From: a virus | Direction: 5' to 3' (one strand) | DNA: 64,000 nt | IMG/VR virus record: IMGVR_UViG_3300029286_000009 | Span: 62,001 to 126,000 of that record | Shown here: one piece after another, positions 1-64,000 of the stretch | How positions within the stretch are numbered: position 1 is the stretch's first letter | How the letters are laid out: each line of letters begins with the position of its first letter | Program-made: the position numbers and the translations under genes | Notes under the pieces: generated by a model | Databases searched by the model: none | The model's input: the letters and a program-made list of their open reading frames with translations, nothing else | Told to the model about the DNA's origin: nothing

Positions 1-717
1 GCACTGATTGTGGACTACAAGACTTCTCGGCGGGCTAAGACCCCGTCAGAAGCTCAGAGTGATGTGCAGTTGTCCATGTATGACTTGTTAATCTCTAAGA
101 AGTACCCCAAATACAGCAAAGTATGGTTGGCTTTGGAGTTTCTTAGAAGTGAAGCTGTCATTTCTGACCGGGTAGTTGCTGATAGGGTTTCTTTTGAGCG
201 TTGGTTGAATGAACTCTGGGTAAATATGGGGGACCAGCACGAGAAAGATGTTAAGCCGACAATAAACCAGTATTGTCCTTGGTGCGGTTATAAGCATCTT
301 TGTCACGCATTTAAACATGTGTTGGATGCTGATATCCAGTTAATCCCAACAGCGTCATTAGACTCAACGACAGTATTTACTGAAGAGTGGAAGAAAGCCA
401 AGGCATTAGAAAAAATTGCTTCCGAAAGGATACTAGAGCTGAAAGCGTGGGCGAATAATGCGGTGGAACTGGAGGGGCTATTTAAATTTGAGGATGATAC
501 CTCAGTGTTATCCTGGAACCAGAGCAGCCGTACATTTTATGATGCAAAAACTTTACTACCCCATATCCCCCTGGATGACTTGGCAAGGATAGTTTCCATT
601 AAGAATGAAGCATTGCTAACTTATGTAAATAATGAACGCCCCGACCTCAAACCAGTAGTAGACGCAGCTACACGGTCAACAGTAATGGGAGCAAGAATAA
701 CCACAAGGAAGAAGTGA
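1..717 (+). CDS. RecB/Cas4-like PD-(D/E)XK nuclease, C-terminal part (5' end outside window)
   Basis: The frame is open to the left edge, so the start lies upstream. The first visible residues, LIVDYKTSR, match the D-x-K catalytic strand (QxxxY-type core) of RecB/Cas4 family nucleases; the preceding acidic residue is out of view. Near the middle, CPWCGYKHLC supplies three cysteines typical of the C-terminal Fe-S cluster of Cas4/AddB-like nucleases; the fourth would be upstream. About 235 residues are visible. Likely an exonuclease acting in phage recombination or replication. It is followed after 16 bases by the SDR gene. Family assignment rests on these two motifs. Confidence 0.75.
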   Translation, partial: ALIVDYKTSRRAKTPSEAQSDVQLSMYDLLISKKYPKYSKVWLALEFLRSEAVISDRVVADRVSFERWLNELWVNMGDQHEKDVKPTINQYCPWCGYKHLCHAFKHVLDADIQLIPTASLDSTTVFTEEWKKAKALEKIASERILELKAWANNAVELEGLFKFEDDTSVLSWNQSSRTFYDAKTLLPHIPLDDLARIVSIKNEALLTYVNNERPDLKPVVDAATRSTVMGARITTRKK

Positions 718-733
718 TCCTGAGGAGAAGATA

Positions 734-1654
734 ATGAGGTGGCTACTTATTGGCGGAGGTGGTTTTATAGGAAGTCACCTCACTTCTTTCTTGCTTAAAA
801 ATAAACAGGAAGTAATAGTATATGATAATAACTCATTTTGCTTACCAGGAGATTTAATTGCAACAAACTTCCACCGGTATTTAGGTGACGTATCTAATAC
901 GACCACTTTAGCTACTGTGGTAAACGTGCATAACCCAGAAGTAGTATGCTGGTTAGTGGCGTTTCATGCCTATGATGCGGGTGAAAATCCATTTATCAAG
1001 GTGTCTTGGCTGAACTACACATTGAATAATGTTTTACCAGTGGTTGCTACAGCCCCCCGCAAATTTGTTTTATTTTCTTCAGAAGCAGTTTACGTTCCAC
1101 AACAAGAACTTATAGTAGAAGAGAGCCCTTTAAGGTGGGGGCACCCTAGAACGGAAATTCAAGGGCACATAATCACTGAATGGTACACCAGGAGTTTATG
1201 TGGACACCTAAAAATACCCTATATGATTTTAAGACTTTCAAATACAATAGGTAAACGACAATTTTATCACCCAGTAGTAGACCGGCTTTCTTTTATGATA
1301 GACCATATTTTACTGAAGAGTCCTACTCTAATAATTACAAACCCTAACCAAGCCCGAGACTACTTATACATAAATGACGCAATTCCAATGATATATAAAA
1401 TCATTCGTAACGGGCAAGGAGGACAAGTATACAACATTGCGAGTGGGATAGGTGTTACGAATGATGAGCTATTACAGGAACTTATAGAGCTTACCGATCC
1501 GAGTCATTTACCTAAGGTGGTAGACAGTAAAGAGGCGAATATTGTATTGTCAACTGCCAAATCCGCCCCAATTGCTAAGGGTAAGATTACCCCCATCAAT
1601 CGGATATTACCTGGATTAGTAAACTATCGCAAAGAAATACTAGGAGGCTTTTAG
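734..1654 (+). CDS. NAD(P)-dependent epimerase/dehydratase (extended SDR) family protein
   Basis: 306 residues. The N-terminus has the Rossmann dinucleotide-binding loop GGGGFIGSHL (residues 7-16) of extended short-chain dehydrogenases such as UDP-sugar epimerases. SSEAVY lies at the usual active-site serine strand, and QARDYLYINDA matches the family's RDyiyVdDv strand. I cannot find the Y-x3-K catalytic pair where expected (about residue 135-145; the segment reads HPRTEIQ), so catalysis may be altered. GAGGAG six bases before the ATG supports the start. The role is unknown; it could act on a nucleotide sugar, perhaps with the degenerate nucleotidyltransferase at 19614. Confidence 0.82.
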   Translation: MRWLLIGGGGFIGSHLTSFLLKNKQEVIVYDNNSFCLPGDLIATNFHRYLGDVSNTTTLATVVNVHNPEVVCWLVAFHAYDAGENPFIKVSWLNYTLNNVLPVVATAPRKFVLFSSEAVYVPQQELIVEESPLRWGHPRTEIQGHIITEWYTRSLCGHLKIPYMILRLSNTIGKRQFYHPVVDRLSFMIDHILLKSPTLIITNPNQARDYLYINDAIPMIYKIIRNGQGGQVYNIASGIGVTNDELLQELIELTDPSHLPKVVDSKEANIVLSTAKSAPIAKGKITPINRILPGLVNYRKEILGGF

Positions 1655-1656
1655 AT

Positions 1657-3561
1657 TTGAACACTTTGTATGACTTCTTACAAACGGATGCACAAATAAG
1701 TGTAGCACTAGAATATTTCATTAATGCACCAATAATTACCATAGATACAGAAACAAACGGACTAGATCCGCATACTAATCGGGTGTTATTAATACAGATG
1801 TCTATAGGAAATTATACCGTCATCATAGACATGACTACATCTAATAGCTTGGCTCAACGGGATATGGATTCTAAAGTTTGGAGAATGATGGTCGCCATAC
1901 TGACCAGCTCCGCATTAAAAATCGGGCACAACATAGGGTTTGATTTCAAAATGTTGCGGGCGTGGTTTGGTTGTGACATGACCAATATGTATTGTACGAT
2001 GCTAGCGGAACGCATGCTCACATCGGGTAAGGTGGTAGAGAGTAAGTATCCGTCGTTGAAGTCAATTGTTCCGATATATACTTCATTAACTGAAGCAGAT
2101 ATGAAGAAACAAATCCGAGAAGATTTCTACAAAGGCTATGTAATGGATGGGTTTAGCAAAGACCAGTTGGATTATTCAGCCCGTGATGTACAGGTATTGC
2201 ACCCCATATACTGGAAGCAAATGCATTTGCTACAGCAAGAAGGGTTGATGCGTGTGGCGGGGCTAGAATTTAGCGTAATTGCACCGATGTCACTGATGGA
2301 ATATTACGGTGTAAATATTAACGTTCCTCATTGGCGTAAAGTGTTGGAAGATATTGGAAGAGAACGCGTAGAAGTTAGAGCAAAGGTGCAACAACACCTG
2401 CAACCACTCGTAAAACAAAGGAGTGTATTTGACAATTTTTGTAGCATATCTATTGATAGTCCAGCCCAGCTAGTTACTGCTCTACAGAAGCTAGGAATTG
2501 TTGTAGAGTCCACTGGTAAAGGGGTCTTAGATAAGTTAAAGGGTGACCACCCAATTATTCCCTTACTGTTAGAATACCGAAAATATAATCGGCTAATAAC
2601 CGCGTATGGTGAGGAACTGTTAGCAAAAATAAATCCAACCACAGGTAGATTGCATTGCAATTTCAAGCAGATAGGAGCGGATAGCGGGCGAGCCTCATCG
2701 AATAACCCCAATCTGCAGAATATTCCTGGTGATTCCAAGTTTCGTCACGGTTTCATTGCCCCTGATGGGTATGTGTGTATTGCAGCCGATTACTCTCAAC
2801 AAGAACTACGTTGTATAGGAGCACTCAGTCGTGAAACTCATATGATTGAAGCGTACCGGCGGGGAGAAGATATCCATAGTCAAGCTACTGCAGGTATATA
2901 CGGAATTCCTTTAAAGATAATAGAGGAAACCTTGGCGAGTATTGACATAAAACAGCGAGAAGGGCGTTACTCAGAAATTACTCCTGAGGAAGAAGCTATA
3001 AAGAAGAAACGTGGTATTGCGAAGAGTTGCAACTTCCTTTTGTCATACGGTGGTAGTTATATTCGTTTAGCAATGGTAGCTGGTATACCGGAAGAAGAAG
3101 CGAAACATGCTGTGAATACTTACTTTAATTTATACCCTAAAGTGAAGCGTTACATTGATGTGGAGGGGGCAAGGGCAGTTCAGCAGGGTTACAGTGAGAC
3201 ATTGTCAGGAAGAAAAAGATATTATACGTTACCTCCCACAACCGACCCCGACTACAGAAAAATTGAGGCAGCGATAAAGCGGCAAGGGGTCAACCATGGA
3301 ATCCAGGGGGTGTGTGCGGATATTACAAAGCAAGCTATGGTATACATTCATAAGGATGCTTGTGCACGTTTCGGAAACGGCAATGCTTATCTTTGGGGAT
3401 CTGTGCATGATGAACTCCTAGTTTTTGCGAAGCAACAAATTGCTACTGAAGTAGAACAAATGGTAGTTAAAAACATGGAGAAGGCTTTTTATGACTTTAT
3501 CCCAGAAGAGGTATGTCCGATAAAAGTGGACAGCAAACGTGGCCCGATGTGGCTCCACTGA
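1657..3561 (+). CDS. polA: DNA polymerase I (family A) with 3'-5' exonuclease domain
   Basis: 634 residues. Replicative DNA polymerase with an N-terminal DEDDy exonuclease (DTE at residues 30-32, GHNIGFD, YSARD) and a complete polymerase core: motif A AADYSQQELR, motif B RGIAKSCNFLLSYGG, motif C VHDELL. The O-helix has Phe at the position that is Tyr in T7 polymerase, so dideoxynucleotide discrimination is expected. There is no 5'-nuclease domain, as is usual in phages. The start is TTG, supported by AGGAGG nine bases upstream inside the end of the SDR gene. It is the core of the phage replisome, with LigA, SSB and the helicase elsewhere in the window. Confidence 0.97.
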   Translation: MNTLYDFLQTDAQISVALEYFINAPIITIDTETNGLDPHTNRVLLIQMSIGNYTVIIDMTTSNSLAQRDMDSKVWRMMVAILTSSALKIGHNIGFDFKMLRAWFGCDMTNMYCTMLAERMLTSGKVVESKYPSLKSIVPIYTSLTEADMKKQIREDFYKGYVMDGFSKDQLDYSARDVQVLHPIYWKQMHLLQQEGLMRVAGLEFSVIAPMSLMEYYGVNINVPHWRKVLEDIGRERVEVRAKVQQHLQPLVKQRSVFDNFCSISIDSPAQLVTALQKLGIVVESTGKGVLDKLKGDHPIIPLLLEYRKYNRLITAYGEELLAKINPTTGRLHCNFKQIGADSGRASSNNPNLQNIPGDSKFRHGFIAPDGYVCIAADYSQQELRCIGALSRETHMIEAYRRGEDIHSQATAGIYGIPLKIIEETLASIDIKQREGRYSEITPEEEAIKKKRGIAKSCNFLLSYGGSYIRLAMVAGIPEEEAKHAVNTYFNLYPKVKRYIDVEGARAVQQGYSETLSGRKRYYTLPPTTDPDYRKIEAAIKRQGVNHGIQGVCADITKQAMVYIHKDACARFGNGNAYLWGSVHDELLVFAKQQIATEVEQMVVKNMEKAFYDFIPEEVCPIKVDSKRGPMWLH

Positions 3562-3580
3562 GAGTATACAACATAATGCA

Positions 3581-3973
3581 ATGACAACATTACAAGTAGA
3601 AAGAAAGCGGGCTAAGGTTAAAGCTGAAGCCCGCAGTAAGGATAAGAAGCTTTGTATTTTTCGTAATAATTTTCCATTAACTAAAAAGGAGATAGAACAA
3701 ATATTAAAAGGAATAACAGACGAAGATGTAGCCCTACTAGCCACTACCCGCCCCGCAGAATTGCGGGGTATTTGTGTCTCTGGATACCACGTAGGTGTGG
3801 GCACTTGTTTGGCTAAAAAGTTGGGGCGACACGGAGTAGAAAAGAGTAATGTGTGTGTAGACTGTAAACATCAGGAAGTACTCAATCAATTGAATTATAT
3901 ACTCAGGTTAAAATATGGAGAAAGATACCGGGCAGGTTGGGTTCAGAAAAGAAAGTCACGGAATATAGAATAA
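3581..3973 (+). CDS. Hypothetical protein with possible zinc-binding cysteines
   Basis: 130 residues from the ATG at 3581; an in-frame GTG at 3539 would overlap the polymerase gene. The N-terminus is Lys/Arg-rich. The C-terminal half has four cysteines (GICVSG, GTC, NVCVDCK) that could hold one zinc, followed by a basic tail. It lies between polA and nrdD in the same orientation, so it is probably co-transcribed with them. I do not recognise the family. The Shine-Dalgarno sequence is weak, leaving the start uncertain. Confidence 0.65.
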   Translation: MTTLQVERKRAKVKAEARSKDKKLCIFRNNFPLTKKEIEQILKGITDEDVALLATTRPAELRGICVSGYHVGVGTCLAKKLGRHGVEKSNVCVDCKHQEVLNQLNYILRLKYGERYRAGWVQKRKSRNIE

Positions 3974-3993
3974 ATAAGATATGGAGGCTTGCT

Positions 3994-6000
3994 ATGGATA
4001 ATGTGAAAGGCTACAATGTAATGCTTTCTTACGAAAGCTCTTTTGTGAACTTGATGAACCGGCTCCAAAAAAAATATCCTGCCGAACTATTTGAGATACA
4101 AGGTATTGCAAATAAACATTTAGATATAAATGCTTTTTCTAAGCAATTTTTTAATCGTAACAATGGAAAGACAAATGTTGCTACTTTGTCTACAGACCCA
4201 AACGCCAACGTGTGTGAGATGACTGTATCACAGTGGGCATATGAGCACGGTAAGGGGATCATGCGTGTTAATGGGTTGTATTTGGTATGGGATTATGTAA
4301 CCAAGTTGTTTTCGCAACGGGCGGCTAATGAGGTTGTGGAGCTAATTATCAATGGAAGTATCTTTGTTAATGACCTCCATCAATACGAGAGGCCCTATTG
4401 CTACGGTTTCGACCTTAACCCCATGGTGTGTGAGGGGCTGAAATTCTTCAAAGGTCCCTTTAAAATTGGTCCACCTAAACGGGCAGACAGTTTTATTGAT
4501 TTGCTTATACAAGGGACAGCATACGTATCAAACCAGATTGCTGGAGCAAATAGTTACCCCACACTGTTTGTTAACTTCGATTGGTTTTTGAGAAACGATT
4601 ATGGGGAGGATTACGCAACACGACTAGAAAATTCCAAGGAAAGTGTATACTATCCGATAACCAACTTATTCCAAAACCTGATTTACAGTTGGGGGTTTCC
4701 TTTTAGAGGTAGCCAAAGTCCATTTGTCAACGTATCAATTCTAGACCGCGGTTTTCTTGAGACACTGTTTGGTACCAATGAATACGGTGGTGCCAAGTAT
4801 GTAAATCCAGACGGCACACCGGTTAATATCGACTCGGTATATAAGCTGCAAAAAGCTTTCTACGAGTATTTTAACAAGATTTTTGGTAAGGAAGGGTTAT
4901 TTACATTTCCTATTGTCACTTTAGCAATCTCAATAGGTACTGATAATAATTACAATGACTCAGAGTTTGTTGAGTGGGTATCAAAGATATATGCGAATAA
5001 GTGTTTAGCTAACATATACATTGGGAAACCCAATAGTTTTAGTTCTTGTTGCCGGATGAAAAACGATTACGAGAAAATAGATAAGTTTAATAAAGAGTAT
5101 CAAAATTCATTCGGGGTGGGTGGCATTAGTATAGGCTCTACGCGAGTCGCCGGTGTTAACCTTCCTAGAATAGCATTTAACATGCGGGCGGATGGGGTTT
5201 CAGATTATAAATCCTACTTACAGGATGCACTAGAGGCGTGCAGTAAAGTGTTAATAGCACACAGAAAGGTTATTGCTAACCATATCGCTGCAGGAGCATT
5301 GCCTTTGTATGATACGGGCTGGATTGATATGGATAGGCAATATTCTACCTTTGGATTTATGGGCAGTTATGAGTTCCTCGATTTACTTGGAATGGATGTC
5401 ACTTCAGAGCAAGGTTCAGACTATCTTGTTGAAGTATTGCAGACCATCAGTGACTTTGCCGATAAGTGTTCAGTAGAGAATAAAATTCCGACTAATATTG
5501 AACAAATACCTGGGGAGAGTATGGCTTCTAGGTTGTGCGAAATTGATAAATTACTTGGGTATAACATTGATTATGATGTGGATTTATATAGCAATCAATA
5601 TATACCTCTAACACAAAATGGTAATATTTATGACCGGTTTAAGGTACAAGGTAAACTAGATCGCTTAACGAGCGGTGGTGCAATACTCCATCTGAATATT
5701 GAAGACGGAAGTAATATTACCCCAAAACAAATGATGAAACTTCTAAATACTGCTAAGGAGACGGGCACAGTTTACTTCGCAGTAAACAGAGTATTTTCTG
5801 AGTGTGAGGCGGGGCATATGACTATCTCCAATAGTGGTAGTTGTAAAGAGTGTGGTGGGGTCGTTATTAAACAAGTAACACGCGTAGTTGGATTCTTTAC
5901 TGCGGTATCTAGTTGGGGTGCTGCTCGCCAAAATGAGTTCAAGCAACGGGTGTTTTATAATAACAAAGGAAAGGCGATTTTTACAGATGCAGATAGTTAA
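3994..6000 (+). CDS. nrdD: Anaerobic (class III) ribonucleoside-triphosphate reductase large subunit
   Basis: 668 residues. Reduces ribonucleotides to deoxyribonucleotides through a glycyl radical. The glycyl-radical loop is RVVGFF at about 629-634, close to the C-terminus, preceded by metal-site cysteines (CEAGH...CKECGG). The paired cysteines in SSCCRM near residue 350 are the active-site candidates. No N-terminal ATP-cone is evident. GGAGG six bases before the ATG at 3994 decides the start over an in-frame upstream codon. The gene overlaps its activase by 14 bases, so the two are translationally coupled. Its presence implies function in an anoxic host cell. Confidence 0.95.
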   Translation: MDNVKGYNVMLSYESSFVNLMNRLQKKYPAELFEIQGIANKHLDINAFSKQFFNRNNGKTNVATLSTDPNANVCEMTVSQWAYEHGKGIMRVNGLYLVWDYVTKLFSQRAANEVVELIINGSIFVNDLHQYERPYCYGFDLNPMVCEGLKFFKGPFKIGPPKRADSFIDLLIQGTAYVSNQIAGANSYPTLFVNFDWFLRNDYGEDYATRLENSKESVYYPITNLFQNLIYSWGFPFRGSQSPFVNVSILDRGFLETLFGTNEYGGAKYVNPDGTPVNIDSVYKLQKAFYEYFNKIFGKEGLFTFPIVTLAISIGTDNNYNDSEFVEWVSKIYANKCLANIYIGKPNSFSSCCRMKNDYEKIDKFNKEYQNSFGVGGISIGSTRVAGVNLPRIAFNMRADGVSDYKSYLQDALEACSKVLIAHRKVIANHIAAGALPLYDTGWIDMDRQYSTFGFMGSYEFLDLLGMDVTSEQGSDYLVEVLQTISDFADKCSVENKIPTNIEQIPGESMASRLCEIDKLLGYNIDYDVDLYSNQYIPLTQNGNIYDRFKVQGKLDRLTSGGAILHLNIEDGSNITPKQMMKLLNTAKETGTVYFAVNRVFSECEAGHMTISNSGSCKECGGVVIKQVTRVVGFFTAVSSWGAARQNEFKQRVFYNNKGKAIFTDADS

Positions 6001-6592
6001 TTTTATTCCAGAGACTTATCAAGAGTTTGAGAATCATTTGTCGTTGGTGTTGTTTTGTTATGGATGTAATCTTAGTTGTTCGTGGTGTTATAATCGGGAG
6101 TTTGTGACTAATCCGAATAATATCTTACCCAAAACAGCAGAACAGATTATAGATGAGAATGTAAACCCCCTGCTAGACGGACTTGTTTTTCTTGGCGGAG
6201 AACCTTTGCTTTATCCTGATAGATTAGAAGAGCTTGCCAAGTATGTACAAAGTAGACATGGGTTGGAAACTAAGGTGTACACCAATGGGTTTAACTGGAT
6301 AACAACTCTTCGTGGATTACGAGAGGGGTGGCTTAATGCTGCCAGTATAGATTTTAAATGTTTCGATGATTGTAGTTGTCTTGGAGTAGATGCTTATGAT
6401 TACACAAAATCTCTGCGGATATTACTCGACCTCGTTAACCACTTCAATCTTAATGATAAGGTAGAGGTTAGAACAACAATGCACAAAAATTTAACAATGG
6501 ATGACTTAAAAAATATAGAACGTCTTTGTTACTATTTCAACCTAAAACATATTAAGCAACAGGAATTTAATTATGGCACATTATTTTCATAG
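5987..6592 (+). CDS. nrdG: Anaerobic RNR activating enzyme (radical SAM)
   Basis: 201 residues. Generates the glycyl radical on NrdD using SAM and a 4Fe-4S cluster. The radical-SAM signature CNLSCSWC gives C27-x3-C31-x2-C34, with another cysteine at 24. GGEPLL is the SAM-binding GGE motif. The protein is somewhat longer than T4 NrdG. The start ATG lies inside the end of nrdD, the usual arrangement for this pair. An overlapping small ORF begins at 6573. Confidence 0.9.
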   Translation: MQIVNFIPETYQEFENHLSLVLFCYGCNLSCSWCYNREFVTNPNNILPKTAEQIIDENVNPLLDGLVFLGGEPLLYPDRLEELAKYVQSRHGLETKVYTNGFNWITTLRGLREGWLNAASIDFKCFDDCSCLGVDAYDYTKSLRILLDLVNHFNLNDKVEVRTTMHKNLTMDDLKNIERLCYYFNLKHIKQQEFNYGTLFS

Positions 6593-6728
6593 CCCCGGCT
6601 CTTTTTTTATTGAGGCATTGCAGTTTCTAACAAATAAAGGGATAATAACTTGGGAAGCATATGAAGAGGGTATATTTTTTGCGGAGATAGATACTGACCT
6701 TGTGGTTGCCAGTTATTCATTTTTCTAG
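6573..6728 (+). CDS. Possible small protein overlapping the 3' end of nrdG
   Basis: 51 codons with AGGA eight bases before the ATG. The translation MAHYFHSPGSFFIEALQF...VASYSFF resembles no family I know. It fills the otherwise empty stretch between nrdG and the homing-endonuclease-like gene and overlaps both in other frames. It may be a real mini-gene or a remnant at the endonuclease insertion junction. Confidence 0.35.
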   Translation: MAHYFHSPGSFFIEALQFLTNKGIITWEAYEEGIFFAEIDTDLVVASYSFF

Positions 6729-7488
6729 TAATCCTAAATTCATAGAAGACTTACAGTTATATCTAATAAATACTACTGATGTCTACATGGGTATAGCAAA
6801 ACAATCTGAAAATACGCACGTACTGTATAGTCATTCATGGAAAAAATCTATAGACATATTAGATTATATGTATAGACAATCTACTATATATTTAGAAAGA
6901 AAGTTTGCAAAGGTAAAGGAGATAAAAGAAGCTTACAGAGACTACGTACAGAGACCTTATAAAATTCATTATCCTAAAGATTATTTATTAGACTTAAAAG
7001 CCCGATTTAAAACGTGGATATCTGTTGCAGACCATTTGGGGATAAAAGCAACAGCTTTACATTATCATCTACGTAAAGTGAACATTTATCAAAAGGACTT
7101 TCAGCCTAAAGCAGGAGAAACCTATGGAAGACTAACCATATTAGAAATATTCAGCGATAAAAGAAATAGCGAGAAATACAATTGTTTACGAGCAAGGTGT
7201 ATTTGTGAGTGCGGGAATGAGGCTGTTACTAGGTTGCAAAATTTAAGAGATGGAACTACAAGATCTTGTGGTTGTTTATTTTTAGAAGTTGCTGCTGAAA
7301 AGGGAAGGAAAACAGCAAAAAATAGGAAAGACAACACTTGGATAGAATTTAATGGAAAAAGAATGATTGCTGCTGATTGGATAAGAGAATTAAATATACC
7401 GTCAACAACATTTCACCGACTCTACAGAAAATATAAAGATATAGGAAGGGTAGAAAATGTGTATGAAAAAGTCAAATGTTCTCGTTGA
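6700..7488 (+). CDS. Homing-endonuclease-like protein: LAGLIDADG remnant plus AP2-like zinc domain
   Basis: 262 residues from a TTG. Residues ~20-70 (IAKQSENTHVLYSHSWKKS, YMYRQSTIYLERKF) read like the C-terminal segment of a LAGLIDADG endonuclease, but no LAGLIDADG helix is visible upstream, so this part is truncated or degenerate. Residues ~130-190 (GETYGRLTIL, CICECGNEAV, SCGC) match the zinc-containing AP2/HNH-associated DNA-binding module common in phage mobile genes. The tail contains a helix-turn-helix-like MIAADWIRELNIPSTTF. Base composition is more AT-rich than nrdD. It lies between nrdG and the first methyltransferase, consistent with a mobile insertion. Confidence 0.6.
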   Translation: MWLPVIHFSSNPKFIEDLQLYLINTTDVYMGIAKQSENTHVLYSHSWKKSIDILDYMYRQSTIYLERKFAKVKEIKEAYRDYVQRPYKIHYPKDYLLDLKARFKTWISVADHLGIKATALHYHLRKVNIYQKDFQPKAGETYGRLTILEIFSDKRNSEKYNCLRARCICECGNEAVTRLQNLRDGTTRSCGCLFLEVAAEKGRKTAKNRKDNTWIEFNGKRMIAADWIRELNIPSTTFHRLYRKYKDIGRVENVYEKVKCSR

Positions 7489-7495
7489 AAGAACA

Positions 7496-7657
7496 ATGTG
7501 GGTCAATGTGCGTTCACTTAGACATATATTTGATGAACGTCTAAAAGCAGACTGCGAAGCGGACCTGAGAAGATGTATGTGGCAAATATGGGATTTAGTG
7601 GAACCTTTAACACCTTCATTCTATTTCGATTTAAAAGAAAAGATAGATAATGTCTGA
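7496..7657 (+). CDS. Small hypothetical protein upstream of the C5 methyltransferase
   Basis: 53 residues from the ATG at 7496; an in-frame start at 7457 would overlap the previous gene. It is rich in Arg, Trp and acidic residues (RSLRHIFDERLK, MWQIWDLVEPL), and I recognise no domain. Its stop overlaps the methyltransferase start by eight bases, suggesting coupling. A small controller of the adjacent restriction-modification pair is possible, but nothing in the sequence proves it. The Shine-Dalgarno sequence is weak. Confidence 0.42.
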   Translation: MWVNVRSLRHIFDERLKADCEADLRRCMWQIWDLVEPLTPSFYFDLKEKIDNV

Positions 7658-8624
7658 TAAGATAAAATTCATAGATTTATTTGCGGGTGTGGGTGGATTT
7701 AGATTGGTGTTAGAACAATTTGGTTTACAATGTGTTTTCTCTTCTGAGATAGACCAGGAATGTGGTAGGATATACAATAAAAATTTTGGAGAATACCCAC
7801 ATGGAGACATTACTAAAATAAATGCTGGAGATATCCCCCAGCACGACTTTCTTTGCGGGGGATTCCCTTGTCAGCCATTCTCGATTTCTGGCAAGAAAGC
7901 AGGGTTTGAGGACACACGTGGTACCTTATTTTTCGAGATATTACGTATTGTAGATTACCATAAGCCCCAAATTCTTCTTCTAGAGAACGTTAAGAACTTT
8001 GTAAGCCATGATAGCGGAAAGACTTTTTCTGTGATCAAAGAAACACTTAGTAGTTTGGGGTATACTGTGTTTGCGTCAGTTCTAAACGCAAGTGATTATG
8101 GGGTGCCCTCTGCTCGTCAAAGGGTTTATATAGTTGCTTTTCATAATCGCCTTGATATAAATGATTTTGAATTTCCAGAAGGGAGTAAAAATAAAATTTC
8201 CTTACAAAGTTTTTTACGCGATGAAATTGATAAAAAATATGTAATTGATAGGAAGGACATTATTCTTCGTTCGTTGGAACAACCTGTAATACAAAATAAA
8301 CCTATACGTGTAGGAGAAATAAACTCGGGTAGACAAGGTGAACGCATATATAGTGCGGAATATGGTCACGCAGTTACATTTTCTGCCTCAGGCGGGGGTA
8401 TCGGTAGCACTAGTGGGCTATATTTGATAAGGGGCGGAGTGGTTAGGAAACTAGCACCTAGAGAATGCTATTCTGTAATGGGGTTTCCAGAGACTTTTGT
8501 AATATCTACAAATGAAAAACAAGCGTATAAACAGATAGGAAATAGTGTAGCATTGCCGGTAGTAAAAAGTGTTGTTAATCAGATTCTTTACACGCTAGCA
8601 AGGAGGACTTTACAGAATAAATGA
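7650..8624 (+). CDS. DNA (cytosine-5) methyltransferase
   Basis: 324 residues, full length for the class. Transfers a methyl group from SAM to C5 of cytosine. Motif I FIDLFAGVGGFR, motif IV GGFPCQPFS with catalytic Cys74, motif VI ENV, motif VIII QRVYIV and motif X QIGNSVALPVV are all present in order, so it should be active. The target-recognition region lies between VIII and the RKLAPREC motif (about 190-280). The stop overlaps the next start by four bases (ATGA), linking it to the predicted endonuclease at 8621. Confidence 0.95.
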   Translation: MSDKIKFIDLFAGVGGFRLVLEQFGLQCVFSSEIDQECGRIYNKNFGEYPHGDITKINAGDIPQHDFLCGGFPCQPFSISGKKAGFEDTRGTLFFEILRIVDYHKPQILLLENVKNFVSHDSGKTFSVIKETLSSLGYTVFASVLNASDYGVPSARQRVYIVAFHNRLDINDFEFPEGSKNKISLQSFLRDEIDKKYVIDRKDIILRSLEQPVIQNKPIRVGEINSGRQGERIYSAEYGHAVTFSASGGGIGSTSGLYLIRGGVVRKLAPRECYSVMGFPETFVISTNEKQAYKQIGNSVALPVVKSVVNQILYTLARRTLQNK

Positions 8625-9349
8625 GTAAGGCAGGAGCGATCAGCGGACTTAAAGTTGAACAACGAATAATTGATAAGTTTAATAAGATGGACGCCGATGC
8701 CCGAGCATGGGCAACACTGTTAACAAACGATAAAACAGTTCAGGTCATTCAAGCGTATAAGCCTGCTACACAGATAAAGACAGATATCTTCTTGGAAAGT
8801 TTAACTTCTTTGGGAAAATTGAACAAGACAATATCGGTCAAATCAGTGAAATCCAAAGTGGGCAGTAACCAATTAACTAGATTTTGGACGTCCTTATTAG
8901 TTGATAAATTTGGATTAGAAAATGACCTAGCAAATATTTTGAAGCGGTTTACGGGGGAGGCCAGTTGGAACGGAAATAGAGAAAATTTGAAGAGAGAAAA
9001 ATTAAGTGCACACCCAGAGCACAAAGTTGAAAGACTAAAAGAGTTTTTCTATGAGAATAAATATGATTTGATTAAGTGGATGTTTACTGGGGATGAGAAT
9101 ATAGATCATTTTATGGTGGTAACGAATGTTGGAACCGCCTTACCTAGCTATTTTATTTATCCCATGCAAGAGGTTATAAGTTATTATTCTGCTGGAGATG
9201 CCGTAATTACGTCGCGGGGGTGGGGAGGAATAAAAATTGGAAGAGTATCTATTCAGAGAAAGGGAGGCGATAAGGGTAAGTTTTCAGCTTGTCAACTCCA
9301 GAGTAAGATTCGTGTGGGAGAACTTTCTTTAGACTATAAGGATAAATAA
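8621..9349 (+). CDS. Predicted type II restriction endonuclease paired with the C5 methyltransferase
   Basis: 242 residues. I do not recognise the exact family. A PD-(D/E)XK-like arrangement is visible: KTDIF with Asp55, then TISVKSVK with a V-K pair at 73-74, the spacing and strand pattern of many type II enzymes. The C-terminal half is beta-rich with basic residues (GRVSIQRKGGDKGK). Strict four-base coupling to a complete cytosine methyltransferase is the main contextual support for a restriction partner. A methylation-unrelated nuclease remains possible. Confidence 0.6.
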   Translation: MSKAGAISGLKVEQRIIDKFNKMDADARAWATLLTNDKTVQVIQAYKPATQIKTDIFLESLTSLGKLNKTISVKSVKSKVGSNQLTRFWTSLLVDKFGLENDLANILKRFTGEASWNGNRENLKREKLSAHPEHKVERLKEFFYENKYDLIKWMFTGDENIDHFMVVTNVGTALPSYFIYPMQEVISYYSAGDAVITSRGWGGIKIGRVSIQRKGGDKGKFSACQLQSKIRVGELSLDYKDK

Positions 9350-9352
9350 ATA

Positions 9353-9601
9353 ATGGACAAGAATAAACTACAAAATACTCTAGACTTTCTTAAAGACTCC
9401 CAGTCTATATGGTACCCCGGTTCAACGGAATATGAGCACTACCGGGTCGCAATAGACTGTGTAGAAAGGGCGATAAAGGACAATTATTATGATTGGAATA
9501 CACCGGGAAGTGCGGTGCAACAATTTGAAGAGGCATTGTTCAAAGACCTTTGGTATGGTAAAGCTGCTAATCTTACTATCTCTGGTTGTTATAATTTCTA
9601 G
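9353..9601 (+). CDS. Small hypothetical acidic protein
   Basis: 82 residues, with Trp/Tyr-rich helical segments (WYPGSTEYEHYRVAIDCVER) and no domain I recognise. It starts three bases after the restriction-like gene, so it belongs to the same transcription unit. Its 3' end overlaps the start of a small lipoprotein gene by 47 bases in another frame. Confidence 0.55.
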   Translation: MDKNKLQNTLDFLKDSQSIWYPGSTEYEHYRVAIDCVERAIKDNYYDWNTPGSAVQQFEEALFKDLWYGKAANLTISGCYNF

Positions 9602-9737
9602 TTGTGCTCCTTACCACCAGATACATTCCTGTAATGATTGCGTATCACAGAGCCAGCTAGCACGACCGGAGGAACATAAGACACAAACAGAGTGTAGTTA
9701 CCAATTTAGATTTCCTAGAGAGACACAACATGATTAA
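9555..9737 (+). CDS. Small secreted lipoprotein
   Basis: 60 residues. MVKLLILLSLVVIISSC is a textbook lipoprotein signal peptide with lipobox I-S-S-C, followed by a short hydrophilic region with three more cysteines. After signal-peptidase II cleavage about 43 residues would be membrane-anchored. Such proteins in phages can be outer-membrane spanins or superinfection-exclusion lipoproteins; neither is provable here and no lysis genes are nearby. Its stop overlaps the truncated dam gene by eight bases. Confidence 0.6.
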   Translation: MVKLLILLSLVVIISSCAPYHQIHSCNDCVSQSQLARPEEHKTQTECSYQFRFPRETQHD

Positions 9738-10227
9738 ACCTATAATTAAATATGCGGGGGGCAAAAGTAAACTTCTCCCGCATATCTTGGCAGAGTTGCC
9801 ATCAAACTATAATACTTACGTAGAGCCATTCGTAGGAGGTGGGGCTCTTCTGTTTGCTTTATGCCCCCGCCAGGCTATTGTTGCTGATATCAACTGCGAG
9901 ATTATCAACACCTACGTGGTGGTTAGGGACAACTTGTTAGAATTACTTACGGAATTAGACTCAATGGAGAATACACCTGAGTCCTTTTATGCAGTTAGGC
10001 AACAAGACCCTATGGCATTGACCGCTGTGAAGCGTGCAACTCGTTTTATTTATCTCAACAAAACTTGTTTCAATGGGTTGTATAGAGAAAATTCTAAGGG
10101 ACAGTTTAATGTTCCTTTTGGCAATTATAAGAATCCTAAGTTCTATGACGTAGATAATATAGGAGCGGTGGCGGACTATCTAAAAAACGCACAAAAAGAT
10201 AAATGGACAAACAATGCAAGAAATTAA
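9730..10227 (+). pseudogene. Truncated Dam-type (D12) adenine methyltransferase, N-terminal part
   Basis: 165 residues. The N-terminus has the SAM-binding KYAGGKSKL and EPFVGGGAL motifs and FIYLNKTCFNGLYRENS of D12-class N6-adenine methyltransferases. The reading frame ends just where the complete homologue at 11052 continues to its catalytic D-x-P-Y motif, so no catalytic motif IV is present. The break coincides with the start of an HNH endonuclease gene (overlap of 14 bases), implying loss or displacement of the 3' part by that mobile gene. Alignable residues appear only moderately similar to the downstream copy, so it is not a recent tandem duplicate. Confidence 0.85.
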
Positions 10228-11059
10228 AATAAAAGCGACGATAAAGTATATTGATGGGAAAAAGAAATATTACTATCCTAGTAAACTAAAACAACGTAAA
10301 GAGTCCGGCCTTTGTATTAGATGCGGGCATTTGCTAGAGGCAAATAATGAATATTTTGTTTGTTTAAAATGTCGTATAAAGCATAAAGAATTTTTAACTT
10401 CTTTGAAAAAAGGGTGTTTTGACAAATATGGTAGTGTATGCCAGAGTTGTGGTGAAGCAAGACTGGAATTTTTATGTATAGATCATATAAATAACGAGGG
10501 TGTGCAACATAGAAAGACATTCAATAATAACGGGTGTGGTGAACATCTTTATAGGTGGCTGAAGAAAAATAATTATCCAGAAGGGTTCCAGGTGCTGTGT
10601 CACAACTGCAATTTGTATAAAAGTAAATGTAATTCTAAAAAAACAGTAGATGTGAATTTAAAAGAGGAGCAGAGATGTTGCAACATTTGCAGAGAACTAA
10701 AAGGCATTTCTAATTTCTATAGAAGGTCAAAACGAAATGATTTAATGCTAAAGTGTAAATTGTGTTTTAATAAACAGATAAGTGGCAATGCCAAAAAATT
10801 AAAGCGGGAGGTACTCAATAATTATAATGGCCCTAAATGTGTCTGTTGTGGTGAAACCAATATTAATTTTTTAACTATTGACCACATCAAGGGCAAAGGA
10901 AATGAGCATAGAAAAATGGTCAATGATCCAAAAGGAAGTAAATTATACAGGTGGTTAAAAAAGAATCATTTTCCTGAAGGATTCAGAGTTTTGTGTATGA
11001 ATTGCAATTTTGCACTCGGACACTTTGGGCATTGTCCACACCAATTAAATAATGTCTAA
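10214..11059 (+). CDS. Tandem HNH endonuclease (two zinc-ribbon/HNH units)
   Basis: 281 residues built of two similar halves. Each half has a zinc ribbon (CIRCGH...CLKC; CNICRE...CKLC) followed by an HNH unit: CQSCGEARLEFLCIDHINN...CHNCN at ~76-132 and CVCCGETNINFLTIDHIKG...CMNCN at ~209-264. Each has a GxxLYRWLKKNxxPEGF segment before the last Cys pair. This is an internal duplication; one chain may cut as a pseudo-dimer, as known for some homing enzymes. It sits at the break in the upstream dam gene and overlaps the next dam gene by eight bases. Confidence 0.88.
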   Translation: MQEIKIKATIKYIDGKKKYYYPSKLKQRKESGLCIRCGHLLEANNEYFVCLKCRIKHKEFLTSLKKGCFDKYGSVCQSCGEARLEFLCIDHINNEGVQHRKTFNNNGCGEHLYRWLKKNNYPEGFQVLCHNCNLYKSKCNSKKTVDVNLKEEQRCCNICRELKGISNFYRRSKRNDLMLKCKLCFNKQISGNAKKLKREVLNNYNGPKCVCCGETNINFLTIDHIKGKGNEHRKMVNDPKGSKLYRWLKKNHFPEGFRVLCMNCNFALGHFGHCPHQLNNV

Positions 11060-11861
11060 TAATATGAAATTTTTAAAATGGGCAGGCTCCAAATTTAAAC
11101 TAACTGATTTATTATTAGAAAATATACCTAATAATTATGATCGGTACATTGAACCATTTGTAGGCAGTGGTGCATTATTATTTGCACTTTGTCCTACAAA
11201 AGCAATTGTGTCTGACCTTAATTGTCACCTGATTAACACATATGATGTTATCAAAAACAAGCTAGAAGAATTACTTTTAATAATGCCCCTTATGCGGAAT
11301 GAGAAAGAATACTTTTACGAGACGAGAGAAAAGAATTTGTCTTTGCTGTCTGCCCCAGAACAAGCCGCAAGATTTATTTACTTAAATAAAACTTGTTTTA
11401 ATGGATTGTACAGGGAAAACGCAAGCGGTAAATTTAATGTTCCATACGGATTCTATAAAAGCCCAAAGATTTATGATGAAAATGTTTTGGGGAATGTATC
11501 AAGATATTTGAATCAAGCCATTGTAGAGATTTACTGCCAAGACTATAAAAAAACATTATTGTGTACTAATAAAAATGATTTTATTTACATAGATAGCCCA
11601 TATCACAGTGTTTCTAAAACGTCTTTTACAAAATACACAAAGAAAGATTTCAAAGAACAAGATCAACGAGAGCTAGCTGAGGAATTTAAGAGACTAAACG
11701 ACTTAGGATGCTTTGTAATGTTATCAAATGCGAATACAAGTTTAATACGAGAGTTATACAAAGATTTTTGTCAGATTGAATTGGTTGTTAACAGAGTAAT
11801 TAACTCAAAAGGTGATTGCCGGAAAGGCACAGGGCAAGAACTACTAATCAAAAATTATTAG
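11052..11861 (+). CDS. Dam-type (D12 class) adenine-N6 DNA methyltransferase with DSPY motif
   Basis: 269 residues, full length. SAM-binding KWAGSKFKL and EPFVGSGALLF occur near the N-terminus; the catalytic motif near residue 180 is DSPY rather than the canonical DPPY. The C-terminal TGQELLIKNY resembles the family's end. The substitution of the first proline may lower or abolish activity. The next gene is a predicted PD-(D/E)XK nuclease, suggesting a restriction-modification pair, with the HNH gene as a possible mobile carrier of the module. Confidence 0.88.
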   Translation: MSNNMKFLKWAGSKFKLTDLLLENIPNNYDRYIEPFVGSGALLFALCPTKAIVSDLNCHLINTYDVIKNKLEELLLIMPLMRNEKEYFYETREKNLSLLSAPEQAARFIYLNKTCFNGLYRENASGKFNVPYGFYKSPKIYDENVLGNVSRYLNQAIVEIYCQDYKKTLLCTNKNDFIYIDSPYHSVSKTSFTKYTKKDFKEQDQRELAEEFKRLNDLGCFVMLSNANTSLIRELYKDFCQIELVVNRVINSKGDCRKGTGQELLIKNY

Positions 11862-11875
11862 AGGGTAAAGGAGTA

Positions 11876-12346
11876 ATGAAACAATTACAAGGTCAGACTG
11901 CCAATGAGCACGGGAAGAAGCACGAGAATATTATTGAACAATTGTGTAGTGACGCAGGGTGTGTTGTGATTACTTACAAAGAATGGATAAAACAACATGA
12001 CCACTATGGGGATAATATACTAATAAAAAATAAGCCTTATCAAACAATCTATGGTAAAAATGGTAGGATGGAATTCTATTTGTTGTCTAAGCAACTTAGG
12101 TTTAGGGGGCGGATTGAGTGTAGATTTCAGAAGGTTAAAGGTTCAGTTGATGAGAAGTTTCCTTACTTATACCACAATTGTATGTCTGAAACTCACCCTA
12201 AAAGAACACTTCTTATTTGGGAAGGTGGGGGACTACGTGAGGGGTCAATCACATGGCTAAAAGAAGCTGGGCAGGCTATGCCCGATGGACGTAGGATAGA
12301 CGTGTTGCATACGTCTGAATTTAAAAGGTGGATAAGAAGGAACTAA
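11876..12346 (+). CDS. PD-(D/E)XK nuclease, predicted restriction partner of the adjacent Dam
   Basis: 156 residues from the ATG at 11876. The core RIECRFQKVKGSVDEKFPY (residues ~79-97) is the E-x-K/R plus GSVDEK signature of a small PD-(D/E)XK family that cuts DNA; MEFYLL at ~65 supplies the preceding acidic residue. The start is preceded by GAGGG and AAAGGAG. Order and spacing (14 bases after a methyltransferase) point to a type II-like pair, but the third catalytic residue is Arg rather than Lys in my reading, so activity should not be assumed. Confidence 0.68.
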   Translation: MKQLQGQTANEHGKKHENIIEQLCSDAGCVVITYKEWIKQHDHYGDNILIKNKPYQTIYGKNGRMEFYLLSKQLRFRGRIECRFQKVKGSVDEKFPYLYHNCMSETHPKRTLLIWEGGGLREGSITWLKEAGQAMPDGRRIDVLHTSEFKRWIRRN

Positions 12347-12348
12347 TA

Positions 12349-12536
12349 ATGGAAGTTACTAAAATATTTGAAATTACCTTTGATGAATCTAATCCCCTAT
12401 ACTGGCTTTGTGCAGATAGTCTGAAAATAGTCTTAGAATTCCATTGCACTAATACTAATTCAATATTAGAGAGTTAGCTTGTTATCCTAAATATATAGAG
12501 GAATACGAACCGGAAGCTGAGGGAGAGATTTTGTGA
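12349..12536 (+). pseudogene. Small conserved-looking phage gene broken by a frameshift
   Basis: The ATG at 12349 follows AAGGA by seven bases and encodes 42 residues (MEVTKIFEITFDESNPLYW...) ending at 12477. Near 12458 another frame opens and continues with FNIRELACYPKYIEEYEPEA to a TGA at 12534, giving a coherent acidic C-terminus. One missing base around 12455-12460 would join both parts into a ~62-residue protein. I read it as a frameshifted gene; a programmed shift or sequencing error is possible. Confidence 0.45.
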
Positions 12537-12805
12537 GGGATAATTATACAACAGACTGGTATGACCACATGATGATAGTGGTGGGGTTTCTTATGTCTAT
12601 AACCCCGCTACCCCACATTCTAACAATGATCGATGTATAGAGTTCCCTTGGGCAATCTCCTTGGGCTCCCGCGGGGCTATCAATAGGATTATTTCTATGG
12701 ATAATTTATGGCATACGTCATAAGTTGCTACCTCTCCTTATTTCTAATTCTATGTGTCTGTTATTTAACCTAATTTATTTAGTCACAATTTTTTATTATG
12801 CTTAA
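12533..12805 (+). pseudogene. SemiSWEET-like (PQ-loop/MtN3) sugar-transporter gene with in-frame amber codon
   Basis: Read through one TAG at codon 36 (12638-12640), the frame encodes 90 residues, the usual SemiSWEET length. Before the stop: a hydrophobic helix with the PQ-type turn as PLPHILTMI. After it: a serine/glycine linker (SSLGQSPWAP), a second helix with LWIIYGI, and a third helix with a conserved-position Asn (LLISNSM). This helix and motif order is that of SemiSWEET half-transporters. The start is GTG overlapping the previous stop. TAG ends other genes here, so simple recoding is unlikely; the gene is probably inactivated, or expressed by amber readthrough. Confidence 0.6.
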
Positions 12806-12810
12806 GATAT

Positions 12811-12831
12811 TTTTGGGTACTATATTTGTAG
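12811..12831 (+). promoter_or_regulatory. Putative promoter element upstream of ligA (copy 1)
   Basis: TTTTGGGTACTATATTTGTAG lies 34 bases before the ligA start in an AT-rich non-coding gap. An almost identical element occurs just after ligA at 14871. TATATT could be a -10 hexamer; no clear -35 is seen at 17 bases. Repetition in two intergenic positions in the same orientation is the evidence. Confidence 0.45.
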
Positions 12832-12861
12832 TGTAACCAAAAAATCTATTGAGGACATTAG

Positions 12862-14865
<2,004 letters not shown>

Positions 14866-14870
14866 GGCAC

Positions 14871-14894
14871 TTTTGGGTACTATACTTATTGTAG
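14871..14894 (+). promoter_or_regulatory. Putative promoter element downstream of ligA (copy 2)
   Basis: TTTTGGGTACTATACTTATT followed by GTAG; matches the element at 12811 over TTTTGGGTACTATA and ends in TGTAG after a small length difference. TATACT is a good -10 candidate. It begins five bases after the ligA stop and precedes the nuclease/Dam pair, whose TTG start is at 14908. Confidence 0.45.
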
Positions 14895-14907
14895 AGGGAA
14901 CAGAAAT

Positions 14908-15471
14908 TTGTTACAACTAAGAATTAGTGGAGATGATTACGAACTATGTGTCAAAGCGGCTGCTAATATGGCGTGTAGTCGTAAACCGGGAGGAATCTTT
15001 GAACGGGGCTGTATCAATACCCCGAGTGATAAATTTAAAGTAGAGCGGATAGGTAGACTAGGAGAGGTCGCTCTCGCGAGATACCTCAGAGTTAAACCTG
15101 ATTTAGAATATCATAAAGATGGAGATAAAGAGGACTTCATTTACCGGGGATTATCTGTTGATATTAAAACTGCCAGTTATAATTCGGGAAGAGGATTAAT
15201 ACGAGCCATTACACAGTGGGGTCGTTACGTGCCACTAAATGCAGATGTTTACATATTTGCTTATTTGAATAAAGAATCCCGTGTAGAGCAAACTGCTGAT
15301 TTGGTTTATGTTGGTTTTCTCTACCAAAACGAGGTGCTACGAGAGCCAGTACCTGCACGCATAGGTAAACATTGGAATTTTGAGGTTAATCATAGCGAAT
15401 TGAGACCGATAGAGGAACTTGTGCATGAGGAGTTGTTTAAGATTTCCGGGCGGAAAAACGCGTGCTGTTAA
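14908..15471 (+). CDS. Predicted PD-(D/E)XK endonuclease upstream of a Dam-type methyltransferase
   Basis: 187 residues from a TTG 16 bases after an AGAGGGA sequence. GRLGEVALARYL (Glu ~53), an acidic EDFIYRG strand and VDIKTAS (Asp-x-Lys at ~85-87) follow the alpha-beta order of restriction-like nucleases. I do not recognise a named family. Its 3' end overlaps the following D12 methyltransferase by 47 bases, which suggests a restriction-modification pair with the nuclease gene first. Confidence 0.62.
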   Translation: MLQLRISGDDYELCVKAAANMACSRKPGGIFERGCINTPSDKFKVERIGRLGEVALARYLRVKPDLEYHKDGDKEDFIYRGLSVDIKTASYNSGRGLIRAITQWGRYVPLNADVYIFAYLNKESRVEQTADLVYVGFLYQNEVLREPVPARIGKHWNFEVNHSELRPIEELVHEELFKISGRKNACC

Positions 15472-16231
15472 ATACTTAAAAGATTTTATACCTAAAGGTA
15501 CAAAAGAATTAGTGTCGCCGTTTCTTGGCGGGGGTTCTTTTGAACTATATTGTGCCTCCGAATTGGGAATACGGGTTTATGCAGCAGATATATTTATACC
15601 TCTGGTTTATTTCTGGAATCACTTGCTATATGATACGAGTGAATTAAAGCGGCGTGTCTCTTCATACTTGCCCTTGGTAACTAAAGAGAAGTATACATTA
15701 ATGCAGAATAAGTTACAGAGCCTGGAGAACACAATAGATATTGCCACCCACTTTTTTGTGTTGAATCGGTGTAGTTTTAGCGGCAATATAGCGGGCGGGT
15801 TTACTCCTTATGGAATTAGCAAAACAGGTAGAAATCCCAGGTTTAACTCTACTATAGTAGACAGGCTAGATATGTATGTGTCTATAAATGAGAGATTCTA
15901 CGTTGAGTTAAGCAGTTTTGAAGACACATTGAATAAGTATGAGAGTAAAATATTTACATATCTTGATCCGCCTTATATAATTAAAGATAAAATATATGGG
16001 GCTAAGCAAGACCGATTACACATGATTAACCATACGAAGCTCAGAGATATATTGAAACGAAGAAAAGGCCCTTGGCTTTTGTCTTATAACAACTGTGATA
16101 AAGTTAAAGAGTTGTATGAGGGATTTAGTATTATAGAAGATATAGAATGGCGTTACGGGATGAGTAAAGACAAGACTTCAAAAGAATTACTCATCTTAAG
16201 CCCAAAACTAGAAAAACTTTTGAAAAGGTGA
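15425..16231 (+). CDS. D12-class adenine-N6 DNA methyltransferase
   Basis: 268 residues. SAM-binding RFPGGKTRAVKYL near the N-terminus, SPFLGGGSFE as motif I, FVLNRCSFSGN, and canonical catalytic DPPY (TYLDPPYI, near 183). It should be active. It is clearly distinct from the Dam homologues at 9730 and 11052. The start ATG at 15425 follows GAGG by nine bases and lies within the upstream nuclease gene. Confidence 0.92.
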   Translation: MRSCLRFPGGKTRAVKYLKDFIPKGTKELVSPFLGGGSFELYCASELGIRVYAADIFIPLVYFWNHLLYDTSELKRRVSSYLPLVTKEKYTLMQNKLQSLENTIDIATHFFVLNRCSFSGNIAGGFTPYGISKTGRNPRFNSTIVDRLDMYVSINERFYVELSSFEDTLNKYESKIFTYLDPPYIIKDKIYGAKQDRLHMINHTKLRDILKRRKGPWLLSYNNCDKVKELYEGFSIIEDIEWRYGMSKDKTSKELLILSPKLEKLLKR

Positions 16232-16239
16232 GGAAAGAA

Positions 16240-16770
16240 ATGGAATTTTGGAAAGCAGAACAAGCAGTAATTGACGAAGCGAATGAACTCATTGGAAAAT
16301 TTCACCCAGAAATAGCCACAGCTGCTATTGCGTTCGTCTTTAAAGATACTGCTACAGCAGCGGAAGTTGAGTCGGGGCAGGTATGTCAGGCTAAGCGTAT
16401 CACCGGACTAAACAAAACCCTCTCAGAGGGGGATGTGGATTTTGCTATTGTTGTTGCGGCAGACATCTGGAGTGAACTTTCTCCGGTACAACAGACAGCT
16501 ATGTTAGACAGTGCACTAACGAGTTGCACAATTAAAGTAGATGAAAATGGAGATCAGAAAATTGATAAAGCAGGTAAGCCTGTGTGGGCGATTAAACCGC
16601 ACGATATCGTGGCTCACGCTTCTATTATTCAGCGTTACGGATTGGAAGTGTTGCGGGATGCGGGTGACTCTATAAGGTCTTTTGTTGACCAGCCTGCTCC
16701 GAAAGTGACTGACGATTCAGATTATGATGATGTAGAGGAAGCCCCTAAGAAGAAAAGGGAGAAGAAATAG
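16240..16770 (+). CDS. Phage metallopeptidase-like protein lacking the HExxH zinc motif
   Basis: 176 residues. The overall pattern (KFHPEIATAAIAFVFKD, DFAIVVAADIW, then a helix, then KPHDIVAHASIIQRYGL) matches the putative phage metallopeptidase family I know. In that family the helix reads like LLDHELSHC; here it is MLDSALTSC, so both histidines and the glutamate are gone. The tail is a highly charged low-complexity stretch. A dead peptidase fold used for binding is the simplest reading. AGGA six bases before the ATG at 16240 supports that start over a GTG at 16228. Confidence 0.65.
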   Translation: MEFWKAEQAVIDEANELIGKFHPEIATAAIAFVFKDTATAAEVESGQVCQAKRITGLNKTLSEGDVDFAIVVAADIWSELSPVQQTAMLDSALTSCTIKVDENGDQKIDKAGKPVWAIKPHDIVAHASIIQRYGLEVLRDAGDSIRSFVDQPAPKVTDDSDYDDVEEAPKKKREKK

Positions 16771-16830
16771 TGTGTAGTTCTGAGTGACGCGAGACGATGG
16801 TCTTAGCACGACTAAAAGAGGGAAATTGAA

Positions 16831-17745
16831 TTGAAAATAGTGTCTAGATTTGACGAAAAGTCTGATGTAATTTTATTTAATGGGGAGGCGTTAGACCTAT
16901 TAAAAAAAGTTCCCGACTCTTTTGTTCAATTAGTTGTGGCTTCTCCTCCCTATAATATCGGAAAGTCTTATGAGATACAGACTTCTTTGTCGGATTATTT
17001 AGATAGTATGTTACCGGTAATAAAAGAGATTAACCGGGTATTAAATGATACAGGAAGTGTTTGCTGGCAGGTGGGAAATTATGTTAACTCGGGGGAAAAG
17101 TTTCCTTTAGATATATTTTTTTATCCACTTTTTAAGAATGAGGGGATGCGTTTACGCAACCGTATAATTTGGCATTTTGAACACGGGTTGCACGCGTCTA
17201 AACGCTTGTCGGATCGGTATGAAACAATTTTATGGTTTACTAAATCTGATAATTATACGTTTAATCTAGACCCAATACGTGTGCCAGCGAAGTACCCTGG
17301 AAAAACTATATTCAAAAAAGATAGTCCTAACTACGGAAAACCTTCAGGAAACCCTTTAGGTAAAAATCCATCGGATGTATGGGAAGTATTGTTGCAAGAT
17401 TGGGAAAAAGAGATTTGGAACATTCCTAATGTCAAAGCAAATCACCCCGAGAAAACTGATCACCCGTGTCAGTTTCCTATAGAATTAGTGCAGCGTTGTA
17501 TTTTGGCACTTACTAACGAGTTTGATTGGGTTTTGGATCCTTTTGGGGGGGTTGGTTCTTCTGTATTGGCAGCTGTTTTGTTAAACAGAAGGGGGATGCT
17601 GTCGGATAGAGAGGGTAGGTATATTGATATCGCAAAACAGAGAGTCCGCGATTTAATAAATGGAGATTTAAAGATAAGACCAATCAATAAAAAAATATGT
17701 AAACCTTCTGGAAAGGTTTCCAAAATACCTGAGGAGTGGTTATGA
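16831..17745 (+). CDS. DNA methyltransferase of the SPPY (beta, probably N4-cytosine) class
   Basis: 304 residues from a TTG. The catalytic motif ASPPYNIGKSY is near the N-terminus (~residue 36) and the SAM motif DPFGGVGSSVLAA near the C-terminus (~237): the permuted order of beta-class N4C/N6A methyltransferases. SPPY favours N4-cytosine. Its neighbour is a BglII-like endonuclease, and BglII's own methyltransferase is an N4-cytosine enzyme, so the pair is coherent. Four-base ATGA overlap with that gene. Confidence 0.92.
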   Translation: MKIVSRFDEKSDVILFNGEALDLLKKVPDSFVQLVVASPPYNIGKSYEIQTSLSDYLDSMLPVIKEINRVLNDTGSVCWQVGNYVNSGEKFPLDIFFYPLFKNEGMRLRNRIIWHFEHGLHASKRLSDRYETILWFTKSDNYTFNLDPIRVPAKYPGKTIFKKDSPNYGKPSGNPLGKNPSDVWEVLLQDWEKEIWNIPNVKANHPEKTDHPCQFPIELVQRCILALTNEFDWVLDPFGGVGSSVLAAVLLNRRGMLSDREGRYIDIAKQRVRDLINGDLKIRPINKKICKPSGKVSKIPEEWL

Positions 17746-18278
17746 ATGTCAGGTACGATTATTATATAAATAATGCACAGTCGGTTTTAGAGAATAAGTA
17801 TCCCAAAGAATTGAAAGACACAATAAGTGTTATTAGTGGTATTAACAGTAGTGCATGTCGGGTTAAAGTATCTCAAGAAAAAGGACGAAAAGGGAAACTA
17901 CTTTATTCCCCCACACAATTAAATGGCTCATTCAAAAATATTTTATCAAATAGCGGGTGGCATCCTTATAAGATTAAAATATTTTCTCGATTAAAGGGTA
18001 ACATTCTATCGGGCGAACGAGAAATAGATTTTTTCAAAAATTCTGTTGGTACAGAGATACAATTTGGAAAGTATGCGTTTATGTTGAATGACATATTTGG
18101 TAAATTACAGTTGTTTTATGACCGTAATGTGATAGACGTTGGTATATGTATTGTGCCAACTGCACAGTTTGCCTTAAATATGTCAACGGGTGTATCAACT
18201 TTTGAATACCTCTATTCAACTTTGGAAAATATTAACATTTGTCCAAACCTTCCTATTGCTGTATTTGGTATAGAATGA
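17742..18278 (+). CDS. BglII-family type II restriction endonuclease
   Basis: 178 residues. REIDFFKNSVGTEIQFGKY reproduces the BglII active-site strand: Asp, then nine residues on Glu-x-Gln (D96, E105, Q107), the spacing I know for BglII D84/E93/Q95; the following DIFGKLQLFY and DVGICIVPT also fit that family. BglII cuts AGATCT and the related BstYI cuts RGATCY; specificity here is untested. The start ATG overlaps the methyltransferase stop with GAGGAG five bases upstream. A complete restriction-modification pair on phage DNA is unusual. Confidence 0.85.
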   Translation: MNVRYDYYINNAQSVLENKYPKELKDTISVISGINSSACRVKVSQEKGRKGKLLYSPTQLNGSFKNILSNSGWHPYKIKIFSRLKGNILSGEREIDFFKNSVGTEIQFGKYAFMLNDIFGKLQLFYDRNVIDVGICIVPTAQFALNMSTGVSTFEYLYSTLENINICPNLPIAVFGIE

Positions 18279-18285
18279 GGTACAG

Positions 18286-18945
18286 ATGCCAATATTTTTC
18301 ACAGAAGAAACAAGAAAACTAGATGCTCTAAGACAGAGGGTGATTGAGTGCCAAGAGTGTGAGTTTTATTTAACTCGTACTCAACCTGTTTTTGGCGAGG
18401 GTAGGATAGACGCGGCAGCAATGTCTGTCTCCGAAGCACCCGGTGCGGAAGAAGACGCTACCGGTCTTCCGTTTCAGGGGCGTGCTGGTAAATATTGGGA
18501 AGGGATGCTTACAACAGTAGGATTTAAACGTATAGATTTATATGTATGCAATGCTCTATGTTGCAGACCTCCCCAAAATGTAATACCAGATGATTATCAT
18601 AACATCTTTGCGTGTAACGCTAGACTATTGGCACAGATAGCAATTATTCAGCCTAAATTGATAATGGTGTTTGGTAAGGCAGCATCATTTGCACTGGGGT
18701 TATTGAAAAAATCAGATTCTTTGTCCTCTGTGGTTGGTAATCTTAGAACTAGAACGGGGGAGCCCTTCAAGTATGTAGATTTTAGAGGAAACGGAAGAAC
18801 AGCGGAGTTAGTTGTAACCTATCACCCATCATACTTAATGCGAGGGGGATTAGAACAACAGAAGGCAAGTTGGAAAGCTTATAATCATTTAAAGGAAGCA
18901 AAACAGCTACACGATGGCTTGGTTATATCCCCGAATTCAAAGTAG
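18286..18945 (+). CDS. Family 4-type uracil-DNA glycosylase (Fe-S)
   Basis: 219 residues. Removes uracil from DNA. Cluster cysteines are visible: C22/C25 (ECQEC), C92 or C93 (NALCCRPP) and C110. SEAPGAEEDATGLPFQGRAG is the family's GEaPG..ED..G.PF.GrAG loop with Ser for Gly at the first position, and VTYHPSYLMRG is the HPS motif. Phage genomes more often inhibit UDG than encode it. It probably works with the deaminase and repair functions of the window. It is followed at once by an RNase HII-like gene. Confidence 0.92.
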   Translation: MPIFFTEETRKLDALRQRVIECQECEFYLTRTQPVFGEGRIDAAAMSVSEAPGAEEDATGLPFQGRAGKYWEGMLTTVGFKRIDLYVCNALCCRPPQNVIPDDYHNIFACNARLLAQIAIIQPKLIMVFGKAASFALGLLKKSDSLSSVVGNLRTRTGEPFKYVDFRGNGRTAELVVTYHPSYLMRGGLEQQKASWKAYNHLKEAKQLHDGLVISPNSK

Positions 18946-18985
18946 AGAACCTCTTACCACAACAGAAATCTATGAGAATTTAGGT

Positions 18986-19636
18986 ATGACTGAGGTTATA
19001 GGTGTGGCTATTGTGGGGAGGAATGCTATTGCTGGTCCTGTATGTGCGGCAGCAGTAACACTTCCTGTAGACGATCCGCTAAAGTTCTTACAACCAGTTA
19101 AGTCTACAAGCCGGGAGGATTTACGAAAGCTTTCTTCTTACATAAAGAATAAGGCACCTTTCATATCAATTGGATGGGGATCAATCGCTGAAATTTACAC
19201 TAATGGAGTAGACCGAGCGATATATATTGCTGTTTCGCATACGCTTAAATTTGTGTCCCAATTTGATCCCAAGGATTTTATAATACTAGATAGTTATAAA
19301 TTTCCCAGGTTGCCTAACAATGTATCGGCTGCAAAGACCCCGCTGTTGTCTATTGAGCGAGCACATGAGTTTATAGAGCCGGTTATAGCGGCACAGATTG
19401 TAGCAACTGTTGCTCGTAATGCAATGATGCTATCTTACTGCGAAGAATTTCCAGAATACGATTGGGAAAATAATTTGGGGTACGCAACCCCCATGCATAT
19501 TGAGGCAGTCCGAATGCACGGGTACACTAGTTGCCATCGCCCATTGGGTATGGTCAAGTCTTTGCGGGGAGAAAGGCTGTTTATGCACTATAAATTAAGG
19601 GAGAGGTTAGAGGATGTACGCATTCATAGTAGCTGA
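18986..19636 (+). CDS. RNase HII-like protein with degenerate active site
   Basis: 216 residues from the ATG at 18986. The fold signature is clear: GRNAIAGPVCAAAV at the start, IGWGSIAEI, VATVARNAMM and NNLGYATPMHIEAVRMHG match RNase HII. The catalytic DEAGRG is replaced by AIVGRN: both acidic residues lost. The Asp of NDSK is also absent. Only the LDS aspartate near the middle is kept. It probably no longer cleaves RNA-DNA hybrids and may bind them or act structurally. Downstream overlap of 23 bases with the nucleotidyltransferase-like gene. Confidence 0.8.
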   Translation: MTEVIGVAIVGRNAIAGPVCAAAVTLPVDDPLKFLQPVKSTSREDLRKLSSYIKNKAPFISIGWGSIAEIYTNGVDRAIYIAVSHTLKFVSQFDPKDFIILDSYKFPRLPNNVSAAKTPLLSIERAHEFIEPVIAAQIVATVARNAMMLSYCEEFPEYDWENNLGYATPMHIEAVRMHGYTSCHRPLGMVKSLRGERLFMHYKLRERLEDVRIHSS

Positions 19637-20669
19637 CGATATCGGGGAGAAACTCTGGCCCGTAACTAATTTACAATTTCCGAAAGCACTTTTTCCTGTG
19701 TACAGTGAAAACACATTATTAGAAGAAACTATCTTGAGACTAATATCTTTTGTAGAAAAAGGGGAAAATATATTTATATGTATTCCTGAGAAAGCACTTG
19801 ATACAGTAACCAAGCAAGGCACTTTAGAGGCTTTTAGTATTCCCGTGGGTAATGTGTGTGTGGTGCCAGAGAGCAAGGGTAGCTTATGGTCCATACTAAA
19901 AATGTGTCAAAAAATAAGTCGCAGAAAGAAGAAGGAACCAGTAATTGTTTCTCCAGTTGACCAATTTTTTTGGCCCCAAGAAGCACTTTTATATCATCTC
20001 AACAATATGGTATCTGGGTCTATTGCAAATCCAGAAGAAGTCATTGCTCTTTGCCTTCCCCCTGGCGGACCTTCGCCTTGGTTGAACTATTTACATGGAG
20101 ATTGGGAAGGCGTGGAGATGCCAAGTGCACCCACCGATTCAGTAGCAGGCTTATTGAGTACTCTTTTCATTGACATCCAAGATTGCCGGATTAAGCCAGA
20201 CTATGAAGCCGCTCAATCGTTAGCTACGAGTGACTGGTTGTGGGATTTAACAACTTACATGGCTTCGGTTAGTTTGATAGAGCAAAGCATAAAAAGACTT
20301 GGTGATTATTCTGAATTTACTGTAGCGAAAGACGTGAGTTTGGTATGGGAGCAACTACCAGCAGTCAACTTTGAGGACACTGTTATTCCTTATCTAATTG
20401 AGAGTGGACAAATAAAGGCAGCAGTTATTCCCAGGATATCTTGGTCAACTCTAGATAACTGGGTTTCTATACAACATTTACTGTATGATGCTGGACTTTT
20501 TAATTTGTCTCCTGTAGAAGAGATTCACCAAATAGAATCGCATAATAATCTTGTAATTAAACCAGTTGGAAAAGATGTGGCACTTTATGGGGTCTCGGAT
20601 CTAATTATAATCGACACTGGAAACAAACTTCTAATTGGTACACCGGAGGGATTGTATGAGAACTTCTGA
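19614..20669 (+). CDS. Mannose-1-phosphate guanylyltransferase-like protein (degenerate NTP motif)
   Basis: 351 residues. The layout follows ManC/GMP: KLWPVTNLQFPKALFPV near the N-terminus, VSPVDQFF in place of the PADH motif, ISWSTLDNWVSI, and the C-terminal LYGVSDLIIIDTGNKLLI. The nucleotide-binding GGxGTRLWP is altered to ADDIGEKLWP, losing the glycine loop and Arg. It may be inactive or use another substrate. It lies in a run with the 5'-nucleotidase; overlap of 14 bases. Confidence 0.75.
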   Translation: MYAFIVADDIGEKLWPVTNLQFPKALFPVYSENTLLEETILRLISFVEKGENIFICIPEKALDTVTKQGTLEAFSIPVGNVCVVPESKGSLWSILKMCQKISRRKKKEPVIVSPVDQFFWPQEALLYHLNNMVSGSIANPEEVIALCLPPGGPSPWLNYLHGDWEGVEMPSAPTDSVAGLLSTLFIDIQDCRIKPDYEAAQSLATSDWLWDLTTYMASVSLIEQSIKRLGDYSEFTVAKDVSLVWEQLPAVNFEDTVIPYLIESGQIKAAVIPRISWSTLDNWVSIQHLLYDAGLFNLSPVEEIHQIESHNNLVIKPVGKDVALYGVSDLIIIDTGNKLLIGTPEGLYENF

Positions 20670-21297
20670 GTTTTTCCCCGTAGCTTTTGACATAGACGGC
20701 ATTGTGTTGGATACCCCCACATTGATATGGGATGTGGTAACGAAAGAATTGGGACTACCTTGGAAAATTGATAAGTGGGTAGATTATGATATAGGTAGTA
20801 TTATAGGGGTGCCTACTAGAGAACTAAGACCAATTTATGAAAAGGTATTGGTAAGAGATGATTTACCCGAGGTACCGGGGACATTTACAGCTTTAAATTA
20901 CCTGGCTCACTGCTATGCACAACCGTTGTTGTTTGTTACTTCAAGGAGAGCAGCGTTTAAAGATGCAGCTGTAGTTTCCATTCGCAGACAACTTGCTCGT
21001 GATGTAGATTTTTTAGTTGTGTGTACTGACGACACGTGTGAAGACGAATTTAGATCAGACAAGTTGGGCTACTTAAAACAGTATGCCGTTAGACTATTCG
21101 TGGAAGATAATTGGATGCATTGGGAACGATATATGGATAATGGGGTAGATATCGCAACCCTGAAATATCCTTGGACAACTGAACGTGCTAGACAGCTAAA
21201 TAAGAAGGGAAGACTTGTTTGCGTACTTGACGATTGGTGGTTGTTACAGCATTTTATAGTGGGTTTTGTGGGAGGTCTCAGATGGAAAAAAGGCTAA
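20656..21297 (+). CDS. HAD-family 5'(3')-deoxyribonucleotidase-like phosphatase
   Basis: 213 residues. Motif I FDIDGIVLDT (nucleophile and acid Asp), motif II FVTSRR, a downstream Lys (DKLGYLKQY) and motif IV VEDNWMHW follow the HAD phosphatase order found in phage 5'-nucleotidases. Likely dephosphorylates nucleotides in the phage nucleotide pool. GGAGG six bases before the ATG at 20656 fixes the start. Overlaps the kinase gene by 16 bases. Confidence 0.8.
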   Translation: MRTSEFFPVAFDIDGIVLDTPTLIWDVVTKELGLPWKIDKWVDYDIGSIIGVPTRELRPIYEKVLVRDDLPEVPGTFTALNYLAHCYAQPLLFVTSRRAAFKDAAVVSIRRQLARDVDFLVVCTDDTCEDEFRSDKLGYLKQYAVRLFVEDNWMHWERYMDNGVDIATLKYPWTTERARQLNKKGRLVCVLDDWWLLQHFIVGFVGGLRWKKG

Positions 21298-21872
21298 TTA
21301 AACTAGCATTTTATGGTAAGATGGGCGCCGGCAAAACAACAGCGTCCTTAAAAATGTTGGAGTTACTTACAGAGAGGTTTGATGGCGAGAATTCAATTGG
21401 ATATATAATTACTTTTGCTCAACCCCTTAAGTATGCATTGTTAGCGATGCACAGAAACGCGAAGGGTTCAGCTGAAAGGGTCTTCATGCAACGGTTAGGC
21501 GACTTAGCTCGTCGAGAGTTTGGAGAAGATGTATTTGAAAAGATACTTCAGGAGAATGTAGACGGGCTTATAACTAACAAGCTTCCTACGATAAGCCAGC
21601 AAAATGTGTTAATAATGACAGATGACTTAAGATTTCGCGGGGAGTATAAGCTACTTAGAAATCTAGGTTTCTGTATTATTCAGATCGAAACCGATGATAA
21701 ATTCAGAAAACAACGGATTGGCGATGCTTTCACAAATACCCGCCACAGGTCTGAGACTGAACAAGAGGGGTTTGTACCAGATTTTGTTATCCAAAATAAT
21801 GGGAGTCAGTTAGAGTTTGAACAAGCCTTAAGACACTTGACTATTACAGAAAATTTATTTGGGTTGGAATAG
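21282..21872 (+). CDS. Phage deoxynucleoside monophosphate kinase
   Basis: 196 residues. P-loop FYGKMGAGKTT at the N-terminus; FAQPLKYAL, VLIMTDDLRFRGEY and a lid-like segment RKQRIGDAFTNTRHRSETE follow the T4 gene 1-type dNMP kinases. Phosphorylates dNMPs for dNTP supply. GGGAGG six bases before the ATG at 21282 supports the start, inside the previous gene's end. Confidence 0.88.
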   Translation: MEKRLIKLAFYGKMGAGKTTASLKMLELLTERFDGENSIGYIITFAQPLKYALLAMHRNAKGSAERVFMQRLGDLARREFGEDVFEKILQENVDGLITNKLPTISQQNVLIMTDDLRFRGEYKLLRNLGFCIIQIETDDKFRKQRIGDAFTNTRHRSETEQEGFVPDFVIQNNGSQLEFEQALRHLTITENLFGLE

Positions 21873-21882
21873 GGGGTCTCGT

Positions 21883-22308
21883 ATGGCGACATTGATAGAC
21901 TCAATAGATTACATAGCAGATAACTTGGTAGTTGCTCCGCAATCAGAGTGGCGTATCTTTGGAGAAGCTATCGCTAGAGTTACTAAAAAGGTTCCGAGAT
22001 ACTGTCCTCCCAATTGTGCAGAATATAAGATGGACTCAGACAAGTACTGTATAAGAGCTTATGAATGTAATTCTTATGTGTTTGATACACATTTAGTAAA
22101 AAGTGGAGAAAAACTGTATGAAGTATTATTCGCTTCTAACTTTTTTGATCCAAGCGAGGGGTTTATGTGGCGAGTGGGTGCAAACTACCTGGTTAGTATT
22201 TTAGGAGAAAAGCAAGTTAAGAGAATGTTAAAGCAGTATTATAGGATGAAGGAAGATTCTGAACAACAAGAGTTTATTATATCAATGGAGGTAAGCAACG
22301 ATGGTTAG
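21883..22308 (+). CDS. Hypothetical protein with four clustered cysteines
   Basis: 141 residues. RYCPPNCAEYKMDSDKYCIR and AYEC give four cysteines within about 30 residues, possibly a metal site; the rest is mixed alpha/beta with an acidic tail. No family recognised. AGGGGG six bases before the ATG supports the start. It sits between the dNMP kinase and the Rad52-like gene. Confidence 0.65.
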   Translation: MATLIDSIDYIADNLVVAPQSEWRIFGEAIARVTKKVPRYCPPNCAEYKMDSDKYCIRAYECNSYVFDTHLVKSGEKLYEVLFASNFFDPSEGFMWRVGANYLVSILGEKQVKRMLKQYYRMKEDSEQQEFIISMEVSNDG

Positions 22309-22357
22309 ACGAAAGTATTTTCTTAGACCAATTGCTCATTGTCGCGGTGGCTGTTAG
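22301..22357 (+). CDS. Possible 18-residue mini-ORF in the gap before the rad52-like gene
   Basis: GGAGG nine bases before an ATG that overlaps the previous stop; encodes the basic peptide MVRRKYFLRPIAHCRGGC. The remaining ~55 bases to the next gene hold no other signal I can identify. It may be a leader peptide or chance. Confidence 0.25.
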   Translation: MVRRKYFLRPIAHCRGGC

Positions 22358-22413
22358 GTTCAGACCTGGGCACGTCTTTAAACTGCCTAATTTTATTATG
22401 AACAGGGGTGCGT

Positions 22414-23370
22414 ATGGCGAAAAAATCAGAAATAGACAGTAGATCACCACTTAATAAAAAAATGGTAGATGATTTGTATGAGCCCTTTCCTGAGAATAAG
22501 ATAAAGGAACGTAAGGGACGAGCGGGGCAGACATGGAAGTATGTTGAAGCCGCTGAGATGATTAACCGGTTAAATCAGGTCTTTGGCATCAGGTGGAGTT
22601 CTGAAGAGGTGTCGAGTAGATTTGAACCTGCAGGAAAACCTTCACATATAGTAAAACGTGTAAGAATTACGGTACCGGATCCGGATGATGCATCAAGAAC
22701 ATGGTGGAGAGAAGGCAGTGCTTCTCACCCGTTGTTCGACAATCGTGGTAATGCGTATGATCCAGGAGATTGTCATAAGAGTGCTGAAAGCAAAGCATTT
22801 GTCAAGGCAGCATCAAAGTTAGGGGTTGCTTTGCATTTGTGGGGAGTGAGCGGCGAAGTAGATGATGGGGTGGATAGTTTTGTAACCCCATGGGGAGGTC
22901 CTAATGATTTTGCTGCTTCAGAAACACCGGTTTTAACACAGGGCCCACAAGTTACAGTTGTTAATCCGGGCCCACACAACAGTGTTCCCCCGCAGTTAGT
23001 TAATCCGGGTGCAATAAATAATTCTCCACCTTATAATTATAATCCTAACGTGGGCGGTGCTCCTCTACCACAAATGATCAACCCAAATGTCGGGATGACC
23101 CAGGGAGCGGGAACTGCTGCTGCGGCCCAAGTTACACTACAGACCCAGCCCGTTACTCTGCCCCAGTCTGGAAGCGTGCCTGTTCAGGAGTTTCAGGTGG
23201 GGTCTATAAAGGGTGTGGCAGCTAGTAGAGGTATGACTAACCCGCTACAGTTAGTGAGTCTAGCATTGGGTGATGAAGCTGCTACTATTCAAGCCGTTGA
23301 AATGTTGAGTTTTGACCAGGCACTGCGTGTCCTGGATTATATAAGGAATACACAGACCAATTCCTTCTAA
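22414..23370 (+). CDS. Rad52/Rad22-type single-strand annealing protein
   Basis: 318 residues. The N-terminal ~150 residues carry the Rad52 annealing-domain pattern: WKYVEAAEMINRLNQVFG, IRWSSE, and the diagnostic CHKSAESKAFVKAASKLG followed by ALHLWG. The middle is Pro/Asn/Gln-rich and probably disordered; the last ~55 residues form a helical domain (NPLQLVSLALGDEAATIQ). Promotes annealing of single strands in phage recombination. The ATG at 22414 has AGGGG five bases upstream. Confidence 0.9.
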   Translation: MAKKSEIDSRSPLNKKMVDDLYEPFPENKIKERKGRAGQTWKYVEAAEMINRLNQVFGIRWSSEEVSSRFEPAGKPSHIVKRVRITVPDPDDASRTWWREGSASHPLFDNRGNAYDPGDCHKSAESKAFVKAASKLGVALHLWGVSGEVDDGVDSFVTPWGGPNDFAASETPVLTQGPQVTVVNPGPHNSVPPQLVNPGAINNSPPYNYNPNVGGAPLPQMINPNVGMTQGAGTAAAAQVTLQTQPVTLPQSGSVPVQEFQVGSIKGVAASRGMTNPLQLVSLALGDEAATIQAVEMLSFDQALRVLDYIRNTQTNSF

Positions 23371-23380
23371 AGGAATCAGA

Positions 23381-25486
23381 ATGGATTACCGAACTATCAA
23401 ATTACCAGATTACGGAATTGACATAGAGATAGGGATAGTTCCTAATAGTGAACTAAGCAGATTTCTGTCCCGTGCTACAGTAAAAAGTGGAGCTATTAGT
23501 AAAGCGGACTGGGAAAAATTTTTACTCAGTTCGCTCATCAAAGAACAAGCAACTATTGAGAAGGTGTTGGCGGCGACAGATAACGAACGTGACCGAACAA
23601 TTTTTAAGCATTCTTTAACCGAATTAATATACAAATTCAACAATCGGCTTGACCCTAAACATATCGTTGTAGCAAACGATACACTGTTACATATTTCTGA
23701 CGCTCTTCGGGGCGGTGTACCTACCAGTATTATTCTTTTGAGTAACCCTGGTTGGTTTGGTTCTGTTGAGGTTAATACATTAGTTGACTCTAAACCTGCC
23801 CGTACTATTGCCGAAGTAGTATGGGAACGAGTAAAACAGGATGAGGATCGCAATTATGTTAAAGAATATGTCCAATTGGTAGATATTGAGGTACCTATTC
23901 TTGAAATTTCCTCTTCCGATATATCGGCTGAAGCTGTAGTTGAGGATTTTGTTGAGCGAAGATGTAATGGAGATATAGCTGGTGCTAGGGCTAGTAGTAG
24001 AATGTGGGCAGCCCATGTGATTACTCTCGTAATACCTGATGCGGATAGTTTTGTTTACGCACTAATTCAGGGTGGTTACATGAACTTATACACAGAAAAT
24101 TTGTTGACAACACAGTTATACTTAGCCACTCTGCGAGTAAATCCAGATTTAGACTGGAATCTGATTGATTGGAGTCATTATGAGGATGGAGTTGTTACTG
24201 AATCGGATGAGTCTTGTGATAAGTGCAAAGGGCAGGATCCAAGGTTACTATCAATAGTAAAGCAAGTAAAAAATCGCGGAAGGGCTAGTCAGTCCTCGCG
24301 AGTAAGTCAAAGTCCCACAAAAAAATTCTCTGAGTTACCCCCAAAAGTTATCCTTGGCATGAAGGAGAAGGTTAAACAGAGAATTGTTGGGCAAGATAAG
24401 GCAGTAGATGCTTTAGTAGATGCTCTTACAGTAGCACGTGTGGGGCTCAGGGGGGACAAAAGACCAGTGGGAAGTTTTCTGCTGGCAGGGACAACTGGTG
24501 TGGGGAAGACAGAACTAGCAAAAGTTATTGCTGATGAGTTAGGTGTTCCTTTACATCGTATAGATTGTTCTGAGTTTCAGCAAGCTCACGAAACGTCTAA
24601 ATTAATTGGTGCCCCGCCGGGGTATGTGGGATTTGAGGATATCAACTCAAAGCAAGGGCATGGGTCTACACCACCAACCACGCTTATGGCTAAGGTAAAA
24701 AAGAAGCCTTTTAGTGTGGTGTTGTTCGATGAGATAGAAAAGGCACACGATGCGATCTTTCATATACTGTTACAAATAATGGATGAGGGGCACGCCACGA
24801 GTGGTAGAGGAGAAACGATCTCTTTTAATCAAGCAATTATACTATTGACTTCTAACATAGGAAGTCATGAAGCAGCAAGAGAAGGAGAGCAGCAAACAAT
24901 CGGTTTTGGCGGGGCTGAGGTAGACAAAGCTTCGCAACGTTTTAAAACTATAAATAAAGCGATTAAGGACAGATTTAGTCCTGAATTTCTGAACAGATTA
25001 TCTGAGGTTATTCAATTTGATGAGCTATCCCCCGAGGTGTGCTGTGGAATTGTAGACATACTACTTAACAAGACTAAGACGAACTTAACAAAAGCACAGA
25101 ACATGGATATGGACTGGGGAGAAGATGTAAAGAAATTTATTGTGGATATTGGGTTTAGTAACGAGTATGGTGCTAGAAGCTTAGAACGCATTATACAGAA
25201 AAATGTAGAGTTACCCTTGGCAGTTTATCTACTTGAGCATAAATATTTGGAAAATAAAGTAGAAGAGCCCACTGAAGATACAGCAAAAAAATTGAACTTT
25301 TTGCCCGCTCAGACCTCTGGGCAAGTCACGATAAGTCTGACGGTAAAAAAAGATGCGATTACATTTACTGAGGCTATAAAAAATGAGAAAAGTAATAATG
25401 ACACCAAAAGACTTTCTAGTGCAAGTAATCCCAATGCCAGAAGGACAACCAGACAAAGTCCTGGTAAAACACCGCGGAACCGATAA
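23381..25486 (+). CDS. ClpA-like AAA+ unfoldase with ClpP-docking IGF tripeptide
   Basis: 701 residues. The first ~300 residues are a domain I do not recognise, with one CDKC pair near 285. Then comes a single AAA+ module like ClpA D2: IVGQDKAVDAL, Walker A AGTTGVGKTE (~368), SKLIGAPPGYVGFE pore loop, Walker B LFDEIEKAH (~447), sensor LTSNIGS, arginine-finger helix FSPEFLNRL (~531) and sensor-2 GARSLERII. IGF at ~506-508, just before the finger helix, sits where ClpA has its ClpP-docking IGL. The last ~35 residues are low complexity. Probable partner: the ClpP-like protein at 45123. Confidence 0.9.
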   Translation: MDYRTIKLPDYGIDIEIGIVPNSELSRFLSRATVKSGAISKADWEKFLLSSLIKEQATIEKVLAATDNERDRTIFKHSLTELIYKFNNRLDPKHIVVANDTLLHISDALRGGVPTSIILLSNPGWFGSVEVNTLVDSKPARTIAEVVWERVKQDEDRNYVKEYVQLVDIEVPILEISSSDISAEAVVEDFVERRCNGDIAGARASSRMWAAHVITLVIPDADSFVYALIQGGYMNLYTENLLTTQLYLATLRVNPDLDWNLIDWSHYEDGVVTESDESCDKCKGQDPRLLSIVKQVKNRGRASQSSRVSQSPTKKFSELPPKVILGMKEKVKQRIVGQDKAVDALVDALTVARVGLRGDKRPVGSFLLAGTTGVGKTELAKVIADELGVPLHRIDCSEFQQAHETSKLIGAPPGYVGFEDINSKQGHGSTPPTTLMAKVKKKPFSVVLFDEIEKAHDAIFHILLQIMDEGHATSGRGETISFNQAIILLTSNIGSHEAAREGEQQTIGFGGAEVDKASQRFKTINKAIKDRFSPEFLNRLSEVIQFDELSPEVCCGIVDILLNKTKTNLTKAQNMDMDWGEDVKKFIVDIGFSNEYGARSLERIIQKNVELPLAVYLLEHKYLENKVEEPTEDTAKKLNFLPAQTSGQVTISLTVKKDAITFTEAIKNEKSNNDTKRLSSASNPNARRTTRQSPGKTPRNR

Positions 25487-25607
25487 GTCGGAACAGGGAG
25501 AAAATCTTAATAGTGTAATGCACAAACTGATAGAGGGGCTTTCGGCTCATTATGGATGGAAGATTATTTATAAAGATAATATTCCTCAGGATTTTGTAGA
25601 TGGGTAA
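25383..25607 (+). CDS. Small hypothetical protein overlapping the clp 3' end
   Basis: 74 residues; GAGG nine bases before the ATG. MTPKDFLVQVIPMPEGQPDK...LIEGLSAHYGWKIIYK reads as a folded small protein, while the overlapped Clp tail (104 bases) looks low-complexity, suggesting this frame constrains the overlap. No family recognised. Its end overlaps the HNH gene by eight bases. Confidence 0.55.
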   Translation: MRKVIMTPKDFLVQVIPMPEGQPDKVLVKHRGTDKSEQGENLNSVMHKLIEGLSAHYGWKIIYKDNIPQDFVDG

Positions 25608-26127
25608 GAGGTGGCGGGAGCGAGAATTGGGACATCTACGTATGGTATTAGAACGCAAGCAAGGTCGCTCTGTGTATGAGATGTCCCAGATTGCACAAGA
25701 GGAAATTAAGAGCAGGTCATTAGACTCCATTATGCATAAACTTCGCGAAATGATAACTGAAAGAGAGTTTAATGCAGATACTATAGAACTAGCCGGGGAG
25801 ATATTCCCGGCTAAATCTGTTTCTGGGTATATAGTTATTACGTTACCAGATGGAACGAAAAGACCCGCTCACCACTGGGTGTGGGAACAACATTATGGTA
25901 AAATTCAGCCAGGCTATCATCTTCATCACATTGACGGGGATACAAAAAATAACAACCTCAATAATCTTGCCATAATGTCTTCCTCCGACCACATCTTACT
26001 GCATTATAAAAAACAACCACCAGAAACTATGGCTCTATTTTATTTTTTACAAGAACATAGTTTGTGGGATGAATATCTTCAATATCGAGAGAAACTATTA
26101 GAAAATTTTGGTACAAAAAATCCTTAA
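25600..26127 (+). CDS. HNH endonuclease
   Basis: 175 residues. The C-terminal half has an HNH core of the homing type: RPAHHWVWEQHYG, then HLHHIDGDTKNNNLNNLAIM and a terminal HILLHY. The N-terminal ~75 residues look like a helical DNA-binding region (VYEMSQIAQEEIKSRSLDS). It is the last gene of the + block, immediately before a terminator; probably a mobile gene. Confidence 0.85.
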   Translation: MGKRWRERELGHLRMVLERKQGRSVYEMSQIAQEEIKSRSLDSIMHKLREMITEREFNADTIELAGEIFPAKSVSGYIVITLPDGTKRPAHHWVWEQHYGKIQPGYHLHHIDGDTKNNNLNNLAIMSSSDHILLHYKKQPPETMALFYFLQEHSLWDEYLQYREKLLENFGTKNP

Positions 26128-26140
26128 ATATAGGTGGTAA

Positions 26141-26164
26141 GGGGAGCTGGATAGCTCCCCTTTT
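26141..26164 (+). terminator. Rho-independent terminator ending the + block
   Basis: GGGGAGCT, loop GGAT, AGCTCCCC: an eight-base perfect stem followed by TTTT, 13 bases after the last + gene. It lies at the convergence of the two strand blocks. The same stem recurs at 32041. Confidence 0.85.
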
Positions 26165-26171
26165 ATAAGTG

Positions 26172-26315
26172 TTATATACTAAACCACTTTATTATCTTAT
26201 CCCACCCGCTATCGTCTGTTACACAAACTACATTAGGAGCAACAAGTTCTGGGCTTTCTTCCTGAATAAACTCCCTATACCAATCGAAGCTAAATGTAGA
26301 CCAGATAACAAACAG
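26172..26315 (-). pseudogene. Coding-looking fragment without a usual start codon
   Basis: The frame from CTG (26315) encodes 47 residues including FDWYREFIQEESPELV and SGWDKIIKWFSI, ending in TAA at 26172. Composition is protein-like and it follows the last - gene closely, but there is no ATG, GTG or TTG and no well-placed ribosome site; a TAA lies just upstream in frame. Probably the remnant 3' part of a small gene. The remaining bases between 26165 and 26338 show nothing else. Confidence 0.3.
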
Positions 26316-26338
26316 GGTGTGGGGTAGTTAACCCTTTC

Positions 26339-26776
26339 TTACCCGTCGTAAACACTCCAACAGTGAAGGTTGGGTTTTGGTTTCTTTTTTCCTACCTTTT
26401 CTGCCATCAAAACCATGGCTGAATAGTGGTCAGGAGTAATGTCTGTAAGCACTACGTGGTTATCTATTATGTCGCAAGCTAGACTACCAGCAAAATCTAG
26501 ATATTCATCCCCTTCCCCAAGAACTAAGTTAATACCGGCAGGAAGCAAATCATTTATTAAATATTCCCAGTCATCCATTTCTCTTATGGCGTCGCACACG
26601 TCGGCAGGACGTTCCTCTTCCCAGTACGCATCCAACTCCGTATCAATTGCTTCTTTATTCTGATCATACAAAAGGTTAATTAGTTTATCTAGCCCGCCCC
26701 CAGGTAACATAATACCATATACTATATTGCATGTGGAGCTAGAGTTAGTTACGAAAATATTGCGTGTAAATGTCAT
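26339..26776 (-). CDS. TNSSS-family paralogue 1
   Basis: 145 residues. The N-terminus carries IFVTNSSSTCNIVYGIML (family motif at residues 8-15, then the Y-G found in several members); the body is acidic with a DVCDAIREMDDWEY helix, and the end reads NLHCWSVYDG, a divergent version of the C-terminal Trp motif. Function unknown. Its ATG overlaps the stop of the upstream paralogue by four bases, so translation is coupled. Last complete gene of the - block. Confidence 0.85.
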   Translation of the reverse strand: MTFTRNIFVTNSSSTCNIVYGIMLPGGGLDKLINLLYDQNKEAIDTELDAYWEEERPADVCDAIREMDDWEYLINDLLPAGINLVLGEGDEYLDFAGSLACDIIDNHVVLTDITPDHYSAMVLMAEKVGKKKPKPNLHCWSVYDG

Positions 26777-27087
26777 CCGTTATACCAGCTCTCCTCTATG
26801 TAGTAAATTACCTGCCCTAAATTATGTTCATCTATCCATGCCTGCAAATCTTGAAATTTCTTTTGCAGACAATCTGCGGGCGGAAAAGCAAAGAGTCCAT
26901 CCTTTTGCAGGTGTATTGGTGGGAATCCGATATGTACATAGACAGTGTCCCATCTTCCCCACGTTGCGTACAACCCCTTAGGGAGCGTGTCTTCCAGTTC
27001 ATTAAATCTATTCTCATCGATTTCAATACCGTAAGCAATTACTGATGTACTGCTTGAGTTTGTTATAAATTTAATGCGTTTATACAT
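26773..27087 (-). CDS. TNSSS-family paralogue 2
   Basis: 104 residues. KFITNSSSTSVIAYGIEI at 6-23, then a variable core with DTVYVHIGFPPIHLQKDG and a helical LQKKFQDLQAWIDEH; ends with ESWYNG. The core resembles paralogue 4 (CIGYPGFYLTADG), so these two form a subgroup. The serine codons in the motif (TCA AGC AGT) differ from those of paralogue 1 (TCT AGC TCC). Confidence 0.87.
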   Translation of the reverse strand: MYKRIKFITNSSSTSVIAYGIEIDENRFNELEDTLPKGLYATWGRWDTVYVHIGFPPIHLQKDGLFAFPPADCLQKKFQDLQAWIDEHNLGQVIYYIEESWYNG

Positions 27088-27092
27088 TATTG

Positions 27093-27437
27093 TCAGCCCG
27101 TAGAACAGCTAAAGATCCAGGTGGGCTTTGCTTTTGGTTTGAGATTATACTCTAATAAAACATTTAGGAGAGCAACTTCGTATTTAGCTTTCTCGTAGAC
27201 ATCATCCTCGATAAAAAAGCAGAAGTCTTCATCTGAAAAGTGTTCAATCTTATATATAAGTGCCTTCCCTTTTTTCCCATTTTCGAATGAAACACCATGA
27301 TCCCAAGACCGAGTGTTGAATAGGTTTTCTTGTTGTTCATCACTTAAATGAACTAAATCTTCACTAGTAATTCTGTAGCCCCACCCAATAAATGAGCTAG
27401 AGCTAGAGTTGGTTATGAATTTGTTTCGTCTGTACGT
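27093..27437 (-). CDS. TNSSS-family paralogue 3 with ACG in the start position
   Basis: The frame encodes 114 residues: YRRNKFITNSSSSSFIGWGY at the start, an acidic middle, and KPTWIFSCSTG at the end, so both family signatures are intact. No ATG, GTG or TTG exists at the usual site; ACG stands exactly where paralogues have ATG, with AGGAG six bases upstream. Either ACG initiates translation or a start-loss mutation has silenced the gene. The frame itself is uninterrupted, arguing for recent loss or real ACG use. Confidence 0.75.
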   Translation of the reverse strand, partial: TYRRNKFITNSSSSSFIGWGYRITSEDLVHLSDEQQENLFNTRSWDHGVSFENGKKGKALIYKIEHFSDEDFCFFIEDDVYEKAKYEVALLNVLLEYNLKPKAKPTWIFSCSTG

Positions 27438-27446
27438 AACTTTCTC

Positions 27447-27740
27447 CTATTTCTCCAGAAAATCAATAATATCCTGTAATCCGAAGTGGTGGGGGAATAG
27501 ACTAAGCAATTTGTCAATTCGAACCATTCCCCGTTGGTTACATATAACACAAGCAACTTGTAGGTAATAAGGTTCTCCCTTGTAAAATCTCTGGGGCATA
27601 CACCCACGCATAGGACCCCATGTTGGAACCATAAAGGGGACTGTCCCCTTTCCTTCGCACACCGGACAAGTTATTTTTTGCCAGGTCTTAAATCCTGCTT
27701 GTTCTACAGCTTGAATTTCCCAATCTTCTAGATACTCCAT
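27447..27740 (-). CDS. Small DnaJ-type zinc-finger protein
   Basis: 97 residues. CPVCEGKGTVPF and CVICNQRG are CxxCxGxG-type half-sites as in the DnaJ cysteine-rich domain; one pair of half-sites would bind one zinc. No J domain. A similar protein lies at 51360. It is embedded in the TNSSS array and ends ten bases before paralogue 3. Confidence 0.7.
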   Translation of the reverse strand: MEYLEDWEIQAVEQAGFKTWQKITCPVCEGKGTVPFMVPTWGPMRGCMPQRFYKGEPYYLQVACVICNQRGMVRIDKLLSLFPHHFGLQDIIDFLEK

Positions 27741-28052
27741 TTAATTCGCCCACTCATCACCCACTACATCAAGTTTGACATACTGGGGACTCACTTTCCA
27801 TTTCCCGTTTACTGGGCTGTTAACAACTATATTTACGGTTTTTCGGTTGATCTTCTCAATTACGCCCGTAAATTTTATCCCTTTATAAGGTGTTTTTGTT
27901 CCGATCCAATACACCTTTTGCCCAGGGAAGAACTTCAATGCTTCCTTAGCTTCGAGAATATCCCACTGTTGTTTTATTAATTCCCATGCTTCTTTACATT
28001 CTGCTACGGTTTTAAGTTTTTGTACACACTCTCTCAATTCTTTTGATAGCAA
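27741..28052 (-). CDS. Hypothetical protein with KOW/SH3-like beta segment
   Basis: 103 residues from a TTG at 28052 with AAAGGAG five bases upstream; a GTG at 28097 would add a cysteine-rich CCILCNC leader without a good ribosome site. The N-terminal half is helical; the C-terminal half (FFPGQKVYW, GVIEKINRKTVNIVV) looks like a small SH3/KOW barrel. Function unknown. It abuts the J-type zinc protein gene. Confidence 0.62.
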   Translation of the reverse strand: MLSKELRECVQKLKTVAECKEAWELIKQQWDILEAKEALKFFPGQKVYWIGTKTPYKGIKFTGVIEKINRKTVNIVVNSPVNGKWKVSPQYVKLDVVGDEWAN

Positions 28053-28100
28053 TTTTTCTCCTTTACAGTTACATAATATGCAGCATCTGTTCGTCACTCA

Positions 28101-28550
28101 CTACACCCCGTCACTCACTACGTCAATATGGTCGTTGATTCCTAGTTCAGTGAGCAACTTTTTTAGATTGTGAAACCCTTTCTTTAATTCTTCTGGGTCT
28201 TCCAAGACCACAATACCATCAGCTGTTAAGTAAAAACCAGGATAACCTATGCACATATAGAATAAATCGTAAGGTGGGCATTCAAGATAAACTCCCTCAG
28301 GCAAACAGGTCCCCAGTGCACCAAGAATCCCACTAAGCTCCCGCAGGATATAGCTCTCGGGGTCTTTCAAAAAGTTTTCCTTATTTGCTCTCCCGTAGTT
28401 TCTGTTGTATCTATCTAGTAGTTCTTCAGCGGGGCAAGATTTAACCAAATGTTTAAAAATAGACTCTGCTCGATCTCGGTGTAGTGAAACCCCAACAGCA
28501 ATAAACGATGTTGAACTTGAATTTGTTATGAATGTGTGGCAGTAGAACAT
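28101..28550 (-). CDS. TNSSS-family paralogue 4
   Basis: 149 residues. HTFITNSSSTSFIAVGVSL near the N-terminus; the core shares the [HC]IG[FY]P...L..DG segment with paralogue 2 and continues with EELKKGFHNLKKLLTELG; the end is charged and lacks the Trp motif. The ATG overlaps the upstream paralogue's stop by one base. Confidence 0.87.
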   Translation of the reverse strand: MFYCHTFITNSSSTSFIAVGVSLHRDRAESIFKHLVKSCPAEELLDRYNRNYGRANKENFLKDPESYILRELSGILGALGTCLPEGVYLECPPYDLFYMCIGYPGFYLTADGIVVLEDPEELKKGFHNLKKLLTELGINDHIDVVSDGV

Positions 28551-29062
28551 TATAATCCATACCCCTCAACCCACCATTTCGCAGAGCCTTTTGGTAGTTC
28601 AAACATATCACAGAATTCATCTATATATTTTTGTACCTCTTCTGGACTCATTTCGTAAGGGTCAAATCCTTCTGGTTCCCAATCACACGATCTACACAGG
28701 ACATAGAAGATCATGTAATAATCATCCGGATCATGCCGATCTAAGTCGCAAGTAGTAATTTTAACAGGTGTTTTAACATATGTCCTTTCTATACCGTTAT
28801 CATTCCATCCAATTCTACTCTCAGGATGTTTCTTTTCGTACTCTTTTTGGTATAGCCACATAATAAACTCTCTAAGGTCATTCAAATCGTTGAGTTGCTC
28901 TTTTGCCCAGCTATGACTGGCTTTGTAGGTATCCTTGTGTTGTTCGTAGAGTAGACGTATTCGGTCGTAAATTCCATCCAACTCTGGTTGGCGGTATAGA
29001 TTACCAAAACATACAAAAGCAGTTGTTGAACTATTAGTGATGTATTTAGAACGAATAAACAT
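28550..29062 (-). CDS. TNSSS-family paralogue 5 (TNSSTT variant)
   Basis: 170 residues. SKYITNSSTTAFVCFGNLY: the third Ser is replaced by Thr. The long acidic body includes MIFYVLCRSCDWEPEGFDP; the end is SAKWWVEGYGL, retaining tryptophans near the C-terminus. It overlaps both neighbours by one base, so this is a tightly packed operon. Confidence 0.85.
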   Translation of the reverse strand: MFIRSKYITNSSTTAFVCFGNLYRQPELDGIYDRIRLLYEQHKDTYKASHSWAKEQLNDLNDLREFIMWLYQKEYEKKHPESRIGWNDNGIERTYVKTPVKITTCDLDRHDPDDYYMIFYVLCRSCDWEPEGFDPYEMSPEEVQKYIDEFCDMFELPKGSAKWWVEGYGL

Positions 29063-29268
29063 CAGTCTATCTTTTTAACCTCGAATGCCCAATCCTGATT
29101 CCACGCATCATCTTTAGCAGTTTCCATATCTTTGTTACCGATGAACTCGGCATAGTCGGGGTATGCTGCAACAAAAGCATGCTTCCAGTGTGCTGAACCT
29201 ATTTCAACAATTTTAATTTGAAGGTCGTTGTCAAAAAAGTTAATAAATGCAACAGCAAATTTGTTCAT
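29062..29268 (-). CDS. Small hypothetical protein within the TNSSS array
   Basis: 68 residues from MNKFAVAFINFFDN; GGAGAGA precedes the ATG at 29268. It has an aromatic, alpha/beta-like pattern and no TNSSS motif (HAFVAAYPDYAEFIG). I do not recognise it. It overlaps the upstream paralogue by four bases. Confidence 0.65.
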   Translation of the reverse strand: MNKFAVAFINFFDNDLQIKIVEIGSAHWKHAFVAAYPDYAEFIGNKDMETAKDDAWNQDWAFEVKKID

Positions 29269-29645
29269 GATTCTCTCCAAGTAAACCAACTTGGTTTTTG
29301 TGGTGCAATTCCAAGTTTTTTACACGCTGCTTCTATAATGTCGTCCCACCCAGGCATTACTGTTGGGATTACATATGAATTATACCCGTAGGGGATTATA
29401 AATTGAGAGTGTTTAATATACATAATAGCAGTCTCCTCATCCCCAGAAAGGTATACAGGACACTTATCCCATGACAAGTTGCTTTTATCGTGATAAAAGT
29501 CTTCCCAATACAACGTGTCCCCGAATTCATCTACTAGGGGTTCGCTGTTCTCGTCCAGAGGGGAGACAGAGGGTAATTGTATTCCATAGGCAATAAGAGA
29601 TGTTGAAGAACTATTGGTAATAAATTTTGCACGATGGTAGGTCAT
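29265..29645 (-). CDS. TNSSS-family paralogue 6
   Basis: 126 residues from the ATG at 29645, which forms ATGA with the upstream stop and follows AAGGGGG. AKFITNSSSTSLIAYGIQLP at the start and KPSWFTWRES at the end. The body contains YWEDFYHD and IIEAACKKLGI, clearly alignable with paralogue 13 (YWEDYYEE, TIKDACRVLGV), so these two are close relatives although 6 kb apart. Confidence 0.88.
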   Translation of the reverse strand: MTYHRAKFITNSSSTSLIAYGIQLPSVSPLDENSEPLVDEFGDTLYWEDFYHDKSNLSWDKCPVYLSGDEETAIMYIKHSQFIIPYGYNSYVIPTVMPGWDDIIEAACKKLGIAPQKPSWFTWRES

Positions 29646-30001
29646 GAAGGCCCCCTTGTAAAGAACCACCCAGGGGATAGTCCGTCTAGGTTAATATTTA
29701 GTTCCTTAGCAAACTTGCGTAGAGCAATTTTTGATTCAGGCGTAACTCTATAAGAAATGCTATCCAGATGTAATGTGTAATTGCCACAGTTTTCAGTGTT
29801 TTCATAGCTGCGATCAACGTATAGAAGAATATTACCAGTATGGTCAGGGGTACCCCTGACGCCACTGTTGCCCTCATATAACAAATCGTAGAGGTCATCA
29901 GTTTTCTCTTTGACGAAAGGGGGCATATTAGGTACAATATAGCCCCACGCTATGAACGAAGTTGAACTTGAGTTCGTTACGTATGCTTTCCTTGTAAACA
30001 C
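29642..30001 (-). CDS. TNSSS-family paralogue 7
   Basis: 119 residues from a GTG at 30001, one base after the upstream stop, with GGAG seven bases upstream. KAYVTNSSSTSFIAWGYIVP at the start; LSPGWFFTRGPS at the end gives the P-x-W motif. GNILLYVDRSYE resembles segments of paralogues 6 and 8. Codon choice in the motif is TCA AGT TCA ACT. Confidence 0.86.
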   Translation of the reverse strand: MFTRKAYVTNSSSTSFIAWGYIVPNMPPFVKEKTDDLYDLLYEGNSGVRGTPDHTGNILLYVDRSYENTENCGNYTLHLDSISYRVTPESKIALRKFAKELNINLDGLSPGWFFTRGPS

Positions 30002-30002
30002 T

Positions 30003-30422
30003 CTAACGCTCCACATTAATAGCAATAGACCACTCGGGACACACATAATGCGGTATGTCATTCGCATCACAAAATCTTCTCAGTTGTTTAGCCATACCTA
30101 GTTCTTGTTCTCTTGTATAACCCATCAATTCCCGCAACTTTGACATAGGAAGAGGCATTACTCCGCCCTCCCACAAGCTTAGATATGAGTCTTGGTGGTA
30201 TATGATGGTGCGTTCGGAATCCCACATAGGATGTACAGCTATGGCGGGGTAACTTTTGTGGGCTATTTCTCCCAGCTTTTCTCCAGCTTTGTAGCTTAAC
30301 TCAGTTTCAAACCCGTAGAAAATAAAACTGGTGGAAGAAGAGTTAGTTATGAATGCCCGTCTAATAAAGTATTTATTAGCACTGGAATGAGTAGTGCCCA
30401 GAGTCTTCGTTACCGTATTCAA
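30003..30422 (-). CDS. TNSSS-family paralogue 8
   Basis: 139 residues from a TTG with GGAGG six bases upstream. This start adds about 20 residues before the usual position (IRRAFITNSSSTSFIFYG); at the usual position there is no start codon, only TAC. The end reads VCPEWSIAINVER, the P-x-W motif. The start region overlaps the upstream paralogue by 47 bases. The start is the least certain of the family. Confidence 0.8.
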   Translation of the reverse strand: MNTVTKTLGTTHSSANKYFIRRAFITNSSSTSFIFYGFETELSYKAGEKLGEIAHKSYPAIAVHPMWDSERTIIYHQDSYLSLWEGGVMPLPMSKLRELMGYTREQELGMAKQLRRFCDANDIPHYVCPEWSIAINVER

Positions 30423-30720
30423 ATTCGTCCTCCTTAAAATGTCCTAGGTATTCTATACAATAGAAAACCGCGTATCCTTTAAGTAATTTATCTGTTATGA
30501 CTGCCATTGCTTTGTTGTCCAGATACCTGTCAAGGGGGTCAGTTTCAACCACTAGTGGCATCTCGCAATGGGGGCAACGAAAACCTTCGCCACCTTTGTA
30601 CTGAGTCATCTCGTCCTCGTCAGGATATCTGCTAGGGTCTCTCTCCCACACAATCATACAGGATGAAGATGAATTTGTGACATACTTAGGTCGGTAGTAT
30701 ATTATGTATTTAAGTTGCAT
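30376..30720 (-). CDS. TNSSS-family paralogue 9 with internal zinc site
   Basis: 114 residues from the ATG at 30720 (GGAG six bases upstream). PKYVTNSSSSCMIVWERD at the start, then FRCPHCEMPLVV, a CxxC half-site not seen in other members. It lacks the C-terminal P-x-W motif, ending GHYSFQC. So the family N-terminus is attached to different bodies. Confidence 0.85.
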   Translation of the reverse strand: MQLKYIIYYRPKYVTNSSSSCMIVWERDPSRYPDEDEMTQYKGGEGFRCPHCEMPLVVETDPLDRYLDNKAMAVITDKLLKGYAVFYCIEYLGHFKEDEFEYGNEDSGHYSFQC

Positions 30721-31133
30721 GCAATTCTCCATCCTGGATCGGGGTTGTCAAAACGGTCGGGAGTTATACCATATTTGTGGCAGAATTCTATTATTTGAAG
30801 AGCCCACAGTCTTTTCGTAGAACTACATTTTCTCATATGCGTAAGCGGAAGTGCCTGTATACCACTTGTTGGTAAATAGTATCTTGATGCAGCAGCATAA
30901 ACAGCCCCTTCGATGTAGCCACCCTCCATCAGCATTACACTTATTGGTCCTTTTATATTTTCAGACCAATCAAATACAGCATTGTACACTTGCTGCTCAT
31001 CCATTAGCCCGATTTTTTCAGGTAGAATAATAGCTTGAGACATGGTGGCAAAGGAGTCATCAGAGAAGGTTATTCCAAAGAAGAGAAAGCTAGTTGATGA
31101 CGAATTCGTTATAAACGATCTTCTAACAAACAT
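30702..31133 (-). CDS. TNSSS-family paralogue 10
   Basis: 143 residues. MFVRRSFITNSSSTSFLFFG is the cleanest example of the N-terminal segment, starting at the ATG with AAAAGGA upstream. The end is PDPGWRIACNLNT (P-x-W). The middle has GPISVMLMEGGYIEGAVY and a helical ALQIIEFCHKYGITPD related to paralogue 8. Confidence 0.88.
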   Translation of the reverse strand: MFVRRSFITNSSSTSFLFFGITFSDDSFATMSQAIILPEKIGLMDEQQVYNAVFDWSENIKGPISVMLMEGGYIEGAVYAAASRYYLPTSGIQALPLTHMRKCSSTKRLWALQIIEFCHKYGITPDRFDNPDPGWRIACNLNT

Positions 31134-31151
31134 GCTGTTGTTGTCCTTTTT

Positions 31152-31220
31152 CTAGTCACTTACCTGTATAGAAATGCTTTGAGTGCGTAGTTGCCTATTA
31201 CGCTGGCTTAAAGCACTCAT
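31152..31220 (-). CDS. Possible 22-residue mini-gene
   Basis: AAAGGAG with six-base spacing to ATG and a 22-codon frame, MSALSQRNRQLRTQSISIQV plus SD, filling the only gap between two TNSSS genes. The strong ribosome site is the main support; the function is unknown. Confidence 0.4.
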   Translation of the reverse strand: MSALSQRNRQLRTQSISIQVSD

Positions 31221-31245
31221 TTTAAACTCCTTTATCGCACCTTAG

Positions 31246-31476
31246 TTAATCGTTCCACGCGATTTCTTCGTCAGCTTTTCTCTTTTCGTATGAGTCAATT
31301 GTTTTACACAATTTGAAAGCAGCTGATTTTAGCTCGGACAGGTCCGCTTCGTTCACATCCACCCATTGATTCTCAAGGTAGGAGGACGCATCCTTTATGG
31401 CACCAGCTACATCTGAGAGCAAAAACGCAGTGGAACTCGAGTTGGTTACATACTTCGTTCGGATATACCGGTTCAT
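31246..31476 (-). CDS. TNSSS-family paralogue 11 (short)
   Basis: 76 residues from the ATG at 31476 (AGGA upstream). YIRTKYVTNSSSTAFLLSDV at the start followed by an alpha-helical, charged remainder (LSELKSAAFKLCKTIDSYEK). Resembles paralogue 12, which is also short and helical. No C-terminal Trp motif. Confidence 0.82.
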   Translation of the reverse strand: MNRYIRTKYVTNSSSTAFLLSDVAGAIKDASSYLENQWVDVNEADLSELKSAAFKLCKTIDSYEKRKADEEIAWND

Positions 31477-31484
31477 ACAAATTC

Positions 31485-31775
31485 CTACGGCCACAGAGGT
31501 TCAACACCATTTTTTGCAGCTATATCCAGTAACGTTTGACATGCATTTGCGTAGTGGGCGTGGCTTTCTTGTAACTGCTTGAGAGTTCTGAGTTTGTTTG
31601 GAAGACTGATACCACTACCAATTGAGAGGCGCACATTGAGGGTTAAAGGTTTATTTTCATACGCAGTTAACAGCCCGTCTATTAAACAGCTAAGAGTTTC
31701 TTTAGACACTTCCATTTCTTTTCCTTTGGCTTCCCAAGACTTAGAAGAACCACAGTGGGGGCATATTAATTTCAT
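31485..31775 (-). CDS. Small zinc-ribbon/helical protein
   Basis: 96 residues. It begins MKLICPHCGSSKSWE, an N-terminal CxxC half-site; the remainder is predicted helical (TLKQLQESHAHYANACQTLL). Only one CxxC is visible, so metal binding may need a dimer. Overlaps the upstream gene by four bases. Confidence 0.68.
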   Translation of the reverse strand: MKLICPHCGSSKSWEAKGKEMEVSKETLSCLIDGLLTAYENKPLTLNVRLSIGSGISLPNKLRTLKQLQESHAHYANACQTLLDIAAKNGVEPLWP

Positions 31776-32002
31776 GGATAGATCACCAACGCTTTTTCAA
31801 TTTTATGTTCTTTATAGTGTTCGGGATGTAAGTCCATGCAGTCTGTATCAACAGGTTCCATATCAGTTTTATCGAAGAGGCAGACTTCCATTGACCACAA
31901 GGGAGCATAGCTATTTCCTTCCGGGTCTTTAGACACATAGATAGCCATATCGTCAGGTATTTTTTGCACTAATTTCTTTAAGTCCTTTCCGAGGAGTGTC
32001 AT
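31772..32002 (-). CDS. Small hypothetical protein
   Basis: 76 residues. MTLLGKDLKKLVQKIPDDM resembles the N-terminus of small phage proteins with a helix followed by a beta strand (AIYVSKDPEG); acidic. No recognised domain. It begins the - strand segment just downstream of a hairpin at 32041. Confidence 0.65.
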   Translation of the reverse strand: MTLLGKDLKKLVQKIPDDMAIYVSKDPEGNSYAPLWSMEVCLFDKTDMEPVDTDCMDLHPEHYKEHKIEKALVIYP

Positions 32003-32040
32003 GATATTTCCTTAGCAATTACGTTGAGTGTTTTTGGTAT

Positions 32041-32061
32041 GGGGAGCTATGAGAGCTCCCC
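32041..32061 (-). other. Intergenic hairpin with the same stem as the 26141 terminator
   Basis: GGGGAGCT, five-base loop, AGCTCCCC: a perfect eight-base stem with no T-run on the - strand after it. It follows the gene ending at 32076. Could be a terminator needing no U-tract or an RNA-processing or stability element. Confidence 0.55.
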
Positions 32062-32075
32062 TATTGCGTAAAGGT

Positions 32076-32444
32076 TTACATCTCGTTAACAAGCTTAGTC
32101 AACTCATCTACAGACATATCTCGCAAAGCTGCATCCTGCTTTTCTGCAATCACACCCAACAATTTCTGCTTGCGTTCTGACTTTGCTGCGACGTCTCGCC
32201 GGTCCTTCTGCTCCTGCAAGCGGATTCCCACGATGTGTTTCACGAGGGATATCTTAAGGTCGAGGATCTCGTCTTCTTGGCTCTTTATTTCGAGTAGGCT
32301 TTCTTCTTTCTGTGTCTTGATCTGTGCATTCAGTTCCTTGAAGATCGCATCAAGTGCCTTGAGGGACAAATCCCACAAGTCTTCTACTGAACACAGCCCT
32401 TTGTGGTTGAAACGTAACTTCAAACGTGTAGCTTTTTCGAACAT
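32076..32444 (-). CDS. Conserved coiled-coil phage protein
   Basis: 122 residues, almost entirely helical and charged. RLKLRFNHKGLCSVEDLWDL, KEESLLEIKSQEDEILDLKI, ERKQKLLGVIAEKQD and MSVDELTKLV are a pattern I recognise from small uncharacterised proteins in many phages. Its role is unknown; it may be a structural or assembly coiled coil. It sits right after the large 680-residue gene. Confidence 0.78.
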   Translation of the reverse strand: MFEKATRLKLRFNHKGLCSVEDLWDLSLKALDAIFKELNAQIKTQKEESLLEIKSQEDEILDLKISLVKHIVGIRLQEQKDRRDVAAKSERKQKLLGVIAEKQDAALRDMSVDELTKLVNEM

Positions 32445-32462
32445 AGTGATACTCCTTTTGTG

Positions 32463-34505
32463 TTAAAATACGACCTTTACGGTTCGTGTTATATGTCCCC
32501 CCAACTTGCAGACTACTGAGTTTCGTTTGGTCGTGCTAAACCCCAATCCCGATAGCTGGTTTGCGGAAGGTGCGACATGCATTTTACCACCCAGGGCCTC
32601 GAATACCTGTCTGTGCGGCATAAGATCTTCCCGCAAAAACTCGTTGAAGAATCCGTTAGGCGATGTGTCATTAACACAGTCTTTCAGGAGAAAGAAACAG
32701 TGCCGATGCCCGATTCCTGTTTGTGCATCCCAGTAGTTCGGGGAGAACATGCAAACAGAAACTGGTTGGAACTGATTAGTGTTAAGATTCCATATTTCTT
32801 TTGACGAAAGAGAAGAAGGTAAAGATTGGACGAAGTGAATACCCTTTTTCTTGTCAAAAGCTACTTTAGCTACAATAACTCGCTCATCCTGTCGGACTTC
32901 TTTATTATACTCATATGAGTAAACTTGTCCATCGTACTCAATTTCTGCTCTGAATCCGCCTCTTCCCCCGCGGTGTGTGTAGTTGTGAACATAAAAGTCA
33001 TACACACCTTCTTGCATTCTGTCTGAGGAGGTCCATGTGATGTTTTCTACCGCAACTTGGTCCCGGTTAGGGTGGATGATGTCTACGTCTAGCATACCAG
33101 TTGATGAGTGCTTACGCCCTTTGTTATGAAACCAAATGTGGGTCCCATTAGGTTCTTTGCAGTGTGCATCCAAGTCATTCAGATCCTTTCCGTCTTCGTT
33201 CCACTGTAGTGAAAATCTGAGCACCCCTTCGACGTTGCCTCCAGCTGCCTTCACCCGCTCTTTCATGCTGTCAGTGATGTTTCCGTTGTACGCCCATGAG
33301 AAACCGTTATTCCATTTGAAAAGAGTTTTGCTGTTTTTGTTCTGAGGAGCAATCACAGACACTAGATCTGAACTATGGCGGTTTTCCAGAAACACCTCAA
33401 TACCAGTAGTCCTGGGCAGTATCTGCGAAAGAAAGTGTTCAATTGGAACTTCTTCCACTCTATCAAACTGCTTAGGACTAGCGGCTACTTGCTGTTCCAG
33501 CTCTGCAAATATATTACTGCCCATTCGTTTCAGTGCATCTCTGTTAGCGAAAAGGATATTGTTAATCGTAATATCCTCGAGAGTAGCAAATCTCCGTTCC
33601 AACGAATCGAGTAGTCCCAACTCCGCTAGAGTAACTTGTGCCTGTTCAATCATTTTCTTCGTGAAGATCGCCTTAGGGCGTTTATAGTTCGTAGGTGCCA
33701 CGATGGACTCATACTTTCTTACAGCACCAGTTACATCCATTCCTGTTGTGATATCACTCAGAAGAACACCAACAGAATGGTTTCTTATCTTGCCTATAGC
33801 TCCACCAACTTCAACTGACTTACACCAGCAGTAGCAATCTTGTGCATTACTTGGCAAACTATGGTATGTGTTGTGCAAGGACAAGAACTTTGTTAAAGGA
33901 CCTTGCCATTCCTCTCCCCTGTAAAGAGAGTTCTGGGAGATAAGATCAAGAACAGTTTCAATAGCGTCCTTCGATATTTCGTCTAAAGAACGTTTGAACA
34001 CATTCTTTACATCTCGAAACTCCCCCATAAGAGATGCTTCCGATTTAGTTGAGCAAGTGACAAATTGTTTTGGCAGAGTAATCTGGAAATGATCCCACTT
34101 GCAGACACTATTGTTTGTGTGTGAATCATAATTGTGATCTGTCCCGAAGCTGGCAACCTTAGTCGCGAAAACGTCCTTGATAGCACCAGTCTTTACATAT
34201 GCGGACAACGCTTTGACGACTGGTCCATAGGTTGTATCTTCAGTTTCAAAATCCCACACAGTGATGACTTTGCTATTGGAGTCAATAACCGCAACATTTC
34301 CGAACGCACGAATGAACTGCTTGCAACAATTACAGTCGTGTTCCCGTCGCTCTCGAAAAACTTCATTTGTGCCAGGAGGAAAACTGTTGAGGTATATCTC
34401 CCATAATTCATTTTTGTCGATATCTGTTGTGAAGAGTGTTGTATGTTCTTTTAGCAGTGCTGAGACGTGCAACTGCATCAATTTTCTGAATTGCGTGAAT
34501 TCCAT
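32463..34505 (-). CDS. Large uncharacterised protein with a beta-sandwich region
   Basis: 680 residues, the longest - strand gene. The N-terminal part has DCNCCKQFIRAFGNVAVID, a Cys-rich strand. Residues ~430-540 (DLNDLDAHCKEPNGTHIWF, GVYDFYVHNYTHRGG) look like a calcium- or sugar-binding-type beta sandwich, similar to YfaP-like domains. I know similar full-length proteins from large phages but no function. The ATG lies just after a gene end at 34520. Confidence 0.8.
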   Translation of the reverse strand: MEFTQFRKLMQLHVSALLKEHTTLFTTDIDKNELWEIYLNSFPPGTNEVFRERREHDCNCCKQFIRAFGNVAVIDSNSKVITVWDFETEDTTYGPVVKALSAYVKTGAIKDVFATKVASFGTDHNYDSHTNNSVCKWDHFQITLPKQFVTCSTKSEASLMGEFRDVKNVFKRSLDEISKDAIETVLDLISQNSLYRGEEWQGPLTKFLSLHNTYHSLPSNAQDCYCWCKSVEVGGAIGKIRNHSVGVLLSDITTGMDVTGAVRKYESIVAPTNYKRPKAIFTKKMIEQAQVTLAELGLLDSLERRFATLEDITINNILFANRDALKRMGSNIFAELEQQVAASPKQFDRVEEVPIEHFLSQILPRTTGIEVFLENRHSSDLVSVIAPQNKNSKTLFKWNNGFSWAYNGNITDSMKERVKAAGGNVEGVLRFSLQWNEDGKDLNDLDAHCKEPNGTHIWFHNKGRKHSSTGMLDVDIIHPNRDQVAVENITWTSSDRMQEGVYDFYVHNYTHRGGRGGFRAEIEYDGQVYSYEYNKEVRQDERVIVAKVAFDKKKGIHFVQSLPSSLSSKEIWNLNTNQFQPVSVCMFSPNYWDAQTGIGHRHCFFLLKDCVNDTSPNGFFNEFLREDLMPHRQVFEALGGKMHVAPSANQLSGLGFSTTKRNSVVCKLGGHITRTVKVVF

Positions 34506-34519
34506 GGTAGTCCCTTTCT

Positions 34520-34789
34520 TTAGCCTTCCAGTTCGTTCACTTCGTAATCGTCTATGTATACTTCCGGCTTAAACACTAGTCCGCATCTCGGGCATCTAGT
34601 TGTATCTGGTTTGTCATTGTCACAGTAGATTCCATAAAGTTCTGGGTCAACTCCGTATGTACGTTTGATATAATTGTAGGGGTGCTCGGGGTGGTTCGAG
34701 TCCAGGCAGTCTCTGTTGTAAAGCATTCCTCCGGATTTCCACCACACAGGTATATCTATTTCTAGGGGTGGCACTTTGGTAATAGTCAT
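34520..34789 (-). CDS. Small hypothetical protein with CxxC
   Basis: 89 residues. A single TRCPRCGLVFKPEV half-site near residue 66; other cysteines (DC, YCD) could complete a zinc site. The N-terminal segment is Pro/Trp-rich. Overlaps the upstream TNSSS gene by four bases. Confidence 0.68.
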   Translation of the reverse strand: MTITKVPPLEIDIPVWWKSGGMLYNRDCLDSNHPEHPYNYIKRTYGVDPELYGIYCDNDKPDTTRCPRCGLVFKPEVYIDDYEVNELEG

Positions 34790-35055
34790 GGTGACAAACC
34801 CCCAGTGTTTCTCTTGAAGAGTAGTTTAACATAATCCTCTACACATAGTTGCTTGTGTTTATCGTAACCTTCAACAGCTGCTTGTATCTCTGCCGCTAGT
34901 TCATACAATTGGGGAAGCATATCTTGCCCTTCTCTATCCTCAAAATAGGCAGCACTAAGCAGGAGTTGGTGGGCGTTTTGTAGGTCGGCAATTGCTTCGT
35001 GAATCAAGTGCATACTCGAACTTGAGTTTGTTACGTATCTTGCTCGTGCGAACAT
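34786..35055 (-). CDS. TNSSS-family paralogue 12 (short)
   Basis: 89 residues. MFARARYVTNSSSSMHLIHE: the segment after the serines departs from the usual F-[IV]. The rest is helical (AIADLQNAHQLLLSAAYFED). It resembles paralogue 11 in size and helix content. The start is two bases after the end of paralogue 13. Confidence 0.83.
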   Translation of the reverse strand: MFARARYVTNSSSSMHLIHEAIADLQNAHQLLLSAAYFEDREGQDMLPQLYELAAEIQAAVEGYDKHKQLCVEDYVKLLFKRNTGGLSP

Positions 35056-35057
35056 TG

Positions 35058-35444
35058 CTATCCCTCATATCCTGTGTACCAGCCCAACCATGTGGGCTTC
35101 TGGTTTTCTACCCCTAAGACTCTGCAGGCGTCCTTAATTGTTTTATCCCAGTTTTCCTTAACACCAAGCTTAAGTTCAACACACCCATACTCAATATCTT
35201 GCCTGGATTTACTGACTACCATTACAGCGGCGTCCGACTCAGCCGCAATCCAAAATTCTACTTTAATGTCGCCGTAAGGTATTCCAGACAACTCCTCATA
35301 ATAATCTTCCCAGTATATCCTGTTACCGTTTTCATCACGTAGTTGTTCCTCGGAATCATCTGTAGGATATCCTGAGAGGGTTATCCCATAAGCAATAAAA
35401 GCAGTTGAGGAACTATTTGTTATAAATTTACGTCGTGTATACAT
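35058..35444 (-). CDS. TNSSS-family paralogue 13
   Basis: 128 residues. MYTRRKFITNSSSTAFIAYG at the start, KPTWLGWYTGYEG at the end; YWEDYYEELSG and ACRVLGVENQ align with paralogue 6. Motif codons are AGT TCC TCA ACT, a different Ser codon pattern from the other members, so conservation acts on the protein. Confidence 0.89.
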   Translation of the reverse strand: MYTRRKFITNSSSTAFIAYGITLSGYPTDDSEEQLRDENGNRIYWEDYYEELSGIPYGDIKVEFWIAAESDAAVMVVSKSRQDIEYGCVELKLGVKENWDKTIKDACRVLGVENQKPTWLGWYTGYEG

Positions 35445-35451
35445 AATTGCC

Positions 35452-35787
35452 TCATCTTTGTTCTAATTCGGGAGCTAATATTTCATATTGGTTGAGGTCT
35501 TCTTGGTAATCAATAAACCAACCAAATTTTTCCAGCATAATGTTTATTTCTTGCTCCGCTTCTTGTACGCTCTCTTTCATTGTATAGAGTGTGTTCACCA
35601 GAGTTTGGAGTTCCCCGAGGATCTGTTCGTTGGGTTCCTCGTCAGACTGTATACATTCTCTGAATTTACACAGGAGACTGGTGGCTGCGATAGGTGCTGC
35701 CCACAAGTATGTTTGCAACTTATGTAGTTCTTCAAGTATAATTTTTGTTGTTTCGTACCCAAAGCACGCTTTCTCAGATGTCATCAT
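35452..35787 (-). CDS. Helical hypothetical protein
   Basis: 111 residues, mostly alpha-helical and acidic (TKIILEELHKLQTYLW, LGELQTLVNTLYTMKESVQE). No motif recognised. The start overlaps the upstream zinc-ribbon gene by 14 bases. Confidence 0.65.
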   Translation of the reverse strand: MMTSEKACFGYETTKIILEELHKLQTYLWAAPIAATSLLCKFRECIQSDEEPNEQILGELQTLVNTLYTMKESVQEAEQEINIMLEKFGWFIDYQEDLNQYEILAPELEQR

Positions 35788-36040
35788 TGTCCTGTATCAT
35801 TCCTTTCTTCTTGAGCCACTCGATGGTTTCTGCTTCAGTGAAACCTACAGTAAATCCGCATTCAGCACAAGCATAATCTAACACTTTGGCTACATCGGTT
35901 TCAAGGATACATCCTTCGCCTAAGCGGTCAAAGTCATCGTAAGTTTCTACACCTATTAGTTCTACTGCTTTACGTTCTAGTCGGTAGACACACAGCATGT
36001 TGTACCCACATCCTGGGCACTCAAAGTTAATTATTCTCAC
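35774..36040 (-). CDS. Zinc-ribbon paralogue Z1
   Basis: 88 residues. NFECPGCGYNMLCV at the N-terminus and YACAECGFTVGF about 50 residues later provide CxxC pairs; the end TEAETIEWLKKKGMI is a helix shared with three other genes to the right. Likely binds one zinc; role unknown, possibly a protein or nucleic-acid adaptor. Confidence 0.78.
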   Translation of the reverse strand: MRIINFECPGCGYNMLCVYRLERKAVELIGVETYDDFDRLGEGCILETDVAKVLDYACAECGFTVGFTEAETIEWLKKKGMIQDNDDI

Positions 36041-36115
36041 CTTAAATCTCCTATAGGTTCTAAGATGGTGACGATGATTTCAGGACTGCGTCTCCTGATA
36101 TACTGATCGTCAATC

Positions 36116-36496
36116 TCAATTAAGATTTTCAATTCGTTCTCCAACAACCTCTACTTTATCGGGCCAAAGGATGCCAGTGCACGGAGCATAATCTGGGTTC
36201 TTGTTCTGCTTATCAAGCTCTTCAATAAGTTTGTCTCTTGCCTCCGCTCGGGTGTTAAACGACCTTGAACATGTTACGATATGCCCATATTGGTCGTATA
36301 TCTCGAAACAGAAACCAGAAAAATCGTTTGCCATGATAAGTTTAGTGTTTCGTATCTGTTGTATCTCTGGAACACGTGGGGATTCTTTCCAACTACACTC
36401 ACGACAGCCACGCTGAAGCTTTCTGCCGGATCCCCATTGGTCGTAGATATTGGTAGATTCGCAGCTAGGACATTGGGTTAGTTCTTTTATTCCCAT
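36116..36496 (-). CDS. Zinc-ribbon protein with C-terminal alpha/beta domain
   Basis: 126 residues. CPSCESTNIYDQW and GCRECSW near the N-terminus form a complete four-cysteine ribbon spaced ~22 residues; the rest includes FCFEIYDQYGHIVTCSRSF and a helix with ARDKLIEELDKQ. Different from the Z1-Z4 family. Unknown role. Confidence 0.72.
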   Translation of the reverse strand: MGIKELTQCPSCESTNIYDQWGSGRKLQRGCRECSWKESPRVPEIQQIRNTKLIMANDFSGFCFEIYDQYGHIVTCSRSFNTRAEARDKLIEELDKQNKNPDYAPCTGILWPDKVEVVGERIENLN

Positions 36497-36578
36497 TGTT
36501 ACCTCATAAATCCTCTTTCCTTACTGATCGGGGAAAAACTATTAGTTTTGGACTTAAATAAGCAATTCTTTTGAAGTT

Positions 36579-36731
36579 TTATTTTTGCTCCTCATCATCC
36601 CATACTATCTTTCTATATCTAATTATCTCATCATCTACAGCATGAATAGGCTCATAGGATACGCGTCGCCTGTTTATTTTCGTGTCATCTATAGCGTAAT
36701 CGAACTCTTCATAAATCTTATTGGGGTTCAT
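36579..36731 (-). CDS. Small acidic hypothetical protein
   Basis: 50 residues from an ATG with AAGG eight bases upstream: MNPNKIYEEFDYAIDD...RRRVSYEPIHAVDDE. It fills the gap between two zinc-protein genes with no competing frame. No family recognised. Coding-like composition and a clear ribosome site support it. Confidence 0.6.
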   Translation of the reverse strand: MNPNKIYEEFDYAIDDTKINRRRVSYEPIHAVDDEIIRYRKIVWDDEEQK

Positions 36732-36783
36732 ATTTTCTACCTTCCAACCTTTTCAAAAGTTTTTTTAGTTTTGGTCAGCGTCT

Positions 36784-37041
36784 TCAACTCTTTTCCAACA
36801 TGTCATTGGTTTTCAACCATTCTATTGCTGTTATTTCAGAGTTACCAATACCATATCCGCATAACTCACATTCGTAGCCCAACACATCAACAACATCTGT
36901 TTCTAGAACGTCTCCTACTACCAACCAGTCGCTGTTGTTGTGTGTGTCTAAGTCTGTGATGTGTATCGTCTCGTAAACTGTTTGGACTGAGCAGAGGACT
37001 TCACCCCTACACCTTGGGCATACAAATTTAATTCTGCTCAT
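36784..37041 (-). CDS. Zinc-ribbon paralogue Z2
   Basis: 85 residues. KFVCPRCRGEVLC at the start, YECELCGYGIGN in the middle, ITAIEWLKTNDMLE at the end. VLETDVVDVLGYEC aligns with ILETDVAKVLDYAC of Z1, so Z1 and Z2 are the closest pair. Its start overlaps Z3 by 14 bases. Confidence 0.78.
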   Translation of the reverse strand: MSRIKFVCPRCRGEVLCSVQTVYETIHITDLDTHNNSDWLVVGDVLETDVVDVLGYECELCGYGIGNSEITAIEWLKTNDMLEKS

Positions 37042-37372
37042 TGTTCACCTTAACTAATTCAAGCTGCTTCTGTTCCCATTCTGGTGTATACCATTGTAAA
37101 GCCATACCTCTTTCCATTAACCATTTATAGAGTTCTGCTTCCCCGTACGCAAACTGGGTACAACAATTTGCACATTTATACAGTGGCATAGCATGCGTGT
37201 TTCTATTTTCTGGACCTCCGCCGTCATATGATACGCCAAAATCTTTTTCATCTAATGTTGATATTCTCTCGACGATTTGTGTTTGGACAATCGTTCTTTC
37301 TTCATGTAAAATGGTCTTGCCGCATTCAGGACATACAAAATAAATATCTCTTGGGTAATTATTTTTGGTCAT
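37028..37372 (-). CDS. Zinc-ribbon paralogue Z3
   Basis: 114 residues. YFVCPECGKTILHE and YKCANCCTQFAYGEAELYKW carry the two Cys pairs; the C-terminal tail is longer than in the other three (WYTPEWEQKQLELVK). Overlaps Z4 by 14 bases. Confidence 0.77.
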   Translation of the reverse strand: MTKNNYPRDIYFVCPECGKTILHEERTIVQTQIVERISTLDEKDFGVSYDGGGPENRNTHAMPLYKCANCCTQFAYGEAELYKWLMERGMALQWYTPEWEQKQLELVKVNNEQN

Positions 37373-37631
37373 TCTCTATCATTCCTTGCTCTTCCAGCCA
37401 TTCATAAAGTTCTGTTTTAGTTGTGGCTATTGGTTCTAAACAGCAACCACACATATATTCTTTCAAGCCTTGCAGATCAATTATAGGTTCCTGATTTGGA
37501 CCTACTTCAAAATTTATATCTTCATCAATATCTTTTTCTACTGTGTCTATAGTGTATCGGACTTCGGCGTAAGAAACTTCTTCTAATATGTTCTCGCCAC
37601 AATGTGGACATTTGAATTCAATCAATGACAC
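37359..37631 (-). CDS. Zinc-ribbon paralogue Z4
   Basis: 90 residues. EFKCPHCGENILEE and YMCGCCLEPIATTKTELYEW, ending LEEQGMIENDQK. The shared helix E-x-x-W-L-x-x-x-x-M-I ends the protein as in Z1. Overlaps the phosphoesterase gene by 14 bases. Confidence 0.77.
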   Translation of the reverse strand: MSLIEFKCPHCGENILEEVSYAEVRYTIDTVEKDIDEDINFEVGPNQEPIIDLQGLKEYMCGCCLEPIATTKTELYEWLEEQGMIENDQK

Positions 37632-38175
37632 TTTTTATTCCTTGCTTAGCATAGTATTCAATAAGGTTTTGTATCCGGCTAGTCACCTCATCTATGTGCC
37701 AGAGTTGGAAATTGTTTGCATCAACGCCCGCGTCGAAAGAAAGCCCATATGGGTCTAACTTGTTGTGGCTATGCCCAAACAGGTGCCATGATCCATGGAA
37801 GGAGTTCTTCCAGGAACGATGTGCATAATGGCTCATCCATATGCCTGCTTGGTTAAAGCCAGTTAGCCATAGCACATCTTTAACCGCTTCCCAACCCATA
37901 TGGGTGGTAGGAGCTTTATCATGGTTGCCCAATATTAGGACCTTCCTACCTTTCAATCTAGCAAAAATTTGGCGGGGGTCTACAATAAGTGTGCTCGAGA
38001 AGAAAGCGAAGTCCCCCAGGTGATAAACTATATCTGAGGGACTTTCTATTCTCTTATTCCAATTCTCAATTATTGTTTCATCCATCTCATCTGCACAAGA
38101 GAATGGGCGGTTAGAGTGTCGTATTATGTTTGTATGCCCGAAGTGGGTGTCTGCGGTGAAAAAGATATTTGCCAT
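37618..38175 (-). CDS. Calcineurin-like metallophosphoesterase
   Basis: 185 residues. Metal-binding motifs in order: FTADTHFGH (D-x-H), HLGDFAF (GD), LGNHDK (GNHD), MSHYAH and FGHSHNK (GHSH). All dinuclear-centre ligands are present, so it should be an active phosphatase/phosphodiesterase of the small YfcE-like/phage type. The substrate is unknown. It lies directly before TNSSS paralogue 14. Confidence 0.93.
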   Translation of the reverse strand: MANIFFTADTHFGHTNIIRHSNRPFSCADEMDETIIENWNKRIESPSDIVYHLGDFAFFSSTLIVDPRQIFARLKGRKVLILGNHDKAPTTHMGWEAVKDVLWLTGFNQAGIWMSHYAHRSWKNSFHGSWHLFGHSHNKLDPYGLSFDAGVDANNFQLWHIDEVTSRIQNLIEYYAKQGIKSVID

Positions 38176-38178
38176 AAG

Positions 38179-38601
38179 TTACTCATAAGAGATGTAGAAC
38201 CAACCAGGTCCCACTAAGATGCATGCATTTCTTTCATTTAAGGCCGCTTGTAGTTCACGATACCAAGCAGAATAGGTTGCACCATCACGGGGTGCGTTCA
38301 CATGCCATGTCATATCAGTTACAGTTTTTGCTCTCCACTGGTCGTCTTCACGAATTAATTCTTGCGATAAGATGCGGGTGTTTCCGTCGATAGTATAATT
38401 GTAGCACTCTTCGAAGGAATCTGTGTGCCCCACAAAGAATAGCCCACCACCCCTACTCTCCTTGAACAGATTACCTTCAGTAGTGTTACACATAATTTCT
38501 AGTTTATCTAGCCCGTCATACGTAGCTTTGTCTACTAATACTCCCCACGCGACAAACCCCGTTGAGGAGGAGTTAGTTATAAATGCGTATCTCTTGAACA
38601 T
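38179..38601 (-). CDS. TNSSS-family paralogue 14
   Basis: 140 residues from the ATG at 38601 (AGGA six bases upstream). KRYAFITNSSSTGFVAWGVL at the start; VGPGWFYISYE at the end. GLFFVGHTDSFEE in the middle resembles the segment GNILLYVDRSYE of paralogue 7. Separated from the main array, next to the phosphoesterase. Confidence 0.86.
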   Translation of the reverse strand: MFKRYAFITNSSSTGFVAWGVLVDKATYDGLDKLEIMCNTTEGNLFKESRGGGLFFVGHTDSFEECYNYTIDGNTRILSQELIREDDQWRAKTVTDMTWHVNAPRDGATYSAWYRELQAALNERNACILVGPGWFYISYE

Positions 38602-38609
38602 TGTTTTTC

Positions 38610-38942
38610 CTAAGGTATAAGTTTTCCATACCATTGCGGAGAGTCAGAAGGACAATTGGCAGTCAAGATCGTAAAGAAGTCGAAAAAGTGTGCTGCCCAA
38701 TCGTGATATTCATCAGCACCGATCCGCATATCCTGCAAAGCAACATTACCAGCATCAGGTCCTACCTCAAATACGGATGCTCCAACATATACAATATCCC
38801 CATCAACTTGGATAGGAAACTGGTGATCCTCTGCACTATGATACTGCTCGCGTGTACGCCGGACGTATTTTCTGTATTCCTCAATGCTGGGTTTAAGATC
38901 AGTAGCAATTTTATAGCCATACATAAAACGAAAAGATGCCAT
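38610..38942 (-). CDS. Hypothetical protein
   Basis: 110 residues from MASFRFMYGYKIATDL at 38942; an upstream in-frame start would overlap the next gene. Tyr/His-rich with EYRKYVRRTREQYHSAEDH and a C-terminal aromatic segment HFFDFFTIL. Function unknown. GGGG precedes the ATG. Confidence 0.65.
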   Translation of the reverse strand: MASFRFMYGYKIATDLKPSIEEYRKYVRRTREQYHSAEDHQFPIQVDGDIVYVGASVFEVGPDAGNVALQDMRIGADEYHDWAAHFFDFFTILTANCPSDSPQWYGKLIP

Positions 38943-38947
38943 TATTA

Positions 38948-39379
38948 TTACCCCGCGAATATAGCATGTTCTTTTACGTGCTTCCCGTCGAAACACCATT
39001 GCCACATATATCCATCTTCTCCTGTCATGTTGATATAGGACCCATTTCTCACAAAACGAGCGATTATTTCGAATAGCAATTCTTCCTGTCCTATTTTCTC
39101 CCCTGTAAATTCTAAACTCACAATGTTACCTGCGACATCCAGGATAGGTTTCCATCTGAACTCTTCGAGTACTTCTTCGATTGCCTGTGCCTGTTCTAAT
39201 ACAGAATTACTGGTCCAAGAAAACCAGTATTTTACTTTCTCACCGTTTTGCCAACCCCCACCGTCCCCCAGAGTTTTCACTTTTGCTAGCATTTCTAATC
39301 TAAATGCGGATAAAGCTGCCTGTTTATCATGGCAGCCCATAAAAAAACTGATTTCACGTTGAGTCATCGAGTATCCCAT
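38948..39379 (-). CDS. Hypothetical phage protein (MGYSMTQ start)
   Basis: 143 residues. The start ATG at 39379 overlaps the lipoprotein stop by one base and has AAGGAG eight bases upstream. MGYSMTQREISFFMGCHDKQ followed by a helix and a mixed domain with FEIIARFVRNGSYINMTGED. I have seen similar MGYSM-type small proteins in phages but know no function. Confidence 0.68.
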   Translation of the reverse strand: MGYSMTQREISFFMGCHDKQAALSAFRLEMLAKVKTLGDGGGWQNGEKVKYWFSWTSNSVLEQAQAIEEVLEEFRWKPILDVAGNIVSLEFTGEKIGQEELLFEIIARFVRNGSYINMTGEDGYMWQWCFDGKHVKEHAIFAG

Positions 39380-39561
39380 TATTGCTTCTCCTTGCGTGGT
39401 TCTTGTGCGGTTGGGGCATTGGGCACCTGAGTATTGGATATCTCTTTCGTGATAGGGCACTCGGGGCACACCCACGACTGAATGTCTTTCTTTAGACCGT
39501 CAAACATTGCACAACTACTTAGCATGAGTGTGGCTACTATTATACATAGCAGTGTCTTCAT
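39379..39561 (-). CDS. Small lipoprotein
   Basis: 60 residues from MKTLLCIIVATLMLSSCAMF: a signal peptide with lipobox L-S-S-C. The mature part is short with a CPECP segment and a Pro-rich tail. Size and organisation parallel the lipoprotein at 9555. A spanin-like or membrane role is possible. Confidence 0.7.
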   Translation of the reverse strand: MKTLLCIIVATLMLSSCAMFDGLKKDIQSWVCPECPITKEISNTQVPNAPTAQEPRKEKQ

Positions 39562-39572
39562 TATTCTTAGCC

Positions 39573-40058
39573 TTATACGACGAGCCAATCAAAAATGGTC
39601 GGGTCGTGATGAAATATTTGTTGAAAAGGTTGAGCTAATAATTCTTTCAGGTGATTAATTCTGTAGGGGCTTTGCCCCTCTGCCAGAGCTTTTTCGAGTG
39701 CAAACTCTAGCAGTCTTTTCCATCGATCTTTGTGCTGCAAGATGGTATAATAGATGTGAGAATCTTTGGTTCTATGTCTAAGCCACCCCATATATCCGCG
39801 TGAGGCTAGCTCTACAAACAATGCTTCGGCGTCAAGTTTCTCCACAGAAGTTATCTCAAGCACTTTATATGATTCGGTGTCGGGAGGCTCTACATTTGAA
39901 AGCCTAAATCTTAATCCAAAGAGTGGGATATCCACGAAGCCCACACTAGGCATACTGATTAGTGGGGCAAGAAGAAAACCCTGCAACTCATGTTTGAGCT
40001 GCAGGGCTAGTTTGTTAACTTGCTCTGCTTCTTTGTTACGAACTGTGTGTGTTGGCAT
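39573..40058 (-). CDS. Hypothetical protein
   Basis: 161 residues; the start overlaps the upstream SANT-like gene by 23 bases. N-terminal basic helix (NKLALQLKHELQGFLLA), a beta-rich central part (SYKVLEITSVEKLD) and C-terminal helices. No recognised family. Confidence 0.65.
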   Translation of the reverse strand: MPTHTVRNKEAEQVNKLALQLKHELQGFLLAPLISMPSVGFVDIPLFGLRFRLSNVEPPDTESYKVLEITSVEKLDAEALFVELASRGYMGWLRHRTKDSHIYYTILQHKDRWKRLLEFALEKALAEGQSPYRINHLKELLAQPFQQIFHHDPTIFDWLVV

Positions 40059-40260
40059 GTCTTAACCGGTAAGCTTCTTTTACGGTAGCATCAGATTTGT
40101 TCCCTATCTTACCTTCTTTACGCAATCGAGTCATTTTACGCTCAATACTCGCTTGTGAGTGTCTCGGGAATAGTTTGACTAACTCTTGGACGGGCAAATC
40201 ATAGCTCTTAATCAATTCTATTGTCTCCGATAAAGTCCAAGCCATTCTGTGTCCTGCCAT
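40036..40260 (-). CDS. Small SANT/Myb-like helix-turn-helix protein
   Basis: 74 residues. WTLSETIELIKSYDLPVQEL and FPRHSQASIERKMTRLRKEG follow the three-helix pattern of SANT/Myb-type DNA binders found in phage regulators (cf. FPGRTxxAIxxKxxRLG). Probably binds DNA. AGGAGG four bases before the ATG. Confidence 0.6.
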   Translation of the reverse strand: MAGHRMAWTLSETIELIKSYDLPVQELVKLFPRHSQASIERKMTRLRKEGKIGNKSDATVKEAYRLRHANTHSS

Positions 40261-40342
40261 ATGTCCTCCTATTATGCTGGAATGTCACTGAAAGTAGGGG
40301 CACACTGTTTATAACCAACCCAGCGGTTGTTCAAGAATGTTA

Positions 40343-40663
40343 TTACGTGCCGTTACTATCTTCCGCGGGGGCAGTAGAGGAAGCAGGCAGGCTATTAATC
40401 ATGTCTTTAACGCGTGACCCTACTTTGACAAATCGATCCACGGACCGCACTACAGACACGAGTAATGCCTCATCTAGCTCTCGAAGAGTATTAAACATAT
40501 CTACTTGCTCAAGTCTCCACTCCCATGTAATAGAGGCACGATAATTGTCATTAATATTTTTAATGCTACCGTCAGCCAGAGTGATTGTGCTTGGTCTACA
40601 CTTTGCTATACTAATGTCTCTGATAAGACCCTCATCTATTAGTTGAAGAATGACAGGAGTCAT
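40343..40663 (-). CDS. Hypothetical protein
   Basis: 106 residues. N-terminal LQLIDEGLIRDI, a beta stretch with ITLADGSIKNIN, a helix with LRELDEALLVSVVRSVDRF, and a Ser/Pro-rich tail. No recognised domain. Confidence 0.62.
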   Translation of the reverse strand: MTPVILQLIDEGLIRDISIAKCRPSTITLADGSIKNINDNYRASITWEWRLEQVDMFNTLRELDEALLVSVVRSVDRFVKVGSRVKDMINSLPASSTAPAEDSNGT

Positions 40664-40676
40664 CCCACTCTCCTTT

Positions 40677-40856
40677 TTATTTACGATAGGCGTTCAATCC
40701 GAGCCATAAGTTGTCTTCGTCCGGAACCAGTTTGTTACCTCCTGAAGAAGCCACAATAATTGTCTTTCCAGTTTTGGAAGGACCAAATGTTTTCTTAGTA
40801 TCAATTTTGATGTGCAAAACTTTGTCGTCGTCCATTGTCATTTCAACATTTTTCAT
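40677..40856 (-). CDS. Small conserved protein (MKNVEM type)
   Basis: 59 residues: MKNVEMTMDDDKVLHIKIDT, then KTFGPSKTGKTIIVASSGGN and LGLNAYRK. This fold signature (TLxIxxDLxxxFGPSxSGKTIIIAST.G) is one I know from small conserved proteins of bacteria and large viruses, function unknown. Its start forms ATGA with the DUF932 stop. A clear coding gene despite its size. Confidence 0.82.
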   Translation of the reverse strand: MKNVEMTMDDDKVLHIKIDTKKTFGPSKTGKTIIVASSGGNKLVPDEDNLWLGLNAYRK

Positions 40857-41614
40857 GCTCTGATTTCTCCATTGGTGTCAAGATCAATGATTGCGTTATT
40901 TACCAGTTCAACCAGTCCCGCATGCCGCGGGCCAGTTGAAATTAGAGAGTTTCTTCCCCACAACTGTGTGATAGCACCATGGAATCCGTATAGGCTATCA
41001 TCATAATGTGCTAGGTTTTCATCATTCTTCTTCTCAAAGAATAGCTGATAAAACTTTGCGAAGCTACCTTCTGGGAGCACGTTGTTTTCCACAGCACGAA
41101 AGGTCAGTGCCTGTGCGCTTCGTTTTGTTATCTTGTAACTTTGCAGACCCATATGCCATTGTTCAAAGGTTTCCAGTTTATCTGCCACTGCTCGTATCGC
41201 TTTTTGTGCAGATTCCTTGAGGATATTGATAGTAAGTCTTCCGTAGTGCACGTGGTAAGAAATGAACTCTCCACTGAACAAGAGGTTGTCACAAACAGTC
41301 ACGCGTCGCCCCGCAGTGATTCCGGCTGCCAGAGACTTATCTATACTGTTACGGCACCCTATCATGCGTGTGCCCACAGCGTCACCAACATCTAAGGTGA
41401 GCACCCCGAACATCTTACCCCCATTCTTAGATAGGGAGAATTCTTGGTGAATAACCCGGTAACCATTATCTGCTATTGCGTCGGTGAGCAAATCCACGAA
41501 TTCGCCGTGCCCTATAGTCCCCCAAGTACGAGTACGTTCGGGTGTAGGTATAGCCTTTACTGCGTTGTAATCCGTCCTATTTGTGTCAATATGCGCGATG
41601 AGTCCTGCCATCAT
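40853..41614 (-). CDS. DUF932-type phage/plasmid protein
   Basis: 253 residues. IGCRNSIDKSLAAGITAGRR followed by VTVCDNLLFSGEF is the hallmark of DUF932 proteins found in phages and plasmids; function not established. Length is near the family's lower range. It overlaps the downstream 59-residue gene and the upstream gene by four bases each. Confidence 0.86.
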   Translation of the reverse strand: MMAGLIAHIDTNRTDYNAVKAIPTPERTRTWGTIGHGEFVDLLTDAIADNGYRVIHQEFSLSKNGGKMFGVLTLDVGDAVGTRMIGCRNSIDKSLAAGITAGRRVTVCDNLLFSGEFISYHVHYGRLTINILKESAQKAIRAVADKLETFEQWHMGLQSYKITKRSAQALTFRAVENNVLPEGSFAKFYQLFFEKKNDENLAHYDDSLYGFHGAITQLWGRNSLISTGPRHAGLVELVNNAIIDLDTNGEIRA

Positions 41615-41907
41615 TTACTCCCTGTTGCTGCACGCTTGGACGCCTTTAGCGGGTTAACTTTGCCTTGTTGCTCAACTTTTTCAGTGAACGCAAAGGGACA
41701 CTTTGATTGGTACCATTTCCTTCCAGGGTAGGCATATGTAGTGCAATAATCACCATCTATGCGGGGGCATGGGATGAGCACCGGCTTCTTTACTCTAGCT
41801 TCTCCGGTCGCTATGAACTCCACTCCTGCAGCCTTGCACTCCTCAACAATGGGTTGTTTGTCCGCGGGAGTTAGGAAATGCCAGGCTTTAGTTATTTTCT
41901 GTGCCAT
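41611..41907 (-). CDS. Small Cys-containing hypothetical protein
   Basis: 98 residues. The central CPRIDGDYCTTYAYPGRKWY followed by KCPF gives three cysteines; Lys-rich C-terminus. No known domain. Overlaps DUF932 by four bases. Confidence 0.63.
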   Translation of the reverse strand: MAQKITKAWHFLTPADKQPIVEECKAAGVEFIATGEARVKKPVLIPCPRIDGDYCTTYAYPGRKWYQSKCPFAFTEKVEQQGKVNPLKASKRAATGSK

Positions 41908-42100
41908 TTTTTTCTCCTACCTTTTCGATAGTTAAGAGGTTTCGGGGTGACATAATCAGTATGGGTAACTCGTTGTCTTTCTCGAGCTCAATACTAAGGG
42001 AATCACCTTTCTTTGTCATGCTGACGAGTCTACCCGCATAATCTGTTTGCCATCCCGACACGTGTACTCTGATTCTCTCACCTTTTCGGTACTTTGCCAT
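41888..42100 (-). CDS. Small SH3/KOW-like protein
   Basis: 70 residues. KYRKGERIRVHVSGWQTDYA, GRLVSMTKKG and LSIELEKD make a beta-barrel pattern of the SH3/KOW type. Possibly nucleic-acid binding. Overlaps the upstream membrane protein gene by 23 bases. Confidence 0.65.
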   Translation of the reverse strand: MAKYRKGERIRVHVSGWQTDYAGRLVSMTKKGDSLSIELEKDNELPILIMSPRNLLTIEKVGEKNGTENN

Positions 42101-42398
42101 CTGTACATCCTGTTATGATTGTGTATGAATGCTCGTCTGTACGTGCTCGGAGTGGGTATCTTGTCGTAGTCTCAACTACTTTGACAGGGTAATCGAATTT
42201 GAAGTCGCCAACTTTATTGGTAACGATTTCCTCGGTAGTAGAAATTGGGGTGATCCAGAATGTTACCCATATGAATATGGTTATAAATATGACTATCCCA
42301 GTTATAGTCACGAACTGCCAAAGGGGGTGTTCCTCCACAAATGCCCATATAAGGGGGGCTATTAACCAAATAGCAAGCATGAGACTGATTATATCCAT
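42078..42398 (-). CDS. Membrane protein, paralogue M1
   Basis: 106 residues. Two transmembrane helices near the N-terminus (LMLAIWLIAPLIWAF and FVTITGIVIFITIFIWVTF), followed by a soluble domain TTEEIVTNKVGDFKFDYPVK and RYPLRARTDEHSYTI. The soluble domain aligns with the protein at 43164 (IVTNQLEIGFDTIIKF, SYPYRVKNDSKLYEI), so these are diverged paralogues with rewritten membrane parts. Confidence 0.78.
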   Translation of the reverse strand: MDIISLMLAIWLIAPLIWAFVEEHPLWQFVTITGIVIFITIFIWVTFWITPISTTEEIVTNKVGDFKFDYPVKVVETTTRYPLRARTDEHSYTIITGCTDGKVPKR

Positions 42399-42480
42399 TT
42401 ATCCTCTCTTTATTACTTCTCGATTTTCGTGATCCAAGGGGGTTTAATAGGTAAGGCATCACAGGATGAAAGGAACGTTC

Positions 42481-43101
42481 CTATTTCGTCTCGCGGTTGT
42501 GGTGGTTGTCTTGGAACCCGACCCGATCAACTGCCTCGCTAATGTGTACACTTGTTATCACGCCATCACGCGTAAGTTCATCGAGCCTGCGCAAATTGGG
42601 TAGGTGTGCATTACATGCACCAACCTTAACCTGCACTCGATCGGGCTCAAAATCACGGTAGTCAAGTCGTGCGCCTTGTTGGAACATATTGACCACACGT
42701 ACCCCCGCCTCCTTGCACTGCACAAATGCTGCAATGTTATTAAGGAGACGCTTGTCACCCCCGCAGACGAAACATCCGGGCGTTATGTCGAGACCAATAC
42801 CACGGGATCTAAAGAACTCACCTCCACAATCTGGTTGTTTATCGGCTCTTCCGCGTTTTGGAATACCATGCCGTGGGTGATCCTGAAGTTCTGGATAAAA
42901 ACTACCGAAGCCAATAGATGACTTAGTGTTACCTTCACCAAGAATGCAGCAAGTCCTACCGCATTCTCCACAATCCCAAGCGGCGGCTCCGTGTCCCGAA
43001 ATGGGCGAGTAGCCAGATCGATACCCGCAATAGGGACAGCCAAACTTTTGAAGGTCGGCAGCTGATATCGCAACGATAGTTTGGGGTTCGTTTGTACCCA
43101 T
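42481..43101 (-). CDS. Zinc-finger protein with two CxxC ribbons
   Basis: 206 residues. CPYCGYRSGYSPISGHGAAA then WDCGECGRTC near the N-terminus and GCFVCGGDKRLLNNIAAFVQ further on provide up to three CxxC pairs. The C-terminal half contains DFEPDRVQVKVGACNAHLP. A proline/arginine-rich stretch separates the two. No family recognised. Confidence 0.7.
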   Translation of the reverse strand: MGTNEPQTIVAISAADLQKFGCPYCGYRSGYSPISGHGAAAWDCGECGRTCCILGEGNTKSSIGFGSFYPELQDHPRHGIPKRGRADKQPDCGGEFFRSRGIGLDITPGCFVCGGDKRLLNNIAAFVQCKEAGVRVVNMFQQGARLDYRDFEPDRVQVKVGACNAHLPNLRRLDELTRDGVITSVHISEAVDRVGFQDNHHNRETK

Positions 43102-43163
43102 TGAATTCTCCTATAGGAGGTGTTTCGAAATAAGGTAACTCTGCCATATTTATACAGAGCAAG

Positions 43164-43496
43164 TCATTTTTCAGATACCCTGTCACCAATTTCTCTAGTG
43201 TCTATCTCATAAAGTTTACTATCATTTTTAACTCGATAGGGGTAACTGATCGTTCTAATTTTTACTGTGACTGGTCGATCGAACTTAATGATAGTATCAA
43301 ACCCAATTTCTAACTGGTTTGTAACAATGGTGTTTGTTACTTCTACTGGGATTGTTTGGAGTATCACGTAGATGGGGATGGATGTGAGGAGTAGCAGAAC
43401 TCCGCCTATGATGACTTCACCAAAATCTTTATCTATCGATCCAAATATGATGAACAGTGTCGCCGCCAAAACAAAAGCAACGATAGCTATCTCCAT
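43164..43496 (-). CDS. Membrane protein, paralogue M2
   Basis: 110 residues. Two hydrophobic helices (IAIVAFVLAATLFIIFGS; VIIGGVLLLLTSIPIYVIL) then a soluble C-terminal domain related to M1. Small two-helix membrane proteins in phages can serve as inner-membrane effectors or superinfection-exclusion proteins; unproven here. Confidence 0.77.
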   Translation of the reverse strand: MEIAIVAFVLAATLFIIFGSIDKDFGEVIIGGVLLLLTSIPIYVILQTIPVEVTNTIVTNQLEIGFDTIIKFDRPVTVKIRTISYPYRVKNDSKLYEIDTREIGDRVSEK

Positions 43497-43509
43497 TTTA
43501 AACCTCCGC

Positions 43510-44055
43510 TCAGTGGTGTGACGTCTTAGTCACAAACTCCTGTGTGCCTCTACACACATAGGTCTTATTCGTAATCATATCCATAGCGGCCCACTTCCCA
43601 GGATTATCATCACTCGAGGTGCGATGAAAAACATAGTAACCCATTTTGAGTAGGTTCTGATACGTTTGCCAAAGGTCGTAAACATCATCCATTCTGTCCC
43701 ATGCAGCACACGTATCCTGGTAGAATTTTGCCATTTCGCTGTCTCCGCCGTCTATTCTAGCAACAGCATCCGGGATTATCTGCTCGAGGTCTGATATAAT
43801 TTCATCTATGCAGTCAGCGTTGACATAGGCATCACTCCTATGTATGTCCTTCTTTTCCTCCTCATCGGGCATCAGCATTTCTGCCAACTCCGTCAGGGTT
43901 ATAGAGAAATTGGAACCACCATAGGAAGAACCGTCCCAGAAAAAATCTGACATGCCAACTTTCGCCAAGAACGCTTTTGTTATGATAGGACTTCTGGTCA
44001 CTACTACAAAACTGGAACCCGAAGAGTTGGTTATGAATCCAGGTCTACAAAGCAT
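43510..44055 (-). CDS. TNSSS-family paralogue 15, next to radical-SAM gene
   Basis: 181 residues, the longest member. PGFITNSSGSSFVVVTRSPI: the third Ser is Gly here. The acidic body (DYFW-like SDFFWDGSSYGGSNFS, KKDIHRSDAYVNADCIDE) is not similar to other members; the end KWAAMDMITNKTYVCRGTQE has no P-x-W motif. Only six bases separate it from the upstream radical-SAM gene, so the two are co-expressed. This is the most distant TNSSS copy. Confidence 0.8.
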   Translation of the reverse strand: MLCRPGFITNSSGSSFVVVTRSPIITKAFLAKVGMSDFFWDGSSYGGSNFSITLTELAEMLMPDEEEKKDIHRSDAYVNADCIDEIISDLEQIIPDAVARIDGGDSEMAKFYQDTCAAWDRMDDVYDLWQTYQNLLKMGYYVFHRTSSDDNPGKWAAMDMITNKTYVCRGTQEFVTKTSHH

Positions 44056-44061
44056 TTTTTG

Positions 44062-45126
44062 TTACACAGTCCTTTCTTTTTTCTCACACGGATTGATTGC
44101 TGGTAACACTGCACACCCCCGGCATATCTCTCGGCTAGTACAGTCGGGGCACGCATTTATTACTTTATTGCGGTAATCATCAAATTTGTTTAGCCAAATG
44201 TCACTGAATGTTGTGTCCTCCAATGAGAAGATATCGGTTTTGTTGAAACTGCAGGGAGATACTTTCAGCTCTTCGTCAATGAAGACTGAAAAGCATCCGG
44301 AGTCGCAGGGACCCAAGTTGTCAACAGGCAAATTCTCAATCGGGGTAGATGCTATCAATGATGGAGCAGCACAACTATCAACACCCAGTGCAATTTTACC
44401 TTCGTAAGCACGCAGGGCGGAGACAAAGTTCATCTTTTGTACGAATGTGGGATGCTGCTCCCAATTCCCTCGACCGATAGGCTTGTGCATGAGAAAAATA
44501 CAGCTATAGAGGGGCAACTTTCCTCCTAGCATACCTTTGCCCACTTTCGCCAGCCTGAGTTGTGTAGTCCATGAGTCGATTAAATCATGAGTCAATACTA
44601 CATGTATTGCAGTAGCCACACCGCCTGTCATCAGTTTGAGAATAGCGGGCAGGGGGTTGATACCGGGGTGCATCGATACAGCTACGGCACCACAATACTT
44701 CCTACTTGCCTCAATGATTTCGGGTGTGAGGTCAACACCATTAGTGGTCCATGACGGAACCACCCCCTTGTCCCGTGCGATACGTAGTAGCTCGGGGAAT
44801 TCGGGGTGGTGTTGCGGACTTCCTCCCCCAATAGCTACTTGACAAACCCATGGGGTTAGAGTATCAATGGCGTTACTAAAGTCACTCACAGACATATGTT
44901 GCTTCTTATCCGCTGCACTTTCACGGTAGCAGTAAGCACAATTGAGTGGGCAGTACTTAGTGATATGGATATCTGCCAATTCAGGACCATTAGGGGACCA
45001 CTCGGGGCGCACGTGTTGTTCGTTGCCGTCTGCACCTACCAGAACTGTTTCGTGTCGTTCAAAATACCCTGTTTCCGGGTCAAATTTGGCAATATAATCT
45101 CCATGGTCGTATATCTGTAGGCTCAT
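44062..45126 (-). CDS. Radical SAM enzyme with SPASM-like C-terminal cysteines
   Basis: 354 residues. CPLNCAYC (C59, C63, C66) is the SAM 4Fe-4S motif; GGGSPQHHPEF is the GGxP-type SAM contact. The C-terminal region holds GPCDSGC, VSPCSF and CPDCTSREICRGC, i.e. at least seven more cysteines typical of SPASM/twitch auxiliary Fe-S clusters of peptide-modifying or sactipeptide/anSME-type enzymes. Likely modifies a peptide or protein. TNSSS paralogue 15 follows and the ClpP-like gene precedes it (four-base overlap). Confidence 0.9.
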   Translation of the reverse strand: MSLQIYDHGDYIAKFDPETGYFERHETVLVGADGNEQHVRPEWSPNGPELADIHITKYCPLNCAYCYRESAADKKQHMSVSDFSNAIDTLTPWVCQVAIGGGSPQHHPEFPELLRIARDKGVVPSWTTNGVDLTPEIIEASRKYCGAVAVSMHPGINPLPAILKLMTGGVATAIHVVLTHDLIDSWTTQLRLAKVGKGMLGGKLPLYSCIFLMHKPIGRGNWEQHPTFVQKMNFVSALRAYEGKIALGVDSCAAPSLIASTPIENLPVDNLGPCDSGCFSVFIDEELKVSPCSFNKTDIFSLEDTTFSDIWLNKFDDYRNKVINACPDCTSREICRGCAVLPAINPCEKKERTV

Positions 45127-45833
45127 CGACTTTCCTTTCTTTGATCGGGTTTCTTCTTTGATTTCTTAATCGGTTTAGATTTATCGCCGTAGCCAGAGTA
45201 AACTACTGCTGGAGCCGCTTTCCTGTCTGTAGTAATCACATCTACTACGCCATACGCAAGACACTCTTCTGGAGTAAGCCAAAGGTCTGTGTCTTGTAAA
45301 AGATACTTCCTTATGTCCGCCTCTGTCTTCAAATTAGTATGCTGTGAGTAGTGCCTAATCTGTATCTCATACATAATGTCTTGCCCACGCCGTGTAGCTA
45401 CCAATTGGGGGTAGTTCCCATAGTCGAATCCGCTAAAGTTATGGCTTAGAAATTGTGTACGAGGCGTACATATTCTGTGTCCCTTCTCTCCCGCCATCAT
45501 AACTATGAATCCGCCTGATGCACAAATACCATTTGCAAAAGTGTGCACAGGAATAGTAGACCAATCCATAAAGTCAACAATACCCAATGTGGCGGCGGCA
45601 TCTCCGCCGTAGGAGTTTATAATCATGTTGATTTCGTCAAAAGTTTCCCACTGGGCATTCCACTTCACGATCTTTTCGACAAAGTCGTGATAGTTTTCGT
45701 GGTCGATCTCGTCAATGAGAAGAAATATTCCCTGTTCTTCTAAAGTTGTCAGTTTCTTTTCTTCCGGCATACTGCCTGTTAGCACGTGCCCAACATGTGT
45801 TCCCTTTAAGATTGGTATCATTCTTGGAGCCAT
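45123..45833 (-). CDS. ClpP-like serine protease
   Basis: 236 residues. INSYGGDAAATLGIVDFM, then GICASGGF with nucleophile Ser106, FLSHNF with His131, and DTDLWLTPEECLAYGVVD with Asp183 supply a complete ClpP-type triad in order. An N-terminal ~30 residues and a basic Lys-rich C-terminus extend the core. The window also encodes a ClpA-like unfoldase with an IGF docking motif (23381), so a phage Clp protease is possible; phage ClpP-like proteins can also serve in capsid maturation. Confidence 0.9.
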   Translation of the reverse strand: MAPRMIPILKGTHVGHVLTGSMPEEKKLTTLEEQGIFLLIDEIDHENYHDFVEKIVKWNAQWETFDEINMIINSYGGDAAATLGIVDFMDWSTIPVHTFANGICASGGFIVMMAGEKGHRICTPRTQFLSHNFSGFDYGNYPQLVATRRGQDIMYEIQIRHYSQHTNLKTEADIRKYLLQDTDLWLTPEECLAYGVVDVITTDRKAAPAVVYSGYGDKSKPIKKSKKKPDQRKESR

Positions 45834-46225
45834 TGGTCAACGGGTCCCTTTCCTCCCCATATATGTCCACAGGTTAGGCAAACAAACTCTATAGGTGTAT
45901 TGAGCTTCTCGAATATTCTTGTCGTTCTACAATTAGCCCTGTGTGGACTCTCTCCACACCGTAATTGAGTCCATGACCTTATCATACTGAATACTACTGA
46001 GAACTCAATATACCAACTATTACAGCTAGGACAGACGAGTAATTCTCCCTTGAGTTTTTTATTTTCGAATTCGATTTGTGCAATTTTGGCTTTTACGTCT
46101 CCTATAGCACATTCCAGGGTATTGAATTTCTGATGGACATGATAATTTTCCAGTACATTTAGTGCTCGATTGAGCTCTGTGATTGAGGCTTCATTATTCA
46201 TTATCTCTAAAGCATTTAGTGACAT
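45818..46225 (-). CDS. Coiled-coil protein with C-terminal zinc ribbon
   Basis: 135 residues. The N-terminal half is a coiled coil (KIAQIEFENKKLKGEL); the C-terminal half has LVCPSCNSWYIEF, CGESPHRANC and FVCLTCGHIWGG, enough for two zinc sites. Overlaps ClpP by 16 bases. Unknown. Confidence 0.7.
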   Translation of the reverse strand: MSLNALEIMNNEASITELNRALNVLENYHVHQKFNTLECAIGDVKAKIAQIEFENKKLKGELLVCPSCNSWYIEFSVVFSMIRSWTQLRCGESPHRANCRTTRIFEKLNTPIEFVCLTCGHIWGGKGPVDQWLQE

Positions 46226-46488
46226 GGGTCATCTACCTCCGTGTGTAAAGCTAGTGTGTCATAGATATCAGACATCTCTGTTCGTTCCTCTGCAGATGTG
46301 GGTTCCTCCATGAATCCTGCCACTAGTTCGTTAGGTATCCAATCTAGCAGGTTATCTAAGCATAAGTCTTCTACAGACATCTGCTTATTTGTATAAGATA
46401 TTATACGGCGGTAAACCTGTTGCATCTGTAGATGGACGAAGCGTCGGATTAGGTCCCGACGCTTCTCACCTTGTATTATCCAAGGCAT
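46216..46488 (-). CDS. Hypothetical helical protein
   Basis: 90 residues. IQGEKRRDLIRRFVHLQMQQ, then an acidic C-terminal part (EEPTSAEERTEMSD). No domain recognised. It overlaps the gene on each side (10 bases and one base). Confidence 0.65.
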   Translation of the reverse strand: MPWIIQGEKRRDLIRRFVHLQMQQVYRRIISYTNKQMSVEDLCLDNLLDWIPNELVAGFMEEPTSAEERTEMSDIYDTLALHTEVDDPCH

Positions 46489-46943
46489 TATTTTATTTCT
46501 GTATCGTTGGGTAGATTGATGTTAATATTGATAGCGATGTGCGGACGCGGGACACTTTCTAGTCTGGTTGCTATTAATCCAGTTTGGTAAGCAGTCGGAT
46601 CCCGTAATGACTCAGCTTCTTCCTCTAGTTCAGTTACTTCTTGCGGAGCCAGCGCACGCTGTGCTCGCTGATCAGCTGTATAATCAGCGGGACAGTTTGT
46701 GGGTGGGTAGTAGAGGGTAGCTAGAGTGAGTTCTTTGGAAGCTGGGATTGTAACTTCGATGGAAGCATTGTAATAGTGGGGTGCAATTTCGGACATTTGA
46801 TCGCGCAGAAATTTAGCCACATGTGCGTTACTTATCCACGTACCAGACAGTTTAATAGTGTTAGCAATGTCTACCGAAGTAAACAGTTTTTCATTTTGGA
46901 CGAAGTAGTTTATAACCTCTAGTAATAATGTATTATTAGGCAT
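46488..46943 (-). CDS. Winged-helix-like hypothetical protein
   Basis: 151 residues. The N-terminal LEVINYFVQNEKLFTSVDIA and WISNAHVAKFLRDQM looks like a helix-turn-helix domain; the C-terminal half is Pro/Ala/Glu-rich with a final beta segment HIAININI. May bind DNA. Uncertain. Confidence 0.6.
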   Translation of the reverse strand: MPNNTLLLEVINYFVQNEKLFTSVDIANTIKLSGTWISNAHVAKFLRDQMSEIAPHYYNASIEVTIPASKELTLATLYYPPTNCPADYTADQRAQRALAPQEVTELEEEAESLRDPTAYQTGLIATRLESVPRPHIAINININLPNDTEIK

Positions 46944-46973
46944 GTTTCTCCTTTTTGTTTAAGGTGTAGTTAT

Positions 46974-47891
46974 TCATAAAGCAAGTTTTATACGTCCGTA
47001 ATCCCCCAAGTAATCATCTTTGTCATCGTAATCAAAGTCATCTGTATAGTCAGAAGAATCATTGCTTTTTCGTCTACGGTCTAGGGGTGTTTCGTCGTGC
47101 TCATTATAGTATTGGCGTCCGATAGTGTCTTCTTCTCGTTCCCACCATGGGTCTCTATTGCTCTTGCGTATGCCACTCCACTTACCTGGAGCAGACCATG
47201 TAGCTGCCCCGCTTAAGGTGCGTGGCTCAGGAGTGTGAGTAAACTTTGTTTCAGAAAATGCATCAAAGAACGATTTCAATTTTCTGAGTTGCCCAGCTAA
47301 TTCTAGCATGGATGCACAGCACTTGTTGGTGTGCTGGAAGTGGTAGCCTATACCCATATTGAACGCGGACGTTTGCATAGGCTCCATATAACTGATATCA
47401 GAGAAGGAACCTAAGCTAAGCTTGAACTCGGCTGCTTTCAAAGCGTCTACAAAGTCAGTGTTAGTATCGTAATCATACAGAACTACATCAGAGCCTTTTC
47501 TATCAAGCCCAACTATCCAATTGTAGTCCTTGCCACAGTAGTCTACGAATTCCTCTGCAGTAGAGGAGCACCGCTCTTCATCAGTGGTAAAGAGTAAATC
47601 CATTTCTAAACCAAATTGTTTCAGAAGGTGTGTCATAGTGAATACCCCTAGGCGGTCATCAAGAGCGGGACTGAATACCATAATATCATCAGGAGTGCTG
47701 AAGGAGTCAAAGCTTGAGGACTCGGAGACCACATCCATGTGGGCCACTGCGAGTACCGTTGCACCAGAGGTCTCTCTGTAGAGAAAATGTTCACGGTTTT
47801 CGAGGTCTGGAATTACACTAAGTAAGAACCGCCTAACTTTCTTTTCTTTCATAGTGCATAGTTTACGTAGAGCGGCGATATCAACTTTCAT
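46974..47891 (-). CDS. Zinc metallopeptidase-like protein (M20/M28/M42 superfamily)
   Basis: 305 residues from the ATG at 47891. AHMDVV (H51-x-D53), ALDDRLGV (D79), TTDEERCS (E105/E106) and a later GLDRKGSD (D130) give the co-catalytic metal ligands and general base of MH-clan exopeptidases; YHFQHTN may supply the last His. The tail (~240-305) is low-complexity with WWEREE and Asp-rich runs. Start and upstream stop overlap as ATGA. Confidence 0.78.
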   Translation of the reverse strand: MKVDIAALRKLCTMKEKKVRRFLLSVIPDLENREHFLYRETSGATVLAVAHMDVVSESSSFDSFSTPDDIMVFSPALDDRLGVFTMTHLLKQFGLEMDLLFTTDEERCSSTAEEFVDYCGKDYNWIVGLDRKGSDVVLYDYDTNTDFVDALKAAEFKLSLGSFSDISYMEPMQTSAFNMGIGYHFQHTNKCCASMLELAGQLRKLKSFFDAFSETKFTHTPEPRTLSGAATWSAPGKWSGIRKSNRDPWWEREEDTIGRQYYNEHDETPLDRRRKSNDSSDYTDDFDYDDKDDYLGDYGRIKLAL

Positions 47892-49216
47892 GCTACTTTC
47901 TCTCTTTCGGCCCGACACACGGAACAATCATCATGACCATCATTTTTGGAAACTACCCCACATTTAACGCAAATTGTGTACTCTTGATCAAGACAAACCG
48001 GGCACACGTAGTAACCTTTGCCAACTTTAGTCAAGACACCTGCGAGGCAACCTTTGCCACATGCGTCACACTGTAGAGCATGCCCCTCACAGCACTCACC
48101 ACAAAGCCATAGTTCTTCACGATCTTTGCCCATAACGGGGACTAAACGATCTACATCATCCCAGCCACTACAGAAATCGCAGTGTGTGGCGAACCCATCA
48201 AAGCAACTGTGGCACCAAACTTCGCCCTTAACAGTGTGGCAATTCTCTCTGTCAGCATAACCGGGGCATCGTTGGCATTTGGTGAATCTTTGGGTAAAGC
48301 AATCTTCGCAGAATGGGTCCTCAGATTCCTCGTGCTCATAATAGGCGTCGTTCTCCCGAATCAGCCTCCCGCATTCATAGCACGCAATCTGCCCATCTTC
48401 GCACTCTCCACATACAATTATGTCGTCGCCGTGCCATACAGCAGTATGTGGATGACTACGTCCACATTTGGTGCACGTAATGCGATACTTAAAATCTACA
48501 GCTTCGCAATCAGACACTTCCTGTGCTCCTACTATATACCCACGCCCATTGTTTATCCACAGGGCACCTTCGATGTCATCCATGTAGGACACATCAACGT
48601 TACGGTAGTATGAGCGGTTGAATATGTCAGAAAATATTCTGGCAAACGATACAATGTTCAGGTGTTCCCCCGAGCCACTGTAGACGTTGAATATAACGTG
48701 TGCTTCTTCAATAAATTTTGGATCATTGTATGGAATGCACCAAGCACGTGCCTTGGGATCATTGTTAGCTCCGTGTATTAGGAGGGCTTTGCCACCTAGT
48801 TTAGATATAATATAACGTGCCGCAGATCGGCAAGTCCAAAAACATGAGTCATGGTCACCATAGTCGCCTGGTTTCCAATCGAAATCAGATGTAACTATCA
48901 ATTGGTTATTCGAAACAGTTATACAAGATTCACGAGCAACCTTGCCTACTTTAGAAAGGAGATCGTTGGATGCTTTGTACCCATTTTTCTTTAATACTTT
49001 AGCAAATCGCTTGGGCCAGTTACCCAGCTTATTGGTCCACTCAGAGCCAATCTCGGTCATCATGCAGTATAGGACATTTCTGGTAGGAGTACATTCTTCT
49101 GACCCCCTAAGAACATCTATAATAGTTTCAATTGCACAATTGGATATTTCTTTAATTGACTTAATTGGGTATTTTCCGTCTTCAAACAAAAGTGCTCTCC
49201 TATTTTGATAGCTCAA
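47888..49216 (-). CDS. Cysteine-rich zinc-finger protein
   Basis: 442 residues. The N-terminal 220 residues have no motif I recognise. The C-terminal half is packed with CxxC pairs (CTKCGR, CGECEDGQIACYECGR, CEDCF, CQRCPG, CHSCF, CDFCSGW, CGECCEG, CDACGKGC, CPVCLD, CVKCGV, CSVCR), about ten zinc-binding half-sites in a LIM/rubredoxin-like series. May be a scaffold binding several partners. It precedes the peptidase gene by ATGA overlap. Confidence 0.8.
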   Translation of the reverse strand: MSYQNRRALLFEDGKYPIKSIKEISNCAIETIIDVLRGSEECTPTRNVLYCMMTEIGSEWTNKLGNWPKRFAKVLKKNGYKASNDLLSKVGKVARESCITVSNNQLIVTSDFDWKPGDYGDHDSCFWTCRSAARYIISKLGGKALLIHGANNDPKARAWCIPYNDPKFIEEAHVIFNVYSGSGEHLNIVSFARIFSDIFNRSYYRNVDVSYMDDIEGALWINNGRGYIVGAQEVSDCEAVDFKYRITCTKCGRSHPHTAVWHGDDIIVCGECEDGQIACYECGRLIRENDAYYEHEESEDPFCEDCFTQRFTKCQRCPGYADRENCHTVKGEVWCHSCFDGFATHCDFCSGWDDVDRLVPVMGKDREELWLCGECCEGHALQCDACGKGCLAGVLTKVGKGYYVCPVCLDQEYTICVKCGVVSKNDGHDDCSVCRAEREKVA

Positions 49217-50057
49217 TCAAGTGTGTAATTGTACATTGTTCAAGAGAATATACAATAAACTCATCGTTTCTCAACCCAGTTTTACTGGCGTAGGCTGCAA
49301 GGCTGTCATACCCGCCGGGCGGCCCTCCCGCACAAGAGCCAGAAATTTCATAAACTTTTCCCATTGCGAATGTTATTCGTAGAAGGAACACGTTGTCAAA
49401 TTTATTCTGGCGTCCCGACCAATAGCCAGTACTATAATTGAGAGATTTTGTAGAGCTGTTAGCTCCATAAATTCCATTGCCAAACATACGCCCAGCAATC
49501 GTGTAGTTATCTCCGCTAGACAGGGGCGGGATAATAAGTCCCCCGAGAATAATTGATAGCAGGTTTCCATTTTGTGTACCATGGAATAGTTGCATTAGAT
49601 TACCGCGTTGTTTTCCTCTTGCTTCGAATCTTTCTCGTTCAGGTCCAATCTTTACTTCATAAATCGACCTCACTTTCCAGGCATCCAAATCACGATGTCT
49701 TCGTGATGTTTCGATAGCTTTTACTATTCTATTGTAAACTTTAGGGTCTTCTATAACAATTATATCCGTGTCCAGTTGGTTAAACTCTTCTGTGTCAGTG
49801 TTGTTATTAATCCCCAGCTTAGTTGCCGTGGCTAGCTGGTCTAGCAAGTCGTATTTCTCGACTAACTTGTTATCCGAGTCAATAATATCTTCGGCACGTA
49901 TCTTCCGCCCAAATTTGTGGGGGATAAGACTGAAGAACAAATTGTTAGCGATATTGACTTCATTACCACCTTTATCCAAGTTCAGTTTGATGGTGTCAAG
50001 AGCTTCTCTAGCACGCAGAATGTGCAGCTCCGTGACGGGTCCTAGGGCTGTTTCCAT
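49200..50057 (-). CDS. PARP catalytic (ART) domain with most of its regulatory helical domain
   Basis: 285 residues. LFHGTQNGNLLSIILGGLII (His159), GNGIYGANSSTKSLNYS (Tyr197) and NDEFIVY (Glu266) make the H-Y-E triad of poly(ADP-ribose) polymerases, so it should transfer ADP-ribose. The N-terminal NNLFFSLIPHKFG matches the SNRFYTLIPHDFG of the PARP regulatory helical domain. The ATG has no ribosome site. Eighteen in-frame codons upstream is the TAA that ends the WGR gene, so both parts appear to be one gene split by a stop. Confidence 0.9.
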   Translation of the reverse strand: METALGPVTELHILRAREALDTIKLNLDKGGNEVNIANNLFFSLIPHKFGRKIRAEDIIDSDNKLVEKYDLLDQLATATKLGINNNTDTEEFNQLDTDIIVIEDPKVYNRIVKAIETSRRHRDLDAWKVRSIYEVKIGPERERFEARGKQRGNLMQLFHGTQNGNLLSIILGGLIIPPLSSGDNYTIAGRMFGNGIYGANSSTKSLNYSTGYWSGRQNKFDNVFLLRITFAMGKVYEISGSCAGGPPGGYDSLAAYASKTGLRNDEFIVYSLEQCTITHLIELSK

Positions 50058-50111
50058 GCCGCTACTGGTGAAGGAAATAGCTGTGTTAGACTTAATCTTA
50101 TGTATGTTCTC

Positions 50112-50567
50112 TTATGCAAACTGGCGCAGCAATCGCAGAACGCGGGGGTCATATCTACTACCCACCTTTTCAATGAGGTCTCTGGGCGGGAGAACTGAGA
50201 TTTGATTTACTTTGCTTCTAATATTAAGAGAGCCAACGGTAGGACATAAGATTTCAACTATCTCGTATTTGGAAGTTCCTCCTGACTTACCACGCTGTTT
50301 CTGCCTTACAATTTCATTGTAAGTATGTCGGGCGGAGCCTTCATCGTGCCATGGTCCGCGCTCTTCGTATACGCTAGAACCTCCAATTCTACCGTAGTTA
50401 GTAAAAACACGATAGCGTTTGGTAGTTGGGTCTTCTTGTAATTCTACCATGTAAAACTTGTTAGAGTTAATATTGATATTCCCGCAAGAGAGTAAGGTAT
50501 ATTCAATTGTATTTGTGAACGGATGTGCATCCGGACCAGAAACCTTGGTTACGTTAGTGCCCAACAA
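50112..50567 (-). CDS. WGR-domain protein, N-terminal part of a split PARP
   Basis: 151 residues from a TTG (GGAGG nearby). KFYMVELQED, RVFTNYGRIGG, and ARHTYNEIVRQKQRGKSGGT match the WGR domain that senses DNA ends in PARPs. The C-terminal LPPRDLIEKVGSRYDPRVLR aligns with the first helix of the PARP regulatory domain, which then continues beyond the TAA (50114-50112) in the next gene. In the upstream neighbour this gene follows a deaminase gene closely. The stop separates a single domain, not two. Confidence 0.85.
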   Translation of the reverse strand: MLGTNVTKVSGPDAHPFTNTIEYTLLSCGNININSNKFYMVELQEDPTTKRYRVFTNYGRIGGSSVYEERGPWHDEGSARHTYNEIVRQKQRGKSGGTSKYEIVEILCPTVGSLNIRSKVNQISVLPPRDLIEKVGSRYDPRVLRLLRQFA

Positions 50568-50579
50568 TTCCCTCCGCTG

Positions 50580-50960
50580 TTATTTGAGTTTCTCTTTTAT
50601 GATTTGTCCATTAGAGATGTATAGCATGTTAGCGATTCGGTGATGCTCCAGAAGCCGGATGCATTCACTACACGGACGGGAATTGAGCAAGTCGCCTGTT
50701 CGATTTATTCGAACGGAAACGATGCTAGTACCATCTTTGTCTATACCTTCGGCTAAACGGACACACATAAACTCTGCATGTTGGTAAGGATACTTGTAGA
50801 AAGGAAGAGCCTTTGGATGAGTTTTCTTTTGATTAAAGCCAACACTAATTATGTTTCTTCTCTTGTAGAGGATCGCACCATGCCGCTGTTTGTAGGTGCT
50901 ATTATACGCAACCTCTGCAGCAAGGTGCAATGCTCTTATGTCATGTTCGGTAATACCAAT
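50580..50960 (-). CDS. Cytidine/dCMP deaminase-like protein with probable ATT start
   Basis: 126 residues from ATT (50960). Zinc deaminase motifs YQHAEFMC (H-A-E) and SRPCSEC (PC-x-x-C) are present with RHGAILYKRRNIISVGFN strand. ATG/GTG starts are lacking; the best start by spacing is ATT, with AGGAGG six bases upstream, and it keeps the first helix (TEHDIRALHLAAEVA) that family members need. A TTG start at 50930 would remove that helix and has no ribosome site. Provides dUMP or deaminates other nucleotides. Confidence 0.82.
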   Translation of the reverse strand: MGITEHDIRALHLAAEVAYNSTYKQRHGAILYKRRNIISVGFNQKKTHPKALPFYKYPYQHAEFMCVRLAEGIDKDGTSIVSVRINRTGDLLNSRPCSECIRLLEHHRIANMLYISNGQIIKEKLK

Positions 50961-50970
50961 AAGCTCCCTC

Positions 50971-51363
50971 CTATACCAACCCTGTTAACTCATCCAGATC
51001 CTCTCCACTAGCTCCGCAGACTGGGCATGTGCTTTGGTCGCATCTTCCTCGCACAAAAAATTCAGCGAGGCACTCCCGACATGAGCACTCCTGACGAGCT
51101 ATCTCCTCTGTTCCCTTGTTCTCTTTCATGTGTTTAAACATTTCAATCTGCTTCAGCCGTTTCTTTGCTTGTGGCTTAGTGGGATAGCACCCGAGTCGCT
51201 TACCGGATTCAGAATAGATACACCACTGGTTACCGGACTTGACAATGACTGCTTGTTCAGTCATTAGATCAAACTCAAGGATATCTGCACATTCCGGGTA
51301 TATATCTATTAGTGCGTCCCACAGGTTAGTAATTTCTGAGTACTCCTCCCGCATGTCCATCAT
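50971..51363 (-). CDS. Hypothetical protein with C-terminal zinc ribbon
   Basis: 130 residues from the ATG at 51363 (GGAGG six bases upstream). AVIVKSGNQWCIYSESGKRL and TKPQAKKRLKQIEMFKHM is a module I know from small phage proteins; the C-terminal CSCREC...CPVCGA forms a zinc site. The ribosome site of the deaminase overlaps its stop. Confidence 0.72.
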   Translation of the reverse strand: MMDMREEYSEITNLWDALIDIYPECADILEFDLMTEQAVIVKSGNQWCIYSESGKRLGCYPTKPQAKKRLKQIEMFKHMKENKGTEEIARQECSCRECLAEFFVRGRCDQSTCPVCGASGEDLDELTGLV

Positions 51364-51635
51364 AAATAACCTCCGATTTTTAATTCTTCTACTATCAATT
51401 TCCCTAGGTCTTTTCCACAGTAGTCGCACTGTTCAAACCCAGTAACAATTTCAAAGGTACCCATTCGTCGGTCCACAGAGACAGTGATTAGGTCAGATAC
51501 CTCTCCTCTGCCGCGTATATAACCCCTACCTCGGCATTGTACGCAAGAAGAGTTTTCCGACCAACCTTCTCCGGTACCATAACACTTACCACATCCCACA
51601 TAACATTCGTGTCCTACATCAACTGTAATTTTCAC
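51360..51635 (-). CDS. DnaJ-type zinc-finger small protein
   Basis: 91 residues. CYVGCGKCYGTGEGWSENSS and CVQCRGRGYI carry the CxxCxGxG half-sites; EQCDYCGKDL adds a third Cys pair. Similar in kind to the protein at 27447. ATGA overlap with the gene downstream; one-base overlap with the DHH gene upstream. Confidence 0.75.
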   Translation of the reverse strand: MKITVDVGHECYVGCGKCYGTGEGWSENSSCVQCRGRGYIRGRGEVSDLITVSVDRRMGTFEIVTGFEQCDYCGKDLGKLIVEELKIGGYL

Positions 51636-52702
51636 TATTCGTCCAGATCAGCGATTTTCTTTGCCCGTGCTACAAGCACTTTGGTTGTGATGTGCAGTAG
51701 TTCCTGCTTCGAGTCTTCGTCGAGCATATCTACGTCTATAAAGGAATTGAATCGCATGGAGGCCCCTGCGGCATGATCCCCACCCCCTGCACCGCAGTCA
51801 GGGAAAAGAGCACGTGCTATTTCTGATGCCTTGCCCCCGCCGTTCTTTGTGCGTACTGAAGCCCACAGTTCTTTTCCTACGATAGCATATACAACGACTA
51901 TATGCAGGCGTTCTCGTCGCATCCATAGATCGGCGATCTGTGATATCACTCCTGCACGTTCTTCTTTCAGGAAGCCTAGATTGTATATGCCAAAGGGCTC
52001 CGAGATTATTTTGCTGCTATCAGAGATACGAAGACAGTCGTAGAAATAAGCAGGAAAGTCATAACGCATCAGCTTGTGGTACAAGTGTGGATCGTAGTGC
52101 TCTTTTAGATAGAGAAAAGCGGGAATATCTCTGGTTGCGTCCACATTATCTCTTAAGAGGTTTTCTGTGTCTGTCATAAGCCCGAGCATCAGTGCAGTTG
52201 CTACTCCTTCATCTTTTCTTGATTCAGAAGAGAAGGTGATATCAAAACTCTGTAGGTATTCTGTTATTATAGTGGAGGCAGACCCCACAGCGTGCATATC
52301 CACATTGCTACCCACCGGGCTATCTTTGTCGCAGTGGTGGTCAATTGTCCAGACATTTTCTTTGGGGGTATTCGCGGTATCACACAGTGTAAGACTGCCC
52401 GCCTTAGCATTACAATCTACAAGAACGCAAGTGGGATTACGACTATACCCTGCCCATTTGCGGGGGTCGTGTAAAGTAATATCTAGTTCACTAACCATTA
52501 ACCGATTTTGTGTTTGGTTTGGGGGCACTCCCCAAATCATTACCGGTTTGTCAAACTTGTCCCGTATCAATTTCTCTAATCCTAATGCACTCGCCATTGA
52601 ATCAGGATCTGGTGTAGGATGATCATGTAGGAGGATATCTACAGCCGCAGCACGGCATAGCATCTCTGAGAAAGCCTGCTTCTTCTCATCGTTTAATATC
52701 AT
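51635..52702 (-). CDS. DHH-family phosphoesterase
   Basis: 355 residues. HDHPTPDPDSMASALGL, VLVDCNAKAG and the DHH signature WTIDHHCDK are in the order of the DHH superfamily; the C-terminal GGGKASEIARALFP and GAGGDHAAGASMRF form the DHHA1 GGGH-like half. Possible nanoRNase/c-di-AMP or RecJ-like activity. The window is full of nucleotide-handling functions, so the substrate is open. Confidence 0.9.
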   Translation of the reverse strand: MILNDEKKQAFSEMLCRAAAVDILLHDHPTPDPDSMASALGLEKLIRDKFDKPVMIWGVPPNQTQNRLMVSELDITLHDPRKWAGYSRNPTCVLVDCNAKAGSLTLCDTANTPKENVWTIDHHCDKDSPVGSNVDMHAVGSASTIITEYLQSFDITFSSESRKDEGVATALMLGLMTDTENLLRDNVDATRDIPAFLYLKEHYDPHLYHKLMRYDFPAYFYDCLRISDSSKIISEPFGIYNLGFLKEERAGVISQIADLWMRRERLHIVVVYAIVGKELWASVRTKNGGGKASEIARALFPDCGAGGGDHAAGASMRFNSFIDVDMLDEDSKQELLHITTKVLVARAKKIADLDE

Positions 52703-52970
52703 TACCACACTCCACTAGCGGGGTTGTTCTTATAAACCGCTCTATCGAATTTATTTTGTGGCGTAACTCCTGCATTTCTGCAGGAGTTACACTCGAACTG
52801 TCTATTGGTTTATATTGTAGGTTATCTAATGCCCGTTCGATCTTGTTGAAGTTGAAGGTGTTATTCACTAGGATGAGTGAGAGTAAGAAAACAATTAGAA
52901 TGGTTAGGGCCAACCCGATCTGCCACCGTCTACTAGGCGACGGCACGGGTGAGTCGATCGATTGAGTCAT
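52686..52970 (-). CDS. Single-pass membrane protein
   Basis: 94 residues. One transmembrane helix (IGLALTILIVFLLSLILV, residues ~18-35) followed by a helical soluble part (LRHKINSIERFI). The N-terminus is Ser/Pro-rich and cytoplasmic by charge. Role unknown; overlaps the DHH gene start. Confidence 0.68.
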   Translation of the reverse strand: MTQSIDSPVPSPSRRWQIGLALTILIVFLLSLILVNNTFNFNKIERALDNLQYKPIDSSSVTPAEMQELRHKINSIERFIRTTPLVECGNDIKR

Positions 52971-53298
52971 CTAATCTCTTCCTTAGTTCTTGCAACTTGG
53001 GTGTGAGCGTTTCCCGCATCATCCGATCCCAATTCGCGTGGCTCTTAGTTTGAGTCAGCCCGTTAAGATTATACGCAGTAATTACCAGAGGCCCTTCCCA
53101 ACCTACTTGTTCTGTTACTGTGAAGTCTCCTGCCAAATCCATCCCCAATGCCTGCATTAGCTTATCCATCAGACTGCGTGTGAGGGGTGTGGGTGGAGTA
53201 TGCAAGCCTACGTTACTTACAGGCACCGCTGGCACCTCTGGCTTTGGGGGCAGCCCAGGTAACTGTCTGAACATTGGTGCATCATAAAATGCGGTCAT
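52933..53298 (-). CDS. Hypothetical protein, Pro-rich N-terminus
   Basis: 121 residues. The N-terminal ~40 residues are Pro-rich (PGLPPKPEVPAVPVS), then a beta region (GPLVITAYNLNG) and a helical C-terminus (LTPKLQELRKRLDDSIDRL). No family recognised. Overlaps its neighbours at both ends. Confidence 0.62.
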   Translation of the reverse strand: MTAFYDAPMFRQLPGLPPKPEVPAVPVSNVGLHTPPTPLTRSLMDKLMQALGMDLAGDFTVTEQVGWEGPLVITAYNLNGLTQTKSHANWDRMMRETLTPKLQELRKRLDDSIDRLTRAVA

Positions 53299-53648
53299 CC
53301 TAAGTTGCCCTCCCCATCTATCCTGAAGACCGCGGGCTTACAGTATGCAACGAACCATTCGTCAGTAAAGTCAGGCAACACGAACTCGTATGAGGAGTTC
53401 CTTCTCTCCAGCTCACTCGCAATCATATCGAGACGCTCATATATTGCTTGCTTCTTACTAAGATGCTCTACTTGATCAACAAACTGGTTGTAGGTTATGT
53501 AGAGTTCGTGCACCAGATCGTTCCAATCTCCACGAAACATGCACACTTCCTGATACTCATACCTTTTCCCTTTCCCCAGTCTACGTTTAACAATTACGCA
53601 AACATTGACTTCCAAGGCTTTGTCAAATGTTGTCCATATATCATTCAT
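53295..53648 (-). CDS. Hypothetical protein
   Basis: 117 residues from MNDIWTTFDKALEVNVC. Acidic with a long central helix region and C-terminal aromatic strands (YEFVLPDFTDEWFVAYCK). No known domain. Confidence 0.62.
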   Translation of the reverse strand: MNDIWTTFDKALEVNVCVIVKRRLGKGKRYEYQEVCMFRGDWNDLVHELYITYNQFVDQVEHLSKKQAIYERLDMIASELERRNSSYEFVLPDFTDEWFVAYCKPAVFRIDGEGNLG

Positions 53649-53925
53649 CTTTACCATTTTGCTCCTTGGGGTTCGTTACCCAGGCACCGTTAAGTTTTAT
53701 ACCACGCAGAGTTCCAAAAACAAAATTGGGGTGATTTTCTTCAACAAATTTAAAAATATTATCTGGAGTAATCGCATCGCACAGTTGATTTAAACTGTTC
53801 CAACCACTATCGTAATCCTGTTCGTCATCGTCGTATATTCGGTAACCCCAATGTGTATCAAGAATATTGCCCTCTCTGGTATAGTCTACAAATTTACAGA
53901 ATTGAATTGTTAATCTGTTAGACAT
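53641..53925 (-). CDS. Hypothetical protein
   Basis: 94 residues. CKFVDYTREGNILDTHWGYR, YDSGWNSLNQLCDAI: compact alpha/beta-like, with a C-terminal NPNFVFGTL-like strand. Unknown. One-base overlap with the upstream gene. Confidence 0.63.
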   Translation of the reverse strand: MSNRLTIQFCKFVDYTREGNILDTHWGYRIYDDDEQDYDSGWNSLNQLCDAITPDNIFKFVEENHPNFVFGTLRGIKLNGAWVTNPKEQNGKDE

Positions 53926-54374
53926 TAAGCTTTAGCTCGTCGTACCGGGGCAGCATTGGCAGGCCGCACCTTGGGTTGCTTTTCTGGAGCGGTCGCCTTC
54001 AGAAGTTTTACCGATAGAATTGGTGTGGTTTCTATTTTACTGATATTCTTTATATCTTCTTCGCCCAAAAACTCTCGTACGCCCCACACACGTTTGCTTG
54101 TGTTGGAGTCCAGCCTAACGGATACACAGGATATAAAACGCATCCAGTCATTTTCTAGAGCATCGTAGAGTTTATCTGGGTCAGGTATCAATGTTGTTCT
54201 CTCTGAATACTGTGCAGACACGCGGTCCGTGTCTATAATTAGCACTCTGTTGTTAGACATATATTCCTTCACAGTAATCACAAGATCTGTTTCCTGTTTC
54301 TTGAACATATCAATTTCTTTACGTAATCTAAAAATTTCATTGATAGCATTCGTAATTCCTACTGGAACCTTCAT
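53925..54374 (-). CDS. Helical/beta hypothetical protein
   Basis: 149 residues. The N-terminal helix INEIFRLRKEIDMFKKQETD is coiled-coil-like; a central beta part includes RVLIIDTDRVSAQY; the Lys/Pro/Ala-rich tail (KLLKATAPEKQPKVRPANA) is probably disordered. No recognised family. Confidence 0.65.
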   Translation of the reverse strand: MKVPVGITNAINEIFRLRKEIDMFKKQETDLVITVKEYMSNNRVLIIDTDRVSAQYSERTTLIPDPDKLYDALENDWMRFISCVSVRLDSNTSKRVWGVREFLGEEDIKNISKIETTPILSVKLLKATAPEKQPKVRPANAAPVRRAKA

Positions 54375-54393
54375 ACTTTTTCCTCTTTAGCAA

Positions 54394-54999
54394 TTAATGT
54401 CTGTAAAATACAACGTCTTTTTCCAATATACTGATATTCCAACATTTCCAACAACCTGTGCACTTCCCTACGCATGTAAAGTAGTTTCCCATAATCCTGC
54501 AATCAGGTTTACGCGGGTCATACAACCATGCTATTGGACGATCTTTAAATGTTTCTGGTCTTCCAAACTCTATCCACATAGAAGGAATAATCACCAGATT
54601 CTGCGGTAGGTTGGATAAATCGAGTGAATAGTTTTTTGTAAATGCTAGCATTCTTATGGCAGGCAACCTTCTAGCAATTTCTTGCATACTATCCAGGTAA
54701 TGCTGTGAGGGGATATCCCCATCAACATGCCACCTAAACCGATCAGGTCTCTTCTCAATTATATACGCTTCTATATCTCTAAAAAATCTGTTGTGGTCTT
54801 TACTCAGAACATCCCAGTTGTGCTCACGAGCAGCACGTACACAAGCAAATCTTCGCATCGCTTTCAAGGAGTAACAACCCTCTTTGGCACAAGGAATATC
54901 TTTTTGACACGACACTATTGGAGGCAAACTCACGTTCGGAGTATTACCTATTTTAGTATTCCCTTTCGATATAACAATTTGGTCAGAAAATTGATACAT
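54394..54999 (-). CDS. gp88-like phage protein with conserved cysteines
   Basis: 201 residues. ISKGNTKIGNTPNVSLPPIV, CAKEGCYSLKA, RWHVDGDIPS and TKNYSLD fit the phage gene product 88-like family, whose members keep a Cys-rich N-terminus; CVGKCTGCWKCWN near the end adds three cysteines. The function of this family is unknown to me; the Cys pattern suggests an Fe-S or zinc centre. Confidence 0.72.
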   Translation of the reverse strand: MYQFSDQIVISKGNTKIGNTPNVSLPPIVSCQKDIPCAKEGCYSLKAMRRFACVRAAREHNWDVLSKDHNRFFRDIEAYIIEKRPDRFRWHVDGDIPSQHYLDSMQEIARRLPAIRMLAFTKNYSLDLSNLPQNLVIIPSMWIEFGRPETFKDRPIAWLYDPRKPDCRIMGNYFTCVGKCTGCWKCWNISILEKDVVFYRH

Positions 55000-55002
55000 A
55001 AT

Positions 55003-55452
55003 CTAACGAGTAGGTCCTCGGTGCACTTTGTCGGTCTTCCCCCACTTAAAAATGCGTGCGGAAGGAGTAGGGATCAGACTGGTAAAGATGCTGTTTAGTT
55101 TTACAATAGTTGGTTTATACGGAACATCCTCGGGAAATTTTGGCAAAATCGGAATTTCGAACAGAATTTCGTTTTCCGTGATTTCTAAATTTTTTTCCCC
55201 TGGCTCCGTATTAACTAAGGATGGTATGCGACTTACTGGCACTACTACGTGCTTTAAACGTCCTCGACTATCCTCAGCCCACTTTCTCTCAAATGAACTT
55301 CGCCCGAAACGAGCTTCATGGGCTTTTAATACTTCTGGGTCGATCACATAGTTGGTGTTAACCAACTTATTGTCGTGTCTTTTGCGTGCATATCCGTAAT
55401 CTACTAATAATGGTAGAATTAGAATGGTGATTATTGCGTATCTTATAGTCAT
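55003..55452 (-). CDS. Secreted or periplasmic hypothetical protein
   Basis: 149 residues. The N-terminus TIRYAIITILILPLLVDYGY followed by A-R-K-R is a signal peptide with a likely A-x-A-type cleavage; no cysteine lipobox. The mature part is Pro/basic-rich. Possibly an envelope-directed protein. Confidence 0.6.
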   Translation of the reverse strand: MTIRYAIITILILPLLVDYGYARKRHDNKLVNTNYVIDPEVLKAHEARFGRSSFERKWAEDSRGRLKHVVVPVSRIPSLVNTEPGEKNLEITENEILFEIPILPKFPEDVPYKPTIVKLNSIFTSLIPTPSARIFKWGKTDKVHRGPTR

Positions 55453-56156
55453 TCCAAAAATCCTCTCAATCTCTCCTCGAATTCCCGTTGGCGGGGCGTG
55501 ACAGGTTCAAGCCCACGACTCATTCTATCAGCAATTCTTAAGCAGAACAATGGAAATTCATCTGGGCGTTTCAAGTCTTCGTGAGTTATACCATATTTAG
55601 ACACAAAGCGTGCTAACCCGTTATCGGTCCATCGAGATGTATAATTATACATATGTCCCCCCACCAATGTGACCACATTCGACTGTAGAGGCTTCTTAAC
55701 CTGAAATTTTCGCATAGTTGCTAATGCCACACGCTCACCCACAATCTCGTGTCTATAGAATGTAATACGCCTTATTGTACTTTTACACTGGGGATAGCAA
55801 CTCTTATTTTTGAAAGGGCAGAACTCCACACTCCTCGGCCTGGGCCAATATCTATTGCACATAAGCACAGTTGCTACTGTGTCCACTTTTCCTAAGTCAT
55901 GCAATAATCCTGCCCAGCGTAAAGTTACATTTGGCGGGGTCGCATCACAGGTCTTTACACAGTGTAAGAACACATTATCTACATGAAAAGCAACATCTTG
56001 TTTTACTGCCGCACTCTTATGCAAGCGATTAAAGTGTTTTTTTAGCATACCGTTACCTAACCACTTCACTAGCAAGATAGACGGCTTAGGGCGTAGTAGA
56101 TTTTGAATAAACAGTTCTTTGAATTGGTAGAAGTCCCTCATGCTGTCTGAATGCAT
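55449..56156 (-). CDS. HD-domain phosphohydrolase
   Basis: 235 residues. HVDNVFLHCVKTCD, RWAGLLHDLGKVDT and FYRHEIVGERVA, LVGGHMYNY follow the H...HD...H...D order of HD domains, similar to the C-terminal HD domain of CCA-adding enzymes. A zinc-like CPFKNKSCYPQC insertion interrupts it. Likely metal-dependent phosphatase/nuclease acting on nucleotides or RNA ends. Starts overlap the upstream gene by 71 bases; an alternative ATG is at 56142. Confidence 0.85.
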   Translation of the reverse strand: MHSDSMRDFYQFKELFIQNLLRPKPSILLVKWLGNGMLKKHFNRLHKSAAVKQDVAFHVDNVFLHCVKTCDATPPNVTLRWAGLLHDLGKVDTVATVLMCNRYWPRPRSVEFCPFKNKSCYPQCKSTIRRITFYRHEIVGERVALATMRKFQVKKPLQSNVVTLVGGHMYNYTSRWTDNGLARFVSKYGITHEDLKRPDEFPLFCLRIADRMSRGLEPVTPRQREFEERLRGFLE

Positions 56157-57090
56157 TTATGAGTCTGTCACCCTGTTTTAATAATCTCCTTAATTCGATA
56201 GGTTTTATACCGTAATCCTCCCGAATGATGCGACTTTGCCAACTTTTTATTGGCGGAAAGTACAATTGAGTATTCAAAGCGTCGGTGTCTACACTAGTCA
56301 TTAACTGACAATATATGTCGAACAACTTGGGATGTATTTTTTTCATCTTTTGTTGAACACGTTTTAGGGTAAGTCCACGTTCCATATCATAGGATGCTGG
56401 AAGTTCTTGTTTATCAACTTGAAATGAGGAAAAATCCTTAAGGCTTTCCATTATCCGTATCCATATCTTGTAAGGGGTGTTGTGATAGTAGTCTGCATAG
56501 TGGCTAAGACTCTGGTCGGAGTTAGTTACGAGCGAATGCAACGTTTGTAAATCATCAGTGGAAATTACCGTAAGTGGGCACTCTGCTAATTTGAATATGC
56601 ATTTTTTGCATTTAGCTATAGTGTCAATCGAGCAACGTTTCAACAATATGGACTTGTAAAGCACAGAAGAGCGAATATTACTTAATCTACTATATTTCTG
56701 AAGAATACCTACTGCATCAGAGTACTTCTTAAGACTGAATCTAATAGCTCTTGGTAGGTTGAAGGGATACAGCAGATATTTTGCACTCTCTATCACCCCA
56801 TCGTAAAACCGGCTGTATAAACGTCTTTTCCATTCTACTTTACTCCAAGAATAGGCGGTCTCCTTATGCCGGGTGCTTACATTACGGATATAGCTTATTC
56901 CACGAAGAAGTGCATCAGATTCTGCATCTTCGTAATCTTGAAAGTTGCTTGCGTAAGGTAGACACTTGGTTGTTATCATATACAATAAACCTATTAATTC
57001 ACTATAGGCTTCTATTGCTTGTGGTGGTACGTCCTTCATGCATTCCGGGGTTAAACCTTTTCTTAATTTCTGTGTAGCACTATATAGCAT
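56086..57090 (-). CDS. Possible phage RNA polymerase sigma factor
   Basis: 334 residues. The N-terminal AIEAYSELIGLLYMITTKCL, SNFQDYEDAESDALLRGISY and YSWSKVEWKRRLYSRFY resemble region 2 of sigma-70-type proteins as found in phage late sigma factors (an acidic Asp/Glu-rich -10 recognition helix then a KxxL motif). The middle has a CKKC pair; the C-terminal KSWQSRIIREDYGIKPIELR could be a region-4-like HTH. Family assignment is tentative. It overlaps the HD gene. Confidence 0.45.
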   Translation of the reverse strand: MLYSATQKLRKGLTPECMKDVPPQAIEAYSELIGLLYMITTKCLPYASNFQDYEDAESDALLRGISYIRNVSTRHKETAYSWSKVEWKRRLYSRFYDGVIESAKYLLYPFNLPRAIRFSLKKYSDAVGILQKYSRLSNIRSSVLYKSILLKRCSIDTIAKCKKCIFKLAECPLTVISTDDLQTLHSLVTNSDQSLSHYADYYHNTPYKIWIRIMESLKDFSSFQVDKQELPASYDMERGLTLKRVQQKMKKIHPKLFDIYCQLMTSVDTDALNTQLYFPPIKSWQSRIIREDYGIKPIELRRLLKQGDRLINAFRQHEGLLPIQRTVYSKSTTP

Positions 57091-58507
57091 TCAGCCTCCA
57101 TGGGTAGACTGCGACATCCATACCCAGACCCGCTGCGATGGCTCTTCTCGTGTTAGACTGCTTGGCAAGCATAGCGTTATTGTCGGACATGTCAATTATA
57201 CGTGCGAATGTCTTTCCTTCACGTAAACGTTGTGCTCTACCTACCATTTGTTCTAGAACCACAGGATTCTTAAACGGAGTACCTATAATAATTGTGTTAA
57301 TGGGGGGGTGATCAAAGCCTTCTCCCAAGAGTTTGTCTGTAGCTAGAATAACACCTGGATTGCTACGTAGACGCTCATAGGCAAGAGAACGTTCAAGTTT
57401 AGATAAGCTACCAATCAATTTTACAGTATTTACTCCGTAGTCATAGCAATATCGTTCTATCTCGTTCACGTGCTTAACACGACTACTCAGAAATAACACT
57501 ACGTTGTTTTCTTCACGGCTCGTGTTGTCTATTATTAGGGACAGTATGTCCCGGTTTCTGCTGGGGTCATCAACAAGGTGTGATACGATTTCTTGGAAAG
57601 ACTCCCCGCTGTAACTTCGCCCGGTGTAGTAGATATAGTAATCAGGCACAATCATAACACCGGCTTTTACTAGTAGCTCTTTATTTGAACACGCTACTAC
57701 GGGACCAATACAGTCGAACAGCATTTGACTGAGCCCGTCAGGGCGGTAGGAAGTAGCTGTTAAGCCAATAGTCTTGGCGGGTGCGAACTGGTATATCACA
57801 TGTCTCCAGGTAGTAGCCGGAGAATGGTGCACTTCGTCAATAATGATTGTGCCAAACTCATACTTTAATTGTTCTAAAGCTTCTGGTTTACGTTGCAGAC
57901 TTTGTATGAGGGCAATAGTTAGAAACTCGCCAATTTTAAAGTTACCACTACCAATAAAACCAATGTCCTTCTTAGGAAGCGCCAGCACCTTGACCTTTGC
58001 TTCGTCTGACGCCGCCAACATAGTCTGTTGGGCTAACTCTTTAGTATGAGTAATCCATAAGGTCTTCCGACTCTCCCGTCGTGCTAGCTCTAGCCCGCAC
58101 AGCGTTTTACCTGTGCCCGGAGGCGACTGAATAACATAGCCAGCGCCTGGATAGATCGCAGCGTGCGAAACTAAATCTTCTTGATAGTCTCGTAATTCAA
58201 TTTGCTGTATTGGGGCTTCTGTGCAACAAACGAAGTTACGGCGGTCGGTTACATTAAACTTAATTCCATGGTCTCCGAGCAACGTAAAAAGCTCCATCAT
58301 TATGCCTCGGGGGAGACATAGTTGGTTATCAACAAAATCCCACGTGCGTAATGTACTCGGAATCCCCCGACCAACAAATCCCCGCCCGTATTTTGTAGCA
58401 TTTACAAAGGAGGGATTATCATAAGTAAGGCGTTTCCGCAACTGCGTAAACAGAGCCTTAGATATACCTGAGATTCGTATATAATTGTCAATTTCTATTG
58501 CTACCAT
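57080..58507 (-). CDS. SF2 DEAD/DEAH-type helicase
   Basis: 475 residues. Walker A SPPGTGKTLCG near residue 130, IIIDEVHHSPATTW (DEVH box), GLTATSYR (motif III), FLSSRVKHV, ILATDKLLGEGFDHPP, and motif VI EQMVGRAQRLREG. Homologous to XPB/UvsW-type helicases that remodel branched DNA. The first ~110 residues are a family-specific N-terminal domain. AAGG precedes the ATG. It would act in phage recombination and replication restart with the Rad52-like and SSB proteins. Confidence 0.93.
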   Translation of the reverse strand: MVAIEIDNYIRISGISKALFTQLRKRLTYDNPSFVNATKYGRGFVGRGIPSTLRTWDFVDNQLCLPRGIMMELFTLLGDHGIKFNVTDRRNFVCCTEAPIQQIELRDYQEDLVSHAAIYPGAGYVIQSPPGTGKTLCGLELARRESRKTLWITHTKELAQQTMLAASDEAKVKVLALPKKDIGFIGSGNFKIGEFLTIALIQSLQRKPEALEQLKYEFGTIIIDEVHHSPATTWRHVIYQFAPAKTIGLTATSYRPDGLSQMLFDCIGPVVACSNKELLVKAGVMIVPDYYIYYTGRSYSGESFQEIVSHLVDDPSRNRDILSLIIDNTSREENNVVLFLSSRVKHVNEIERYCYDYGVNTVKLIGSLSKLERSLAYERLRSNPGVILATDKLLGEGFDHPPINTIIIGTPFKNPVVLEQMVGRAQRLREGKTFARIIDMSDNNAMLAKQSNTRRAIAAGLGMDVAVYPWRLNAI

Positions 58508-58525
58508 TTTACCTTTTTACTCGGC

Positions 58526-58548
58526 ACTTGGGGTAGAACACCCCAAGT
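58526..58548 (-). other. Nine-base-pair intergenic hairpin
   Basis: ACTTGGGGT, loop AGAAC, ACCCCAAGT; perfect stem in the gap between the helicase start and the gene ending at 58566. No T-run follows on the - strand. May terminate, process or protect the transcript of 58566-58892. Confidence 0.5.
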
Positions 58549-58565
58549 ACCAATAAGAACAGCAA

Positions 58566-58892
58566 TTATGTTGGGCAGTCGTTGTCCCTACATGGCTGAC
58601 TGCCCGCTGGGAGGTAAGCACACTCTCCCTTTTCATCGCCAACGCAACAACAAGCACGAGGGCGAAGATTGGTAGTATCAGTTATCCCCACTCGTCTCCA
58701 CTCGGGTACCCTGTTCTGCCAATCCCAGAAACCTAGGTGTTCTTCAGCAGACCTTCTAATCGTAGCGTAATCAGAGCTAGTCTCACCTCGTACAAACATG
58801 GCGTTGGCACGTTTCTGCAGGCGTATTCCTTCTGCATAGTCGCGGGCAGTTGGCTTAGAAATTATCTTTTCAGCTTTCGCTATCCTAATCAT
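58566..58892 (-). CDS. Cys-rich small hypothetical protein
   Basis: 108 residues. Basic N-terminal helix (SKPTARDYAEGIRLQKRANA) and a cysteine-rich C-terminus RACCCVGDEKGECAYL...CRDNDC. GAGG six bases before the ATG. Could be a metal-binding or disulfide protein. Unrecognised. Confidence 0.65.
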   Translation of the reverse strand: MIRIAKAEKIISKPTARDYAEGIRLQKRANAMFVRGETSSDYATIRRSAEEHLGFWDWQNRVPEWRRVGITDTTNLRPRACCCVGDEKGECAYLPAGSQPCRDNDCPT

Positions 58893-58918
58893 ACTTTACC
58901 TCCCCTTCAATATCCAAG

Positions 58919-59581
58919 TCATATCTTTTGTGGGTTAGCAGCCTCTCTATGTTCACGTTTGATGGCAGCGTCCCTACTTAACCAAAGCTCATTCTGCCGC
59001 ACCAACCTGTCTAATATACTCGCGGGAACCCCGGCAGGGTTGGGCTCAGTGGGTAACCAGTTGAATGTCTTACCTGTGATAACATTTTGTATTGCACTCA
59101 CAGTGAACACGTTCAGAGCAGTTGCAACCGCATCTAGGTTAGCAGCCATGCCCGCGGTTGCCAAATCTCGTATTGTGCCTACATGGGGAAGTAGCTTGCA
59201 AGGTAAGCGCCCGGATAGAATGGCCTGGCGAGCACAATATTTACCACTATCCCACATAAGATTTTCTCCTCGGTTATCTGTGAAATCCCCATTCTTGTGT
59301 ATTGCCATGGGGCGTTTCATATAAATGGGTGGGGCTCCCCATGCTGCCCAACATATAAGGCGGTTCAGCCGCATTGTGCGCCCACTGCCTAGCGGATGTC
59401 CACCCATGTTCATGGGCAAGGGTATTTCCATTGTTTGCCCTTTCCGGTGGTTGATGTGTGGTGCGATGGGATCACCAGTAAATTTATTATACACTCGACC
59501 CAACACAGGGTCAGCGTGTATTCCAAACCCAGAGAAACTATACATTTGTGAATTGAATTTGGGTTGTTGGGCACTAGGCAT
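58919..59581 (-). CDS. HNH endonuclease-like protein
   Basis: 220 residues. RLNRLICWAAWG and AIHKNGDFTDNRGENLMW give an HNH-like core (H...N...N), followed by helical C-terminal segments. Homing-endonuclease type; GGAGG six bases before the ATG. Unlike the other HNH genes it has no zinc ribbon. Confidence 0.72.
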   Translation of the reverse strand: MPSAQQPKFNSQMYSFSGFGIHADPVLGRVYNKFTGDPIAPHINHRKGQTMEIPLPMNMGGHPLGSGRTMRLNRLICWAAWGAPPIYMKRPMAIHKNGDFTDNRGENLMWDSGKYCARQAILSGRLPCKLLPHVGTIRDLATAGMAANLDAVATALNVFTVSAIQNVITGKTFNWLPTEPNPAGVPASILDRLVRQNELWLSRDAAIKREHREAANPQKI

Positions 59582-59645
59582 TCAGTGTCCTCCAGTTTAA
59601 TTATTAGCACCCTATAGTGCTGTGTAGGCTACCCGAGGGAGCGTA

Positions 59646-60128
59646 CTAGCATACTGCCGTGTTCTGGTGTTGCTTAGGCTTGCTACGCCTAGTCGAACCT
59701 ATATGGGCAGCATAGATGACGGTCACATGAAATTGGTCTTCCATAACGTGTTCAATATTTTGTTGGTCACCATCAATATCGATAATACACGGTATCCAAC
59801 ATTTGGACTTTTGTGAATATGACATTTTCTGGCGTTTCTTGGTGATACAGTAGCCTTCAATTATGACTCGGTCGCCGGACTTGAAATCCTGCATAAACCG
59901 ATCTGTGGCTTTATTGTCCTCTACAGTTAAATGAAAAATAGTACGTGTTTTGTTTCGTTCTTTATCCGGAATTTTCTGTCCCGTCCTCCGATCATAACGT
60001 CGGGCGGGGGCGTTAGAAGCCAGTTTACAAAAACATCTTTTTCGTTTTGCGTTCTTTGGTAATTGCGGATCAGATACTAGGTTGCCAATAATCCGCACAA
60101 ATATTTCATCGTGGTCTTCTGTAAACAC
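59646..60128 (-). CDS. Single-stranded DNA-binding protein (OB fold)
   Basis: 160 residues. DEIFVRIIGNLVSDPQL, CFCKLASNAPARRYDRRTG, RTIFHLTVEDNKATDRFM and GDRVIIEGYCITKK follow the SSB OB fold. The basic C-terminal tail lacks the typical acidic DDDIPF tip. Probably covers ssDNA for Pol A and Rad52. Confidence 0.82.
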   Translation of the reverse strand: MFTEDHDEIFVRIIGNLVSDPQLPKNAKRKRCFCKLASNAPARRYDRRTGQKIPDKERNKTRTIFHLTVEDNKATDRFMQDFKSGDRVIIEGYCITKKRQKMSYSQKSKCWIPCIIDIDGDQQNIEHVMEDQFHVTVIYAAHIGSTRRSKPKQHQNTAVC

Positions 60129-60164
60129 AATTAAGTCTCCTGTATTAATTGCAATATTTTCTGA

Positions 60165-60365
60165 TCAACGAGGAAGTGCGTATGGATTCCTCTTAAATGT
60201 CAAGGCGGCGACTGTTTTTAACAACATACCGGCTATTTGTGCCCCAGACACACATATTGCCGCTGCCGTACGGTAATCCATTCTCAGGAACGTCCTATTG
60301 TAGTCACTCCTCACGCTACCAAAGCGGTCATACTTCCGTCGGTTCACATTATAGTACTCGAGCAT
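60165..60365 (-). CDS. Small hypothetical protein
   Basis: 66 residues. Tyr/Arg-rich N-terminus (MLEYYNVNRRKYDRFGSV) then a hydrophobic helix (AAICVSGAQIAGMLLKTVA). GGAGGAGAG six bases before the ATG. No family recognised. Upstream (60366-60534) about 170 AT-rich bases hold no gene on either strand I can support; a promoter is likely there. Confidence 0.6.
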   Translation of the reverse strand: MLEYYNVNRRKYDRFGSVRSDYNRTFLRMDYRTAAAICVSGAQIAGMLLKTVAALTFKRNPYALPR

Positions 60366-60534
60366 CTCTCCTCCATGCTTCTTCTAACTACCCACTAACC
60401 TTTATGCATCTACTATTTATATCACTTAATATTAGGCTGTGGGGTCTCAATAAATGACTAATCTATTAATAACAATTTTGACTTGTAGGAATTACCCTCT
60501 TGATTAGTTCATTCATAAAAGCACAGAGCATTGA
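60366..60534 (-). promoter_or_regulatory. AT-rich intergenic region, possible promoter region
   Basis: About 170 bases without a supportable gene. On the - strand it has TTGAGA and several TA-rich hexamers (TAATATTAAG, GATATAA), but no pair at canonical spacing. It ends in the ribosome site of the gene at 60365. I cannot define a promoter precisely. Confidence 0.25.
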
Positions 60535-60915
60535 CTACCGACGAAAACGTTTCTTTGGGGGTTTAATTGTATTTTCCACTACAGCCGGTGGAGTTGTCGA
60601 TAGGTCTGTTAACCTCACGCGTCGGGTTCTGCATACCCATCGACTGTTTGGTGAATTACAAACAATATACATATCTTCATGCCACTTCTTCCAGCACTCT
60701 ATTGATTCTCGTGCTTGTTGCGGAGGAAATTTCTCAGAAGGTGGCTTCATATATTTAATGACCCCCGCATCAATCCGGGCATCGTGATCCGTGGGCCGAT
60801 CATGTGCGGGGATAATGTGAACCACGATTACTGTGTCATTATCGCACCACACACGGTCTCCCGCCTCTATACTGCTTGTTGTTTTATCTGTCGGGCCACT
60901 CGCCGAGTTTTCCAT
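60535..60915 (-). CDS. Hypothetical protein
   Basis: 126 residues. Ser-rich N-terminus, beta segment DRVWCDNDTVIVVHIIP and a basic tail (KPPKKRFRR). Asp/His-rich loop (HDRPTDHDARID). No recognised domain. Overlaps the upstream gene by 49 bases. Confidence 0.62.
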   Translation of the reverse strand: MENSASGPTDKTTSSIEAGDRVWCDNDTVIVVHIIPAHDRPTDHDARIDAGVIKYMKPPSEKFPPQQARESIECWKKWHEDMYIVCNSPNSRWVCRTRRVRLTDLSTTPPAVVENTIKPPKKRFRR

Positions 60916-61598
60916 TGGTTAACCTTCTCGAGTTCAACTTGTGTTAGTTGACCTGGGTCAGGTAGAAACACAGATTTGGCAACCCAATTTGCCATGTAGT
61001 TGGCTTCAGAATCTACCCATTCAACCATCTCTTTTGCTTCGTCTCGTCTTACTGGAAGAGAAGTGTATTTTTCTTTAAAGGCCACCAGTGCTCGTTCGAG
61101 CGACTGGTGTCTTCCTTTCAGTCGACTTGGGTTGTCTAGTTCAGACACCAGTGTAATCCCTTTTGCACATACTTCGTAAGTCTCATGGTCCACAAGCAAG
61201 CAGGTGGTCGCTTTCAGCATCTTCATAAAGTCATAACCGCCCCATCTCCACCCATAATAATGAGAGAACATCGGATGGATATTAGGATTGATATATTGTG
61301 CTTCTTCTAGTAACCCCGCAATCGAGTTTTTCAAATCTTCGTGGAATAGCATGGCTCGCTGGGCACGCACTACTTTACGAGTATCTGCATTCCTTATCCT
61401 TTCTGTAATAAAAGCTGCCTTTTGCTCAGAAGTCAGAGATTTAATGTAGTTAATAAGACTTTGTCTTTTGCACTCTTTGGATCGAATGGTTGCTGGGGTT
61501 TTGGCAAATACTATCTTTATAGCGTGCTTACGATCCTCGGTACTACACAAACGAGAACACAACTCGTGCAATCGGTGTATCGTAGTCTTGTCAAGCAT
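60867..61598 (-). CDS. Hypothetical helical protein
   Basis: 243 residues, mostly helical and basic. ELCSRLCSTEDRKHAIKIVF, KSLTSEQKAAFITERI, FSHYYGWRWGGYDFMKML. No recognised family. GAGG before the ATG supports the start. Confidence 0.65.
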   Translation of the reverse strand: MLDKTTIHRLHELCSRLCSTEDRKHAIKIVFAKTPATIRSKECKRQSLINYIKSLTSEQKAAFITERIRNADTRKVVRAQRAMLFHEDLKNSIAGLLEEAQYINPNIHPMFSHYYGWRWGGYDFMKMLKATTCLLVDHETYEVCAKGITLVSELDNPSRLKGRHQSLERALVAFKEKYTSLPVRRDEAKEMVEWVDSEANYMANWVAKSVFLPDPGQLTQVELEKVNQWKTRRVARQIKQQAV

Positions 61599-61668
61599 TT
61601 AATCCTCTTTCGTTGTTTGCATATTTAAATTTTGACGAGCCTTTTACCGACCTGCTCAGGTCTTAGCT

Positions 61669-61860
61669 TTACGCTACGTGCGTAACTCGCGGTTTGTCGA
61701 GTCGCACTTCCTTGGTTGCTTTGGCGACGAGCATTTTGAAGTTGCCTTCATCAAATCCGTCTGTCTTGGACAACTTGTCGTAAAGCAACGCGTTAGCTTC
61801 CTTCTTGTTGTCCACACCAGACACAACCATTCCAACTGTTCCATTTACAAATACCTTCAT
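61669..61860 (-). CDS. Small hypothetical protein
   Basis: 63 residues. MKVFVNGTVGMVVSGVDNKK is a beta-hairpin-like start, then a Lys-rich helix. GAGG eight bases before the ATG. No family recognised. Confidence 0.65.
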   Translation of the reverse strand: MKVFVNGTVGMVVSGVDNKKEANALLYDKLSKTDGFDEGNFKMLVAKATKEVRLDKPRVTHVA

Positions 61861-61894
61861 CTTTTCTTCCTCTTTCCCTTCTAGGGTCGATTAG

Positions 61895-61911
61895 ACTCTA
61901 CGATGTAGAGT
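61895..61911. other. Short hairpin near a T-rich stretch
   Basis: ACTCTAC, loop GAT, GTAGAGT, followed on the + strand by GTTTCTTAATTTTTT. It could be a + strand terminator or a bidirectional element, but the seven-base stem is AT-rich and no + gene ends nearby. Confidence 0.3.
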
Positions 61912-62006
61912 GTTTCTTAATTTTTTCGGAATTATTCACTTACCAAATAAGCGTTGACAACAGACAAATTTATTGTAAGTGTCCAGTGCTCGCACCCGCC
62001 TATGGA

Positions 62007-62091
62007 GCACCTGGTAGGGGCACAACCGGGAACCTGCCTCTAGTCTAAGGGGCGCGCTTAGGGTGGGGCAGCCACCAATAACAGGAGGTGC
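62007..62091 (+). other. Possible structured RNA leader before a + strand ORF
   Basis: GCACCT (62007-62012) and AGGTGC (62086-62091) are complementary, and GGTGG/CCACC at about 62062-62077 forms a further stem. The strong ribosome site AGGAGG for the ORF at 62095 would be partly paired with GCACCT. Suggestive of regulated translation, but pairing this short is unproven. Confidence 0.25.
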
Positions 62092-62094
62092 CCA

Positions 62095-62409
62095 ATGGAC
62101 TCCTACAACAGCATTGAAGGTTTGGCTCGAACCACAGTGCAGTGGTTCAAACGCCATCGTCGAGCAGTAGTGATCGTGGCAAAGATTCTGTATATTCTCT
62201 ATAGAATCTGTAGAATCTATATGTGCGACCCAGACTACTTGATGCGGAGGATGACAGACTCACACTCTGCCATCTGTAGCACCGCCGCCCTTAGCAAAAT
62301 CACTTCTTCCATAGTCTCTTCTCCTTTACTTCCCAACAAGATAGGGGTTCCTATACTGGTCTGTTGTTTCTGGGGTAATGATACCTTGTCTCAAAAAGGA
62401 ATCTCGTAG
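62095..62409 (+). CDS. Possible + strand membrane protein within the - block
   Basis: 104 residues with AGGAGG six bases before the ATG, one of the best ribosome sites in the window. The translation has a basic segment (WFKRHRRAVVIVAKILYILY) and a hydrophobic helix followed by MCDPDYLMRRMTD. Its 3' third overlaps - strand ORFs, whose codons would be constrained too. Supported by signals, not homology; a false ORF remains possible. Confidence 0.35.
   Translation: MDSYNSIEGLARTTVQWFKRHRRAVVIVAKILYILYRICRIYMCDPDYLMRRMTDSHSAICSTAALSKITSSIVSSPLLPNKIGVPILVCCFWGNDTLSQKGIS
62235..62312 (-). CDS. Possible 25-residue mini-gene
   Basis: AAAGGAG eight bases before an ATG; 25 codons MEEVILLRAAVLQMAECESV plus ILRIK. 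It follows the gene at 62326 by 13 bases. The strong ribosome site is the only support. Confidence 0.3.
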   Translation of the reverse strand: MEEVILLRAAVLQMAECESVILRIK

Positions 62410-62595
62410 AAGCATCCGAGATAAGTGACCAATTTCGTCCTCGATAAAGAGCAAGTCATTGGTGATGTGTGTTATGTCTTTTCCATCCGCCACCATTCTA
62501 AATTTGGACTTTGTGAGGAATCGGTAAGCGAACCAGTTGAGTCGCAGAAGGCTTTTTACCAATAACCGTAACCACCAAGTTAATGGTCGATCCAT
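62326..62595 (-). CDS. Hypothetical protein
   Basis: 89 residues. A basic aromatic N-terminal segment (PLTWWLRLLVKSLLRLNWFA) that may bind the membrane, then an acidic helix (NDLLFIEDEIGHLSRM). Ribosome site weak (GGAAAATTAAA). No family recognised. Confidence 0.5.
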   Translation of the reverse strand: MDRPLTWWLRLLVKSLLRLNWFAYRFLTKSKFRMVADGKDITHITNDLLFIEDEIGHLSRMLLRDSFLRQGIITPETTDQYRNPYLVGK

Positions 62596-62629
62596 TTTAA
62601 TTTTCCTTTCTTTTACATTTTTCAGCCAA

Positions 62630-62708
62630 ACGGCGACGGGGAGTTGAACCCCGCCACCTCCGGGTATGAGCCGTTGGTCAGACCGCTTTACCGTTTAGCT
62701 GCTCCGCC
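62630..62708 (-). tRNA. tRNA-Met(CAT)-like gene with extra bases
   Basis: Read on the - strand: D arm AGCTAAACGGTAAAGC, GGCTCATACCCGGAGGTGG with anticodon loop CTCATAC (CAT), and a perfect T arm CGGGG-TTCAACT-CCCCG. The T and anticodon-loop context fits bacterial tRNA-Met. Between D arm and anticodon loop there are about eight more bases than a normal tRNA, and the acceptor halves pair imperfectly (about six of seven). It may be a degenerate or phage-specific tRNA; an alternative reading places a GAC loop with a long variable arm. Confidence 0.5.
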
Positions 62709-62719
62709 CTCCTCAGGCT

Positions 62720-63021
62720 GGCCGGGACCGCGGGGAAAACAGAAACCAAATTTTTTGTTTTGCTGGCGACAATTGGAGTTGGCCACCAGCAGTTTGAAAG
62801 GAGACGAAAGAGATAAGTCAAGAACTGGAAGAGGTTTGTGAGACAACCCTCATGTATGTGCTATCTTGATTATCCCGAATATTCATTAAATATACCTTAT
62901 TGGGGTAGTGGGACTACCAATAAAGGCATATTAGAAAGGGTACATGCGTAATTAACTTAGGTAGGGGCCTCTACATAAGAGACTCCTACTCTTTCGGAAC
63001 GTCTTTTTCTAGGATGATTAG
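62720..63021. other. Intergenic region with two hairpins
   Basis: No supportable gene. At about 62905-62925 GGTAGT-GGG-ACTACC forms a stem, and at 62962-62990 TAGGGGCCTCT with AGAGACTCCTA forms an 11-base stem with one mismatch. The second lies just past the stop of the gene at 63022 on the - strand; both could be terminators or processing sites. Nothing else recognised. Confidence 0.4.
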
Positions 63022-63312
63022 TTACTGCATAAACTGAAGATTGACAGTCATCTGGGGTTCTTCTCCATTGTGTTTTTTAGCTTCCATGTCTGCTCCTTGC
63101 TGGATTCCGACTAGGAAGATTGATTGCATCGCCAAGGCCAGCGGAATATCAAGTTTAGTAGTTAACTCAAGTGCACGTCTGGCAAGATATTCTGCCCACC
63201 GCATTCCTTCTTGGTCTAGAAGGTTCTGGGCGTTTTTCCTGGTTTCAACGAAACTCTCATTCTTCAGTTTTTTTTCCAGTGTCATAATATCGTTAATTGT
63301 GAATTTTGGCAC
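63022..63312 (-). CDS. Helical hypothetical protein
   Basis: 96 residues. FTINDIMTLEKKLKNESFVE, EGMRWAEYLARRALELTTKL: helical, amphipathic, charged. No domain recognised. The start lies one base after the end of the membrane-protein gene. Confidence 0.63.
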   Translation of the reverse strand: MPKFTINDIMTLEKKLKNESFVETRKNAQNLLDQEGMRWAEYLARRALELTTKLDIPLALAMQSIFLVGIQQGADMEAKKHNGEEPQMTVNLQFMQ

Positions 63313-63313
63313 T

Positions 63314-63538
63314 TTACCTCCGTTCTCCGGGCGGGTTCTTTTGCAAGAGGTTTAGCCTCACCCATAGTTCTGCATGCTCTTTTTGCACTACTTCTTCAAT
63401 TTTGTCGAGCTTATAGTCAATATAGGCGGCTTCATAGCCTGCGGTTCTTCCACTAATCCTACCTATTGTAGCACCAATTGACAAGCTCAGAACGAGAATG
63501 ATTAGAACTAAGAGACTTACGTCGTTATCATTCCACAT
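63314..63538 (-). CDS. Small membrane protein
   Basis: 74 residues from the ATG at 63538 (GGAGG four bases upstream). One transmembrane helix VSLLVLIILVLSLSIGATIG, then a helical soluble part (DYKLDKIEEVVQKEHAELWV). Possibly holin-like or an i-spanin-like protein, but no partner genes are seen. Confidence 0.65.
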   Translation of the reverse strand: MWNDNDVSLLVLIILVLSLSIGATIGRISGRTAGYEAAYIDYKLDKIEEVVQKEHAELWVRLNLLQKNPPGERR

Positions 63539-63546
63539 GCGACCTC

Positions 63547-64000
63547 CTACTTTTTGACTACCGGGTCGTACTTGAGCCACGTAAATTCATCCGGGTTTTC
63601 GGCATCATTCCACGAAGGATGTGACCCATTCATTTCCTTGATATCTTGCAGGTTGTCCAGCAAGCACTGTTTAAATGCAAGTATTTGACTTACCTTGGAC
63701 GCACTGGAATAGTTCCACACAGCAACAATATTGCGGGGAGCTGCAGTAATGATACCCATGGCCCCAAGCTTGGGGTAGTTGAGCTTCACGAGCTTGTAAG
63801 GCTCACCTAGTTTTTTCACGTAGCTTTCATCCAGACTGGCAAGCGTGAAAGTGTTTGGGTCAAGATCATCTATCCACTCGATAGGCCACCCAGCTGTAGC
63901 AAACACTGCTACGACTTCGCCGCTCTTTAGCATGCCCGTAGCCTCTGCGGGGGACTTCATCCTTACCAACTGCAGCCCTGCCTGAAGTCTTTCGTTCAGA
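63547..64000 (-). CDS. Hypothetical protein, 5' end outside window
   Basis: The frame is open from the right edge (residues NERLQAGLQLVRMKSPAEAT visible) to the stop at 63547; about 150 residues. The visible part starts with GMLKSGEVVAVFATAGWPIE and continues with alternating strands and helices; no family recognised. In-frame ATG and TTG codons near 63960-63969 could be the start, but there is no clear ribosome site, so the true N-terminus is probably outside the window. Confidence 0.6.
   Translation of the reverse strand, partial: LNERLQAGLQLVRMKSPAEATGMLKSGEVVAVFATAGWPIEWIDDLDPNTFTLASLDESYVKKLGEPYKLVKLNYPKLGAMGIITAAPRNIVAVWNYSSASKVSQILAFKQCLLDNLQDIKEMNGSHPSWNDAENPDEFTWLKYDPVVKK

Follow-up and report, generated by a model that had tools for sequence, protein, structure and literature searches.

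Does the DNA between positions 43,510 and 45,833 of the window encode a complete pathway for the maturation of phage proteins, or do only some of its genes belong together? The window is the whole 64,000-nucleotide stretch analyzed, corresponding to positions 62,001-126,000 of a 259,732-bp viral record; coordinates below refer to the window unless stated otherwise. Three genes stand in a row on its minus strand: a ClpP-like gene; a radical-SAM gene, which overlaps it by 4 bp; and, after a 6-bp gap, a gene whose product carries an N-terminal TNSSS segment. This arrangement, recognized in an earlier sequence-only reading, had led to the proposal that the enzyme and the protease together process the N-termini of 15 TNSSS paralogues. 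The three genes are as follows:

45123..45833, minus strand: ClpP-like serine protease, 236 aa (PF00574, 2.6e-25; catalytic triad kept)
44062..45126, minus strand: radical-SAM enzyme, 354 aa (PF04055, 1e-13; CX3CX2C at 59-66; SPASM/twitch-like C-terminal cysteines)
43510..44055, minus strand: enzyme-adjacent motif protein beginning with MLCRPGFITNSSGSSFVVV, 181 aa

A search with the pattern TWYRTNACNAAYWSNWSN located exactly 15 in-frame copies of the motif, the number given by the sequence-only reading, all within 17.3 kb (88,739-106,037 of the record) and all on the minus strand. The rest of the 259,732-bp record contained no further copy; one extra match to TWYRTNACNAAYWSNWSN does not encode the motif. 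Besides the enzyme-adjacent gene, the motif genes are:

26339..26776, minus strand: motif protein FVTNSSSTC
26773..27087, minus strand: motif protein FITNSSSTS
27093..27437, minus strand: motif protein FITNSSSSS; no canonical start, ACG six codons ahead of the motif, preceded by AGGAG
28101..28550, minus strand: motif protein FITNSSSTS
28550..29062, minus strand: motif protein YITNSSTTA
29265..29645, minus strand: motif protein FITNSSSTS; start is the ATG seven codons upstream of the motif
29642..30001, minus strand: motif protein YVTNSSSTS; starts with GTG, six codons ahead of the motif
30003..30422, minus strand: motif protein FITNSSSTS; start uncertain
30376..30732, minus strand: motif protein YVTNSSSSC
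30702..31133, minus strand: motif protein FITNSSSTS
31246..31476, minus strand: motif protein YVTNSSSTA; start is the ATG eight codons upstream of the motif
34786..35055, minus strand: motif protein YVTNSSSSM
35058..35444, minus strand: motif protein FITNSSSTA
38179..38601, minus strand: motif protein FITNSSSTG

Four of these genes (27093-27437, 29642-30001, 30003-30422 and 30376-30732) lack an ATG about six codons before the motif. Its place is taken by one GTG, one ACG behind AGGAG, one ATA and one unclear codon, and these genes may use unusual start codons.

The 15 proteins, described earlier as paralogues, are not clearly so, since similarity beyond the motif could be detected in just 2 of 105 pairs. 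The same is seen on a larger scale: among all within-genome pairs of motif proteins compared, 8 of 531 were similar outside the motif. In 399 non-redundant motif proteins, the consensus, located at the N-terminus, is roughly R-x-x-[F/Y]-[V/I/A]-[S/T]-N-S-S-S-x-x-[F/S]; the asparagine and two serines (N-S-S) are invariant and conservation stops about a dozen residues past the start of the motif core, the position frequencies being partly shaped by the search pattern. The proteins are mostly about 70-270 aa long and reach 717 aa. None of the 93 searched matched Pfam, and their PHROGs matches were to families of unknown function only. Bodies that are unlike one another and unmatched in Pfam, with conservation confined to the N-terminal motif, argue that the motif is a portable N-terminal module, as judged from sequence comparison. 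The largest cargo observed is a 717-aa protein of Fusibacter tunisiensis that starts with the motif (L188, 7418 downward, and L232); it contains a zinc-protease-like sequence, YHELVHVIE, and its gene lies directly after a radical-SAM gene. A search for the motif string in open-access literature, outside which an earlier description is possible, returned no relevant paper.

The product of 44062..45126 belongs to the radical-SAM superfamily by sequence and by fold: it carries CPLNCAYC at residues 59-66, as had been noticed, scores 52.2 bits against PF04055 (cut-off 29.5) and matches the TIM-barrel fold. At least seven further C-terminal cysteines had been claimed, and nine are present beyond residue 250 (252, 274, 278, 292, 326, 329, 335, 338 and 347). 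The SPASM profile PF13186 had no match in the phage record; its cut-off was exceeded by bacterial relatives, e.g., that of locus L184 (34.1 bits). In the window enzyme, C274 and C292 are separated by 17 residues without the SPASM glycine and the downstream cysteines are arranged as CX2CX5CX2C, the SPASM spacing being CX9-15GX4C followed by CX2CX5CX3C. The L184 enzyme has the canonical spacing, and in a class of enzymes fused to the motif (see below) the SPASM cysteines are lost.

An AF2 model of the window enzyme (pLDDT 89) was compared with solved structures using Foldseek. The best neighbour was SuiB (1.6e-13, TM-score 0.66), and the neighbours also included SkfB, BlsE, CteB, viperin, PqqE, anSME and EpeE; SkfB was also matched by sequence-profile comparison (3.9e-10). 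Judged from this model, the neighbours are mostly peptide-modifying enzymes, with BlsE and viperin acting on small molecules, and are not the tRNA enzymes that the sequence-only reading had named as an outcome speaking against it. NCBIfam models match the enzyme family with scores far under their cut-offs; identity with prokaryotic viperin (NF038283) was rejected on this basis (44.8 bits against a curated cut-off of 180).

Relatives of the enzyme were gathered in IMG/VR with an alignment query, and from Vibrio phage D479; the alignment query was needed, as the window enzyme used as a single sequence matched nothing in the viral contigs. In a phylogenetic tree, enzymes of phage arrays, fused enzymes and bacterial enzymes formed one group (support 99/96) apart from a small outgroup of ten other SPASM proteins from the same bacterial genomes, and the window enzyme grouped with the bacterial enzymes. 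Bit scores against the family separate the same sets: unfused members score at least 208, fused or split ones 108-156 and other SPASM proteins below 50. The motif-linked radical-SAM enzymes thus appear to be one clade, a putative family that is undescribed. Five phage relatives (L367, L372, L373, L375 and L385) contain in-frame TAA or TAG, a hint that in these phages stop codons are recoded or the genes are damaged.

Co-occurrence of this enzyme with TNSSS proteins in other genomes had been named as a check, and we found the two linked in both search directions. When 84,980 species genomes were searched with the motif DNA pattern alone, 35 bacterial or archaeal stretches were retrieved, 26 of which carry the enzyme family within the same stretch of at most 8 kb, on the strand of the motif wherever both could be placed. 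The other nine genomes comprise four with a strong enzyme match (immediately next door in two), two with a partial match and three with a weak match or none; two Lokiarchaeota and one Zixiibacteria assembly, all incomplete, have the motif without a strong enzyme match. Conversely, the enzyme alignment alone yielded 12 matches at E <1e-50 in 392 genomes of one order; eleven of them adjoin a motif gene and the twelfth ends at a contig end.

Among phages, the enzyme was found locally in 38 of 120 motif stretches. In 20 of 26 further large phage records without a local enzyme, it was present elsewhere in the record (E <1e-60), compared with none of 23 large control records that were picked by a PhoH P-loop pattern and that also lack the motif (Fisher p 1.6e-8). 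The enzyme gene and its nearest motif gene share their orientation in 79 of 80 pairs. At 19 IMG/VR loci and in Vibrio phage D479, an array of two to nine motif genes is found close to the enzyme gene, mostly directly downstream. RB43-like phages of E. coli and Klebsiella have the enzyme and two motif proteins encoded about 20 kb apart; the motif proteins were found in 174 and 175 records and the enzyme in 174, with nearly equal host-genus counts, and about 174 RB43-like phages have both. In E. coli phage Lw1, the enzyme is gp161 and the motif proteins are gp111 and gp116.

In the fused class, which includes at least 18 non-redundant proteins (e.g., Salmonella phage Arash gp146), the motif is located at the N-terminus of the enzyme itself and has invariant R, G, A, N, S, S, S, H and S. 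These enzymes form a clade with 100/100 support, and a split version is present in L054. Thus, the enzyme family and the tagged small proteins occur in many giant phages and some bacteria, nearly always together, and there is strong support for the TNSSS segment belonging with the radical-SAM enzyme.

Close homologues in motif-less genomes, which the sequence-only reading had regarded as contrary evidence, turned out to be rare, yet they do exist: one huge-phage lineage (LR756500, L015 and L020) has the enzyme, no motif was found in it, and it is a true exception. Two other apparent cases, L023 and L054, were dismissed because variant motif genes (ITNSSSELF and GFATNSSSYHS) lie right behind their enzyme genes.

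The portability of the motif and its position at the extreme N-terminus resemble a targeting signal. It could accordingly be imagined that the motif directs sorting, packaging or processing by some other machine and that the association with the radical-SAM gene reflects only shared neighbourhoods. We find this extremely improbable, as the linkage runs both ways in bacteria and archaea as well as in several groups of phages, is kept in RB43-like phages despite the distance between the genes and extends to gene fusion.

The position of the third gene is different. The product of 45123..45833 is a ClpP-like protease (PF00574, 89.8 bits) whose Ser-His-Asp residues, described earlier as intact, correspond to Ser106, His131 and Asp183 in an alignment with the solved ClpP 6hwm. 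The overlap with the enzyme gene and the intact triad would suit a protease that trims the modified N-terminus, the three genes making up a full maturation pathway, and in L012, the nearest viral relative by score, a ClpP-like gene lies 1.7 kb upstream. Against this, among about 60 related radical-SAM genes a ClpP-like gene lies within 10 kb of only 4 (L012, L045, L002 and L020) and abuts none; there was no ClpP-like match near the bacterial enzyme-motif pairs examined, and most ClpP-like proteins of phages serve in head maturation or as general proteases. The ClpP-like gene was therefore rejected as a general partner. Its participation in maturation, as originally proposed, is very unlikely, and it is probably an unrelated neighbour. 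The phage encodes a second protease, an ATP-dependent Lon-like one, at 23381-25486 (PHROG 4871, 1e-98), and a peptidase-like protein with weak M42/M20 similarity at 46974-47927 (PHROG 4191, 6.9e-11), about 1 kb upstream of the ClpP-like gene.

From the family, the motif, the linkage, the fusions, the dissimilar bodies and the fold, all obtained by computation, we infer that the motif is a substrate, where it is modified and to what effect. We consider it likely that the two genes represent a two-part protein-modification system, in which a SPASM/twitch-type radical-SAM enzyme modifies the N-terminal motif of otherwise unrelated small proteins; the tag itself is probably the enzyme's chemical target. 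The enzyme would recognize the short segment conforming to the consensus above and use a 5′-deoxyadenosyl radical to modify a residue of the N-S-S core, a single enzyme serving all 15 motif proteins of the window phage. Against this reading, the motif is disordered in a model of a fused protein, with no docking in the active site visible. The product would most likely be an internal cross-link or an oxidized serine. Thioether and streptide-type links are unlikely, as neither Cys nor Lys nor Trp is conserved in the core, and some fused proteins lack the initial aromatic residue, which argues against a cross-link requiring it; serine oxidation, epimerization or another cross-link may be considered. 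As a guess, the phage motif proteins could be host-takeover or counter-defence factors that need the tagged N-terminus for activity.

Alternatively, the motif might be a docking or regulatory segment and its carriers partners of an enzyme that acts on something else, such as a viperin-like nucleotide or another protein. Viperin structures are found among the fold neighbours, the viperin and pVip models match weakly, some bacterial copies adjoin Avs-like genes and, in fused proteins, the motif sits in the N-terminal domain of the enzyme itself. We nevertheless regard this alternative as unlikely: up to 15 unrelated motif proteins per enzyme fit substrates better than subunits, the viperin score is far under its cut-off and the C-terminal region of bacterial members is a SPASM domain.

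Modification of the motif by the enzyme can be compared with several known systems. The RiPP maturases SuiB and SkfB, the closest to the window enzyme in fold and sequence profile, have as substrates ribosomally made peptides whose genes adjoin their own; here, in contrast, the candidate substrates are whole proteins with unrelated bodies and a common N-terminal motif. That motif has neither the Cys of sactipeptides nor the Lys-Trp pair of streptide, and identity with a sactipeptide or ranthipeptide maturase was rejected because there is no conserved Cys for thioether bonds. The structural neighbour anSME targets a Ser or Cys that lies within a short motif of a folded protein. The sulfatase signature it modifies is C/S-x-P/A-x-R, from which the TNSSS motif differs, and no sulfatase was seen.

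The nearest published idea comes from NTPase-based conflict systems, in which a SPASM-type radical-SAM gene is predicted to modify an FxSxx peptide effector (Kaur et al. 2020, PMC7159879). The parallel of radical-SAM/SPASM enzyme, peptide and NTPase extends to our bacterial loci, as about 16 of the 35 bacterial stretches encode, in this order, a STAND-type NTPase, a small protein of ~140 aa, a motif protein and the radical-SAM enzyme (STAND cassettes are present in L182, L184, L186, L187, L189, L191, L194-L196, L200-L202, L205, L209, L212, L213 and L215). Identity with the FxSxx/FxsB system was nonetheless rejected: the partner motif is an N-terminal TNSSS segment, the NTPase is an Avs-like STAND protein instead of a VMAP/vWA ternary system, and most members are in phages.

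The cassette NTPases match Avs2 models, and a neighbouring MBL gene, found in L184, L196 and L209, matches Avs1a and LmuA; the L184 copy is next to a STAND NTPase that weakly matches trypsin. This recalls AVAST type 1, which has a gated MBL nuclease and a trypsin-fused Avs (PMC12799240), to which the bacterial loci add the small protein, the motif protein and the radical-SAM gene; the word "radical" does not occur in the main text of that paper. The bacterial pairs L414-L424 have no STAND/Avs-type neighbours. From its defence-like gene neighbourhood, the STAND cassette looks like a candidate defence system. The small protein of L194 and L212 is similar to the motif protein but lacks the motif.

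A broader reading, which we offer tentatively, is that of an undescribed post-translational tagging system, in which one modification on the N-terminal motif of many unrelated proteins would be used both by giant phages, on arrays of rapidly changing accessory proteins, and by bacteria, on a partner of Avs-like STAND sensors. If true, the two sides of the phage-host conflict may share one chemistry. The proposal assigns a concrete, testable function to a large set of proteins, from phages and bacteria, that are unmatched in Pfam, connects a radical-SAM enzyme with STAND-type gene neighbourhoods resembling anti-phage defence, and predicts a new radical-SAM protein modification site that can be checked in phage Lw1.

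The window also encodes, at 3937-6000, the large subunit of an anaerobic ribonucleotide reductase (PHROG 25611, 8e-84), which suggests an anaerobic host and fits a host environment suiting an oxygen-sensitive enzyme.
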